Positions 1 to 64,000 of a stretch of 64,000 nucleotides of DNA are shown here, piece after piece. The notes beneath the pieces were generated by a model. That model saw only the letters and a program-made list of their open reading frames with translations, was not told the DNA's origin and made no database searches. The translations under genes and the position numbers were made by a program. The stretch's first letter is position 1. Each line of letters opens with the position of its first letter. This DNA is from Dactylonectria macrodidyma (taxonomy: Eukaryota; Ascomycota; Sordariomycetes; Hypocreales; Nectriaceae): assembly GCA_020744425.1 (NCBI GenBank), contig JAGMUV010000004.1, positions 1,488,001 through 1,552,000 on the forward strand, in the 5' to 3' direction.

Positions 1-1460
1 TCTCGCTGCAGCCGAAAACAAACGCCGCCTCGTATATTGACGCTAAATTGCTTGGAGGATCTGGTACTGGCTGCAATGCCTTGTAAATACCGGTAAATCA
101 TATGACAGAACCAACCAGGTCGAGTCAATACGTCCTAGCACATTTTGTGGGTTAGCAACTCTGATCCGCTGGGGGGGGGGGGCAAGGTTCCATGATCAGG
201 CTGTAGGTACTAATTAGGTACGTAGCGACTGAGAAGTGTGCAGCTCAATTTGTTCTCATGTATCAAACAAGGTATCAAAACAACGAATTATCGCGCCCAC
301 TGCATTTGGGCCTAGAGTGTGGAAATTTTTACATAAAATAACCCAGTTAATTGCCTGAGACTTTGCTGATAAGGAACTGGGGAGCATCACAAGCGGGCGG
401 GCCTTTCCGTACGCATTTATAAAATCTAATTTTAAAAAGACTTCTAATTTATTTAATAAGTTATATTTATTATTAATAGAGTAAATAAGTAGCTACTGTT
501 TATAAAGAAGACCTAAATTAACACAATTAGAAGAAGTTGTTTCAGGCTAGCGTTATTTACTAAACAGCTTGTGACTTTAGAGGCTTCAAGTATATATTTC
601 TTAGTACAGCACAATGTACTTCAATTATCAGTGACATAGATGCCTACCTTAAATTGATTTCGTCAACGACTGCTTCGCGAACATCCAGAGCTTCAAGATA
701 TGCCAACTTACGCACTGTCGACATGGGTTTTTGCCTTGTGGAGAGCCTTACGATGGTCTAAAAAGTAAGCCCTTCCTAATTCATCGGAAATTGGGCCATG
801 TTGTGATAGCACCCCACTATGGTTTGACTAGCTGCCAACCAAGCTTCTGTTGCTTCTGCATATTGCAGCGCTTGCAGTGCTTGGGCTGTAATAAACGGTC
901 ATGATTGGATTAACAACATGCATCTCCCTGGGGTTACGTGCCACTAGAGGTCTCCAGCCTTAAATTTCGGCCTCGTCCCCCACCAAACCATTTGTTCAGC
1001 CTGTACTTAACCTATCAGCTATTTATTTGGACGCTTACGGCTGAGAAGTCGGGAGACATCGAAACCTTTGCGTTGACAATTCTGTTCTAGGTGAATGCCA
1101 ATTTGAATTTGACGCCATCATACCACGCTCACAAGCACTCACAGGGAGACAGAATATGAATATGGACGACTACGCCTTCAAGGATGCCATTGCGCATTCA
1201 ATCACCATCAGCGAAGAGATGACGTACTTGCAAATGTTTTCTTACACGGCATGTTCTCAGAGTCCCTACGAACTTCAGCTTACAAGGAGACTGATGGGTG
1301 GTTGCTCAGGATCCCAGCCTCAACTTGATTGACCAGCGATCCCTGATCCCCGACGAGTTCGATAACTTCCTACATCGCCGTGTTAGCGATCCTCGAGCTC
1401 CTACCTCCTCTGTGCTTTATTGTAGACATGCTGATGGCTAACGGGGTGCTCTTGTTGTAG
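1..1460. other. no gene called; upstream of CorA-like gene
   Basis: No supported gene. There is a run of 12 G at 171-182 and an AT-rich patch at about 418-540. A short open stretch begins with an ATG at 1156 and another open stretch lies at about 1300-1430. Either could be a decayed or frame-broken first exon of the downstream CorA-like gene, but I could not join them by convincing splice sites. Confidence 0.4.
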
Positions 1461-3083
1461 GGAATTTTTGCCCCTACTATCTTACCCGATGACGTGAGCC
1501 TCGTGGCTGGGGTACGATTAATGTACGTCATGTCCTACACAGCGAGGCCGCCAACAATAGCAACTAACTCTTCCAGCGTCCAAGAAAACGCCAACCATAA
1601 AGACACCTTCGCACCGGGGTTCATTAGCATGAAGCCAGACCAGTATTCTGCAATGGTGGAGGCTTTGCATCTGCCTCAGATGGCAATTGAAATGTCGAGT
1701 GTTGTCGGGCCATTGTTCTGGAGCACAGTCGACCATGACGATAACGGGAACGCCTACTTGCGTTAGTACATTTTTGTCCATCACAGCATTCTTTTGTACT
1801 TCACATATTAATCGAAGGTTAGAGATGATATTCCGCAAGAGTGACGTTCGGAAAAAGGGGAAAACCAGGGGTTGGGAGATAATCCTGAGTCACGAGTTCA
1901 GCACGGGTATCACAACGGGCTTCTGTAAGGGGACTCCCTCTTCCAACATATCGCCATCCATCAAGCAGCTCAAAGCTTGCATGTCTGAGATTGGCCACGC
2001 AATTCTTCTACCGGTAATCGTGTTCAGCTATGATTCCTCATCCGCCTCGGATGTGAAACAGCGAAATGCACGAGATTGGCTGCGAAGGATCGAGAATGTC
2101 ATCTCCATGCGGAACGAGATCAGTGAGGTAGAAGGATACTTTTACGACCATTATGGCAGTGTGGATCTCGACGCTCTCAACAGGGACCTGGTCGAATGCC
2201 AGGCACAGGTGTTATGGAAGCGACCAGAGGCATACATCTCGATCATAGACTCTATCCAGGAAGCGGCCGGGCTTTTCATGCAGGCATTGCCTGCAAGCAA
2301 GAAAAGTCCGGCCATTGAAAAATTCGAGAGACGAATGACATCCAGACTAGAGTTCTACAGGAAGAGGTGGGCCGGGATAGACACATACGCCAACACGACC
2401 ATGCAGAGGCTCGAAATTCAGAGAAGCGCCGTAAGTGCCTGTGCATCGACTTGCCGGTTTTCCTTTGGTGATTAATGAAGAGTTTATAGCTATACAACTT
2501 CATTGCCCAGAAAGAGAGCAGACTTAACTTGCAGATAGCATCTGATCAGCAGAGGCTAGCTCATACCAGCAAACGCGAATCCGAAGCCATGAAAGGGATA
2601 TCGCTTCTTGGGACCATATTCCTTCCGGGAGCTTTTACAGCCGTGAGAGGATGCCCCATCCCATCTTGCTCTAAGTCTTCTAATGGTTGAGAACTCCATT
2701 AGTCAATCTTTTCAACCACGTTTTTCGACTTCAAGGATGCCTCGAATATGGCCTCTGTTGTTTCCCCTAGGTTTTGGCTGTTCTGGGTTGTTACTATCCC
2801 CTTCACATTAGCCATTGTGGGACTATTTTTGCTATGGGAGAAAAGGCGAATGAGGTTATATCAACGGGAGGATGAAAATTTGGAACGAGCTCTGGAGAGG
2901 ATGGAGAGGGACATTATGGCTGCAATGAGAAAACGGACGATGTCGAAAGTCTCCACGTGGGTTTCGAGGAATAATAGAAAAGCAGAGCTGGCGGCTGACG
3001 AGGAGAACGACTATGGGGCTTTCAGGGAGCCTACTGTCGCCGTGTCTTCGAATGCATTGACGGTGCCTCCAAGATCTGGTTAA
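1461..3083 (+). CDS. CorA-like (Mg2+ transporter superfamily) fungal membrane protein, 5' end unresolved
   Basis: Four exon blocks are read as 1461-1761, 1823-2430, 2490-2642 and 2703-3083. All junctions are GT-AG and in phase (introns of 61, 59 and 60 nt). The third intron has a CTAAT branch-like site. The block joined over 1762-1822 gives AYLQMIFRKSDVRKKGKTRG, typical of the large fungal family of CorA-like proteins. The tail carries the hallmark ISLLGTIFLPGAF, then STTFFDF, and a second hydrophobic segment SPRFWLFWVVTIPFTLAIVG, i.e. two C-terminal membrane helices followed by a charged coil. The family resembles CorA/ZntB divalent-cation channels, but I see no GMN tripeptide, so transport is not proven. 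The first block opens at a TAG acceptor at 1460 with no ATG. The true start is either further upstream or lost, so the gene may be 5'-truncated. Confidence 0.7.
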
Positions 3084-3613
3084 GGCGGATGCCGAATCTC
3101 TTGCTCTCTCGTCAACGGCGACGGAGTCGACAGTGGGATGGACGCATCAGCTGGTGGGTTGCCCCTCAGCTGCTGCTGCGCGTCTTCTGGCTCGGAATCG
3201 GCGTCTATGTTGTCCCATTTTGAATAATCGATAGGCGCCATACAGAGGAGTATCTACTGCGAGCTCAGGGATATCGGTTTCATGGATACGGTGGAGAAGT
3301 TGCACGGTAGCCGTGTGTCCTTCTGCTGGAATGCTACTCTGGATGCAATGCCTTAAGCGCTTTCATTAGTTTACGGAGCGGAGATCTTTGAGGAATGCAT
3401 TGACTGCGTCTCGGCCAACCTGGGCTGCCGCCACGCTTATCCGCCTGAGAACTATTCATCTCTTCGGATTTTAGACCTCAGCCTATTCAGGACTTAAGAA
3501 CCTTGTCCATGCTACTAGATTTCTCACGAAATATTAATATGTGCATCAGATCCAGGCCTCTTCTCGTCGAAATAAGGGAACTACCAAAACCACCTAACCC
3601 TTGTGTGTCCGCC
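3084..3613. other. intergenic, promoter side of GH16 gene
   Basis: No gene is supported. This is the presumed 3' region of the CorA-like gene and the 5' region of the GH16 gene. An in-frame ATG at 3503 could extend the GH16 N-terminus, but it would bury the signal peptide. Confidence 0.4.
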
Positions 3614-4461
3614 ATGCATCTTCCCTCTTACTTAGCCCCCACTTTATTGGCCATCGGCCTGTCTACTGCGGCGCCACAGCCCAGCGTCATAAAACGCTCC
3701 CCGGAACCAAAGTTGGAGAAGGGCCAGTACATCGTGGATCGTCAGGCTCGATTCTCCAACAAGGCCGTCTGGACATTTACAGGACTTAACACTCTTCCTG
3801 AGGGTTTATACGCAAGTAATTATCCCTCAAGCGCATTTCATTCCTTCGTCCCATCGAACGTGATTGTTCGCAATGGCTATCTTCAACTCGTTGTCAAGGG
3901 ACGGCAAACAAAATTGCCGTACAAGTGTGCCGAGGTTGCTACCAATATCGAAACCATCAAATATGCCAGTGTCAGAACGACTGCCATCCTGAGCGAACCT
4001 GCTGGAGTATGCAACGGTAAGTTTGCCCAATCAGAATAGCGCTAGTATTGTCTGACAAAAAGGTCGATGTAGGGATGTTCTTCTATCAGTCTGACTCCCA
4101 GGAGACAGATATTGAATGGCTCTCCGACCCTAACTCCAAGTCCAACGGTGGTATTCGCAAGCTGTGGTTCACGAATCAAGACGCCAATGGAGACGGTAAG
4201 CCCGCGCATAACGCAGTCACACCGCCGTCAAATCCAACCAGTACTTATCACGAGTATCGCATCGATTGGACCGCTGGCCTAGTCAAGTTTTTTGTCGACG
4301 GAGTAAAGATCTGGCAGACCACTAAGGATGTTCCCAGCAAACCCGGGCCTTGGATCTGGAACAACTGGTCGAATGGTGACAAAGGGTGGAGTGTCGGCCC
4401 TCCTAAGCGAGATGCAATTTTCAAGATTAAGAAGATTGAAATGTATTACAACACCGCTTAG
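3614..4461 (+). CDS. secreted GH16-family endo-beta-glucanase-like protein
   Basis: Two exons, 3614-4016 and 4073-4461, are joined over a 56-nt GT-AG intron with a CTGAC branch site, giving 263 aa. The start at 3614 is preferred because it opens directly on a signal peptide (MHLPSYLAPTLLAIGLSTAA), followed by a dibasic KR site about ten residues later that would suit Kex2 processing. The GH16 active-site signature E-x-D-x-E is present as ETDIEW just after the splice junction. The jelly-roll region contains YHEYRIDWTAG and FFVDGVKIWQT, which are conserved in GH16 beta-glucanases and chitin-glucan transglycosylase-like members. No GPI signal or extra binding domain is seen, so it is probably a free extracellular or wall enzyme acting on beta-1,3/1,4-glucan. 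The exact substrate cannot be read from sequence. Confidence 0.85.
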
Positions 4462-6511
4462 AATTGTTTCATCTAGTATAAGAGGCCGTCCGCTCCATCA
4501 AGTGCGGGTTGTTGCTGCCATGAAGTAAAAAAAAAACAGTTTTCTTCATAATTTAAGAATTTAGAAGACCCAATGCTTACACAGTTGCCTAAGATCAAGC
4601 TTTTCCAGCTCTTCCAATCTAGAAAGTTTGAATCAGGAAGAATATATTACCGGCTGACCCCAAGAGCCCGGCCCTGGTTTTCTTTTCTCCATCACACGAA
4701 CCTCATAGAGCTGCAATGCCGAACGCTCGGCTTGCAGCACAACCATCGCAAGCGTCTTCTCACGCACTATAGGGCAACAATTCTTCATAGTAAGGTGCAG
4801 TAGAGAAACACCAAAGGCAGCCTCGAAGACCGGGCCACTACAGCAGATCATGCACACTGATTATGTCCTGTACAACTAGTTCAGTTAGCGCCACAGCCAC
4901 CATTATGGCATGCCAGTCGGAAGATGAATGTTAAAACATATAGCGCGAGGATGGTAAGACCAGGTACTCTCGAGGGCGACAGACTCGGCAGCTTTATTAA
5001 GAGCTGCCGTTGTCTTGATATGATGACATTGAGCACTCTGGCCACCGGCATCACCAGATCAGTGGTCACAATGCTTCCACCCGGCCAACTGCGATCGTCG
5101 TAATCAAACCTCGAACTTAGAAGCCAGGTCTGCAACGATGAGGACGGCTTCTAAGACCACGACGACGTTCACGAGAACTAAGTCGAGGAGATGACTAAAT
5201 ATGTTTGTGAAGACTAAGGAGGCTAGACAATAGCTCCTCTTCAATCGCTAACAAGTAGAGATATTTGGTACAATTATGATATCGCATAAGAATACTCTTA
5301 GACTTGGGTTGGTGGTTGCAGAACTAAGGTTAAAGAATAAGGGCTTCATTGGCCTATGAGCAGGGACTCGCTGTCTCATTGCTGTGACATCTTTTTGAGT
5401 GTCTAATATAATTTTAGATTGAGATCTGAATATATTAGTGGTAATATTTGCTAGCTAACTGACGTTTCTCATAGATGTTAATAGCGATGCTGGAGGATCA
5501 ATCCCGGGGGGATTTGTCACTTTCCGGATTAAAGCTAGGGTGCCAGGAGTTTTCCCAACATAGTATAACTTATTGATAGAAATCTATAAGTCCATGTTAC
5601 CTGCTAGTCATCTAGTTTATTATCCGTGTTTTCGGGAGTTATTCCGCTTGGACATTTACACACGTCATAGAACTAACTTTCAAACACGGCCAGGATAAAC
5701 GATTCTGAGGAACCACTACTACCCTACACCAATCTCTCAACATCACCCCTATCTTCTCTCCATGATCAGTCATGCTGATCGTCATGGAACTATCGTGTCT
5801 CGTGCGCCCTTCGGCGGCTCGTATGACTTGCATGGTTAGTAATCTCCGACGGGTACTTTGCCGATGTGGCAGCCATCATGACTTTCCGGACAATCCTCGC
5901 GAGGGAAACATTTGGTCTAGCTCCACTCTCAACTGACCGAACCTCGGGGTTTAACAGTCGCATACTGCAAGTCAAGATGACAGAGAACCGGTACATTAAT
6001 TTCCCTTGCTTACATCACACGAGTTCCACTGCTACGCAACTGTCTTACGTACTCTGCAGCCAACACAACTCTGATATCATGTCACATTCAGTATATCTAT
6101 AGTATTTGCACTACGCATTAGCGGAGTGCGCATTCCCTTTTAGCATAGCTAGCAATGCGACATATCAATCACTGATGACGCTGATCAAGGGGTTGAACTA
6201 GTGTGGTGGTTCCCCATCCACAGCTACAATAGGCTAAACCGGAAACCGTTAGCTTTGCGACTTAGTAGCCCGCGGCTTGCATAGTGAGCTTCATGACAAT
6301 ACTTGTTGGATCTAGTTTGACCGCTAAGTGCAATCTTCTAGGAATGAAATCGTGCTGCCTGATATTCCAAGTACGTACGGACTGGAGCTCTGCTCTGATG
6401 TAGATTCATTTAAAACTCATCTTGGTCGCTCGTCATCTTTTGCTTCTCATCTCCAACTTTACCTTGTACCAGTTTTTTGGAATAGCTTGAACAGCCTAAT
6501 CCTGCACCATT
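4462..6511. other. 2-kb intergenic stretch, no gene seen
   Basis: Only short uncoordinated open frames are present, with no splice-linked coding signal. A polyA-like run is at about 4528-4536 after the GH16 gene. The last ~200 bases are CT-rich and form the presumed promoter/5' UTR of the FAD monooxygenase at 6512. Confidence 0.5.
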
Positions 6512-8043
6512 ATGCAAATCATCATCATCGGCGCTGGCATTGCAGGATGCACAGCGTATCTACAACTTCGAAAATACATCCCGAAAACATCGTCCATTAC
6601 GATTTACGAAACGTATGGCACCGATCGAGACACCACTCCTGAGCAACGTAAGCAAGGTCCGACACACTCATCCACCCTACTCGTCGGTGGAGGACTAGCC
6701 ATCGCGCCCAATGGCCTCGGTGTCCTGCAGCGTCTTGACGAGGACCTCCTCCAAGAGGTTACGCGCGGTGGCTATGTCACATCGCACTCCAACTTGAAGG
6801 ACAAAAATGGCAATGTGCTCATGTGCATTGCACCGAACGGCCCAGACCATCAAATGGACACGGGCGCTGCTTCGCAAATGCATTCCGTTGCATGTAGTCG
6901 CCATTCGCTATGGAGCTGTCTACGCAGTCGAATCCCTGATTCACACATTGTCAACAAACGAGTGCTGAAAGTTGTAACCAACCCTCAGGGCAGAAACACA
7001 GTTCATTTTGTTGACGGCGGCGACCCGGCTGAGGCTGATCTGGTCATTGGCGCAGACGGAGTCCAGTCCACGGCGAAGAGAGCCCTTTTCTCAGACACAA
7101 ATGAGGACCCATATCCTCCCAACTACGAGTAAGCAAACCCTGCGTTTATTACGACTATGTAATAAAACAACGAGTCTGGCCAATGTGGCTAGCTGACATT
7201 GCTCTCCAGGGGTCTTGTCGGCATTGGAGGGTTCATCCCCTCAGCGGACGTTATACGCCATGTCGAAAAAGGGTCCATGAACTTCGTTTTTGGTGGAAAT
7301 GGGTTTTTTGGCTATTTCTTCTCGGACAGTTGTCCTTCTGAGCCTCATCGCGACTCCCCCTTTCACATCTCCGAGCCTGGGGAATCCCTCGCTTGGTGGT
7401 CCACTTATGAGAGCAAAGAATGTCCTAATCGCGAATCCCTGGACATGGATGAGGTGGCCCAGCAGCTGCGCGAAAGGTACTCCCAATGGAAGGACCCTGT
7501 AATCAGGAACATCATCGAGTCTGCTCGCGTTCGGAACATGTATCCAACATGGACATCACCGCAGCTCCCAACCTGGGAACGCGACGGTGTGGTCTTGCTT
7601 GGTGATGCAGCACATGCACTTCCCCCAACTTCAGGTCAGGGTGCATCACAGGCATTGGAGGACTGTGAGGCCTTTGTTCTACTTCTAGCCCACTACACCA
7701 AGGAGGTGAATGGAGAGGACAGCGAGACTGAACGACCCGCACTGAAGCATGCAATTGACAAAGCTTCAAAACAGTACATGGCATTGCGCCAACCACGAGT
7801 CACAGAGATTCTGAAAGCCGCACAGAAGATACAAAGCTCCAAGCGCAACATGGGTGTCATCCAAGAGTATGCGATGTACGCCTTCATGAGAATATTCAGT
7901 GAGATAGGCTTCCAAGCTTGTTAACCAGTGCTTACATTATTTCAGGTTGGTTTCCAAGCCTCGTAGCAAAGCCCACTCGGAGAATCACCGAGTACAACGT
8001 TGCGGAGAAGGTTTCTCAGGTGATTGCTGCAGAAAACCAGTAA
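6512..8043 (+). CDS. FAD-dependent monooxygenase (TetX/PHBH-type, class A)
   Basis: Exons 6512-7128, 7210-7898 and 7946-8043 give 467 aa. The introns (81 and 47 nt) are GT-AG and keep phase. The start ATG opens straight into the Rossmann FAD motif IIIIGAGIAG (GxGxxG). The second FAD/NADPH motif is DLVIGADGVQSTAKR and the third is VLLGDAAHALPPTSGQGASQ (GD motif). These three motifs in this order define group A flavoprotein hydroxylases. Members hydroxylate aromatic or polyketide substrates using NAD(P)H and O2. No neighbouring gene gives a pathway, so the substrate is unknown. The short last exon was recognised because it restores an open frame (SWFPSLVAKPTRRITEYN) past a false stop in exon 2. 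Confidence 0.85.
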
Positions 8044-8644
8044 TCTGCACCAAAAGTTCGGTGCCCTAGTGAGAATATCCAGGCGAGACATATTATCAGC
8101 CAGTCTCTTGTTATATGGGTCGGTAGTTAGTAGGACCCTATGGAGACCGCACACTTGTTAGTATTTCCACGACCGTTTAAGGGCATGATTATCGTCAGAA
8201 GAGAATAGAGAGATGTGATGCGAGGTGGTTGCAAGATTGTGGCCAGTGACTCTCCTATGCCACCCATATGAAACAGTGGTTTATAGAAAGAAGGGGGCCA
8301 GAATGGAATTACGGGATGACTATGGAAAATTTGGTACTCACATCCTTATTGTTACTTGTCGATTACATGGTTTTGTGCAGTTCAACGCCTTCTGCCACCA
8401 GCTCCTTTTCCTGCGTCATTTGCCAATATTGACATTGCTGCCGCCTAAAATACATCAGCAAATAAAACAATTAGTCTTCTAGCTGTTGTACATCAAAAGC
8501 TGGTTAAGGTCGATTTTCCTTTCAGGTTAATCTTTCTTCTCAGCTGTAATCAGTCGCGTAGGAGAAAATCTATGAGTCACAGGCAAGTAGACAAAGCCTA
8601 GTGTTAAAAATACGGTGATCATACCCTTCATTATCTAGCTTTCT
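8044..8644. other. intergenic, no gene seen
   Basis: Nothing supported. Short AT-rich blocks only. Confidence 0.4.
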
Positions 8645-8917
8645 TCAAATTACCGCCACATTCTGCTCGTTGATCCTTAGTTGGGGATACTCGGCGGCGA
8701 GTTGGCGTGCGATTTCTCGCGCAGAGGCCTTCGAGCCAGGAGTGGTCCAAAACGATCGTCTCAATCTTGTGAACCCCAAATTTAACCTGTTTCTGTGGCC
8801 GCAAGTGGCATACAGAAAGCATTTGGCTGTGGTGAAGCCATGGTCAGCTTGAGCCTCCTGGAGGGCTGCGTATGCCTCTTCAGATGCAAGAAAAACAAGA
8901 GAATAGAATTGTTCCAT
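8645..8917 (-). pseudogene. possible N-terminal scrap of a FAR1/MULE-type transposase
   Basis: A 90-codon frame starts MEQFYSLVFLASEEAYAALQ and continues with QADHGFTTAKCFLYATCGHR. A helix with a SEEA-type start followed by HGF and a Cys/His-containing strand resembles the FAR1-like DNA-binding head of fungal Mutator-like transposases. There is no transposase body downstream and no intact terminal repeat nearby. It is either a decayed transposon fragment or an unrelated small gene. The identification rests on general resemblance only. Confidence 0.3.
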
Positions 8918-9905
8918 GGTATCAATGTGGTTTTAATATTATAGTCGAGATGAGGCGCTCATAGGCTCAACAAGTAGTAGAGTGATGTCTAGATAAGACG
9001 TCTTTTGGAACCAGAACGCGAAAGTGTGTTGTTTTGACATAGGTGTGTTGAGAAAGAAAGAGAAGGAAGTAGGTCTTGAGTTGACTAATCGCGCACATTG
9101 GGGCAGGTGCGCTTGATTGCTACGTAAGGTGGAACACGCACGTACTCCCCCCTCTTACATTAGCCTGGCTAATATGTATAATTGAAACGCTCTGTGCATG
9201 AATAGCATAAGCAGACACCCTTCCGAGTTCCCGGTTCGATCTCGATTGCGGGGCGCAGAAGTGAAATACAAGTTGATGGGCTGGGAACGAATGGAAGTAT
9301 AACCGATTAAATACACCCTGACTGCCACTATGAACAGTGATAAAAGCCTAGTTTGATCGGAGAGGTTGTGATAATTGATCTTTGGAAACAATAAGAGAGT
9401 TTTTCACAATTAATATGCACTTCTCAATCGTTCACCTTACATTATACCTATTCCGTCAGGTACCTTATGCTTAACCACAAATATTAAGACCAGTCGATTA
9501 CTTCGATAAAGAAATACCCAGAAATCTTAAAACTAGTGCAAGGGACATTGAGTAGGGATCGATAATTTGGGAGTGAGCTACACTGACAAAAGTTGATATA
9601 TGGGTAGTGTGGCTTCAGATTGGGGATTTTTGAATAATCAATAAATGATGTGAGAAAAGGTAAGAACAGTCCCAGACATCGGAAGAAGCGAGTGAACCGC
9701 CCTGGCCATAGAAAGCGCATGATGATCTCACCTCATGCCAATAACTAATGACAAGTACTAATCTGAGCCGATCATGATACAGTTATTGACATAGATAGTA
9801 CATATTAAAACCCCGGGTATTCTCTACTACCACCACTGCCGTCTAGCTTAGTAAATTGAATGAAAACCAGAAACCTTAATGTCTCTACTAAACTTTGCAC
9901 AACGC
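8918..9905. other. intergenic, no gene seen
   Basis: No coding signal. A tRNA T-arm-like word occurs at about 9230 without a matching tRNA body. Confidence 0.4.
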
Positions 9906-10680
9906 CTAGATACCAATGCAGACATAGTAACCCAGCCATAGGTTGCTGCAGCTCGAGTCAACCGCAGGGTTGTGCGACAGAAACTGGCTCAGCGTAATGC
10001 CCGCAACGGAGTAAATTGACCAGCAGCTATCACCTGACTTGACCTGATAGTAGGACTTGCAGTTGCTAACAATTCCGGACATGGTGGGAGAGGGAATTGA
10101 GCCAGAAGTTGTGCTCGTTGTAGTACTCGAAGTTGTAGTAGTCGTCCCCGGTACATGGACACACGCATAGTAGCCAAGCCAGATATTAGAGCAATCTAAG
10201 AAGACACATGTTAGAGAAGAATGCAAGTTAGACCATTATCACTTGCAAGGTGAACACGTCCTGTCGTCGATATAAGTGTTCCAGGTCTTAAACTAGATCA
10301 CACTAATGCCATGCTTTGAAGCAATGGTGTCATACTGATCGCCGATGCGACCTTATAGAGCCCATCACAGGTGCTTGCCAGACCAGGCACTGTGGAGGAG
10401 TAAGTTGTTGAAGAAGTTGTGGTTGACGTTGTAGTAGTTGATGTTGTCGCAGTTGTGCCGGGCGTGTGGACGCAGCCATAGTATCAAGCCAAAGATTAGA
10501 GCAGTCTGTTGAGAGGGCTGTTGGATAGAGAACGCACTTGTTGAGGTTGATTGGCGTCGAATAAAGAGAGGGCACAAACTGTCATCAATGTAGGTATTCC
10601 AAGTTTTAAATTGGGCCACGCTGATGCTGTATTTTGACGCAACCGTGTCATTTTTACCTTCTTAGTCTTACTCTTCTTTT
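9906..10680 (-). pseudogene. broken LysM-domain secreted protein gene (three LysM modules)
   Basis: Reading the minus strand, three LysM units are separated by Thr/Ser-rich linkers. The last (about 10075-9906) is intact: YYQVKSGDSCWSIYS followed by SNLWLGYYVCIGI and a stop. The middle unit (about 10385-10170) has CDGLYKVAS, then a frame break before GDQYDTIASKHG, and then a TAG where its sister unit has CAG (Gln), just before FKTWNTYIDD. The first unit (about 10675-10480) has KNDTVASKYSISVAQFKTWN, an intron-like gap and then SNLWL followed by a second frame break before YYGCVH. Each module is interrupted by an intron-like segment at the same place. LysM proteins bind chitin or its oligomers and are secreted. 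No signal peptide could be found upstream. The CAG-to-TAG change is C-to-T, consistent with RIP, but the frame breaks are ordinary indels. Confidence 0.75.
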
Positions 10681-11882
10681 CTCGCCCATTGGATAGTATT
10701 CTATACATATGTTTTAGTCTAGGGCTAGCAGTCGAGACATCCGCCGATAGCTGATAACAGGCTATAGCAGGGGTCACCGTCTAGACTATTATTCAAATCT
10801 AGGCTCTCTTCTACAATGTAGACTGAAGAATAAACCCTAAGCGATGACGTCAAGGTCGAAGTCTAGCCTCTTATGAGTCTGTCGAATTCACTTTCATCAC
10901 CCATCACAATCAACTGGAGCGAGACTTGGTAGAGTGCAACAGCTATAGTGCTCCTTTTCTAACGTTTTCAAAACCATTCATGTGTTGCGGTCCCTCTGGG
11001 GTCGGTCGTTATTAAATACACAGTAAATGCATCGGCGATAAAATTGGTACTTGCCTCTTCGTAACCTCTGTGCCTTGCTTTTTCCCTAAGTCAATCCGAC
11101 GTTTGTACTAATAGGTTACCCGCCTATTTCATTGACAGCTTAGGTGATTATGAGTTTACCCTCGTTTCGACTGAGCCCATGCTTTCTAGCTCGACGTAGC
11201 TCTAGTATGCAATAGAGTTCAACAACTTACCCCGGATTCTATCGTGTAATGTGATGCAGGTTCATCTTCGCGTCACTTGGGTTCCGTTGGTAATACAATA
11301 GTTTCATGATTCACGTGTACTCAAACATTCGATGCCTCCTTTAAGAAAATCTTGGGAGTAGGAGGGTTACTTACCTCTGCCCGAAATTTCCTGTATGACA
11401 TATGTCTTGGACAGAAGCCTTGCTCTCAAAAACAGTTCTGGAATTTCACAAGGAATATAGATAACGAAATCTGTGGACAAATGTTGGGCGACGCTTCTCA
11501 AGATTTGAGCCAGGATCTGCTATGGCGTAATAGAGACCAGATTGTGGGGCTACTTCCTCAGAGGCGGAGAAGCCCTACTGTTGAAGTCTGCAAAATAGGA
11601 GCCCCATGCAGATTGCTGGGATTATCATGTGTTATACTGTAGCCACCAACACTTACCTAGTCAATGATCAGAAAGCAAGGTATGAATCCATGAGCAAAAT
11701 GTCTGCCGGTCAACATTAAGCCATACTTTTTCTGGTTGGATTGTCGCAGCTAAGTTTAGACAAAACAAACCCAGCACATTCAAATACTGTACTCCGTACG
11801 GACGTACATAGTCAGGAGATGTGCGGGGCTTCCAGGGGTCCTTGAAACGAGACTAGTGTAGTCCAAGCGCCTCCTTGAGGCT
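10681..11882. other. intergenic, no gene seen
   Basis: No supported gene. The 96-codon frame at about 11352-11642 has no start ATG and no recognisable content. Confidence 0.4.
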
Positions 11883-11891
11883 TAGATGAGG
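11883..11891. repeat. left 9-bp target duplication of the Mutator-like element
   Basis: TAGATGAGG, repeated exactly at 14785-14793 on the other side of the element. Confidence 0.9.
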
Positions 11892-12000
11892 GGCGCCCAA
11901 TACAGAGGCGCCCGGGCGCGCATTTAATTTTGCGCGCCCTGCTGACTAACATTTGCGCGCCCCCCTTCTACATACATAACTGCAGTTCTTAGGGGCTACT
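11892..12000. repeat. left terminal inverted repeat of MULE
   Basis: About 109 bp, GC-rich (three GCGCGC/GCGCGCCC blocks), inverted relative to 14676-14784 with a handful of transitions. Confidence 0.9.
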
Positions 12001-12099
12001 ACGCGCAGCGTTCAAATCCGTGATAAATTCTAAGTTACCTACTTACTTGAATAGAAAGCCTCCTGTGCTTTATAATCCGCTGCGGCCGCCTCCTAGATC

Positions 12100-14010
12100 T
12101 TACGCATACCTCTTCTGTTAGAAAAAGGGTTGCTTTCTATCTTAGCCGCTACTTGAGCCTCAGCCTGATCCTCTTCTGCCTTGCTTTAATCTAGATATGC
12201 TATCATCTCCTCTTTAGTCCAGTCTTTAAAGCCTTTCTGCACTTTATATTACTTGCCTATCTGCTTTCAGTTAAGATACTACTTATAGCTTACTTTATTA
12301 TATTATTAAGGCAAACCTATTGCCTTCTGATACTATTAGTTAGTCTTAATGCTGCTATAAGGCTGCGCTTTATACTAAGCTTTTCTTACTTTAATATATC
12401 TTTAATAGATGGCCTGTGGGTTATTATATCTAAGTTCTGGCGCTAATACTACTGCTCTTATCTCTACTGCTGCTGCTTAGACTCTTACTGTCTGCCCTGC
12501 TGCTATGTGTACTGCTACTATCTGGTTAACCACTATACAGTCTGCAAATTCCTGAACTGTAGATATCTGGCTTGCTATTATATAGTCTGCTAATTCCTAG
12601 ACTGCTATTATCTAGTCTGCTGCTGTGTGGCCTGCTGCTATTAAACCTGCCTCTATCTGACCTGCTGCTGCCTGGACTGCTGTTGTCTCTGTGGCTGCTA
12701 GTGCTACTATTACTACTACTATCTCTTTAATTGTCTGTACTGCTGCTACTACTGCTGATCCTGATGACTAGAAGAGTTCTTTATATTGTAGAGAGCATAC
12801 TTTTAAAGTCATTATATGACTTAATGTATAACATTTGCTGCATTTAGGCTATGCTTTTAGCTATAGTATGGCTTTAACTGCTTTAAATGCACTAGGCTCT
12901 TGCCTTATGCTTATTATTAGCTGATTATGTCTCTGGTTAAGCTGCTTCAGGGCTGCTCTGGGCTCTAGTATTGGCTATGGTTAAGCTATATCTTGCTTTA
13001 AGCGCTAATAGAGATGAAAATGCTCTAGTAAAATGGCCTGCCCTTCCTCCTCGAGCTTCTTTAAGGTATAGACATATAGTAGTCTATATGAGGATATAAA
13101 GGCCTTAGTATAGGAAGCTTTAAGTAGCTTTAAAAGCAATTACTATTATTCTTATACTTTACGTAAGGCCTTGTGTAAGACCTAGCCCTATATTGCTTTA
13201 AATAATACTCTAGAGATATCTAGTAGTATTAATACTTACTGAGAAGCCTGTATATACTTTAGTTCTTTTAGTTAGTTAGTAATAGTAAGTCTTATAGCTT
13301 ACTAAGCATTAAAGAGGTCTAAGGTAGATATCTTAATATATGCTTTTATTAATAAATAGATCCTCTTAGCCTTAAGAGATTTATTAATATCTATCTTCTA
13401 TAATACTATAAGCTACCTGCCTTAAAGTAGCTATATTATTAAAGTATAAGTATTTATTAACCTATGCTTTAACGATCCTCTCTTTAAATAGGTTAAGCCA
13501 GGTTATTCTAATATATCTAACTACTTCTATATATTTCTTAGTATATTTATGCTTAAAGTCAGTCAGACGCTCCTAAAATACCGTTTTAGTTAGTAAGGCT
13601 ATAATTAAGTGCTAGAATGCGTAGAATTGATCCTATGTCTTTTCTCCCTAGCCTCCGTCAGCTAGAAAGACTGGCTAGTAATACTATAAGACTGCTTTAT
13701 TAATGTGCTAGATGTATAGTAGTCCCTTAGATAAAGGGAACCAAGTTATAGCAGTATTTATCGCTACTAGGCATCGGTCTATTAAGATAATAGAAGGAAG
13801 ATTGCGCTAATAGAGGGATTTGAGATTTTGTAAGGCTTATAAGTAGTCCTCTTCTATCTTTCTAGAGATAAATGCAAAGGTAATATAGAAAGAGCGCTTA
13901 TAAGTATTAACGCTAACTATATTAAGAAGTAGCATTCTGTACTTATTTATCTTATAAGTATAGTCTAATAGTAAGATATTGGGGTTATATTAAAAGTATG
14001 TAATAGAATC
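12100..14010 (-). pseudogene. RIP-degraded MULE transposase
   Basis: On the minus strand about 13990-13700, frames read LLLDYTYK, then RSFYITFAFISRK, EEDYL and LPSIILIDRCLVAINTAI, then HINKAVL. These match the order of the MULE transposase domain: the core DDE strand with TYKTN, the IGFAFL segment, the TDR..AL segment and the HINK.VL segment. The C-terminal end near 12230-12110 reads DWTKEEMIAYLD followed by SKAEEDQAEAQVAAKIESNP. Stops are mostly TAG/TAA in place of TGG or CAG, as RIP produces. A Gln/Ala-rich tract from CTG/CTA-type repeats lies at 12400-12760. Confidence 0.8.
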
Positions 14011-14675
14011 TGGATAGGCAAAGAAGATTACTATAAGCTGATTATTAAAATCTAACCAGACTTAGTACCAGAAGCCCTCCTCTTATAATTAGTTAACTAA
14101 TGCTTATATACTACTTTAGCCCTCTTATAGATCTCTTCTTATTACTATAATCTGATTATAAACATCTTATTAAGTTATAAGAGTATTAGAATTATTATAA
14201 AGATAGGTTCTAATTTCCTAAAGAGCAGTTCTAAAGGCCGTAAGACTTAAGATAACTCTAATATTATTCTTATTAAGCTAGCAATATACTGGATGTATAG
14301 ATAGGTCTTCACTTAGTAAGTGATTATATTAAGCGTATTCCTAGCTTGGTTAATAGCTTAGGACCTATAAAGTCCTATTTAGGGATTGTTTTATAAGTAC
14401 TAAGAACTTATAACCTATTCTATGGCTATATGTATAGCATTTCTGTTCGATTAATAGGCTTAGTAGAAGCTTATTTTGATTATATGTAAATATAACTTTA
14501 ACCCGGCTATTTAGAGTCTTAGAAGACTTTCCTATAGTAAATGCATAGCCTCTAGGCTTTGCTTAGGAATTGATAGCTATAAGAAGAGATTCTTATGAGT
14601 CGTATACACCCTCCTGCGGGAATACATCGTCAGGAAATATTGCTTGGGCTATAGCGGAAGTGTGTAGTTAGTAAC

Positions 14676-14784
14676 AGTAGCCCCTGAGAACTGCAGTTGT
14701 GTGTGTAGAAGGGGGGCGCGCAAATATTAGTCAGCAGGGCGCGCAAAATTAAATGCGCGCCCGGGCGCCTCTGTATTGGGCGCC
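14676..14784. repeat. right terminal inverted repeat of MULE
   Basis: Inverted partner of 11892-12000, followed by the second copy of TAGATGAGG at 14785-14793. Confidence 0.9.
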
Positions 14785-14930
14785 TAGATGAGGCGAAGCC
14801 TTAGCTAAGCAATTGGGATTTGCAGGAATCTGTTCCATTTAGCCTCTGATATTTCTCGCTGCTGACGACAAGGCTACATCCGCCATCCCGCTCCCCAGTG
14901 TCAAGAAATCAAGTCCATACTACCATCGCC

Positions 14931-15875
14931 ATGTATGACTCGCAGATGTCTTCTAGGGCAGGAATCGTGTCCCCCTTCTACGAACCTATCGAATCATCTC
15001 CTCCTAGCGCCGGTCCTGCGAAAATCATTGTCACGCCCCCAACGCCCATAGACGACCATGTTGGCATCACGGGCGATGATGAGGACACCCACAAGGAGGT
15101 CATTCAGCTCCATAACATAACTGAAGAAAAAGAGGTTTACGACTATAGAGAGGTTCTTGAGGAAAAACAGGTTTATGTCGATGACTCCAAAGAGGCCATT
15201 TGCCACCCTGCGTCAATGGGTGTAAATTCTCAGCACATCGATGAAGCCGAGGAAAAGATTCATCATCCAGAAGCCTGGCTCATCTCAGCTGAGAAGGAGG
15301 TCTTAGGACAACAGAATTGCCATATTCAGCCTATGGAATCCGGCAAGGTCGAGAAGGAGGCCTACGACCCCGACGAGGCAAAATCTCAACAACATGATCC
15401 AAATCAACCTTACGACGAGCTTCAACTGGGCGCGATGAATTCAGGACACTTAGTTGAAACTACAGACAGTGAGGCCAAGACTGCCAAGACTCAATCTTCC
15501 GTGGTTCAACGTCATTTCAACGCCATGAGTCAAGCAGTTGACAAGCGTAAGAAGGCTTTGACGACATTTACCACGCAGTCGAACACACGTCTCCGTGAAG
15601 GATACGCCCAAATAGAACAAAATGTCACAGATCGCAGCGTCGCTATGGAACAGGGAGCTAATGTTCGATGGAAACGTCTTGGCCAGGGTTTTAGTGAGCG
15701 GGTACAGCGTGTTGAGAAAGGCACAAGTAAGCGCTTCAATCGTTTGGAGAAAGGCTTCAATGACCAAGTCAATCGTGCCGAGAAGAGTGTTGATGATCGA
15801 GTTGCCTCTCTCAAGCAAAATATTGGCAGTGTTAAGGGGTTGGGCTCTACGAACACGAAAGGTCAACTGCAATGA
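14931..15875 (+). CDS. hypothetical protein with C-terminal tandem 11-residue amphipathic repeats
   Basis: A single-exon frame of 314 aa starts at the ATG in the good context GCCATGT at 14931. An in-frame GTG at 14898 lies upstream but is unlikely as a fungal start. The N-terminal ~190 residues are acidic and probably disordered (EEKEVYDYREVLEEKQVYVD). From about residue 235 there are at least six head-to-tail 11-residue units, for example RWKRLGQGFSE, RVQRVEKGTSK, RFNRLEKGFND and QVNRAEKSVDD (residues 246-289). Unbroken 11-mers form a long 3-11 helix with one apolar face, the design used by synucleins, perilipins and group-3 LEA proteins that bind membranes or lipid droplets. I do not recognise a named family. 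The function is inferred only from repeat geometry. It starts 137 bp beyond the MULE target duplication. Confidence 0.65.
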   Translation: MYDSQMSSRAGIVSPFYEPIESSPPSAGPAKIIVTPPTPIDDHVGITGDDEDTHKEVIQLHNITEEKEVYDYREVLEEKQVYVDDSKEAICHPASMGVNSQHIDEAEEKIHHPEAWLISAEKEVLGQQNCHIQPMESGKVEKEAYDPDEAKSQQHDPNQPYDELQLGAMNSGHLVETTDSEAKTAKTQSSVVQRHFNAMSQAVDKRKKALTTFTTQSNTRLREGYAQIEQNVTDRSVAMEQGANVRWKRLGQGFSERVQRVEKGTSKRFNRLEKGFNDQVNRAEKSVDDRVASLKQNIGSVKGLGSTNTKGQLQ

Positions 15876-17634
15876 CGGATTTTATGGGCGATCACTTTAG
15901 CATCGTATTGAGTTATCCATTGATAGCTTGGGTAATGTGAATAAGAGTTTGTTATCTGAGACGAATCTAGAAGTTGATGTCGTCCATGGTCCTGAGCTGC
16001 TGCTGCTTTAACCTGAGCTGTGGTGAGCCATGATGAGCTTGATGTGTGGGTCCCATTCTTGGACCCTGGCGAAAGTTGCTACTGACTAAAATAGAAATAA
16101 CCCTATAGGGACCCTTTTTAGGAATGCTTTTCTTGATTCCTGTTTCAGGCTTATAACTTGCTTGCTCTCTTAGGACTAAGAAGTTATAATAAATTGCTTA
16201 AAATTTTAGGTGTTAGTAGCATTTTAGTGTTATGGGCTCCAAAATAAGTAAATCTATTCGAACTATTTCTTATAGGTACTGATATTGCATGCAGAAGGGA
16301 TTAGACTGATTAACTGACTAGAGGTAAATGGCCCCTAATAGTAATTCTCTAACGAAGATTTATAATAAGCTCTAGATACCTAAACTGTAGAGGGCAGGAT
16401 ACGCAGAACAGGCAGACTGCTTATTAGCATCGGTCTACATGGTCCCTTAGCTGACCCCTTGATTGTAACACGCTATAGCAATGACTGGGCAGAATGAAGT
16501 GGGCCAGTGACCTCACGAAACCCAGCAGGGAATAACTCAAATGCAATTTCCAGGGATAGTAAGGCGTAGGGGAGAGGTAAGGGCGTCGGGATGAAGTTGC
16601 CGGCTTGGAATTCATAGGGGATCCTGAGCCAGCCAAATTTAATCATATGGGCACGGCAGACTGAGGAGGTGATAGCAACAAGACATTGGCTAGAACCGTC
16701 GGCGGGCATTGATGAGAGTGGAGTTCGCGCTGAGGCTGATGCATCTGGCCAAGCCGCGTGAATAGTGCCTCAGGAGGAACGCCTAACCAGGACGAGAAAG
16801 CATGAATTTGCCTTTCCAACTTGTCCAGTGATATTACCCTTGATGGCTTCGCATATCGCTTCCACCTTTAACTGGTTAAGCAACCAGGTTCTTATTTGTT
16901 TTAAGCTTGCAAGGTAGTTGTGTATTATTGCCTTCATCCCCTACTAATATCAGATGCCACGGCAGTTATATCGTCCCTTTACCTTTCTCGCGCCTTTCTG
17001 AAGCAGCTTCCGAAATTTGCGTTTCCTATCCCTAGCATACTAGCTGAGGCCTCGTAGTTCATAACGCCCCTTGCTAGGATGCAGAGTAAGGCATTAGCGT
17101 GAATCCTCCCTTGTGGTGGTCTTAGGGGAAAGTTGGCTTTATATTGCGTAAACAGACTCAAGCCCTTCTTTCTAGGTAGCTGAGGGAGGATGGTGAAGCG
17201 AGAAAATCTGTTGCCTGAGGCGGTCATGGCTCCATTTACTCCGTGGGCTAGCTTCACCAACTGTGGCTGCTAGATATATGCTGATCTTGTTAAATCGATG
17301 GACAAGGAGGAACTAGCATATTAGTTAGAGTGTAGCAGAAAATTCTTAGAGTCATACGTTCAACTACAACGACGCGCGAGTGATCTGCTCGTGCTGCCGG
17401 CGCAAAGCACCAGTCCATTTCTTCTACTGTAGGAAGGTACCGCCGCGCTGTTAGATGAGGCTCGCAGCCGCACTGACTGCAGCAATCGACCTCGCAATGG
17501 GCAGAGACTTTAATAAATTCGTTGAAACTATCCAGTATTTGGACGTAGCCTAGGGGGAGAGGTGCTCTTAATGGCCGGGCTGGCGACGTGATGACCATAA
17601 AGAGGCTTTAGAACAATACTCTAGATGCTCAGCA
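15876..17634. other. 1.8-kb intergenic stretch, no confident gene
   Basis: Several open frames of 70-102 codons overlap on the minus strand (for example at 16979-17260 and 17290-17598), but none shows a known motif or splice-linked partner. AT content rises at 16080-16400. Confidence 0.4.
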
Positions 17635-17748
17635 CTACGTGCCTGTTGCGGCTTTCTTGACTTCTTCCCCCGCTTCTTTTGTATCAGAGATGACTCTTTT
17701 GGCCGCGTTGACGGTTTCCTGGTGCTCTTCCGTTTTCGAGGCTTCCAT
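17635..17748 (-). CDS. possible 37-aa helical microprotein
   Basis: A short frame MEASKTEEHQETVNAAKRVI continues with SDTKEAGEEVKKAATGT and a stop. It is rich in Glu, Lys and Ala with spaced Val/Ile and would form a charged amphipathic helix, reminiscent of short LEA-like or stress-induced fungal microproteins. There is no upstream exon that I can join. It could equally be a chance frame or the last exon of a lost gene. Confidence 0.25.
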   Translation of the reverse strand: MEASKTEEHQETVNAAKRVISDTKEAGEEVKKAATGT

Positions 17749-18725
17749 GTTGGACTTCTAATCTGGCAAGACTCTTGAGGGGACCCGGATTAGGGGGTCG
17801 AAGCGAAATTTTCATACCACATGGGGCTGTTCATTACAGTAACTGTCCTAGGCGTCTCACCTTTTGTGAAGAACTCAGGGGCCCCATTCTGTCTCGTGAC
17901 AATTATTCGGCTCAGGAGTCTGATGTTGATCTCCAAGTTCATGTGGCCTGCACTTCAAGTCAAAAACCTCTTATAGGAACTCGATAAGGAGACAACCTAT
18001 GTGATCCCCATTGCCAGAGCCGACTGGGTTTAGATTGATTGAAATATCGTTCGAATGACTGGCGCAACACCCCTCGAGAGGTATGCATTCAGGTTTTGGG
18101 GTGGCTGTGTCCTCGCCCTCACTCCGCGCAATTGGCTTATTTTCATCAGACAGATAAAGGCCATCGCTGAGTATAGGAGAAGACATTGCTTGCAGGTACA
18201 AGATATAGAAGCGAGTCTCTTGGGAGGCAGAAGGATGGGATGAGCGGACACAATGGGGCGGAGGCATGAACTTATGCCTTCAGGCAAGAGGAAAGCCAGT
18301 CTTCCCGAAGTGTGGATTGTCTTTTTAAAGGCTGACAAGCTGATCAGTGGGGTTTCCGATGACTTCACAGCTGCTGAGGCTGGAGGTAAAGACAAGACAT
18401 GCTCTCACAAGGTCGAACAACGTGTCGAATAACAAAAGGCAAATCGGCACACTGGGTCAGCTCACTCATATATTTTTTGGGATACACACCTCGATAGATA
18501 TAGCAGGTAGACAATTGCAATGCGGCTAATGCCATGTGATATGGGAATCTGATGGCCTATATAAATATTCTAAAGGCCTGAGAATAGACTTCTCTTCCCA
18601 CGCTTCAGTCTGTATCTTTAACGGACGACACACATTCATTATCTTTCAGTCATTACCTTTCCTATTCATAGGCTGGTTCCTTTAGGTTTCATCGAGACAT
18701 TCACTGTTACACTATCACTGCGAAG
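17749..18725. other. intergenic with promoter features near 18.56 kb
   Basis: No gene is supported. The last ~170 bases have a TATA box and CT-rich tracts leading to the ATG at 18726. Confidence 0.4.
18558..18566 (+). promoter_or_regulatory. TATA box for small secreted protein gene
   Basis: TATATAAAT about 160 bp upstream of the ATG at 18726, followed by CT-rich sequence typical of fungal core promoters. Confidence 0.4.
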
Positions 18726-19031
18726 ATGAAAGCCCAAAGCATTCTCTCACTGGCCATAATTCCAGTCGCCGCGGCTGCGAAAATTCCCTGCTGCGTCAGG
18801 CCGCAAAGCTCGTCTCAGACCTTAGAGAAGGTCGAGGAATCCACTCGTTTGCTTGCAACTGTGCCCTCTGCTGCCGTTTCTTATTCCGCAACTTCGCTGG
18901 TGTATCAAGCTCAAGTTTCCACCCCTGTTTCACCCGAGCCAGCCATTGTGCTTGTGGGACCCGTGGTATCCGTAGTCAACCGACACAACCGAAGAATTTG
19001 TTTATCGATAGATAAGCAGCCTGGCATCTAA
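18726..19031 (+). CDS. putative small secreted protein (101 aa)
   Basis: The frame starts MKAQSILSLAIIPVAAAAK, a good secretory signal (Lys, apolar core, Ala-x-Ala end), followed by PCC and a Ser/Thr/Val-rich mature region. A TATA box and pyrimidine-rich leader precede it. There is no family resemblance. The last ~20 residues (NRHNRRICLSIDKQPGI) are basic and unlike the rest. An intron may begin within the frame and the real C-terminus may differ. It could be a degraded longer gene. Confidence 0.4.
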   Translation: MKAQSILSLAIIPVAAAAKIPCCVRPQSSSQTLEKVEESTRLLATVPSAAVSYSATSLVYQAQVSTPVSPEPAIVLVGPVVSVVNRHNRRICLSIDKQPGI

Positions 19032-20977
19032 TGATTGTTCAGGCAAGTATATATATGATTTCGCTTGAGTTTAAGTAACAAGTTGATATAGCAGAGTGTC
19101 GGAGCGGTTGAAATTTAAGTTACAGCATCTAAACTTGGTGTCAAAACATGGGGTTTCAAACTCGTTCCAGAGCCCCCCCTCCCAGATTCATCGAGCCTTT
19201 AAAATGTAAGAAGGCCACTGTTGGGCTGACAGATTGTAATCTGTCCGAGCAGTCGGAACGACAGTCAGTCATGCTGCTACTACCTTTGGAAAGGCAAGAA
19301 CGGAATGGATATGAAGGAACAATAAGGCTTGATTTAGTTGCTGCTATATCATTTTAGACGATGGATTAGAAATAGCAATTGCTACCACTTATTAGAGCCG
19401 GAGGTAGCTATCTCTGTGTTGCTAATCTGTATTATATGTGCTAAGGGCTTATTTACAGAAAAATTCAACCTTTCTCTTTCTATCTAAGGAGGGCATATAG
19501 TGATTGACTACTGTCGTTGGTGAAGACCGCACTGAATCACAAGGCCTTATTATCAAAACACAAGCAATACGTGATCTAGCACGGTGTCAGCCACGTGACT
19601 GGCGGCGAGACAGTCGTTCGGTCTGAGGTAAGGGTCTAATGCAATGGAGTGATGATAGTAACGTATCCCGTGAATCAGGAAGTTCTAATGGTCTGATCAC
19701 CCTGTCCAGCGAGGGAATTTCGGGCTAATTACCCGCCCGAGACTGGGTTGTGGCCTGAGGCATCGCCCGGCCCGGACATTCCGTCTGACACACGGATCGC
19801 TGCTAGTATGGCCTTTTCTTTCACTGGCGGAGCGCTTGATTAGCCCTCTCAGTCCTCCTGAGCCATCATCAGCTCTGCTCGTCTCCCGGACTGACAGAAG
19901 CCTATAAATACTTTTAGCATTTTAATATATCTATTTCTTTTATTAATAGGCGTAGAGGGTGAGATCGATAGAACTGGCGGGTAATGTAAATAACTGCAGC
20001 AGGCCAATGGCAATCTCTGAACTGTGTTGGAAGTGTAACGTAAAGCGGGTGACGAGAGAGGTGAGAACGGTCGTGCGCATAAGATCAAATTTACACTGGC
20101 TCGCTCTACTGCCGGTAGGGCTGAGGTCGTGCGCATAAGATCAAGTTTACACTGGCTCGCTCTACTGCCGGTAGGGCTGAGGTCGTGTGTGGGTGGCCTA
20201 TCCTCATTCCTGGCCATCCACCAGACACGTTCAATGGGGTTGTACCAAATAAGTAGCAAATCAATCAAGTCAGAGCTGGTGGCCAGGCCCCCCTGGAGAC
20301 GGATGAGTACTATGTACCATGGTCGCGTCATCTGCCAGGACTCGAACCCCTTCTGATTCCAGAGTACTTGGAGAACCCAACCGGACTAAGTGGCTTGCCC
20401 ACTTATTAGTCAGAACCTACGGGCAACTCAAACCACACGACATTCGGTGACCCGCCGTACAGGGGTGGTTTTCAGCTGGACCACGGCCAAGGATGATGGA
20501 GGCAGAGACAGGCCCTTGAGCGCGAGGCCAGGGCCTACTTACGGCCTGTAACTCGACAGAGCCCGACACCGACGGCGTCAGCAACATGGCGTCAGAGGCT
20601 GCCTTGCTGACGATGTACTATGTACTGTCCTTTCCATCCGCTTCTTCACTCTGGGGGCTGGAACTGGAACCGCAGCGGTAATCAACCAACCAATCCAGAT
20701 ACGCCACAACCTGGCGGCCGATGTAGGCCTCACCTCACGTGAGCCTTGTTGAGGTTGAGTCAGGCTGCGTTGTCGAGGTTTTTCGTTCTGGGCCGCCAAC
20801 CGACCATATTCTCCTCTGCTGCCTCGCTTCCCTTGTTTTGGCACTCAAACACAATCGCCACACTGAAGCAGGCACACCACACGTCTCGATCGATTCTATT
20901 TACCAACTTGTTCACTCTACCTTGCCACGACAATACGTCATTCCTCCGCCGTCACTGCCATCACCAACGAAGCTCCC
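19032..20977. other. 1.9-kb intergenic stretch with a tandem duplication
   Basis: No supported gene. Contains the 56-bp tandem repeat listed separately and a GC-rich promoter-like stretch (20400-20977) ahead of the 635-aa gene. Confidence 0.4.
20069..20180. repeat. 56-bp tandem duplication
   Basis: Two head-to-tail units start GGTCGTGCGCATAAGATCAA at 20069 and 20125. They differ at one base (AAATTT versus AAGTTT). A third unit starts at 20181 but diverges after GGTCGTG. Confidence 0.85.
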
Positions 20978-22885
20978 ATGCCCCACGGCCATCGACAACC
21001 CAGTCCACGACGAAACAGGCGGCGGCACAGCGCACACCGCGAGCGAAGCTGCAAGCGTATATTTAAAGAGAGATTCAAGGAGGAGGTGGAATATGACGTG
21101 TCGAAACCAAAGGCAAAGCGGAAAGCTACGGACTGGAAATTCGTCTTCGTCAAATTCGCCGCGCTCCAATGGAAGATTGGAGAACCACTGCCGGAACGGC
21201 CTTCGCGCAGTCACAAAGGCCGTCCCAAGCCCAACAGAGACCGCTTCCATCGTGAAAGGAGCCCAGAGCTGAGGGGACGTCATCGGCACCACCACGGATC
21301 TCGACGAGAGCTGAGAGATGCCTCATACCATCGATGGCCACATGGATCCTCCATCTCTACCCCCAGGCCCACGAGGCCCAAGTCGCCGCACTCCCAGGCA
21401 AGGCCCCATGCGCGACGCCTAACTCGTCTTCCCAAGGACGACGATGGCCATAGCCCCCTCACCCATGCCCCATCTGATTCGGAAGAAGAGTCGACCGCGA
21501 GTCTCCGCGGCCCTCAACCCCAACCACAAGGGGTTCCGACTACAGTCTTCAAGCATCCCTCCACCGATCCAGACAAAGATCGTGCTAAGGATCGTCCTGA
21601 TGTTCCACCCTCATTGCATGCCACATTGGATACGGACTTAAACGATACTGCACCTGACTCGGACGAAGATGACGCAGGGGATTCTTGTGATCCTCCTCCC
21701 TCTTCTCATAAGAAATCGAATTCAGACGAAGACGAAGGCAGTAATTTCAGGTCCAGTTCATCCGACTTGGATGGAGATGAAGAAGAAAATGTCCGCCAAG
21801 TTGCAATTCTTCCGCTCCAAGTTGTCAAGGTGGACCTCGGCGATACGCTCCCGAACTCGGAAGAGAATCGGGATGCTTCTCTCAGCTCCAGCCCGCCCGA
21901 CACGAGCGAAGAGGTGGAGAACATCCGCAATGCCGCAACCAGTCCACACCAAGTTGCGCACGTGGATCTCAGTAACACCAATTCCGACTCTGAAGAGTCT
22001 CAAGCCTCTTCCGACTCTGACGAGTCTGAAGATGAAGATCCGGTAACGGACCTCAGTGCACCGTCAGTTGACGCATCCCCTGAGGACGAGGGAGAGGTCG
22101 ACGACAGCCTTGACCAAGATGAGGGATATGCCATCACACCTCCCATCACGAGCCCGGAGAAGCTAGAAACAGCCTCTGCTATCGCCTCCATTGTCCTCCC
22201 TTCATCACAAGAGGATGTGATTCGGCCAGGAGCCTCCAAGGCAGAGTTCACAGCAAGCCACAACGCTTCTGGGACTGCGACTCCTGACCCGCAGCCGCAG
22301 CCTTCTTCCTTGACTAAGCCATCCTATTCGAAGGCTGTCCGCTCCATCAAGGGGCGCATTGATCTCTATCCGGGATTAATTGTCCGGAGAAACGTAGGGA
22401 ATGACGACCATCCGTATCTCATCACCCAGATAGATCCAGCTGTTGTGGCACATCTCTGCACATCTCGTCCCAGACTCCTGAAATTCACAAATCAATACAA
22501 GGAGAAGACAGAGACACATTTCTGCTACCTTGGGGGTAGAAAGGAAAAGTTTTTTCACACCAATGGCATTTCAAAGCCAGAAGTGGCCGAACTTGATATC
22601 ATAGGCAAACCAATGCCTTATAAGACTTACATCGAACTTGAGAAACGCGAGCCTTTTGACCCCAACGACTTTGTTCGGTTTGGGAATCAGAAGCGCGAGC
22701 TAACTCCTAAAAGTTTGGAGAAGTTTCGAGACCTGTACAATCTACATGGTTGCAAAAGAGTCCTCCTGGGAGCGTCCCCGCCGCGCAACCGGAAATACTC
22801 ATGGAAGAATCTTCGACCTGTCACACCAAGGCGTACAGCCCGCCGGCCTCCTCCTCGCTCCAAGCGTCGCCGCCAACGGAGATAG
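20978..22885 (+). CDS. hypothetical 635-aa protein, acidic repeat-rich middle, basic ends
   Basis: This is the longest uninterrupted frame in the window, with a start in good context (CCCATGC). The N-terminal ~200 residues are His/Arg/Pro-rich. Residues ~200-430 are Asp/Glu/Ser-rich with three degenerate copies of a ~60-residue unit. Each contains a D-L-x-D/N-T segment (DTDLNDTAPDSDED, VDLGDTLPNSEEN, VDLSNTNSDSEES) followed by an acidic Ser run. Residues ~455-600 look folded: KAVRSIKGRIDLYPGLIVRR, HPYLITQIDP, and KRELTPKSLEKFRDLYN. The extreme C-terminus is a strong nuclear-localisation-like cluster (RSKRRRQRR). I recognise no family. Alternating acidic and basic disordered blocks suggest a nuclear or chromatin-associated protein. 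Confidence 0.7.
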   Translation: MPHGHRQPSPRRNRRRHSAHRERSCKRIFKERFKEEVEYDVSKPKAKRKATDWKFVFVKFAALQWKIGEPLPERPSRSHKGRPKPNRDRFHRERSPELRGRHRHHHGSRRELRDASYHRWPHGSSISTPRPTRPKSPHSQARPHARRLTRLPKDDDGHSPLTHAPSDSEEESTASLRGPQPQPQGVPTTVFKHPSTDPDKDRAKDRPDVPPSLHATLDTDLNDTAPDSDEDDAGDSCDPPPSSHKKSNSDEDEGSNFRSSSSDLDGDEEENVRQVAILPLQVVKVDLGDTLPNSEENRDASLSSSPPDTSEEVENIRNAATSPHQVAHVDLSNTNSDSEESQASSDSDESEDEDPVTDLSAPSVDASPEDEGEVDDSLDQDEGYAITPPITSPEKLETASAIASIVLPSSQEDVIRPGASKAEFTASHNASGTATPDPQPQPSSLTKPSYSKAVRSIKGRIDLYPGLIVRRNVGNDDHPYLITQIDPAVVAHLCTSRPRLLKFTNQYKEKTETHFCYLGGRKEKFFHTNGISKPEVAELDIIGKPMPYKTYIELEKREPFDPNDFVRFGNQKRELTPKSLEKFRDLYNLHGCKRVLLGASPPRNRKYSWKNLRPVTPRRTARRPPPRSKRRRQRR

Positions 22886-24211
22886 GAGTAGAGAGCCCAA
22901 GGCCGACTGGACACGCCGTGCCAGCACATAGACCGCCGATTATCCAGCCAGATTTTCGACGACGTCTTGACCAAAAACTCGGATACTCTTTTGTTCATTC
23001 GACATGAGTAGCCAATCTCAGAGGTTATGGATTTGCCAACATATGCATTTTCATTAAGATTACTATGATTCGCTACGGTGGTGTTCCTCATCCGCGAGGA
23101 TGACTGGAAAACACCTTTCGTTTAACATCAGTAACAGAGACGTATAAACAAAAAACAAAAAAAAGGAACCCAAAACCGGAGTACCCGAGACTATCTTCCA
23201 TGGCTTGGTTGAAAGTTAAAACCAGCTAGAGACGATAGAAACGCAATCAGATTTTTGGCGTTTCAAGGCCATGCCTTACTATGACTCCAATTTGAGTTAC
23301 ACAGATGGGGGCGCGATGAGGTTTGGGATATGGTTTGGAGGCCACGATATAGATTGCACGCTCATTATCACGCACGGGAGGAGATGGGAGTTTGGATAAG
23401 GCTTGGAGGTCACAACATAGATTGCACGCTCATTATCACGTACTGGAGGAGGAGGAGTTTAAAGTTCTGTTATCAATACACCTTCGTTGACGCACCAACA
23501 TATGATACCTATCTCCCTCATGAAACTTCGTGAGCTGTCCATGCTGTTAACCACTCATTACCCTGTAGTGTGCTAGTATTTAGGGTAGTATGGATTCGAC
23601 GTAAGTTTCGAGTGCTTCTGGTACTGAGCAGATAGCACGGTTATTTAGATGTGATGCACTGAACTGTGCCCTTCCTAACAATCAACTTGACTGGTAGTAC
23701 AAACAGTAGGTAGACGAGTGTGAGTCAATTACGGAGGTGAATATAGATATACTTATATGGAGATGGTTACGCTACGTGTGCGTCCCCTTAGAAGCGCAAC
23801 CGGCAGTAGCGCTGATGACTGAAAGACATCCACAATTTTGAATGAGTGTCAGGTAGGGAGTTGCTTGAGTTCTTTCACCAGTTCAATAGTATAAATGAAT
23901 TTACGTGCACATAACCAAACATTCCATGGGTCAGTTATTCGAGACAGATATGGGGTCATATGATGCTGTGCAAGCTCCTAATGAATTGGAAGAAAAAGAA
24001 TTAAATTGCTAGGTCCAGGCAAAACCTGCATCAAGGCTGTAAAGACTGACAAAAGATCAAGTGTGCATCCTGACTTGTCGCCCAACATGAGCCATCCACC
24101 TACATTGCACGCGGCATCATCTCCATAGTTCCATTGCCTGACATGCCCAGGACAGTGGCGGAAGAAAGGGCAGCCTGAATGATGATACTTCGGGGGTGGC
24201 AGCCAGGGTAG
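22886..24211. other. intergenic with a 69-bp tandem duplication
   Basis: No supported gene. Probable 3' regions of the two convergent flanking genes. Confidence 0.4.
23321..23458. repeat. 69-bp imperfect tandem duplication
   Basis: Two units, starting near 23321 and 23390, share the exact core ATAGATTGCACGCTCATTAT and the flanking word TTGGAGG. They differ by several substitutions. Confidence 0.7.
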
Positions 24212-25090
24212 TTACTCGTAGTAGGTCTGAAGGGGCCGCGAACGACGTGTGGGCACGGTGCGTCTAATCATGGTCGTGCTGGCGACAGGGTTGAAGAACC
24301 GAACCGGATTCGCGGGCTGCGTCCAGTTGGGGCGGCAGTAGTCGTTGCAGTCGTGGTGGCTGAAGAATGAGCTGATGCCATCGGGACCAAGGTCCGTGAC
24401 GCCGTAGTCGTGATTCCGGGACAAAATGACAGGGTCAGAGAGGACAGCCTCATGTCGGTAAATACCGCCCTGGAGATCGCATAGAACGAACTGGCCGCCT
24501 GAGACATGATAGCTGAAGTGACTGAGTGCCTGCATAACCTCCCCCCACACTTCTGAATCGTCGATCCATCCAGTACTGCTATTGAACTTTTGGTAGTTTT
24601 GAATGAAGGGTTCGCATAGAAATCTTTGCCCCGCCCACGTGCTGCCGTCGTCTTCGAATGTCCACACACGAGGTACGTTGATTTTGATGGCCTTGTTGAC
24701 GATATTGAGTTCGTTGAATCTATTGACAATCTCCAGAGCTTTATCAACGGCTTTGATGTCAAGGGTGAAGTAGTCTTCCTCGAAGACGGCGCCAGTCTTG
24801 AACCACTTGGCAACGCATGCCTGGCCTTTGCGGGGGCCTGAAGTGTAGGTCCCCCCAGCCACCCACCGGAATTCGCCTTCAGCAAAAGGATACTCTAGCT
24901 CTTCCCATTCATAGCTTGCGAATCTGGAGATGTTGTATCTGCCGCTGTCAGACACGTCATTTGCCGGAGAATCAGCGTGGTGTCCATGCACACAGCTTGC
25001 ACATCGAGACACCCCGACACCCTTGGCATACTGATTGCCACTGTAAGACGACCGAGGCAGATCGCGAAGGCAGGAACAGCACTCGCGCAT
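24212..25090 (-). CDS. alpha-type (atypical) protein kinase with N-terminal zinc finger
   Basis: A 292-aa single-exon frame. Residues 1-35 have two CxxC pairs (CCSC near residue 4 and RCASC near residue 29) around FS-x-NQ-like SGNQYAKGVG, resembling the Stc1-type zinc finger. The rest is an alpha-kinase catalytic domain: RWVAGGTYTSGPRKGQACVA (glycine-rich loop with the Lys strand AKWF), then FVLCDLQGGIYR (the DLQG motif), DYGVTDLGPDG, and the zinc-binding tail SSFFSHHDCNDYCRPNW (H-x-C-x3-C). These are the signatures of eEF2-kinase/myosin-heavy-chain-kinase-type enzymes, which phosphorylate Ser/Thr in helices. Fungal genomes carry many short copies like this. The substrate is unknown. It stands alone with no obvious partner gene. 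Confidence 0.85.
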   Translation of the reverse strand: MRECCSCLRDLPRSSYSGNQYAKGVGVSRCASCVHGHHADSPANDVSDSGRYNISRFASYEWEELEYPFAEGEFRWVAGGTYTSGPRKGQACVAKWFKTGAVFEEDYFTLDIKAVDKALEIVNRFNELNIVNKAIKINVPRVWTFEDDGSTWAGQRFLCEPFIQNYQKFNSSTGWIDDSEVWGEVMQALSHFSYHVSGGQFVLCDLQGGIYRHEAVLSDPVILSRNHDYGVTDLGPDGISSFFSHHDCNDYCRPNWTQPANPVRFFNPVASTTMIRRTVPTRRSRPLQTYYE

Positions 25091-25599
25091 GATGGAGTTT
25101 GTCTATGCAAGATGCTGGGGGAGAGGACAATGATGCAATGAGGCCTTTTCCGGAGCTACAAGGAAACAAAATGGATGAGAGGCCTAGGTGGTAGTGAGTG
25201 GTGATTGGTGATTGGTGACAGGCTGGTGACTAGTAAGTGGTGTCTGGTGAACCGGTGAGGGCCTTCCCAGGTGGGGTTAGCTGTTCTTTATATTTCTTTT
25301 ATGGCGATTTGTGGGTCGTCTAGGGTAGGTTTTAGATGATGAGGGGTATGGTTTGAGAAAGTCAATTGGCTGGAACTGGGCTTCCTCAAACTGCGGGTCC
25401 AAACCACCAGGTCGGCTGGGATAAGGAGGGATGGGCAGTGGTTTGGGAGGGCTTCATGGGCTGCTATACCTATGCAGAGGCACGTATATGTTGCAAGGAT
25501 CACACACTCGTCATGTCACTCGTTAGGACACGTTGGGTATAGGATACAAGAGTTTTGGAAAGCGTACAGAACAGCTAGAGGATGTAGCAGGGTTCCTAC

Positions 25600-25860
25600 C
25601 CTTAAATACAGTGTGTGCCTTCCCAACTATAAGACGGGATGGAATGGTTGAGACAGCTTGGTGGCGATGGAAGATCTTGCTTTCTATCTAACAGAGGGCT
25701 CGCAGCGGCTCTATATATAAAGGTGCCCTCATCGTCATAGGAGCTACGATAAGGTTTTTCTTGGGACCGGATCCAAGGCATCCGGGTCTTCGAGACCGGC
25801 TTGCTAGAGATCCGGGCCTTTGAGACCGGGCCGCAGTCTCAACAGCTGATAGATGTGGCA
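25600..25860 (-). repeat. LTR-like fragment, minus orientation
   Basis: The minus strand has TATATATAGAGC followed by TAGAAAGCAAGATCTTCCAT and CACCAAGCTGTCT. This resembles, in order, the TATA-to-3' part of the plus-oriented fragment at about 26690-26790 and, more weakly, the Copia LTR at 56506-56731. Boundaries are uncertain. Confidence 0.45.
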
Positions 25861-26586
25861 TAGGACTTTCCTAGCATACCTGTTCTATCTGACACCAACG
25901 GTCCCCCTAGCGACATCATTCCTCTAGTCAGTTGGTTGCTAGGGCCGGCATGCTAGGAACGCGATGTCTTGTATCGCCACATGCGTCACATTCCGTTGTG
26001 ACTCGCTAGCAGCAACGGTATATCCGATCATAGATGCTGGCCTATGAATCAGTAGTGATTCTGGAGGAATCGTCGGTGATTAGATAGGGTTTTTTAAGTC
26101 GGGAGTTGGGTTCGCTTTGGCCCTGGGGCTGCTTGTGACAAGGGTCATAGGATATCTCTTCCTGCTGAGTTAATCCCGTCCACAACCTGTTCAAAATTCT
26201 CGGGTTATTAACTGGTTTTAGATGATATAGAACCTGGATGGAGCTGTGAATATGACGCGCAATGTATACCTCCTTGAATGCAGAGCGCAAGCCTGTAGCT
26301 TTAAAAATGACCGAATTTACACAAAAGGCTAAAAGAGCGCGCCCCGTGAAGCCAAATAAATACACCACCTCGGACCCATTGTATTATAACTACAAACCCT
26401 TTATTTATAACTACTCCTGTAATTATGGAAGATCCCAGTCACTTAGCTGGCTCCTCTTCTGAGGGTGCTTTAGCTGAGAGTTCCTACATGTATTGTCAGA
26501 CGGACTGATAGAAAAGTCAGCTGTGCATAGGACTGGATCCGTACCATGGTTTCCTTCGAACCTAGAAACAGTCTTCAAACCTAGTC

Positions 26587-26642
26587 CACCCTCAACAACC
26601 TAGACAGACCTCAACAACCTAGATGACCCTCAACAGCCTAGG
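26587..26642. repeat. minisatellite of ~19-bp units
   Basis: Three units built on CCTCAACAACCTAGA with small changes. Confidence 0.6.
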
Positions 26643-26689
26643 TAGACGGCTTGTGACGGCTTTATCGGTTCAAGGGTGTCCAGATCAGC

Positions 26690-26805
26690 CGGATCCCTAG
26701 GGATAAATAGCTGGTTTTCTTCCTGCTAGACAGAGAGAAAAGATAAGATCTTCCATCGTCACCAAGCTGTCTTAACTATTCTATCCTGTCTGATATGTAT
26801 GATAC
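26690..26805 (+). repeat. LTR-like fragment, plus orientation
   Basis: Contains AAGATCTTCCATCGTCACCA and GCTGTCTTAACTATTCTATC, the inverted counterpart of 25625-25690. It runs into the miniature LTR element at 26806, which interrupts it. Confidence 0.4.
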
Positions 26806-27261
26806 TGTTGGTGGCTATAGCGCACATTAATCCATGTAATCTGTATGGAGCTCCTATTTTGCAGATTTCAACAGTTATGAGCCCGGATGGTCGAACGGCT
26901 TAGGAAATAGTCACCCGGAGACCAGTAACTTCCGCTACGATAAGATAATAATAGCACTACCCAGAAAGTCGATAGTTTGAATCTCGCTAAGAGTAATAGT
27001 GCGGACCGTATCTATGGAGCCAGAGCTCCTAGGTTATGAAGAAAAATAAAAGAATCCCTCAAAGGAACGGTAGTAGGCCAACAGCTCTAGCAATGTATGC
27101 TAACAATCGACAAAAGTCAAAGAACTTCAGCGACAAATAGCCCCCTAAATCAGTAGGCCTAGGGGATCTGAGAGCCCTAGAGCCTAGGGGGTGTGTTAGT
27201 GGCTATAGCGCACATTAATCCATGCAATCTGTATAGAGCTCCTATTTTGCAGATTTCAACA
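26806..27261 (+). mobile_element. TRIM-like miniature LTR element 1 (456 bp)
   Basis: Two 68-bp direct repeats, 26806-26873 and 27194-27261, both TGTT...CAACA, differ only at three transition sites. The element is flanked by the perfect 5-bp duplication GATAC (26801-26805 and 27262-27266). Directly after the left LTR is GTTATGAGCCCGG (26874-26886), complementary to the anticodon arm of initiator tRNA-Met. A polypurine-like tract (AGCCTAGGGGGTG) abuts the right LTR. The 320-bp interior has no coding capacity but contains an A-box-like TGGTCGAACGG at 26888 and a B-box-like GTTTGAATC further on. These are the parts of a terminal-repeat retrotransposon in miniature. It must be mobilised in trans, plausibly by Copia elements that use the same primer site. 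Confidence 0.9.
26874..26886 (+). promoter_or_regulatory. primer-binding site for initiator tRNA-Met half (TRIM 1)
   Basis: GTTATGAGCCCGG abuts the LTR with zero spacing. Its first 11 bases are the reverse complement of GGGCTCATAAC, the anticodon stem-loop of eukaryotic initiator tRNA. Drosophila copia is known to prime from a cleaved 5' half of this tRNA. Confidence 0.75.
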
Positions 27262-27266
27262 GATAC

Positions 27267-27480
27267 TAATGCTAGTATTAACACTCTCGTCTCCTCTATC
27301 TCTTCTAGTCTCAAGGGCTATATAAGTAAGTGCAACAGCCGTGTTCCTAGGCTAACCTATACGTAATATAAGATAGCTTAAAGCGGGTTTTTAAGTAATA
27401 AACTTAGGATTTATATTAGTAAAGTAGTTAGATATATTTACTAAGTTATTAAAGGATTATATTATATAATAGTTAATATA
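27267..27480 (-). mobile_element. Gypsy element, left fragment (RT/RNase H junction)
   Basis: On the minus strand this continues the reverse-transcriptase frame that stops at 37013 (LTNLI...DITIKNTFNKIKEIIL), reading ILTII then a Gypsy-like RNase H start. The two halves are separated only by the MITE/hAT/Copia nest with a TA duplication at the joint. It is truncated before integrase. Confidence 0.6.
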
Positions 27481-27482
27481 TA

Positions 27483-27505
27483 ACGTACTTAATAAGCATG
27501 CGCTG
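27483..27505. mobile_element. MITE, left 23 bp (split by hAT insertion)
   Basis: The left end ACGTACTTAATAAGCATGCG is inverted at 36991-37010. The flanking dinucleotide TA is at 27481-27482 and 37011-37012. The rest of the element continues at 36609. Rejoined, it is 425 bp with ~43-bp inverted ends carrying one mismatch, like a non-autonomous Tc1/mariner (Fot1/pogo-type) element. Confidence 0.75.
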
Positions 27506-27936
27506 CAGGCTGGCGATCAATTCAATTCCATCAATTTCGCCTTCACGTGGCGTTGCGTTGATAACTTACTTAGCATTTAGTCCGTAGAGTTAAACCACCG
27601 CATCTCCAAATTGAATTGATGGCGTTGAATTGAAGAGGTTGAACTGTATACGCACTCAGATCCTATCGCTTACTCCCTAGCGTCTTAGCCATCCTCCTCT
27701 GCCTCTTATATAATACTATTCCTAACCTCTCTTAATATATTAATTAATATATCTATAGTATTGATTAGGCCATTCCATACTTATAACCTAAGTATCTGTA
27801 TTATTCTTATTATACTAGCTTCTAATTGAGTTTACTATAGTAAAACTATTTGCTTAGTAATACTAAATAATTATTCGCACTCTATAGATATAAGTAGTAC
27901 TAATAGTAAGTTAAGAGCTATTTATAATAGCTAAGG

Positions 27937-28432
27937 TGTAACGATCCACACTTCGCATTACGTCTCCTAGCCCGTCAGGCCAAAAGATAAGTCTATAATC
28001 ATAATGGTAGCAATCATAGGTGTGGATAACAGCTATTAAATAGGGTCTCATGCACGCCCGGCTATCCAGGTCGTAACACGATGTCTCCCCTCCCAGTGGC
28101 TTGTCCTCAAGCCCACTAGTCCGGGCGCTGACAAGGGTGAACAGGCCTTATCATCTGCGCGCTAGCTGCCCTACCCCGACTAGCCGATCGGGCCTAGTCT
28201 GAGCCAGTAGTGGGATTCCTGTCAAAGCTAGTGACCCTAGAATCGAACTCACGACCTCTTATCGCGTTGACCCGCATCATGTGATTATTGTGTAACGATC
28301 CACACTTCGCATTACGTCTCCTAGCCCGTCAGGCCAAAAGATAAGTCTATAATCACAATGGTAGCAATCATAGGTGTGGATAACAGCTATTAAATAGGGT
28401 CTTATGCACGCCCGGCTATCCAGGTCGTAACA
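27937..28432 (-). mobile_element. TRIM-like miniature LTR element 2 (496 bp)
   Basis: Direct repeats of 142 bp at 27937-28078 and 28291-28432 start TGTAACGA and end TCGTAACA. They differ at two transition sites. The perfect 5-bp duplication TAAGG lies at 27932-27936 and 28433-28437. The minus strand is probably the sense strand, because on it a purine run GGGAGGGGAGACA precedes the 3' LTR. The minus-strand leader carries GAGTTCGATTC (28240-28250), a near-perfect tRNA B box preceded by the variable-loop-like AGGTC. There is no coding capacity and no sequence similarity to TRIM 1 or 3. It lies inside the hAT element but is itself far less mutated than its surroundings, so it is probably a recent insertion. 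Confidence 0.88.
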
Positions 28433-28437
28433 TAAGG

Positions 28438-30430
28438 GTAATCTTTCTATCTCTTTTACTAATATTAAATAAGATTAATAATAAAAGGGTCATTCTTAGT
28501 ATTAGGACTTAATAGCTAGTAATTATATTTATTATAGTCTGCATTTAGTAAACTTTCTAAAGAAGAACATCTGCCTATTAGAGATGAAGTCCTATAAGCT
28601 TAGTATCTCTTAAGCGCACTTATTGCCTTTAAGTGCTTAAATAGAGGTTCTTTATCTAATACTAAAAGATTCAGTAGTAATTTATACTCTTCATCCTATA
28701 GAGTCCTTACGATTCTTTTTACCTTATAAAGCTATAGTAACTATGCTTTATTAGTCCACATATTCTTAAAATATCCCTAATATAAGACTGGATTTAGAAT
28801 AGTAGAAGCATAGTATGCTAATATCTTATCTAGCTTTATATAATACTTATTCAACTTATCCCACCCTAGGTTAATATTTATCTTAAAGTGCTCTAGATCT
28901 GGGTAGTTCTCTACTACTGCTTTCTACTCTTCTAGACTGTTTATTAGGAATTTGTAAGTTAAGGCAACATCCTACATATTACTATATGCCTTAATATAGC
29001 CTCCTTTTTATACTTAGTTCTAAGCGTTGCCTTCAAGTATCTAGAGTGCTTCCTTAAAGTTAAAGAGCATCTTATCCATTAACTTAATAACTTTCTAATC
29101 TTTCTTACTAAGAAGACTCTCCTTCTGAAAATAGAGGAGTATCTCTTCCTTTCTTCTAACCCTATTATAATATTCTTTATTAAATTTAAGTATAACCTTC
29201 TTAACTAAGTCTTTAAGAAATAGATGTAATATAAGACTGTACTGCATTATATATAGAGTTAATAATTAGTGAGTCTGGTTATTATAGATAATATTAATAG
29301 GCTTCTTTATTTAAATCTTTAAATTATCTGAATATTAAAAGAATTCTTCTTATAGTATATAGAGATAGTATATTAGCTTATTGGATTAATAGATCTAATA
29401 GACTAGGTTATAGAGCTTTCTAATAGGGCCTTTCTTTTACTAGATTTTATACTAAGTAGTGCTAAACCCAGACTCCCTATCAATCTCTAATTTAAAAGCC
29501 TCAGCCTTATATCTAAATAATAGAGCTTTTATTACTAAGTTAAGAATATAGTTAAAACATCGCACTCTCTATTTCTTTAGATTAAAATCCAGTACTCTTA
29601 CAATCTCCTCTATTACTATATCCATATTACTAGCATTATTAAGTATAATATACCCCACTCTATTAAGTATCTTATAGCTCTTTAAGATCTTAAGGATCTA
29701 GGCTATAATATTCTCCGCTGAATAGTAATTCTTTAACTCTAATAGGCTAAGGACTAGCTTTAATAGAACTCCATTTTTATTAATATAAAAACAGATAATC
29801 CTATATAAAACGTACTAATTCCTTAAGCGCTAACTATTAAATATAATATAGATTTGACTTAGGACGCTCTTTAAGTAGTTAATTATATATGTCTTTTATT
29901 AAATATAAAGGTTAATAATTCGCCTTTAAATAGTATTATAAAAGATATAAGCATTCATTACTATAACTAATAGGTTTAAGTATTTAAATATATATTAAAG
30001 CTAGTAATACTTAGGCTAGTAAAAAGAGATATTAGTATTAACTACTTACTTAAAAAGCAGTCTCTAAAAGTAATCCCTATTAAAGCATTAAATAAGAGTA
30101 TTTATAATAGCTTACTCTTTAGGGTCTAAAGTATTAAGATTTAATATCTCTATAATGTTCCTTAAGGGAGTCTTTTCCTTCATCCCCTTCCTAAGAGCGG
30201 GCAGCCTCTTCCCAGTCCTATTAATAAGCTTGTGTTCTTTAAATAGATGCTTTTCGATATTCTGAGTACTAATAGTAGAGTAGTCTAACATTCTAGACTT
30301 TAGCTTCTTAAAGTAAGGCTTATAAACCCATTTCCTCTTAGTAAGAGAATTATTACATTAAATATTAAAACCATACTACTAGACCTAGGACGTCTACTTA
30401 CTAGTACGCTTAGAAATCATAAAGGCTAAG
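28438..30430 (-). pseudogene. RIP-degraded hAT transposase
   Basis: The minus-strand frame from about 30420 reads RTSK then, after stops, KWVYKPYFKKL and TQNIEKHLFKEHKLINRTGK, i.e. a BED-type zinc finger with the H-x-EHK region. LNTLDPKE follows, then downstream the catalytic-region pattern of fungal hAT transposases. Stops replace Trp and Gln codons throughout. Confidence 0.7.
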
Positions 30431-30917
30431 AACTTATTCTATAAAAAGATTTTCTATTTATTTAATAAAGAATCTAAGTTTATAAATAGTATATTAGTTA
30501 AGTTACTATCTAAAGTTTATTAGTACTTTATAAGTAGGTTAGTATCCATTTTAATTATAAGAAAGGGATATAATATTTTATTAAAAGGTTTATTTACTAT
30601 ATAATAATAAAGAATATAGTATATATGCATTTATTAAGCTTAAGTACTAAATATATTAATATATATATAAATAATTTAAAGTAAAAAGTACTAGTAATAA
30701 AGTCTGATAGATATGATTTTCAGGGCTGCGAATACTACCTTAGACTACTACCCTTCTTAACCGTTTTAACTAGTGGTTAACATTAAAGCTATTGCGATAG
30801 AATTGAGGCTATTAATATTAAGGCGAGATTAAATTAATTGAATTAATGCACAGACCTTCCACTTTAATAATATTAAAATGGTAGAGGTGGAGGTGGAATT
30901 GATCGCCAGCCTGATGC

Positions 30918-31140
30918 TGTTAGATTTAAGCAGCATGCATAGCACCTTAGTCATTAAGAGCCCACATATATGTATATTATGCATATCATCATCTAGGCTA
31001 ACCCCGCAGCAGTCAGGGGTATTATATATAGCATTCACTGCCTTCCTATTTAGGCTATGCTCAGCGTGCTCTCAGTAGTCATACGCCTAACCGAAGTCAC
31101 CTAATCATATGCATGACTATGCGCACAATCTATTCTAACA
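30918..31140 (-). repeat. 3' LTR of Copia element (left copy)
   Basis: 223 bp, TGTTAG...TAACA, GC-normal along its whole length. Confidence 0.9.
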
Positions 31141-31819
31141 CGCCCCTTCAGCTTCGCAGTCCCTCTACTAAGCTATACTTTACTTTATAGCTTCTTTACC
31201 TTTTCCTTATTTCTTCTCTATTTAATCTTATCTATTAAGTTAATTAGCTTTAACTGCTTAAAGAAGCTCGAGTGACTATCTTCTAATAGGTTTTTTATTA
31301 ATCTATTAGTAAGTATTTAAGTAGTAAGTATATAAATAATATTAATTCTCTCTTTAATAATTTCTTAGTATAGCTAATAGTTATAAATATTAATATACTT
31401 AAGCTTTATATATAATTATACTAGTTCTATAGTAATAAGGCAGATAGTCTGTTTATTATTATATTTGATTATAATCCTTACTACTATTATAGTAGTTTAG
31501 CGAGCTATCGAAGAGTTTAGGTTAACCTTTAATATAAAGATAAGTTAGCTTATAAAGAGAGCTTCTTTAATTGCTTAAGAAAGCGCTAGGAGCTCTGCCT
31601 TTATTATTAATATTATAACTATATCTTGCTTATTAGTTCTCTAAGAAGTAATCCTACTAAAGAGCTTTATAATAAATACCTAAGAACTCTAATGATCTAT
31701 TAAGTTATTAATAAAGCTAGTATTTAAGGTAACTTATAGTCTATCTTCTTTACTACTAGCTATAGCTCTATATTTAAAACAGAGACCCTTTATTTATATA
31801 AGGTATTATAAGGCTCTAT

Positions 31820-32310
31820 CTATAGCTCTTTATTATTATAGTCTAGGGTTCTAATTAAACCTAGCTAGTTAGCTTATAGTAAAAGCTATATTTAGTTAAG
31901 TCATTACTACTATATATATAATAGTACTAATCTTCCTAAAGTATAGGTTAATACTACTAGGGCTTATTATTATATTATATAATAGAAGTTCTTTATAGAT
32001 CATTAGGGTTACTAATATTAGATTCAGTAAGTCTTTAGAAAGCAAATAGCGCATTTTATTAATATAAATAGCTTATAATAACTATAGCTTTCTTATTCTA
32101 TAATCCTAAATAACCTTAATCCCTAAGAACTATTAAAATAGCTTACTACCTATAATATTATATATTTTCTATAGTTCTACTATTAGTAATATTACCTTAT
32201 TCTTAATATACTTAAAGAAATAGAGAATATAGTTATCTATATAGAAGAAGAAGATAATATCTCTATAAAGCTAATAGCAGTCCTCGCTAGGCACTTAGCG
32301 AAAGCCCGCT
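31820..32310 (-). pseudogene. Copia reverse transcriptase, degraded
   Basis: Minus-strand residues of the Copia RT palm (YIDN for YIDD) and the downstream segments FLGIKVI and VMT-LNIAFTIS are legible between RIP stops. Confidence 0.75.
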
Positions 32311-35300
32311 TATAGTAAGCCCTTTTTAAAGTGCTTTTACTATAGTAATAGTAATTGCTAAAGACTGTAAAGAGCTTTCTATAGCTTTAGGATCCTTCCT
32401 AGCTTCCTATATCCTATAGGCATTTACATATAAATATCCTTATCTAGCTTTATATATATAAATATATTAACTATATTATATTATAGTATATTATAGTTAA
32501 ATCAGTTAGCTAAGGCTATAAGGGTTCTAAATAATATACTTACTAAAGTTATTATATAGGTCTTTTAGCTATTAATCGCTTACTAGTCTTTATATATAAT
32601 AAGGCATGCTTTTATCTTTATAAATCTACTATACTTATTAAGTTTATAAATATAGACTTAGTAATAGCTAAGTACTTATTAACTATTTACTAAGGCTTTT
32701 ATAACTTTAATTTATAATTAAGAATCTATATAACTTTATAAGTATATTCTTTCTACTTTAAGAAGAGTATTCTAATAAGGATAGCTTACTATTATTATAT
32801 ATAAGCTAGGAAGGGTCTATAATAAGCATTAAAGTATACTAATACATAATAACCTTTCCCCCCTAGATATAAGGCTCTTTATTTATAAAGGCTTTTATAT
32901 TATTACTAATATAAGGCTCTCTAATCTCAGAGGCTTTTATATACTTACATTCTTTATAATCTAAGAGCAGACTTATCTTCCTCTGCTAAGTGCTTGCTTA
33001 GAGCTAGCCAGGCCTTCGCTAAACACTCTGCAGTTACTTATGCAATACTTAGGTAACTAAAGCCTCCTAGCTAGGAATGCAGCCTTAAATGACTCGTGCT
33101 ACTTTACTAGTCTATTAGCAGAGCCTCATTAGACCTTCTGAGACTCCCTTTATCTGCCTAAGAATTAGTATATAAAGCTCTCTATCTTTAGAGCATATTA
33201 TATATCTGCTTTTAACCCTTAGTCAGCCGCTTCCCCACGCCCCTTTATACTTAGCCTAGAGGCTAAGGTATGGAAAAATGCGACTAGTAGTAATGGAGGA
33301 GGTATTAGAAGAGGTTTAAACTTAGCTATAGTATATTCATACGCCCCTTCAGATTCAGGCACTCTACTAATAGCCTTATAATCACTTAGTAAGTATTCTC
33401 TAAATAGATTATTATTATCTTCTTCTATTACTTTATTTACTTCTTTATTAAATAATTATAATAGCTATTGCTTAGCTTATGCTTATATTACTATAAGTTC
33501 TTTAATATATTATTAAATAGCTTTAAGGTTCTATTACTTTAAATTATCTTAAAGACTCTCTATCTATTTATTAAATAGATACTACTTATTAAATAAAATA
33601 TCTCTTATTATAAAAACTTCCTTATATAAAGGGTTCTAGACTCTAAATAAGTTACTTAATATATAGCCTACTAAGAAACTAATCTATGCTTTTAGAGCCT
33701 GCTTTTAAAGCCGGTTTCTTTATAATTATATATCTATAGTTAATATAAAGACCTTATAGCTATATGCTTAAAGGTATGAGAAGTCGGGTTTTACTAAGTG
33801 ATTACTATAGAATTAGTAATAGAATAACTTATATAGAATCTTTCTATTTCTATAAATTAAAAGTATATAGTTATAAAAGTAAGTAATAGCCTTAATTAAT
33901 TCTAGCTATAAGTATTCTAATAACTTAGCTCCTATATGCATTATATAGCTTTTTAATATAATAATTATAGTAATGTATTCTGCCCCTCTGTTTTATACTT
34001 AAGTATTTAGAGCTAAGAGCTTAGTATATATTCCTTAAATAGTTAGTAGCTTAGCGATTTATAAGTATATTTCTATTATTTTATTATTATACTTAAATAT
34101 TTTAACCTTAATAGAGTATTATACTTTTAATATCTTAAGGAAGTGAATAATTACTATATAAATAGTGAGTATTAAGTGATTATTAGTATAATAGTCTTAG
34201 GAATACCCTATTACTCAGTCTATAAAGATCTATATAGATATATAGCCTGTATAGCCTAGGATCATTAAATAGAAATCTAGAGCTATTCATTCTCCTGGTT
34301 TTACTTATACTATTACTTCTTAAAGAGCTCTATAAACCGCTTAATAAGCCTTCACTATACTATATATATTGCAGTTAATAGTTATTATTTATTAAAGGCC
34401 TTTAGGCTCTTCTATCTTCAGCCTAACGCCTCTTATAGCTATTATAAGGCAATATAAGGAGTCTAGGCTTAGATATCTAAGTCTTTAATACTAAGTCATT
34501 ATATCTTCTAGCATTAGCTTTCTAAGAGTCTATAATATAAAGTAAGACTTCTTCTATAGTATATTAGCTATTATTACTACTAAGTGCTCTACGACCCTTC
34601 TTTAAGCATTTAGTAAATCTACTACTCTATCTTTCTATTCTAAGACTTATTGCCCTTACTTCTTATTAATAGTACTTAAGAAAGACTTATTTAATCTCTA
34701 TAAATAGTTATTATTTAGTCTAGTATTCTACTAAAGGCCTTACTATCTTAGCTTTAAGAATAAGATGAGGTTTATAGTAAGGGATTTATATAGAGTAATA
34801 TTATAAAGAGTGAGCCTTTTTAGCAAACTATTAGTATTTACTAAAGTAATAGTCACTTTTCTATAGCTATTAATTAGTACTTAAGTAGTTTCTAACTAAA
34901 AGAAATCTCTTAGTAGGGCTGCTTATAGGTTCTTTATTTAGCTTATATCTTAAAAGATATATAAAGTTACTTTTAAATCTAAGAGAATATAGTTCTATAA
35001 TGTATAGTAAATACTAACTATTAATTTAGCATTTATTATATAATTACTAATAATTAGAGCTATGTTTACTATATAAGCACTGACTAATTATAGTCAGGCT
35101 GATTTCTCTAGCTTAATCTTTCTGATCTACCTGACTAAGTTATCTTCATTCTCTTCTAGCCATTTATTAAACCTTTTAATTATATAAGGCTGCGGTTCAA
35201 ACTAGTCAGATCTATTCTTTAAAAAGGTATAGAAGTAATATAAAAGTGAATAGAGTTAATAGTATACTGGGCACTTAGCTTCATTATCTGATCTAATGCT

Positions 35301-36376
35301 CTAACGCTATCTCTTCTTAATAATTATTTATTAAGCACTTACTAAGCTATTAGCTTCTTTTTATATACTTCCTCTACTATAAAAGGCTCCCTAACTCACT
35401 CTTCCTTACTGTAAAGTCTCTAGCCATTTAGTAATCTCTTAGTAAATATTTATTATAACTAGACTGACTATTAAAGTACTTACTTAGACTTAATCTATCT
35501 ATATAACGCTATATATATCAGTCTAAGCCTATAAGTATATTAACTAAAGAGCTATTATAAGGTCTCTAAGCCATTAATTAGGTTCTATTACTTCTTAAAA
35601 GCTAATATCCTAAGCCTTATTAATAGTATTCTACTATCTCTTAAGCCAGTTAGCTATAGTAATATTAGTCTTAATCTTTCCTTAAGGTAGTTCTCTTAGG
35701 ATCTTATAGTATATTTAGCAAGCCCTTTACTTCTATAGTTCGGTTACTAGAGCAAACTTATTATAGATTAACTAAATCTACTTAGGCAAACTAATCTTTA
35801 GCTTATAGTAGTATTAAGAGAGTGGTTTATTAAGCATCTTAAGGACCTAGTTCCTTATATTCTTTATTCTAGTCTAGAATTCCTTATAACGCTTATTATA
35901 GTATTTATAATTAGCCTATAAGGCATTATATACTTAAAGACCCTTCTTAAGCAGCTTACTAATATCTTAAGCTTTTAGCATTATATTATCTTCTTTACTA
36001 AAAGTAGGGTCTTTATTATTAGTTACTATTATAATAGTCTTAGTATAATCGCTAGAAGCTACTAATAACTCAGCGAGCCTTACACAAGTAATTAACACTA
36101 GCTTCTTCTTAAATTAAGTAATATCTAGTAGAATTAGGGCTTTTAAGATTAGCTCTGGTTTATTCTTCTTCTTAGGGTTAAGATAGTCCTAGAGGTCTTT
36201 ATTTATAGCTATAGTCTTTAGAGTCTTGAACCATATAATCCAATCTTTATCTATAACTAGCTTAATACTTATAATAATTATTATACTTTTAGTAACTGCT
36301 TATTAGGCGCTTATAGACAGCCTGCTGCTTAAAGCAGTAATTATTAGTAAATATAATTATATATAAGACTCTTAAT

Positions 36377-36599
36377 TATTAGATTTAGGCAATATATATA
36401 GTACTTTAGTTATTAAGAGCCTATATATATATATATTATATATATTATTATCTAAGCTAATCTTATAGTAATTAGGGGTATTATATATAGTATTCACTAC
36501 CTTCCTATTTAGGCTATACTTAGTATGCCCTCAGTAGTCACACGCCTGACCAAGGTCACTTGATCATATGCATGACTGTGCGCACGATCTATTCTAACA
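36377..36599 (-). repeat. 5' LTR of Copia element (right copy)
   Basis: 223 bp. The first ~130 bp are saturated with C-to-T/G-to-A changes relative to the left LTR, while the last ~85 bp are nearly unchanged. Confidence 0.9.
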
Positions 36600-36608
36600 G
36601 ATGCACTG

Positions 36609-37010
36609 CATCCAAGTATGCGCTGCATTAAGATTTTCACTTTAAATTGCATTTTTAAAATAATTCTTAATAATTCAAATTAAGCCTAAAATAGCTATAA
36701 CTTTATATATAGCTTATTCATTATATATATTATTTTTAAGAATTATTTTAAGTTATATATACTTATAGCGCTAGTAGTATAAAATTCGCACTATTTTTAT
36801 TAATATTTTTATTTATAACTAGCTTAATAATTTTTTTTAAAAGTCTAAAAAAAATACTAGCTTATTAACTTTTTAGTTAAATATCTAAATTAAATCCTTA
36901 AAAATCCTAGACTTATATAACCTATTTTAAAAAATTTAAAGTTTAGCTTTTAAGGTATACAGTATACATGCAGCGCATACTTGGATGCGGCGCATGCTTA
37001 TTAAGTACGT
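36609..37010. mobile_element. MITE, right part
   Basis: Continues the element begun at 27483. The right inverted end contains two ATGCGCYGCAT-type palindromes around ATCCAAGT and closes with TTATTAAGTACGT followed by the TA duplication. Confidence 0.75.
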
Positions 37011-37012
37011 TA

Positions 37013-40000
37013 CTTAAAATAATTTCCTTAATTTTATTAAATGTATTTTTTATAGTAATATCCTATTAGAAGTCTATTCCTTTTTATATAAGGTTAGTAA
37101 GTAATATAATATATTTACTAAACCCTTTAATGAATTTTTAATAATAATTAGTAAATCTAAAGAAGGCTTATACTTTTATAATATTTATTAGTTTTAGCTA
37201 TTTATTAATTATAATAATCTTCTTTAAATCTATTTTAATTTTATTATAAAAGATTATATATCTAAGAAATTCTACTTTTAGAGTATAAAAATAACTTTTC
37301 TTTAGTTTAACTAATAATCTATAGTCTTATAATATATATAGTATTTTATAAATATACTTAGTATATTCTTTTTCTATTTTAAAGAAAATAAGAATATTAT
37401 TTAAATAATATATAATAAATATATTAAAGTATTCTTATAATATATTTTTAATTATTTATTAAAATATAGTTAGTATATTAGTAAGTCTAAAAGGTATAAT
37501 AAGATATTTATATAGTTTAAACTTTATTCTAAAGGCAGTTTTCTATTTATATCCTTTTTTAATATAAATAAGACTATATATATTTTTAAAATTTAGTATT
37601 ATAAAGAACTTCATTCTATAGAGTCAGTTCTTAAGCTTTATAATAAGTAATAATAGGGTTTGATCTTTTAGTATAATATTATTTAAGTAATAATAGTTTA
37701 TAATAAGTTAGAATTTATTATTCTTTTTAAAAATAAATATAATTAGATAGTTAGTTAAGGACTTTAATATTTTAATATATTCTTTATATAGTATATCTTT
37801 AATATATTCTTTAAGTATTTATAATTATATTTTATTAAAGTTAAAAATCTTATAGAATGTAAGTAATGCTCTATTTTTTAATATAATTTTATAGTCCTAT
37901 TAACTAAATTCTAATAATCTTATTTTAAGTTTTTCTATAAAGAGCTTTTTATAAATATAGTATTATACTAATATATTCTTAAGCTTATTATCTTTAGGAT
38001 TTTCTTATTATTCTTTTTTCTATTTCTTAAGGTCTTTATTTATTTCTTTAAACTATTATTAAAGGTATTTAATTATTCTTTAAAGTATGTTTTTCTTACC
38101 TTTCTAATATTTATATTATATTCCTATTAGGAGTAATAAGGTATTTATTATTTCTTTATATAAAGTCTTATTCTTACTATTTTTAAGGGTTAAGATTAAA
38201 GATCTCTCTTTTTTTAAATTACTTTTATTATTATTAAAAAGTATATTATTATTATTAACTAATACTTAGCTAGTTCTTTAGTTAATATATAAGTTATATT
38301 TTCTTAGCTATAAATACTTAAGTATAATATTATAATACTTTATTAAAATAATATTAAGAATAATGCTTTAATTCTTTTTATTAATAAAAACCTTTAAATA
38401 ATTAAGTTCTTTAATAATCTATTTATCTTTATAATTAAATATATTGCCTTTAAGGTTATATAATATATAAGCTTCTTTCTTATACTTTTATAATAACTTT
38501 AGCTTATTAACTACTTTTAGATTAATATAATCTGCTTTAGCTTTACTATCTATTAATATAATAAGTTATATATTATTAACTTATACTTATAGTTTAAGTG
38601 TCTTTCGTTTTATTACTATTTATATTATATATAGAGCTTTTAATAAAGATAATTTCCCTTTTATATTATTACTTATTTATCACTTTTTTATAAATAGTAC
38701 TTATTATTTTTTATTTATAGTATATATATATACTTAGTATAGTTAGCTATTAAGTCTTTTTATTTATTTTATTATATATATTATAGGTTAATCTTAGCTT
38801 AAGTATAAATTAAATAGTCCTCTTTTTAATACTATATAGAGTTTTTAAGTCTTTTAATATATTTTAAAAAGAAGAAATTATTAGAATATTCTAAGACTAT
38901 AATCCTATTAATAGGTTTAAAACTTCTAATTTAATAGCCTTTAATTTTATTATAAAAGTATAGTATAAATACTAAGTAGTCTTCTAATTATATAAGAAAA
39001 TAATTATTTTTCTACTTATTATAAATATATCTTTTATAGTATAAGTTATAGTATAAGATTTATATAAGTTTATAATATTAAAAGTTATTTATTTTAATAT
39101 AAGGATTATTTAGGAATTCTTTTTAAAGTATTTCTTTATTACTTTATACTTTAAGTCTTAATTAAGTATAAATATAGAGATCTTCTTTAGCTTAAGGTTC
39201 TTATCTTTTTTTAACTATTTACTAATATTAATCTTCATTATTTATCTATATGTAGATTCCTTATAAGTCGATTTCTACTATATTCTACTATTCTTTTACT
39301 TCTATTAAGGACTCTTTATACTCCTTATAATAGGGGCTTGCTTATTTATTATTACTACTATTTAGGTATTTATTTATAAGCATAAGGATGAGCTCTAGTT
39401 CTTAACTTAATTATATATTTAAGATATAGTAGGCTTTTAAGTATTATCTGCCTTTAGCTATTCTGCTTTATAAGAGTTCGTAGTGTTTATTAGTACTAGT
39501 GTTTTATTACTTATTACTTTACTTAGGTTTCTTATTATTATAAAGTTTATTTTAAATCTATTTGCCTTTTTTAGAAAATAATACTAAGTATTCATTCTTT
39601 ATATAGCTAACTTATTAGTAATTATAGTTATTATTTATTTATGCAGCTTGAGTCTTAAGTAACTAGAAGGTTATACTAGATGCACTTCTTAGTTAGTTAT
39701 AGTCTACTTTGACTTAGCTTAGCTATCTATTAGGAATTTCCTCTTTAACCTTCTTCTAGTAAGACTTACTATCCTCTGGAATAGGTGTGAATTATATTAT
39801 GCATTTATTGCCTTTTTTAACTATTATAAGGATTTTTCTATTTGCTCTTACTAGAGGTCATTCTTCTAGGATCAGAGTCTATTCCTAAAGCTACTCAGTT
39901 AGGATGATTTATTATAGGAAGTAGAATCCTAATAATAGTTTTAGCTTATATAGCTCGTTCTTAGCTTTTTCCTCTATTTTATATAACTAGCCAGAGTATA

Positions 40001-41200
40001 GTTATAACAATCCTTTAGAAGCGCCAGTTTTATTATAGCCACTTCTAGTTATAATAAGAGTCTTTAATAAATACTAATAATTAGTAAATTAGAAGTTCTT
40101 ACCTTTTAATATAAGCTTATACTTCTAATTTATCTTAAGGCTTTAGCACTTATTCTTAAAGTACTTTATTTTATTATAATTCTAATACTTAACTTTAGAA
40201 TAGTCCTATTAAGCTACTCTAAGTTCTATAAGTCTGGCCTAAGTTCTATAAGAAGTATTTACTTAGTTTTTATCTTTCTAATTATCTTAGTTCTTAAAGT
40301 AATATAGATTATAATTACTACTTTAGTCTCTTTATTAGTTCTTAGCCTTCTCCTTTTATCTTTTATACTATTATTTATTAATTTTAATAGCTATAGTAAT
40401 ATACTTAGTAAGTGTATTAAGTCAGTTAGCTTTATATAACTTATTCTTAACTTCTTCTTTAAGTCTTTAGTAAAAGATTTTTATAAATATATTATTATTC
40501 TATGTGATGGGCTGACCCCAGGAGGGCTAAGCGATAGCTAGCGCAACGGCCACCAGCGCCTACGGCGCTACCCTTTGCTGCTGAGGCAAAAGGATACGTA
40601 TTGATCGATCGCCAGTGCGATCAACTAACTAGCTATACAAGGTCTTCTACAAAGCTAGAGCAAAGCTCTAGCCCATAACATATGCCCCTTCTCCTACTGA
40701 CCTTACTACACATCCCCCAGCTTCTGCATCTCCTGCGTTCTTGCGCCTTATGGATGATTGCCCCTGTAAGCCTAGGTTCGAGGGCGGGACTCGAACCTAT
40801 GACCTTTAGGTTGATCGATCAAATGTGATGGGCTGACCCCAGGAGGGCTAAGCGATAGCTAGCGCAACGGCCACTAGCGCTTACGGCGCTACCCTTTGCT
40901 GCTGAGGCAAAAGGATACGTATTGATCGATCGCTAGTGCGATCAACCAACTAGCTATATAAGGTCTTCTACAAGGCTAGAGCAAAGCTCTAGCCTATAAC
41001 ATTCTATTCTAATTTAAAAGCGACTTATTAGAATATAATAATATAAGTAATAGTAGATCGGATTTATTTAATCTTATAGATCTTAATTATTACTTGCCTT
41101 TCTTTATTAACTATACTAAAAGTGTCTTTAATTACTTTTTTAAAGTTCTTTTAATTTATAAAGATATTAATCGCTATTGAAACCACTGTTCGGACTTTTG
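37013..41200 (-). mobile_element. Ty3/Gypsy retrotransposon, right part (gag and RT), RIP-decayed
   Basis: The minus strand about 37500-37050 reads VPFRLTNILTIF, IIYYLNNILIFF (YLDD region), LLVKLKKSYFYTLKVEFLRY and FTNYY-KFIKGFSKY, the order of a Gypsy reverse transcriptase. Further right (41150-40400, split by TRIM 3) it reads KDTFSIVNKERQ and LKEEVKNKLYKA, a Gypsy gag pattern. No LTR could be delimited. The 5' end lies somewhere right of 41150. AT content is extreme and stops are dense. Confidence 0.8.
40503..41001 (-). mobile_element. TRIM-like miniature LTR element 3 (499 bp)
   Basis: Direct repeats of 178 bp at 40503-40680 and 40824-41001 (TGTGATGGGC...CATAACA and ...TATAACA) differ only at a few, mostly transition, sites. 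The perfect 5-bp duplication TTCTA is at 40498-40502 and 41002-41006. On the minus strand the purine tract AGGAGAAGGGGCA precedes the 3' LTR and the 143-bp interior starts close to AGGTTCGAGTCC (40787-40798), a perfect-looking tRNA B box within the hairpin AGGTTCGAG/CTCGAACCT. It is GC-normal inside a RIP-bleached Gypsy gag, hence young. It has no coding capacity and no similarity to TRIM 1 or 2. Confidence 0.9.
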
Positions 41201-41425
41201 TTTCTACGCTACCGCATTTCTGTATCACGTGTTTGCATTACTTGAGTTGTCTTAAGACGAAGGACTCGATTGATTAGTCGACCTAGTTACAGATAGACTC
41301 TTATCCCTCCTCCCTTAAACCTTCCTCCGCCAAATCCTTCAACCGTTCTACCAAGCAGCAGGATTCCCTTGGTTTCTAACGCGTCAGTCGTTTTACGCAT
41401 TAATAATAGCCACGTTTCTTATAAC

Positions 41426-41821
41426 TTACATCATCCACCCCTCGTTAATATCAGCTAGCGACTCGAGGAACGCTATTTCTTCTGGGGATATTTCAGATGC
41501 CGGCTTCGCTACTAGTCGCCTTAAGAAGTATCGTTCGTTTTTAATCCAGTTCTTAAATCGTCGGTTACCTCTAAAGAGGCGCAGTCTTAAGAACACCTCA
41601 GTCTCGAAGATCGCTAAGGCGACTTGCTCGCTATTAGAGAGTCGCTAGGTCTTAATAGTTCTGGTTTCTTTAAGACTACATCCTGCTACTACAGCCTTCA
41701 GCTTATTAAGGGTTTCTATATCCCTACTAAGCTTAGTATCTAGGTCATATATAGAGAGAGTATAGCGGCTGCTGAAACCCGAGTTATTAGGAGCGTGGAG
41801 TGTATTACGCTAGACGTTCAT
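41426..41821 (-). pseudogene. 131-codon helical reading frame with two in-frame TAG stops
   Basis: The frame starts at an ATG (41821) and ends TAA. It contains SRYTLSIYDLDTKLSRDIET, LSNSEQVALAIFETEVFLRL and SPEEIAFLESLADINEGWMM. The two stops (codons 4 and about 60) are TAG and could each have been TGG or CAG before a transition. The region is GC-normal and lies just upstream of the Gypsy gag on the same strand. It may be an extra 5' ORF of that retroelement or an unrelated decayed gene. No family recognised. Confidence 0.45.
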
Positions 41822-42026
41822 TATAGTGTTCGTTATGGGTCGGTTGGATTGCGAAGAGGTGACTTAAAAATAACGCTGATCTTTAATAAGTTGGTCTCTG
41901 ATGAGCTGAATTGCGATCTGGAATTGTAAAGAGCTGAATTGCGACTTGGAACTGCGACGAGCTTGGAATGCGACGAATGCAGAGCCCTCACGGGGCTTTT
42001 ATCGCATGACGATTTTGCCTTCCGAC

Positions 42027-42078
42027 ATCTAGCTTTTCCATCTAGCTTTTCTATCTAGCTTTTCTATCTAGCTTTCCA
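42027..42078. repeat. 13-bp tandem repeat, four units
   Basis: Four head-to-tail copies of ATCTAGCTTTTCT with single-base variants. Confidence 0.85.
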
Positions 42079-43781
42079 GCTGCTTGACGCATCTCGAAGG
42101 GTTGATTAGGATAGCAAGGCTTGTACCCTGATGCAGTAGAAACTCTAGTCATTCTGAGTTGCTGTTGCCTTGGGCTTGGGTTTTGGGCCCTCACACTGTT
42201 ATTCACTATTGGTTGTTTTTGTTTTTTTTTACTGTTTAACCTCTGGCCCCTCTCTGAGTGTGCGCTGCTAAAGGACCATAACCTTAATAAAGATATTAAT
42301 AGTATTTTAATTCTAGCTTACTTTATTATTATTTAAAAAGTCCTTTATAATTAGTTTAAATTAGTCTTTAGTATTTTTAATTATTAGATTATTTATAAAT
42401 AATAAGTATACTTTAAATAATATAAGATATTATAAGAAGAATTAAAAATATCCCTTTATTTAAATAATAAATAGAATTATATTATTTAATAAACTATTAA
42501 ATAGTTTAAGCTTTAGTAACTTAATTATTTCTCTTAGGTTATAGTCATTATTTATAACTAGTATAATAAGTATTATAACTAGCTAGTTCTACACTTATTA
42601 TTATAAGATTTAAATAAAGGCATAAAGTTATTAAACCTCTATTACTATTTTAATATTATTTAATAAAATTATATATATTAAAAGTATAAGCATATTACTT
42701 AAAGTAATAAGAGTTCAGTTTATTCTAAATATACTAATAATATAAAGTATTGTTTAAATTAATATAGTAATATACTAAATAAGAGCTATTAATATATAAT
42801 AGTCAGGCTTATACTAAGGCTTTAGAATAAGTCTAAAGTATATAGTATTTATAATCTAATAAATTAGAATATTATATTAAATAATATAAGTTATAATCTA
42901 ATAATAATAAAATAGTAAATTTAATATAACTAAGTATATTAATAGCTAGTAAGGCTATCTTTATAAAAGTGCTAAATAAATGTATTTATATATAACTAGT
43001 ATCTAAATAGATTATAGTTAAGGATTATAATTCATCTTCTTAGATTATAATCTAGAATCATAATTCTATATTAAATTATAGTAAAAGATTATGATTTATT
43101 ATCGTAATTACAGTTTCGAATCGTAATTTAACAGGATTAGTTAGAAATTTATAGGAGCGGACGTGGTTAGTCAGCGTCACATGGTCTTATGCAGACCGGG
43201 CCGTGACAGGATTGGACTGGCCATGAAGATAAGATCGCTATGATGTACTACATCATGGATGCGCTGTAAACCCATGTTATTCTGCCAGCTGTAGTAGTGG
43301 GTACTTCTACTCTTATCAACAGCCTTGTGCTGTAGAGTTAAGACCCCACAAGTAACTTGCTTATAGAATCGAATTCTCCTGAAAAATCAAAGTCCTGTTC
43401 AAAATTGCGGTGGAGGGCAGTAGAGGTCACCGGGGCTGGTTCTGTGGAACTGAATACGTCCATCCATGAGCCATGATGGTGCTTTAAGTGTACGTTTGAC
43501 CTTGGTCACTCGCTCGTCAGCCAATCGGTCGAAGAAAACAACTGGTGGAACAGTCACGCATGCATTTCTGATGTCGGTAGATTCGATTCCAGGCAGTGGA
43601 TTATTACAGCAGGTCTGGATTACTTCATCAAGAGGTAAAAGATTCAGTGAGGCAATTCAATTTGAGGAAAGCGTTTTGTATTCTTTCTCACAGCTAGTTT
43701 CTCTCTATACTAGGCAAGCTCATAAATACTTTCTCTCTGTCGTTGAGGCGCTAGCTAGTTGCAGATCTCTGATAATTGCTC
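42079..43781. other. AT-rich RIP-like tail of the island, then GC-normal spacer
   Basis: 42280-43140 is very AT-rich without legible coding. Near 43020-43130 there are repeated ATTATAATC/GATTATGATT words of inverted type. From 43150 composition returns to normal, forming the 3' flank of the dioxygenase gene. Confidence 0.5.
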
Positions 43782-45291
43782 TCAATCACCGTTCGTATAC
43801 GTCTCAACTTCAACCTTGAATTTCGAAAAGTTATCAGTCAAATCGTCCCACATTTTCGGGTCATGTTCGTGTTTCTCCTTGCTCTTCCAAGCCCACTCTG
43901 TGATGCTGAAGGCACGGCTACTCTCAAACATGAAAGCAATAGAACCCTTTGAGATTTGCATAATGGGTGGATCCTGCTTAGATGCTGCAGCAAACTCTTC
44001 ATATGCCACACCATGAGGGACAAAGCCGCACTCATATGAGATGCTTCCCGGGCGGAATTCATCAGATCGGCCACCATACTCGCCATAGATTAATCCCATA
44101 AGCTCTGACGCACAATTCCGATGATAAAAAGGCGGTCGATAGGTATGCGAGGCGACATCCCAACGCGGTGAAAAGATAAGAAAGTCGGCTAAAGGCGCGG
44201 TCGGATCGCGAGACTTGGCCGTTAGAACGCAAAAGATGGAAGGGTCAATGTGATCTATTGAAATAGAACCAACGTTTGCAAATTTGGTTAGGTCGTACTT
44301 GTAGGGGATATAATTGCCGTGCCACGCAATAACATCAAAAGGACAATGGCGCTGGGTGCTCTTGAAGTACTTTCCGCTTAGCTTATAGGTAACGTCCCAA
44401 GGGTCGTTGTCGGTGACCTGATAAGCTGCAATAGGGAATAAGAAGTCCCGCGGGCTTGCCAGACCACTGCTGCCTCCAAGGGGACCTAGTTCAGGCAGTT
44501 CCCACGAAGAGCCCCAGATCTCCAGGATATAGCCCCTCGTAGGACCCTCCACGTTAACCTTAACGCGGAGGCCGCGCTGAATGACGGCGATCTCACCGGG
44601 TTGAACGTAGAGGTAACCGAATTCCGTCTGGATATCTAAAGCGCCCTGCTGCGGTACGATGAGATAGTCGCCATCTGAGTTGACGAACGCATTCTTCTCC
44701 ATGCTTGCATTGCACAGGTAAATGTGTGTTGCCAAACCCTCGCGGAGGGAGGGATGACCGGAGCCAGCAATACTCTTTAGGCCGGCAACGAAGTCGACGT
44801 TCTCGCCCTCTGGGATAGCATGCGGTCTCCAAGCTAGCTGAGTGGGGGAGACATGAACACGCGGGTTGAGCGGCAAGAAGGCCGACTCGGTGTCAGGGTT
44901 AGCAGGCAGGTCAACCTAGTTAGGCGGCCCCCGAGTCAGTAACTCGTTCGAGTGGAGGAATAATTACGAGGCCACTTACGAATCCTTGGTGGGCAACTGC
45001 CGGCCGCGACCGATATAGCCAGGCCTTCTTGTTTACAGCTCGAGGGGCCACAAAGGCGCCGCCCGTAATCTGCTCGGCATACAGCCCGAAGCGCACGTTT
45101 CGCGGGCTATTCTGGCCCCTTGGGAGAACTCCCTGAATAGCCTCAGACTCAAACGAGTTACCAAAGCCCGCCTGATACTTGTAGGGGTCGTTCGGGCGGG
45201 TGGCAAAGCTGGGAATGGCCCCATCCTGTTGCGTCTCTGCCCAGTGGAAGGCGTTTTGGAAGTCTTCGGGGGTGAGCTTCTTGGATGTCAT
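43782..45291 (-). CDS. homogentisate 1,2-dioxygenase-like enzyme
   Basis: Exons 45291-44980 and 44915-43782 (64-nt GT-AG intron, phase 0) give 481 aa. The start MTSKKLTPEDFQ is taken at 45291; an in-frame ATG exists at 45396. Family landmarks are YKYQAGFGNSFESEAI (N-terminal), RGLRVKVNVEGPTRGYILEI (central), SIDHIDPSIFCVLTA, and the iron-ligand segment FYHRNCASELMGL (His and Glu) with a later PHG (His). The enzyme opens homogentisate to maleylacetoacetate in tyrosine/phenylalanine catabolism. The usual SLHN..M-PHG stretch is replaced by SISYECGFVPHG. It may therefore be a paralogue with shifted substrate range. The setting beside hydroxylases and a transporter rather than fumarylacetoacetase supports a specialised pathway. 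Confidence 0.85.
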
Positions 45292-45646
45292 CTTTTTCTG
45301 TTTCCTTTCGCAGGGAATTGTAAGGATGGTTGGTGAAGTTGCGGCATCTGATACGCAGTATGATAGATGCTCTGGCAGCTTATAAGCAGAATCCACATTG
45401 AGGGGCGTCCGTGGGGCTTCGGAACTCCCGCTTTGGGGTTGAGGGGAGGACCTATTTCCTATTTCTCTCCAGCATCACTCAGTCTCCGCAGTTCCAATCA
45501 GCTTGCGTTTGTCACCTGTCGCTAGAATTGTTCTCAACCATGGGTCAACATTTTATTTTCTGTCACGCAATTGAGAAAACCGTTCACGGCGACTGTCCAG
45601 TCTGATACACACCCTCCTCGCAAAGAACTTGCTCCTCGAGTCCGAA
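45292..45646. promoter_or_regulatory. shared divergent promoter, dioxygenase / MBL hydrolase
   Basis: A 355-bp gap lies between two divergent start codons (45291 minus, 45647 plus), so the two genes probably share control elements. I could not single out a factor-binding site. Confidence 0.5.
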
Positions 45647-46546
45647 ATGCTACCACCCGCTTCCGACGAACAGGTGTACGTCACAGTTTCACCCATTTTT
45701 GGGGGCAGCATAACTTTACCGGAGCGTTTCTTTACCGAGCCAGCCGACCAGCATGCCTACCACACGGTTCCGTCCTTGGCGTTCTACATACTCCATCCGG
45801 TGCCAAACAGCAAGCCGCATGGTATCATGTTTGACCTCGGCCTCCGATCATCAGTCACGAAGTACATTGAGCCGCAACAACAACATCTGCATAGCAGAAA
45901 GCCGTACACGATTGGGCCTGGTGTGGCAGAAGCCCTTCAACAGGGGAAGATAGATGCCTCGGACATCGACATTGTTATCCTAAGCCACGTTCATTATGAT
46001 CACCACGGAGATCCAGAGCATTTCCCCAAAGCAAACTTCTTCGTAGGACCAGGAACGCTTCACCTACTCGAGCACGGTCTTCCATTGACCTCAAGTCACC
46101 AACATTTTGTGAAGGACTTGTTGCCTAGAGATCGGACCGTCGAGTTCCCAGACATCTCGGACGCTCACAGCAACTACAAATGGGATAGTGTGGGGAGCTT
46201 CTCCTCTATAGATCTCTTTGGGGACGGGTCCATCTACGTGCTCAATTCCCCGGGGCACTTACCTGGACATATCAATCTGTTATGCCAGGTGTCTGCTGGA
46301 AAATGGGTTTGTCTCTGCGGGGATGCATACCATGACCGCCGCTTGCTCACAGGTGAACGCGATATTGCATTTTGGGAAGGTGAAGATGGTTCGGTATGCT
46401 GCATTCACAATGACCCTGATGCTGCCAGACAGGCACTTCGTCAGCTCCGAGAGCTGGCAGCAACAAACCATGTGGAACTAATCGGGGCTCACGATGTACA
46501 GTGGTACGCAGCCAACTCCGATCGCATGTTTCCAGCTTCATTATAG
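45647..46546 (+). CDS. metallo-beta-lactamase-fold hydrolase (lactonase-like)
   Basis: A 299-aa single exon starts at the ATG MLPPASDEQVYV. The zinc-binding signature H-x-H-x-D-H is SHVHYDHHGDPEHF. The second ligands follow as NSPGHLPGHINLL (His) and CLCGDAYHD (Asp), with GAHDVQW (His) near the end. The overall order matches AiiA-type N-acyl-homoserine lactonases and fungal lactone hydrolases. There is no signal peptide, so it is likely cytosolic. As the divergent neighbour of a ring-cleaving dioxygenase it could open a lactone or thioester intermediate in the same pathway (inference). Confidence 0.85.
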   Translation: MLPPASDEQVYVTVSPIFGGSITLPERFFTEPADQHAYHTVPSLAFYILHPVPNSKPHGIMFDLGLRSSVTKYIEPQQQHLHSRKPYTIGPGVAEALQQGKIDASDIDIVILSHVHYDHHGDPEHFPKANFFVGPGTLHLLEHGLPLTSSHQHFVKDLLPRDRTVEFPDISDAHSNYKWDSVGSFSSIDLFGDGSIYVLNSPGHLPGHINLLCQVSAGKWVCLCGDAYHDRRLLTGERDIAFWEGEDGSVCCIHNDPDAARQALRQLRELAATNHVELIGAHDVQWYAANSDRMFPASL

Positions 46547-47221
46547 AATAGAGATGAGATTAAGAGCAAAGCATTCAAGGCAGACAAGGTACTCTCACCC
46601 ATCATGTGAACGGATTAAAACACAACATTAAGCGGAACTAGAAGTAATGAATTCCCAATGTAAAACTAAGCCCTTGCATTCTTTCTTCTACGGTCAGAGT
46701 TTCTATTACGCAACGACTGAAGCACTCTCACGCCTTCCTACAATGCTTGATTTATGCGCCACGTTATGTTACTACTTCCTAGACGAGATCGCCAAATTTC
46801 AGATACATAAGGAGCGACGTTGAAGATGACTTGTTGCTCGAAAGGCCATATATGGTGATGTGCCGAAAGAGTCACATGGAACAGATAGCAAAGGAAAGCA
46901 ACACTTGTGCTGCAACCGCCAAACGCAATCAGCAAGCCTGGTTGAGCATAAACTGACCTAATCCTTAATTTAAACCAGAGCCGCTTCCTCTTCGAGGATG
47001 TGTGGGGGGCGAATACTGATAGAGGAGGGGGGCGTGGGGTCGAATCGTTAGTGTCTGCGCACGCCCACTGTCGTCGTCATTCTTGGCTTAACGCGGTTAG
47101 CTAACTTAATTCTTAGAGGGAATAATATGTCTTCATGTACTTATATGAAATATAGCACCTGAATTTGGATTGATAACCAACCATTTAGTAAAGATCATTA
47201 CCATCTTATCATCACGTCACC
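46547..47221. other. intergenic, no gene seen
   Basis: Terminator side of the MBL gene and promoter of the next monooxygenase. AT-rich at 47095-47215. Confidence 0.4.
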
Positions 47222-48615
47222 ATGGCAGACGTTCCGCCTCAGGACAAGATCGAATATGACCATGCCACAGTTCTCATTGTTGGCGCAGGGCCTGTAGGGC
47301 TGTTCACAGCGCTGAAACTTGCCCGGAATGGAATCGATGTCGCCGTGATTGACAGCGAGCCGCATGTGCTCAAAAGCGCCAGGGCAACGACGTGAGTCAC
47401 ACTCATGGGAAGAGAAAATCCCAAAACGAAGTCTTGAACCATTTGACTAAACATCAGAGGCGAGAAGATATATGCCCATCGTGCTGAACGAAATGGAAAA
47501 GGTCGGCCTCGTCGATGATCTGCTCAAGGCAGGTCACACAAATCGAGAAGGCGTCAGCTTTCGCAAAACCAATGCCAAAGGTGGTGAGGTGCTCGGCGCT
47601 CTCATGATGGCTGCAATCCCCAAAGGCGCAGTCAAGTACGACTTCACTGGCATCCATCTTGGCCAGCAAGCTGTGGGTGAGCTGATTCTCAAGCACTGTG
47701 AGGCTCAGAAGTCGTTTCGTGTCATGTGGCAGCATCGGTTCGTCGGGCTCAAACAGCAGGATGGCATGAAACCGATCGAGGTCGTAGCCGCAAGCCCAAC
47801 AGGCGAGAAGTTCTTCACCTGCGACTATCTGGTCGGCGCAGACGGAGCAGGCAGCTCTGTGCGTCGCTCTCTTTGCATTCCATTTGAGGGCTTCACGTGG
47901 AAGGACTTCCGCTTCGTGGCATCCAACGTCAAGTACGACTTTGAGAAGTATGGATTCACAACCGCTAACATGATCGTCGATGAGGAGGACTGGGCAGTGA
48001 TTGCTAGAACAGGCCCCGGTGACGACCCATGGCGTGTTGCCTTCGGAGTGCGGACAGACGTCTCCATGGCAGATCTTATGGAGCACGTAAAGGAGAAATA
48101 TGAGCGACTTCTGCCTGGTCCGCGTCCCCTCAAGTACGAGTTGGTCAACGCAAACCCGTACTGGGCCCACCAAAGGGTTGCAAAAACCTGGAGGTCTGGA
48201 CGAGTTGTTCTTGCGGGCGATGCAGCACACGTAAGGCAGAGCTATCCCCAGATGATGTGTTCCTTGCTGACAACACCCTAAGTCGAATAATCCCATCGGC
48301 GGGCTAGGGCTCACCACAGGATTTCTAGACGCTGCTGCACTGGGGAACTGCTTGATCAGGATCCTGAACTACGGCGAGAAGCCGGATGCGCTACTCAGTC
48401 GCTATGAGAGTGTGCGACGGGCTGCATGGGTCAACTACACGAACAAGGCATCCACTGACCTTAAGCTGCGATTGCATTCTGCCGATCCACAGATTGTCGC
48501 CGATCGACAAGCATTTTTCGATGCGCTCAACAACGATCCTGCCATCCATCTTAAAATGGCAACCATGATGAATGAACAAGTAGAGGACATGTTTGAAGTC
48601 CCCAAGGGAGTCTAG
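47222..48615 (+). CDS. FAD-dependent aromatic-type monooxygenase (PHBH/phenol hydroxylase family)
   Basis: Exons 47222-47391, 47468-48230 and 48283-48615 give 421 aa. The first acceptor is placed at an AAG so that the frame reads ARATTYMPIVLNE. A GAG three bases earlier would insert one Arg. FAD motifs: VLIVGAGPVGLFTALKLAR (GxGxxG), DYLVGADGAGSSVRRS (DG) and RVVLAGDAAHSNNPIGGLGL (GD), the last restored by removing the 52-nt second intron. Group A hydroxylases of this kind add oxygen to phenolic rings with NAD(P)H. In this cluster it is a candidate for making the ortho/para-diol that the dioxygenase needs (inference). Start codon context CACCATGG is ideal. Confidence 0.87.
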
Positions 48616-48975
48616 ATAGAAGGGATCGTTGAGAGAGTTTCGGCTTTTAAATTCTACTCAAGTATCTAGTTGACATCCACCCTTGAAACCCGTTTGCCTA
48701 CAGACGGCTCCCACCATTTACCATTGTGATAGTAACGGTAAACGTAACCATGCGTAGATCAGTAAGCGCTAACAAGCATCTCCGATGAGGAATTGCTATC
48801 CTCTCCCAACTTATCCGAAGACTGAGGCGGAATATTCGCCCTACAAGGAAAAATGGAGTTTTTAGGTACAGAGCCCCAGACTGGTTCACTGCCAGCACAG
48901 GCTCCGATGTTTGACACAAATTCTGATGGTTTTATACAAGACAATAGGCTATAGATGACACTACAGTATTGGAGC
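48616..48975. other. convergent 3' spacer, no gene seen
   Basis: 360 bp between the ends of two convergent genes. Nothing else recognised. Confidence 0.4.
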
Positions 48976-50224
48976 TTATTTGTTCAAGGCACCGATACCC
49001 AAGCGTAACTGACCCTCGTCAACATCTGCCGACAACCTAGTTCCAAGCCATTGCGACTGAGCTGCGTGGAGAGCGTCCTCTATCTCGACAATATCGTTAC
49101 CGGCTACCCACAAAGTCTTGCCGTTGGTGTCGGTCCGAACCGCCGGTAGTAGGAGCGCCTTTGCCACTCCGATAGTATCATTCGTGGGCAACTCACCCCA
49201 TTTCTCCTTGATCCAATCTGGCATCGCGGGGGTTACTGAAATTCGTTAATTAACTGCAACAGTTGGGGCAGTAACTAAAGCACTGCAGATTTTTTTCTTT
49301 TCTCTTTGAAAACACTCACCTGTCATCCAAGGCGCAACCATGTTGACCGACATGTTGTCAGACGGAAGACTAAGTCTCATTCCTCTCATGAGACCAAGTA
49401 CCCCAGCCTTACCGGCACAGTAAAGGTAAAGTGGCGGTGTGTCGATTAGGCTGAAAAACTGTCAGCATGGAGTATCTTTCACTTCATTTATTGCTGCTGG
49501 GTTTTCAGGATGCTGACCTAGCTGCAGAGCCAGTAAAGACCAATTGGCACTTTTTATCCGGCTGTCTCTTGAAGAAATGAACCGCGGCCTTGGTGCAGTA
49601 TGCTGCGGAGTGCAAGTTGACCTCGAAGCTCTTCAGGCTCGGAGCTGTTGGGTAACCGTCGTCGTCTAGAGCTTCGTCCTGTAGGGTCTCGAAAGCATGG
49701 GTACCGGCGTTTGAAAGCACGACATCGATGGCCCCAAAGCGATCCCATGTTTTCTTAAAAATGTCCAAAACCTCAGACCATTTAGAAACATCCGTTTTGA
49801 CAAAGATCATACGCCTGGAGTACGTTAGTCATTAGACCATCGTGTTAAAGCCCTGAATTGCGCCCTATAGAGAAATGCAGTCTGGTTATGACCACGGCTC
49901 AACACGACATAAGGCTCGGGAAAGGATTGAGCGTACTCGGGGAATTCTTTAGACAGTGACGCTCCTACATCGTTTCTGAGATCGGCGATAGCAATGTTGG
50001 CGCCAGCAGCTGTTGAAGGGATAGAACAATTTTAGCATTAATTTCTGTAGTTATGACGGTGATGTACAGGGATAGAAGTGGAATGTTCATCAATCGTGGA
50101 AATACGGACCGTAAGCAAGGCTTGCTGCTGCTTTGCCAATGCCACTTCCTCCTCCAGTGATAATGATCGTCTTTCCCTTCAAGCTGGTCAACTCTTCATC
50201 TGTCACTTTATTCAACAGCGCCAT
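48976..50224 (-). CDS. short-chain dehydrogenase/reductase (SDR)
   Basis: Five exons (50224-50110, 50009-49937, 49814-49518, 49450-49320, 49235-48976) give 291 aa with phase kept at each junction. The first donor is GTCCGT and the second GTACGC. The NAD(P) motif TGxxxGIG is TIIITGGGSGIGKAAAS. It is followed by the acidic ADLRND loop, TDVSKW, LSNAGTHAF (NNAG-type) and the catalytic Tyr/Lys as YLYCAGKAGVLGL (YxxxK) with an upstream Ser in FTGSAA. The DL after the second strand favours NAD+ and oxidation. It resembles fungal 15-hydroxyprostaglandin-dehydrogenase-like SDRs. It probably oxidises a hydroxylated pathway intermediate. The exon 2 donor is the least certain point. Confidence 0.8.
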
Positions 50225-51383
50225 TGCGATTATGGCCAATTTGACACGACAATGGATAAAATGTGTAAAAGGAATTCAAGGTTGGAAGAAATCCGATGTG
50301 ACTGCATAGGAGACAAAAGGCTTGAGCTCTGCGTTCATGTAGTATTCCTTGGGGCTCATCCGATTCGGTACCATCGGCATCATGCCAGAAGCTGGACAAC
50401 GAATCAAGGGCACCGATGGGTTAATGCTCGAGCTGTCCCTACACTTCCAAATTGGGGCATCCAAGTCCCGCGCAGCTTAGACCGTTACCCGGGCCTATTC
50501 ACCAAACGTGGGGAATAGTCAGACAAAAAGTACTGAATTAACCAGTCTAGCCCAATTGTGTCTTTTGTAAATTACTAAAGTGGGGGGTAAGACTATGTGG
50601 GGGAGGCAACCTTGCCTATCGCAGCAACTCAACTAATGCTATTGCTATTTTTAGATAGACGATTGATACAAATTAAGAGTTCATACCCTGATGCCTGCAT
50701 TACCATGAGAAATCATACAGGTGTGGTTTGAGAAGATGATAGAAATATGTGAGAAAATGGGTTCTTTTTCAATGTGGAAGCAAATCGCCCTTGATGGGGC
50801 AAAACGGCAGCTCAGATAATTATACAGATGTGATGTCACAGAACATCATCCAGGCCTCGGGAAGCTCTCATTATGCGCCAACGCAATTCAGTATCCCTCT
50901 TCCTCTGCGGCGTTTCAACTAGCTGCTATACGACAACGCCCCATGCTTGTGGTTCTGAGAACCTATGCCTTCCAACTCAAGTCTCCGTCCTGCTGGGCTT
51001 TTGCGATCGGTGCCTGAGCACCAAAATATCGGTCCGTCTTCAAATGTTGAGCAAGAATAAAGTATAAAGGGTAACATGATAATGGTTCGGAATCGACAAA
51101 CGAGCGTGATTGAATTACGTGTATATTCATTGAAATACATAATGCAATCACTCTGTGTCATTCATAGAAGATGCTGGGGATCAAGAATTATTATTGCAGC
51201 ACTTCGAGTCCGGTTGTCTGGAAGCCCTCAGTCCCCCCACAGGCCAAGCTAAACCAAGAAATAATGCCTGACGGTTATAATAGCATGTCAAGCACGAGAA
51301 TCAAGACTATAATCCACCAAAGTATTCGTATCGTGTGCTTCGAATATCTCTCGGCGTTCCACCTCGTGCTAATTAGACGAGGT
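50225..51383. other. intergenic, no gene seen
   Basis: Promoter of the SDR gene and 3' flank of the transporter. Only unsupported short frames. Confidence 0.4.
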
Positions 51384-53208
51384 TTATGCCTTGTGCCACC
51401 AGGCTCGTAGTTTCTTGCCGTACATGTACAGCGGGACGGTAGTAAGGCACAACGCAAGTTGGATGCCCGCAATTGCATAAAACATCTTTGCTGGACCCCA
51501 GCGCACGATCCAATCGTTAATGAAGTCTAATGAGCGCGTTAGTCAAAGCATGGAATGTTGGGCACTACCCTCTTGACGAGCTTACATGAAAAGCCGTAGA
51601 GAACAAAGTTCTTGACGATCATGGTTGCAATAAAGATTTCCACACTGATTGCCCGATAAGCGTCGACACAGTATGTGCCAATCGCCATCATGATGAACTG
51701 CAGGGCGGCAGTGGCGATTCCCCAAAGTGCTGACATTGCGACAGGGCTCTTGCCCTGCTCGATCAGGTATCCGAAAAGGAAGTAACTGATAGCTGAACAT
51801 ACAAAGCCAGGCATAATGAGGAAAAGTCGAAACTCGGGCTCGTAAACACCCTGATTACGGCGCGAACAGAATTTGATCAGAGGATCGGAAATTAGACCAG
51901 CGATCAACGCGCCAAGAAAGCCGCCAACGGTTGGACCGGCAGAGAAGTACCCGAGCTGTGTGGTGTTGAGCAGGAACGGTGGAGCCGAGAAGATTTGAGC
52001 TGTAAGCAAGTTTATGGCTACAAGCCAGAGTGTTGGGAAAGACATCAACGTAACAGCCCAGATGACAACAGGGTTAGACAGGATGGTGATGGGGGCAATG
52101 ATCAGCTTCCACAAAGGCTCATCGGTGAAGGTTTCAGAGTATGGCTTCATCAATGTCAAAAATGATTGACGTTTAATCGCGGTGCTGGTCGCAGTTTCGA
52201 CCATGGAGATGCCGTCGATTTGACCTTCGACATGGTCTACCATAGCAGCTCTCTTCTCTTCAAGTTTCTCGAGGTTCTTTCCAAGCAATGCATTAGTATA
52301 CACTACAGAAGGTGCCAAGGGAGAAGAGGAAAAGCGCTCGCCATCACTCACATCTTGAGAGCCAACGTCTGTGTTGTAAATGGCTTTGCGATTGTAGGCC
52401 GTCTCCCACCCAAAAAGCACAGCCAGAACAAGGCCAATTCCGAGAAAGATGCTGAGCAGCCAAAAAACCCATCTCCAACCCAGATCTGTGGTGATTTTAC
52501 CCGCAAGGACTGCGGGCAGGTTCGATATTCCGGAAATGACTGTGGTCACGATAGAGGTGCGAAATCCTCGTTCGTGGACATAGTACAAGTCGCCAACAAT
52601 GGCAAAAAAGATGGACTCGAACATGGAGACGGAGAGACCTTGGACAACACGGGCGCCCATCAAAGAGTCGTAGGACTGCGCGGCACCGCCCCAGACTGTT
52701 CCGACAAATGCGCAGACCACAGAGAAGAGTAAAGTAGGTCGTTTTCCATACTTGCGAGTGGCGGCAGAAATGACGATACCCGACGCTCCCGTAGCACAGA
52801 GACTGTAGCCCGTGAGAAGCGAAACATCGGCGAGACTGACGTTGAAGAGGGTCATGAGTTCGGGGACGAAAGAAGCCAGGATAGGACCAATGCTGTCATT
52901 TAGTCAGCCTAAGTGTGCGGCGATGGATTCGACAAAGAGCGGGGAGCTGCTGACCCTCCGATGATAAGAACTCCACAATAAGCGAATAGGAGGAACTGAA
53001 GATCTCGTTGCAGAAGGGACGAGTTCAGAGGATCGTTGGGATCATCTGAAGGTTGCGGCACAAGAATCACCGTCTCGTTCTTGTGTACAACTTTCTTGAC
53101 ATGCTGGATGTGACCGACACCGATGTTGTCAGACTGCTCCTCTAGAAGCACAGTGCCTGGGACATGATGCCCCTGGCCCGATGCCACCTCAAGAATACCC
53201 CAAGCCAT
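51384..53208 (-). CDS. MFS transporter (DHA1-like drug/metabolite exporter)
   Basis: Exons 53208-52955, 52892-51586 and 51526-51384 give 567 aa. The introns of 62 and 59 nt start GTCAGC and GTAAGC. A ~75-residue cytosolic head contains DDPNDPLN-type residues (QPSDDPNDPLNSSLLQRDLQ) usual for fungal exporters. Membrane helices follow, with motif A as ISAATRKYGKRPTLLF, GARVVQGLSVSMFES and DLGWRWVFWLL. A long loop with Glu/Lys-rich coil (LGKNLEKLEEKRAA) separates the halves, and the last helix ends LYMYGKKLRAWW. The layout fits fungal toxin or metabolite efflux carriers. Divergent from the P450, it probably exports the cluster's substrate or product. Confidence 0.87.
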
Positions 53209-54298
53209 GGCTATGTTTGGAAAAAGATTCTGCAATAAAAATAATAATAGAAGAGTGGATATTCTGTAGTGGATCTTGACCAGACGAGCTTGGGAAGGAG
53301 ACGGGATTGCTCAAATATCTATCATTTGCGATCCCAGCTATTGCGTGGCTACAGTAGCTCGCGTTCCCGGAATTTACGCCGAGTATTTTGCGGGGGGCAA
53401 TTTGATGGCCAATGAGGAATAGCTTGGGCGTTTGGACAAATCGATAGAAGCTAATCAACCGGCGTCTCGATAGATATGCTGTGCACAAATGATGACTAGC
53501 TGCAACGAAATGTACTCAGCTCACTGCCAGAAACATGCGAGAAAACGTCTTCCTTGTCAATGAGGAAGCAATCGCTCTTGATGACGTGAAAAGGAAGGCA
53601 ATACAGGTATTACTCCGCTAACCACCGTACGTAGGACTTGTCAACTCTTCAAGTGAAGGGCAGAGGTGCTCCTCGCTCAATGTTACACTCAACCATTCAT
53701 TATGCACAATGTCCTCGGGGAGCATCTTATGGCGGCAGATATTCGCTCGTCGGCATGTGTCGATAGGAAACGAGAGAATCCGGGGAACCCGGGGCAAGGG
53801 TCTAGACTCTAGACACTTTGTAACGTGATGAATATTTACCGAGCGGCATTACCGCCACTTAGGGAAACGCTCGCACATTGCACCAACAGGCTTCGAGTCC
53901 TCGACCAGTGTGCACTATTGGTTACCAAGCCCCAGCGTGTCACTGTCCCCATGGGGAAAGCTAAGCTGGATTTGTATCATGTGGGGGAAGTAAATTAGGT
54001 GGCCGGATGAACCCAACTTAGGTCCGCGCTCCTAGTTTCCCTGCCAAGTGTCAACCTCCTCGTATGCCTCAATTGGTTAGCCTAGATAACGTTTAAGAGG
54101 GTGATTATCAAGCACTCAACCCAGGGTAGCCAGCACTCAAAAAGTCAGAATCAAGCGCAAGATGAGGGCTAGTTACACTGGATTGAGTGCTTGATAACTC
54201 TAGGCCTCCGCGATACTTTGCTGCCATTGCCTCAACAAACCGGCCCTCCAGTGCGCGTGCTTGGCATGCTATGTCTGTTCAAGTCAGGGGCTTTCATT
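53209..54298. promoter_or_regulatory. divergent promoter region, MFS / P450
   Basis: 1.09 kb between divergent starts. CG-containing GC-rich patches occur near 53740-53940. The 20-bp inverted repeat listed separately lies ~175 bp before the P450 start. Confidence 0.5.
54105..54197. repeat. 20-bp inverted repeat, 53-nt loop, in P450 promoter
   Basis: Arm TTATCAAGCACTCAACCCAG (54105-54124) pairs with CTGGATTGAGTGCTTGATAA (54178-54197) with one mismatch. No target duplication is seen. It could be a regulatory hairpin, paired operator half-sites or a tiny MITE. Confidence 0.7.
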
Positions 54299-56300
54299 AT
54301 GGACTCACAACACGACGCACAGGAGACTACCCAGTATGACATTATTCTAGCTGGGCTGTTCTCTTTCACTGCGAAACACCCCTTTCTATTCCTAGCTGCA
54401 GTGGCCCTCATTGTGTTCCCCGTCTTGGCCATCCTTCAAGTCATCCTCTCACCTCTCAGAGGCTTGCCGGGACCCATTGCGGCTCGCTTTACTCGGCTAT
54501 GGTACTTCACAAAGGTCTGGCAAGGGAGCTTTCACAAGGACAACGTCAAATTACACGAGAAATATGGCAAGTTCTGTCCTGTCCTTCGTGGTCATACCAG
54601 AGGAGGATAAATAGCTAGGGCTCAGCATGACTAACGAGGAGTAAAGGACCAATCGTAAGAATAGCGCCAGATCAATATAGCCTGTCGGAGCCCGAAGCGG
54701 TAAAGCTCATCTATGGCTTGAGAAGAACGTTTCCAAAGGTGAAGGCTGCCCGCGTAGCAATATGGACCTCGGCGTGCAACGCCCTAGAGCCTTTTCGACG
54801 TCCGAAGCTGAACTGACATCTTCTAGGCGGCCTGGTACGACGCCTCCAGCAATCCTCATGCGGAATACGAAGGCCTTTTCACCGATCGAAACACGACGCG
54901 CCATGCCTCGCATCGACGACTGGTGGCGAATCTATACTCAGTCACTGCCCTTCGGAGCATGGAAGATAGTGTTGACGAGTGCATTGGGCTGTACCAGGAA
55001 CGGCTGGACGAGCTGGCAGCGTCAGGAAAGCCCTTTGACTTGCAGTTCTGGATGCAGTCTTACGCGTTCGACGTCATCAGCCAGATCACTGTGCGTTCTC
55101 CCGCAGCGCGGACCTCTCCCAGCATGTCTCTGCGACCAGAGTTAACGTACACTAGTTAGCCAAGAGGCTCGGCCTGCTAGAAAAAGGTGTCGACGAACAG
55201 AACATCTTTTCCAGCTTGGACTCGTACCTCAAATACTGTGCTCTAGTTGGCATCTTCCCGGGCCTGCACAAATCCTTGTTTTGGCTGATGGCCAAGTTGA
55301 GCACAAGTGGTATGATGCACGTTGCTCAGTTCACAAGGGAACAAATCCAAGTAGCAATGAAAACGTGTTCGGGCAAAAGGGTCCAGGACGGTAGCGCGAG
55401 CTTCCTCAGCAAGACTATGGAGATTCATGAGCGAGACAGCGAAAGATTTCCCCTGAATGCCGCGTACATCACCTGCTTCACCAACATCGCAGCTGGCTCA
55501 GATACCACTTCGATCTCTCTGTGTAGCATCATGCACAATCTGATTAACCACCCGCAAAGTCTCATGAAGGTTGGTGTGCCATGGGTCACCTATCTCGTCA
55601 CAGAACACCTCGTTGACATGAAGAAACCTGTCTCTAGCTCCGAGAAGAAGTTGATGAAAAGTTCAGGAACCTTGGTGATAGCAAGTTCATGCCGTTTCAA
55701 GACGCTCGGTCTATGCCATATCTGCAAGCATGCATCAAGGAAGGTTTGAGGATACATCCAGCAACCGGTCTTCCCTTGGTACGACTGGTCCCCGAGGGTG
55801 GTGCTACAATCAGCGGAAGATTCTTCCCTGCCGGTGTCAGTCTTGATCCCTCGGTCTATTTTACGATTACCATGCTTACCTGTCGGTAGACTACTGTTGG
55901 AGTGAATACCTGGGTCGCCCACCGAAACAAAAGCGTCTTTGGGGCCGATGCGGCGATATTCAGGCCGGAAAGATGGCTGGAGGCTTCGCCAGAGCAGCTG
56001 TCCCTGATGAATTCGTGTTTTATGCCTGTGAGTCCAGCACTATTCTTTTACGTATCTCGCCAATTCCGGTTCTTACCGGTGGATCTGAGAAGCTGACTTT
56101 GCTGCAAATAGTTTGGCGCCGGTAGCCGAACTTGCATTGGGAAACACATCAGTTTGATGGAAATGAACAAACTGGTCCCGACGCTGGTCGAGCGATATGA
56201 TTTCACTGCTTTCAGACCGGAGAGAGTCAAGTATCAAAATTATTGGTTTGTCAAACCTCAAGACATGTACTGCACGGTTGCCTTGAGGCAAAGAAGATGA
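54299..56300 (+). CDS. cytochrome P450 monooxygenase (pisatin demethylase-like)
   Basis: Seven exons (54299-54566, 54647-54738, 54827-55090, 55156-55569, 55638-55835, 55890-56027, 56112-56300) give 520 aa with consistent phase. The first intron is GC-AG (GCAAGT donor) and is needed to read KYGPIVRIAPDQYSL. An N-terminal anchor HPFLFLAAVALIVFPVLAIL precedes the hinge GLPGPIAARF, so the protein is ER-bound. Conserved P450 sites: I-helix NIAAGSDTTSISL, K-helix CIKEGLRIHP (ExxR), FRPERWLE, and heme loop FGAGSRTCIGKH with the Cys ligand. The style (LEKGVDE, LREEVDEKF) matches the fungal pisatin/benzoate-type P450 group. It likely hydroxylates or demethylates an aromatic compound in the same pathway as the neighbours. 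Confidence 0.88.
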
Positions 56301-56505
56301 GTTGGAGGGATGACAAGGCGGAATGAGTTTCTTTCCCAGTCATTCTAAACAAAGGCAAACCCTTTTCGTTCTATATTTCCATTTCTTTTCTTCATCTTTA
56401 GGCCGTGAACCTGTGCGAGCTCTTGCTCAGCGTTCAGGTGTGCGGAAATTAGGCAGTCTCAGACCACTTGAAATGCTACTTGTGAGGCAGGTAGCATTAG
56501 TAGAG

Positions 56506-57420
56506 TGTCACAACTATCATCAGACTCTCATCAGACTCTAGGATCATGTTTGCTTTTTTGTGCCCTCATGACAGGCCACAGGCTCGAGCCCCTGAAGGCT
56601 CGGATCCCTGACTTAGGTCACGAGACCGTCTTTTCCTTCGTGTATATAAGGGCTGATTTAGGCCCTTCAAATAGGTAGAAATCAAGAGCTTCTATTCACA
56701 TCACAATGCATCCTTCTTATCTGATATAACAGTTATGAGCCCGGTTTGCCCATAATTAAAGCGAACGATATCCTTTGATTAAGCTATCGTTTAGACCCCT
56801 TATAAGCCGTTTTATTAGACTACTTCTAAGCCGTCTTATCAGACCCTTATTAATCCTATCTCCCTTCCTTCCTTCCTAGCCTAGGCTTACAATCTAGCTT
56901 ATCCAAGCTAGCCCTTCTAACTAGGCTATCAACTTCCGCTGTTGCTTGCAGTCATCTATTGCAATAGGTGCTGTTAATACAGAAGCCTCTTCCTAGGCCA
57001 AGCTCAACGGGCCTAGCGATTAGAAACACTAGATCGCCAGCATCCAGAAATCAGCTACTACGAAGGACGTCTAGGACCTTATTGACCCTTTTAAGGAAAA
57101 AAAGGGACCTCTAGACCGTCCGGTCTTTCCTATAGCTGCAGATATCAAGCCTGGTGTAACTAGGCTGTCTGAGCAGACCCCAGACTAAAGGATTGACCTT
57201 AATAGCCTTGAGAAATAGTATTTCAAAGACATCTGAGTCTATAAAAAACGCTAAAAGGCCCTATCCACTATTTAAGACCGGATCATCCTAACTATGAGTA
57301 ACTATCGAAATATTATTAACTATAACGGTTATGTCCACAAGCTAGCCTGTACAGAGTATAGAATAGCTCTAGGATGGGTTTCTAAAGGATAGACTAGGGT
57401 CTATATTAATAGAGCAATTA
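56506..57420 (+). mobile_element. Copia element 5' end: LTR, primer site and decayed gag
   Basis: Probable LTR 56506-56731 (TGTCAC...GATATAACA) with TATATAAG at about 56643. The primer site GTTATGAGCCCGG follows directly (56732-56744). The plus-strand frame around 56990-57420 reads ASIQKSATTKDV, DLIDPFKEKKGPLDRPVFPI, DLNSLEK, LTMSNYRNIINYNG and RVYINRAI, a Copia gag with RIP stops. The 3' part and second LTR were not found, so the element is truncated or overwritten after 57420. Confidence 0.75.
56732..56744 (+). promoter_or_regulatory. Copia primer-binding site (initiator tRNA-Met half)
   Basis: Same 13 bases as at 26874-26886, abutting the LTR. Confidence 0.75.
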
Positions 57421-59589
57421 GGTTATACTTACTAAGCAGTAGTTATAGTATTATATTAAGTAATAGTTATAGTATTATATTAAGTAATAGTTAATATATA
57501 ATAATATATAATAATTAAAGTAAATTAAAGTAATTAAGTTATATTAATAGCTAAAGAGCTGCTTATTTTAAATATATATTTCTTAAGTATTTATATATTA
57601 AATAAATTATAGGTTTTATAAATTATATAATTTATAGATTATAATAATTCTAAGAGTTATAATCTTTAGATTATTAAATAAAATTTATAAGTATTATATT
57701 ATTATTAGTCTTAATTACTTTTAAATCTTTTAAATTAAGTATAAATTATAATATAATATCTTCTCTTTATTAAGCTTATTCTTAAGGCTTATTTTTAAAA
57801 CTATTTTTAAATTTTATTTATTAATAACTAACTTAGACTTATAATTATTTTTTATTAATATATTAATATAATAAGTAATTATATTTCTGAGTCTATTTTA
57901 AAAAAAGAAGAAGAATATTATCTTTTATTTAAAAGTATTTATTTATTAAATAAACTTATTATTATATTTTATTCTTCTTATTTTAAGTATTCCTATAATG
58001 TATATAATAAGCAGAACTTATTATAGAGTTGTTTTACAGAGTAATTTCAGGAAATTATATATAATTATATAACTACTATCTGATAAGTGCTTAGCACTAT
58101 ATATACAAATAACTTAATAGCTAGCAGCCTAATTGAGGTCATTCTAGAGCTAGAGGACTGCTATATTCTAGTAGTGCATTTAGTCTAGAAGCAGTAATAT
58201 ATAAGCTATTAGCTATTAAGATATTTATATATATAATGCTAAAAAGGGTCTAAGTAGGCTAGGCTTTATTATAAAGATTATATAATAATAATATACTATT
58301 TTTATAGCTCTTTAATCTTTAAAAATATATTTTCTTAATATATATATAAAGACTTTACTAAATGACTGGCTTACTATTAATAAAGGGCAGTTTGCCTTTT
58401 TCCTAGCTAGGTCTAGTGTCCTTAATAGCCCTAGCCCTAAGCCAGACCTAGTTCTAAGCTTAGGCCTGGGTCATTAGGCACTGGGGTCCTTACTTATACT
58501 TATATCTAGTCCTAACTCTAGTCCTAACCCTGGCCCTACTAGTAGTATTATTTAAGCTTATTAATAAGCTAGTTTAAGCTCTAGCTAGTATATAAGCGCT
58601 CTAGCTCTATAACAGCCTCCTCCTCGCTCTTATTAGACACTATATAGGCTAAGAGCTCGTCCTAAATCACCTTTTAGTAATAGAACTGCACTCTAACCCC
58701 ATTCTTTAGGCACTAGTAGCTTTTTTATGTTTCTTTTAGTACTTATATAGCTAGCTAGCTAGCAATCCCTTCCTCCTATTCCTTTTAAACATCCTATACT
58801 ATAAAGACTCTAGCCAGAGCTATAATAATAGGCATACCTAGTATTAGAGGCTCTAGGGCCAGTGCTAGAGCTAGAGCTAGAGCTATATTAAGATTTAAGG
58901 TAAGAGCTGTTAATAGTGCTAGTACTATTACTAGCCTGGCTCTAAAGTAACTAGTAAAGGTAATAGGGACCTTTCCTTAGAGGAGGGCATTAAGGCCGCT
59001 CTGAATCCCCTCTAGCCAGGCCTCTAGCTGGATACTAAGCTGCTAGCTATTCTATAAGAGGGCTTTATGCATGCTTTCTAAGACCCTGCTTAGCTCTAGT
59101 AGTATGTATTATATAACTAGGCTTAATAGCTCTATAGCTCTTATTATATTAGAGCATATAGTAATAGTAAATTCATCTTACTTAGGCCTATTAAAAGGGA
59201 TATAAATAAAAAAGAGTAGTAATAAGTAGTAAGGCTATAAGATAGCTAGGTCTTATAAGAGTATTATATATAGGCACTATATAAGCTTAAGAAAGCTATT
59301 AGTAGTTAGATTATTATTATTAAGGCTGCCTTCTGCTTAGTATTATTAGTATGCTTATGCTTTAAAGTAAGGCTCTTACTCTTTGATCTATAGCTAGAGC
59401 TGCTTTTATAAGATATATAGAGGTTTATAGGCTATATATATAAAGAAGTAGTCCTCTAGGGATGCTAAAAAGCTAGTGATAATATGTATAAACTGGTGAG
59501 GTAAGTGTATAAGATAGGCCTAATAAAGCACGCTCTGGTTTTAGCAGCCAGCTTATAAGATTTAAGTAAGCAATATACCATAGGTCTTA
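57421..59589. other. RIP-like AT-rich stretch with unidentified repeat debris
   Basis: Mostly A+T with TATTATATTAAGTAATAGTT-type tandem words at 57436-57500. 58380-59100 is less AT-rich and reads Ser/Pro-rich on the plus strand (SPSPKPDLVLSLG) between stops. No element ends recognised. Confidence 0.4.
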
Positions 59590-62500
59590 GTATCCTAAGC
59601 GCTTATTTTATATAAGAAGTATGTCTTTTTTAATATATTTTATAATAGAGTTATTAGAGTTTGTTTTTATCTTATAAACCCAGCGGCCTTTTATAAGGGT
59701 TCTATTATTAAGAAGGTCTATTATAGACTAAACTTTCTGAACTAGTAATTCTTTTATTTCTATCTTTATAGAAAGTATTCACTTATCTTTATATATACCT
59801 TCTATAGCCTTATTATAGCTTAAAGGTTCTATATAACTTTCAGTTATATTATATATAGTATTTATAGAAGGGAATTTCTGAAAGTCTTTATAATATTCTA
59901 TAGGTTTCTTAAGAATACTAATAACTAGCTTAGTTATCATATCAAGCTCAGACTCTATTAAAGAGTTATTATTATTTATATTATTCTCTTCTTTTTCTTT
60001 ATTTATAGTGGAATTATTAAAGAAGGTATTTTTATAGATAATAACATCTTTAGAGATTATTATCTTGCGTTTTTTATAGTCCTAGATTTTATAGCTATTG
60101 TCTAAATAGCCTATTATAACGCTTTTATAAGCTTTAGTATCTAGTTTATTATTAAGAAGCTTATTTTTATAGTATATAATAGATCTAAAAGTCTTTATAG
60201 AATCTATTTCTTCTAAAGTAAGAAGTTTATTATCCTTAAGTTCTAAAGGATATAAGAATCCTATAGAAGAATGAGAAGTTCTATTATATATATATTCTAT
60301 AGCTTCTAAAGCTTTAGACTAAAGAAACTTAGATATATTAGAAGTGAAAATTATCACTCTTATATTATTAAAAATAGTCCTATTTATTCTTTTAGTAGAA
60401 CCATTAGGTTCTTTAATATAAGGAGGAGAAAAGTTATAGTATATTCCCTTCTTTTTATAATAGAGAGCTAAGCTATGTCTATATTCCTTAGCATTATTAG
60501 AAAAAACTTCTTTTATAGTTATTTTTTCCTTATTATTTTTAACTTTAGCTTTGAATTCTTTGAATTTCTTTAAAGCTTCATTTTTATTTCTTATAGTATA
60601 GGTTTTAAGAAACTTAGTGCCTTTATTAAGGAAAGTTATAATATATCTATATTTATAATATGATATAAGTATTATAGGACTATATATATCTATAACTACC
60701 TTATCTAGGAAGTTATATTAAGTCTTATTTATAACTCTTTTTATCTTATTAGTTGCTTTAGCTTTTATATAGTTTTTATACTGAATTATTTAAGTTATTT
60801 AGTCTTAAGGTATTTAGAACTGAATATTATTTTTAGAGTATTTTCCTTTATATAGCCTTAGAAAATATCTTCTTAAAGTCTTAAGGTTTAAATAAGCTAA
60901 CCTTAGATACTACTTATATATATCTATAACTATAGTCTTAGTTATAGTTCTCTCTTTAGTTAAAGAGATATTATTTAAAGGAAGAATAGTATAATATATT
61001 TCCTTAGTATTAGTTATTATCTTTAAAGAAAAGATATATAAACCATTTCTTTTAAACCCTTTATCTATTAGCTCAGTCCTTTTAAAAAGATATATATTAT
61101 TATAGTTAATAAATATAGATATATCCTTTTAAAAGGATATATGACTTATTAAGTTAACTCCTAATTCAGGAATATAGTAATAGTTTCTTAATATATAAGT
61201 TTTATTATTATCTAAAAAGTGGAATTTTATATTACTATAGCCTTTAATAACTAGTGAAGATGCTTAGCCCTAAGAAACAGTTTTATTTATAGTATAATAG
61301 CTTATTTATAAGCTTCTATTATATATAATATACTTAGTAGTACCTGTATTATATATAAAGTCAATTATATCTCTTATAAGTTAAAGAGAGGGATTTACCT
61401 TCTTATATCTCTTTAAAATTTTAAGAATTTGAAATATCTCTCTTATTATTAGTCTTAAAGATAGGTTATTATAGTTATTTTTATAGTTATTATTAGGGTT
61501 ATTTACTCAATTAACCTTATCTAAAGCTTAAGCAATAGTAGGAGGGATTTTAAGATCTATTAGGTCTTTAGACTTAGAATCAGATTCTAAGACTTCTGTA
61601 ACTTTAGAAATAGCCTTCTTATTGGCTAGAGAGACTAGGAGTTGTTCCTATTTCTCTTCTCTTTCTTCTCTCTTCTTATTAGGTAAGGTAACCTTTTTAA
61701 AAGTAGACTTAGAGATTCTGAAGTTAGTAAAGCCTTTAGGGGCTTTATTAGGATGTAGAAAGTAACAATCCTTATCTGTATGCTCTGAGAGCTTATAGTG
61801 GGAGCATTTTAAAGCTCTCTTATTTTTCTTCTAAGGTTTCTTAGACTTAGTAAAGCCAATTACCTCTTTAGAAGTCTTAAGTCTTCTAGACTCATCTAAT
61901 AAGGAAGAGGAAAGAGATTTAAGATTATATACCTTAGAATTACTTTTTAAGACTTGGATGATAGAGGTAGTGTAGTTACTATACTCTTTTCTAAGGTTAT
62001 AAAGTAGAAAGGCAATAATAAAAGGCTCTAAAAGAGAGATTTCTTTAATAGCTAACTTATTAATAAGCTCTTTTAACTTATTAAGATATCTTTCTATTAG
62101 AAGACTTAAATAGCTTCCTTTTAATAACTCTTTTAATATAAGAAAGTCAGTAGTAAAACCAGAAGAGTTATAAAGGTTCTTTAAGGAATCCTAGGCTTAT
62201 TTAGTAGAGGTTACTTACTTAACTTATAAGAGAGGTCTATCCTCTAATAGGAGTCGAATTTCTGCTAGTATATTAGCACTTTTAGTATATTCTTCTTTAA
62301 CTATTCCTTTAACTAGCTTTTGCTTAGTTAAGTATGCCTCTATTCTAAAAGACTAAACTATGTAGTTTTCACTACCTTTTAGTTTAAGTATAGAAGAGGA
62401 TTTTTCCCCAGACCCTATTATAAAGTCAGAAACTCATAGAGTTTAAAAGAAAAGAAGTTCTTAAAGTCTAAAAGACTTAGAAGAGTTTTTATAGACTTAG

Positions 62501-62590
62501 AAAAGTCAGAACCTATAAAATAGGTTATTTCTAATAGTCAGAATGACTAATCAGAAGATATACCCAGGTGTAAAACCCGGGCTCATAACC
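59590..62590 (-). mobile_element. Copia retrotransposon remnant (gag, integrase, start of RT), minus strand
   Basis: The minus strand starts with primer site GGTTATGAGCCCGGG (62590-62576). Gag with a zinc-knuckle-like KCSHYKLSEHTDKDCYFLHP is at about 61840-61750. Integrase follows at about 60930-60350: LAYLNLKTLRR, DKVVIDIYSPI, YRYIITFLNKGTKFL, FSNNAKEYRHSLALYY and PNGSTKRINR. The start of RT, VWSIIDLLNNRTLIKGRWVYK, is near 59700. The frame is lost near 59590, where the element seems truncated. Stops follow the RIP pattern. The 5' LTR should lie right of 62590, but its outer end is unclear. Confidence 0.8.
62576..62590 (-). promoter_or_regulatory. Copia primer-binding site, minus strand
   Basis: GGTTATGAGCCCGGG on the minus strand, same initiator-tRNA anticodon-arm complement as the two plus-strand sites. 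Confidence 0.7.
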
Positions 62591-63167
62591 TATAAAGGCT
62601 ATAGCAGTGAAAGGAGTGGAAGGAGTAGAAGGTTATTAGTAGAACTTGATGATTGTGGGTCAAGGAATTGACCAATCAGAAAAAGGATTAAAGATTCAGA
62701 AAGAGCAGGAAAAGACGATTAGAAAGGTAGTCAGTTTGATGTAATTGGTTGAGAAATGCATATATTGATAATAATAATCTTTCTAGACTGGCTAGAGAAA
62801 AGCCCCAGCTTTATAGAGAGATTGCTGTCCAGTCATATGTTCAATCTAATAGGAGATTTGGACAATTTATCATAGTAAAACCGGGTAAGACGTGTCCTAA
62901 GTTTTAAGACTGTTAGACGTATGTCTGATGCTTGAACTCTAACCTTATTAAAGGTTCTTATTATAGATGTCTTTTATAGTTATAATATAAGGAAGATAGG
63001 CTTTCTGAGGCATATTATATACTATTATAAAGCTAAAAATCAGGAGATTTTGAATATATTATTTATAATCTTATCTGATAAGAGCTAAAGGAGATATTTC
63101 TTTATTAGTTATATATTTTATATATAAGGACTTTACAAATCGGGGATTTAATAAGCTCCACGTACAA

Positions 63168-63338
63168 ATGGCCCAATTAGAAGATCGAATTCTAGTCCAA
63201 GACCAAAATTCAGGCCAATCAAAGGCTAAGAAGAGAGGAAGGGTTTATAAAGACCTAAATGAGGAATTTTCTAACATCCAGAATGTAAAGAGAGCAAGAA
63301 GGCGAATAGAAACGCCTGAAATTGAAGATTCAGAATAG
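63168..63338 (+). CDS. 56-codon intact frame, possibly a transposase C-terminal tail
   Basis: Begins MAQLEDRILVQDQNSGQSKA, continues KKRGRVYKDLNEEF and KRARRRIETPEIEDSE, stop. It is open further upstream (RGFNKLHVQ) without an ATG. Lys/Arg-rich and coiled, it resembles the basic coiled tail after the DDE domain in fungal pogo/Fot1 transposases, but no catalytic domain is visible upstream. Composition is normal, unlike the RIP-bleached DNA before it. Confidence 0.35.
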   Translation: MAQLEDRILVQDQNSGQSKAKKRGRVYKDLNEEFSNIQNVKRARRRIETPEIEDSE

Positions 63339-64000
63339 TTTGTTTTTCCTTTGTTTTTATTGGTTAGTTTTTTGATATTTAGAAAGTTTATTAGCTATTT
63401 TATTAAAAATCAGTTGAAATGGACCAATTAGGCCTCTTGGTTGTTCTTTTATATATAAGTGAAGTTGAATAGGGATTTGAGTTATTGTATAAGTGGGGCG
63501 GTCAGCTAAGCCCCTGATCCATAAGTGGGTGGCCTGACTTATTGGTTCTTCTCTGATCCCTGCTACTCTGGGTGAGTGTCCCCTCTCCCCAACTGTTAAT
63601 AAGTAGATTAAGGAAATCGTGGGGTGCTTGAAGCCCCCTCCACACTGCTAGCCGCAATCAGTAACCCCAAACCCCACAAAATCAATACCACTGTCATCGT
63701 CATCGACTACTTAGCCATGTATTATGTGGCTTCGACCCAATGCAATGATGTCTGCACTAGCCAAACTTGGACATTGCTACGGAACACTGGTGGTTGGCTG
63801 GAATAGGGCAGCACATGATGCTTGTCCCGGAATGGAAAGCACAGAAGCCCCCCGAAATTGAGCAAAGTCTCAAGCCCGCATTCACCATCCGTCATAAACT
63901 TATACGTGGTCTGTCACTTGGACTTTCGGTAAGACTGTCTAGCTACTTGTTTCACAACCTCAAGACTCAATATTTTGTGCCATGGCCGATCGAAGCAAAA
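63339..64000. other. window end, no gene seen
   Basis: GC-normal from about 63490. No coding or repeat signal that I can support before the window ends. Confidence 0.4.

What the first reader, a model, noticed from the sequence alone, without database searches (positions are those of the whole stretch)
26806..41001. Three sequence-unrelated TRIMs share one architecture: LTR, tRNA-like B box in the leader, purine tract, LTR
In the inferred sense orientation each element has a Pol III B-box-like word soon after its 5' LTR: GTTTGAATC in element 1 (with the A-box-like TGGTCGAACGG), GAGTTCGATTC in element 2 and AGGTTCGAGTCC in element 3. In 2 and 3 it is preceded by AGGTC, the usual variable-loop sequence, so the leader looks like the 3' half of a tRNA. 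Known TRIM-type Cassandra elements carry 5S rRNA Pol III promoters in their LTRs. A tRNA-derived internal promoter or packaging/priming signal in fungal TRIMs would be a distinct, possibly undescribed class: small Pol III-transcribed LTR parasites of Copia/Gypsy.
Basis: partly seen in the sequence, partly recalled or inferred. Interest (0 to 1): 0.88.

Follow-up and report, generated by a model that had tools for sequence, protein, structure and literature searches.

The report
Mini retrotransposons with split tRNA promoters
Five families of tiny protein-less LTR retrotransposons in one likely fungal genome carry a tRNA-gene-like B-box sequence downstream of the primer-binding site, which would act with an A-box-like stretch in the LTR or just after it as a split promoter for RNA polymerase III; in the published Helenus elements the tRNA-like part lies inside the LTRs instead.

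Summary
E1, E2 and E3 are real TRIMs: LTR pairs, purine tracts, 5-bp target duplications, solo LTRs elsewhere. After them lies a variable-loop/B-box block, GGTC-N4-GTTCNANTCC. In E2 and E3 it is far above chance (0-1 of 1000 shuffles); the E1 window copy is mutated, but relatives keep it. Two more families turned up: E4 (weaker block) and E5, found through E4, with near-perfect A and B boxes; 11 of 11 E5 copies keep the B box. Leaders of three larger elements lack it, two of them decayed. No tRNA fold is kept, so a DNA-level Pol III promoter is the best reading; no RNA data exist, and A boxes are weak in E2-E4. It is not an undescribed class: Helenus/TRIMp3 (Kojima 2024) are TRIMs with tRNA-derived promoters, also in fungi. 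New here: B box in the internal region, self-priming members, and one B-box module shared by two unlike families.

The parts
26806..26873 (+). E1 5' LTR (68 bp, TGTTGG...TTCAACA); single T4 run at 26857-26860; target duplication GATAC at 26801-26805 and 27262-27266
26874..26884 (+). E1 primer-binding site GTTATGAGCCC, complement of the initiator-Met tRNA anticodon arm (Copia-type half-tRNA site)
   Evidence: sequence; CHGGGCTCATAACCCDG occurs at 6 places in 77 Mb, control 0; that these are iMet genes is general knowledge, not checked; iMet anticodon-loop sites are the dominant type in fungal Helenus (PMC10886601)
26888..26898 (+). E1 A-box-like TGGTCGAACGG (in the leader, not in the LTR)
   Evidence: matrix score 11.5, 26 of 500 shuffles; identical in L052, one change in L050
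26967..26984 (+). E1 B-box block, mutated in this copy (AGTCGATAGTTTGAATCT)
   Evidence: window copy 294 of 1000 shuffles; relatives L049a 0, L050 16, L052 12 of 1000
27180..27193 (+). E1 purine-rich tract GAGCCTAGGGGGTG before the 3' LTR
   Evidence: near-identical in L049b, L050, L051
27194..27261 (+). E1 3' LTR; T4 at 27245-27248
28291..28432 (-). E2 5' LTR (142 bp); target duplication TAAGG (+ strand) at 27932-27936 and 28433-28437
28349..28357 (-). E2 predicted RNA 5' end / self-primer TGTGATTAT (LTR positions 76-84)
   Evidence: 9-nt complement to the leader, 4 of 1000 shuffles; inside a 24-nt run invariant in 8 copies
28326..28339 (-). E2 T4 run (28336-28339) running into A-box-like TGGCCTGACGG (28326-28336)
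   Evidence: A box 7.7, 108 of 500 shuffles: weak
28280..28288 (-). E2 self-priming primer-binding site ATAATCACA, 2 nt after the 5' LTR
28239..28256 (-). E2 variable-loop plus B-box block GGTCGTGAGTTCGATTCT
   Evidence: the 18-mer AGGTCGTGAGTTCGATYC is exact in 8 of 9 full E2 copies
28079..28094 (-). E2 polypurine tract GGGAGGGGAGACATCG, resembling that of the chromovirus in L034/L037 (37 bp at 89%)
27937..28078 (-). E2 3' LTR
40824..41001 (-). E3 5' LTR (178 bp); target duplication TTCTA at 40498-40502 and 41002-41006
40922..40931 (-). E3 predicted RNA 5' end / self-primer GATCGATCAA (LTR positions 71-80)
   Evidence: 10-nt complement to the leader, 1 of 1000 shuffles
40909..40912 (-). E3 only T4 run of the 5' LTR; no A box above chance follows it
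   Evidence: 462 of 500
40813..40822 (-). E3 self-priming primer-binding site TTGATCGATC
40787..40804 (-). E3 variable-loop plus B-box block GGTCATAGGTTCGAGTCC
   Evidence: 22.3, 0 of 1000 shuffles; AAAGGTCNNNNGTTCGANTCC occurs at 3 places in 77 Mb, all E3 copies, control 0
40681..40695 (-). E3 polypurine tract AGGAGAAGGGGCATA
40503..40680 (-). E3 3' LTR

Best explanation
These are TRIMs (LTR retrotransposons of about 0.35-0.5 kb without genes) that are likely transcribed by RNA polymerase III from a tRNA-type promoter whose B box lies in the internal region after the primer site, and would be copied by the proteins of larger Copia or Gypsy elements. Shown: LTR pairs, target duplications, purine tracts, primer sites of known sequence type, and a B-box block after the primer site in five families, weak in E4 and mutated in the window copy of E1. 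Inferred: TFIIIC binds the B box and, with an A-box-like stretch in the LTR (E2, E4, E5: promoter split across the LTR/primer-site boundary) or just inside (E1), places Pol III; E3 has no A box above chance. In E2 and E3 the RNA 5' end, predicted from self-priming complementarity, lies 18-19 nt upstream of the LTR's only T4 run; ending at that run in the 3' LTR would give a terminal repeat R of 22-23 nt, comparable with the 18 bp reported for Cassandra. Reverse transcription would be primed by a tRNA half (Lys in E4/E5, iMet in E1) or by the RNA's own 5' end (E2, E3). Mobilisation in trans is inferred from shared primer-site and purine-tract sequence (E4 with the element at 30918-36599) or purine tract and LTR start (E2 with the Tf1-type chromovirus of L034).
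For: B-box matrix scores and rarity. A prospective hit: L091 was fetched because it matched the LTR end and leader of E4 (query 41-154, L091 1-121; B box outside that match, A box inside it); it held B box GGTCGTATGTTCGATCCC (22.4, L091 145-162) and A box TGGTGTAATGG (12.0, 16 of 500 shuffles). GRTCNNNNGTTCGANNCC is present in 11 of 11 E5 copies that cover the region. E2 18-mer with up to one mismatch: 19 places, 8 exact (all E2), 11 with one mismatch (10 E5 copies, 1 unidentified), control 0. In 8 E2 copies the B-box block (20 nt), the self-primer/T4 block (24 nt) and a TATTTAATA block (18 nt) are among the longest invariant runs. One T4+ run per LTR in each of the TRIM copies examined, 0 in LTRs of 3 larger elements. 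Leaders of the same three elements have no B box. No RNA fold common to the families. Self-priming complements.
Against: No transcript data. A boxes are weak: E2 108, E4 69, E3 462 of 500 shuffles. In E1 the A box sits in the leader, so a Pol III start about 20 nt upstream would lie past the LTR's T4 run and leave no R repeat. A T4 run 18-19 nt after the start in the 5' LTR would have to be read through. Lack of T4 in the internal regions is not unusual (P of none 0.69-0.97 per element). TATA-like TATTTAATA (E2) and TTATATAG (E3) lie upstream of the predicted start and fit Pol II as well. Full E2 copies are 91-96% identical to the window copy (one at 83%) and E5 copies 95-99% to L091, so conservation is weak evidence; 84% of E2 internal columns are invariant anyway, a motif-free run of 24 nt is as long, and two of the 8 copies (L011, L012) are one duplicated insertion. 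Two of the three larger elements that lack the block are RIP-decayed or of unproven coding capacity, and of the third only about 130 nt of leader were read. The window copy of E1 has lost its B box.
Confidence: 0.58

Rival explanations
1. Ordinary Pol II TRIMs: the B-box block is a relic of a captured tRNA or SINE piece that spread between families and does nothing now.
For: TATA-like motifs upstream of the predicted RNA start in E2 and E3; weak A boxes in E2, E3 and E4 and no significant T4 depletion; B box mutated or decayed in the E1 window copy, L016 and L018.
Against: B-box letters kept while the T-stem partner is not; 11 of 11 E5 and 8 of 9 E2 copies keep it, though they are young; leaders of three larger elements lack it; TRIMs of unlike primer classes have it.
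Confidence: 0.27
2. The block acts in the RNA as a tRNA mimic (packaging, primer annealing or nuclear export).
For: Position downstream of the primer site; a strong hairpin in E3 (z -4.3) and a weaker one in E1 copy L050 (z -2.1).
Against: T-stem halves do not pair in E1, E2, E3; 0 tRNAs by ARAGORN in 9 loci, no Rfam tRNA match in 5 loci; no fold beyond shuffles in E2 or E5.
Confidence: 0.07
3. The B box is a TFIIIC-only site (as at the TFIIIC-bound sites of yeasts, recalled) that affects chromatin, clustering or silencing, not transcription.
For: B boxes are much stronger than A boxes in E2 and E3.
Against: Good A box in E5 and fair one in E1; T run directly before the A-box-like stretch in E2, E4 and E5.
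Confidence: 0.08

Closest known systems
Helenus (TRIMs with tRNA-derived sequence in the LTRs; Kojima 2024, PMC10886601)
   Same: Short LTR elements without genes, A/B-box letters kept without a working tRNA, 5-bp target duplications in fungi, anticodon-loop primer sites (E1, E4, E5), several families per genome, solo LTRs, a larger element sharing the ends of the internal region.
   Different: Here the B box is in the internal region after the primer site, once per element, so solo LTRs lack it; E2 and E3 use Tf1-like self-priming, and E2 has a Gypsy-like relative. In the paper fungal Helenus is linked to Copia, its Table 1 lists fungal hosts in Basidiomycota only, and 'self-prim' and 'Ascomycota' do not occur in its text.
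Cassandra and Ajax (5S-derived TRIMs; as described in PMC10886601)
   Same: Pol III-type promoter in a TRIM; Cassandra RNA has an 18-bp terminal repeat, similar to the predicted R here.
   Different: 5S-type promoter inside the LTR; no Rfam family matches the window at its gathering score.
Tf1/sushi-type self-priming chromoviruses
   Same: Leaders of E2 and E3 are complementary to a site in the own LTR. The L034 element, with integrase, Tf2-1-like SH3 and chromo domains, has a 9-nt complement at the same place, seen by eye and not shuffle-tested.
   Different: TRIMs code for nothing and carry the B box; the L034 leader, about 130 nt read, does not.
tRNA-derived SINEs (SINE2)
   Same: A/B-box promoter module in a short non-coding retroelement.
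   Different: LTRs, primer site, purine tract and 5-bp duplications; different copying machinery.

Membership tests
TRIM | Two LTRs, under 1 kb in all, with primer site and polypurine tract | tested here: met
   E1 456, E2 496, E3 499, E4 352 bp; E5 LTR-to-LTR spacing 335-337, its full LTR and purine tract not read
TRIM | Integrase-type target duplication | tested here: met
   Exact 5 bp in 7 of 9 full E2 copies, 16 of 20 fetched E2 solo LTRs, 14 of 16 fetched E1 solo-LTR loci (my reading); E4 ACTTG; E5 not read
Helenus | tRNA-derived sequence with A and B box inside the LTRs | tested here: not met
   B box lies in the internal region in E1-E5; only an A-box-like stretch is in the LTR (E2, E4, E5)
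Helenus | Fungal members: primer site complementary to a tRNA anticodon loop or 3' end, Copia-like | tested here: inconclusive
   Fits E1 (iMet) and E4/E5 (tRNA-Lys gene L083: 12 nt in exon 1, a 13th after splicing); not E2, E3 (self-priming)
TRIMp3 (Pol III-driven TRIMs) | Functional Pol III promoter | not testable with these tools
   Sequence only; no expression data
Cassandra / Ajax | 5S rRNA-derived promoter in the LTR | tested here: not met
   No Rfam match in the window at gathering score; only an unrelated weak match in 5 loci at E up to 5
Tf1-type self-priming | Primer site complementary to a site inside the own LTR | tested here: met
   E2 9 nt (4 of 1000 shuffles; copy L011 6 of 1000), E3 10 nt (1 of 1000), the L022 element 11 nt (1 of 1000); not E1 (956) or E4 (1000 of 1000); the window element 30918-36599 has an AT-only 9 nt (71 of 1000)
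Functional tRNA gene | Cloverleaf | tested here: not met
SINE2 | No LTRs, LINE-type tail | tested here: not met
   LTR pairs and 5-bp duplications

The most novel reading that the evidence does not exclude
A distinct class of Pol III retroparasites: the B box lies outside the LTR, so only complete elements, never solo LTRs, can fire; Pol III start and T-run stop define a tiny R; in E2 and E3 the Pol III RNA folds back on its own 5' end to prime Tf1-style; and one B-box module moves between TRIMs that exploit different hosts (Copia-type E5, Gypsy-type E2), making new parasites by recombination.
Probability: 0.32. Interest if true: 0.78.

Novelty: new variant of a known kind. Interest (0 to 1): 0.57.

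Why it matters
Only Cassandra is a validated Pol III TRIM, according to the Helenus paper. Several unlike families in one genome with the B box outside the LTR, two of them self-priming, would show that Pol III capture arises repeatedly and can serve Gypsy as well as Copia hosts. It also makes a clean test possible: full-length copies should bind TFIIIC, solo LTRs of the same family should not. In a genome with strong RIP-like decay of long elements it suggests why very short parasites do well.

Tried and rejected
Gapped alignment of internal regions to 20 tRNA genes was insensitive (E1 225, E2 26, E3 6 of 400 shuffles); the 18-column matrix replaced it. The idea that T4 runs are depleted from the internal regions failed. 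The idea that LTR-only hits are ends of larger elements failed for the 20 E2 places fetched: single LTRs, 16 with exact duplications. Opposite orientation of E2/E3 was rejected: purine tract and self-priming site fit the minus strand. A tRNA-fold role was rejected. The coding capacity of the RIP-decayed window element 30918-36599 was not established: the longest stop-to-stop frame listed in 28450-40400 is 81 aa; its Copia label rests on primer-site type alone. The coding capacity of the L022 element was not tested beyond frames of at most 81 aa.
Full report
WHAT IS THERE. The window holds three short LTR elements. E1 (26806-27261, +) has 68-bp LTRs, E2 (27937-28432, -) 142-bp LTRs and E3 (40503-41001, -) 178-bp LTRs. 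Each window copy has an exact 5-bp target duplication. In the 77-Mb assembly E1 gives 42 rows, E2 39 rows of which 9 are full-length, E3 17 rows; the tool calls such counts lower bounds. I fetched 20 of 29 LTR-only E2 places and 16 of about 36 LTR-only E1 places. The 20 E2 loci hold a single E2 LTR within about 4 kb (about 2 kb on one side of L045), and 16 of 20 (E2) and 14 of 16 (E1) show exact 5-bp duplications (my reading). So these LTR-only hits are solo LTRs. E1 also occurs as a tandem LTR-internal-LTR-internal-LTR array (L049).

PRIMER SITES. In between lies a primer site. E1 starts with GTTATGAGCCC; its complement is part of CHGGGCTCATAACCCDG, which occurs at 6 places, control 0. That this is the initiator-Met anticodon arm is general knowledge; such sites are the dominant type in fungal Helenus (PMC10886601). 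E2 and E3 leaders are instead complementary to a site in their own LTR: 9 nt (4 of 1000 shuffles) and 10 nt (1 of 1000); E1 and E4 show none (956 and 1000 of 1000). This is the Tf1 manner of priming. A 6.9-kb element in L022 has 11 nt (1 of 1000). The chromovirus of L034/L037 has 9 nt, AGCTTTCAA at LTR position 303, right after its LTR (seen by eye), while the script's best complement is a 10-nt match to another LTR site (7 of 1000). The window element 30918-36599 has an AT-only 9-nt match (71 of 1000). The L034 frame has integrase, Tf2-1-like SH3 and chromo domains, and the E2 purine tract resembles its purine tract and LTR start (37 bp, 89%).

THE B-BOX BLOCK. E2, E3 and the E1 copies L050 and L052 share GGTC-N4-GTTCNANTCC, the letters of tRNA positions 45-62 (E1 copy L049a has the B box without GGTC). 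Matrix scores against 21 own tRNA genes (self scores 15.1-24.9): E3 22.3, E2 12.5 (window) and 19.8 (L011), E1 -2.3 (window), 8.5 (L049a), 8.0 (L050, L052), E4 6.3 (13 of 1000 shuffles). No other site of 15 or more exists in 335 kb. The T-stem partner strand does not pair (read), ARAGORN and Rfam see no tRNA, and no fold is common to the families (E3 alone has a strong hairpin of its own). What is kept is the B-box lettering, as a promoter would need.

TWO MORE FAMILIES. E4 (L019:1297-1648, -) is nested in an E3 copy: 91-bp identical LTRs, duplication ACTTG, primer site ATTAAGAGTCTCA complementary to tRNA-Lys gene L083 (12 nt in exon 1, a 13th after splicing), and the first 11 nt of the primer site and the CTGAAGGGGCG|TGTTAGA purine-tract/LTR junction in common with the larger element at 30918-36599. 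Ten places matched only the LTR end and leader of E4 (query 41-154). I fetched one (L091, 237 nt). It carried, beyond the matched part, GGTCGTATGTTCGATCCC (22.4) and, inside the matched part directly after TTTTT, TGGTGTAATGG, one letter from the A box of the own tRNA-Gly L084. This family, E5, is a TRIM too: LTR-to-LTR spacing 335-337 and 11 copies covering the region at 95-100% identity. GRTCNNNNGTTCGANNCC is in 11 of 11 of them; genome-wide it has 85 sites against 35 for the reversed control, a number of them in tRNA genes. One further site (C4:1651089) lies 89 bp before an E4-type LTR.

A SHARED MODULE. AGGTCGTGAGTTCGATYC with up to one mismatch has 19 places: 8 exact, all E2 copies; 11 with one mismatch, of which 10 are E5 copies and one (C15:172101) is unidentified; control 0. 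The 11th E5 copy, L091 itself, has two mismatches. E2 and E5 differ in LTR and in primer class, so the block was either exchanged between them or taken from one tRNA.

MECHANISM. Shown: anatomy, primer-site complementarity, B-box block, absence of the block from the leaders of three larger elements (two of them decayed or of unproven coding, about 130 nt read of the third). Inferred: a type-2 Pol III promoter whose B box is internal and whose A box is in the LTR (E2, E4, E5) or just inside (E1). In E2 the predicted RNA 5' end is at LTR position 76, the T4 run at 94-97 and the A-box-like stretch from 97; in E3 the 5' end is at 71 and T4 at 90-93. T4 runs occur once per LTR in each TRIM copy examined (E5: in the 50 nt of LTR read), and not in the LTRs of three larger elements. 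A Pol III RNA from this start to the T run of the 3' LTR would have R of 22-23 nt. Problems: A boxes are weak in E2 and E4 and absent in E3; E1's A box is past its LTR, which leaves no R in this model; a T run just after the start must be read through; T4 absence inside is not significant; TATA-like motifs would serve Pol II too; the copies are too alike for a strong conservation test.

COMPARISON. The nearest known kind is Helenus, part of the proposed TRIMp3 (PMC10886601; abstract, introduction, Methods 2.1, all Results, Discussion, legends and tables seen, other passages by search; supplements not seen). It is defined by tRNA-derived sequence inside the LTRs; that was tested here and not met. 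The elements here work like Helenus but are not members as defined. led to that paper. 'TRIMp3' stood in 4 papers, of which the other 3 are medical by title. Two further searches (listings) and passages found by search words in PMC3248453, PMC7014611 and PMC6934838 showed no TRIM with the B box outside the LTR. Subscription papers are not in that library.

Confidence went from 0.60 to 0.58 and the novel case from 0.33 to 0.32 because the larger elements without the block are partly decayed and the E2 conservation includes one duplicated insertion.

Noticed in passing
window 30918-36599 (-): 5.7-kb RIP-decayed element with 223-bp LTRs, target duplication GATGC and tRNA-Lys-type primer site; likely Copia-like relative of the E4 partner.
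   Followed up: partly
L034:5668-8144, L037: Young Tf1-type chromovirus (about 7 kb) with dozens of LTR matches, most at 98-100% identity, despite RIP-like decay of other elements.
   Followed up: partly
L053-L068, window 26801-26805: E1 target duplications look biased to GTNAC-like words (GTTAC, GTAAC, GTACC, GATAC), suggesting a weak palindromic target preference.
   Followed up: no
L049:495-1374: Tandem E1 array with shared middle LTR; tandem arrays are also reported for LTR-11_DR in the Helenus paper and for Cassandra (title of PMC7215508).
   Followed up: no
window 26806-41002: E1 and E2 window copies show no CpA/TpG depletion (1.19, 1.05) beside DNA with 0.43; their small size may keep them under the RIP length threshold (recalled, not tested).
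   Followed up: partly
G000:C15:172101-172118: Single unidentified site one mismatch from the E2 B-box 18-mer: source tRNA gene or a sixth family.
   Followed up: no
window 40773-40799: E3 B box is part of a 10-bp inverted repeat, a strong hairpin private to E3 (z -4.3).
   Followed up: partly
window 11579-11651 (-): Diverged E1 solo LTR (81%).
   Followed up: no
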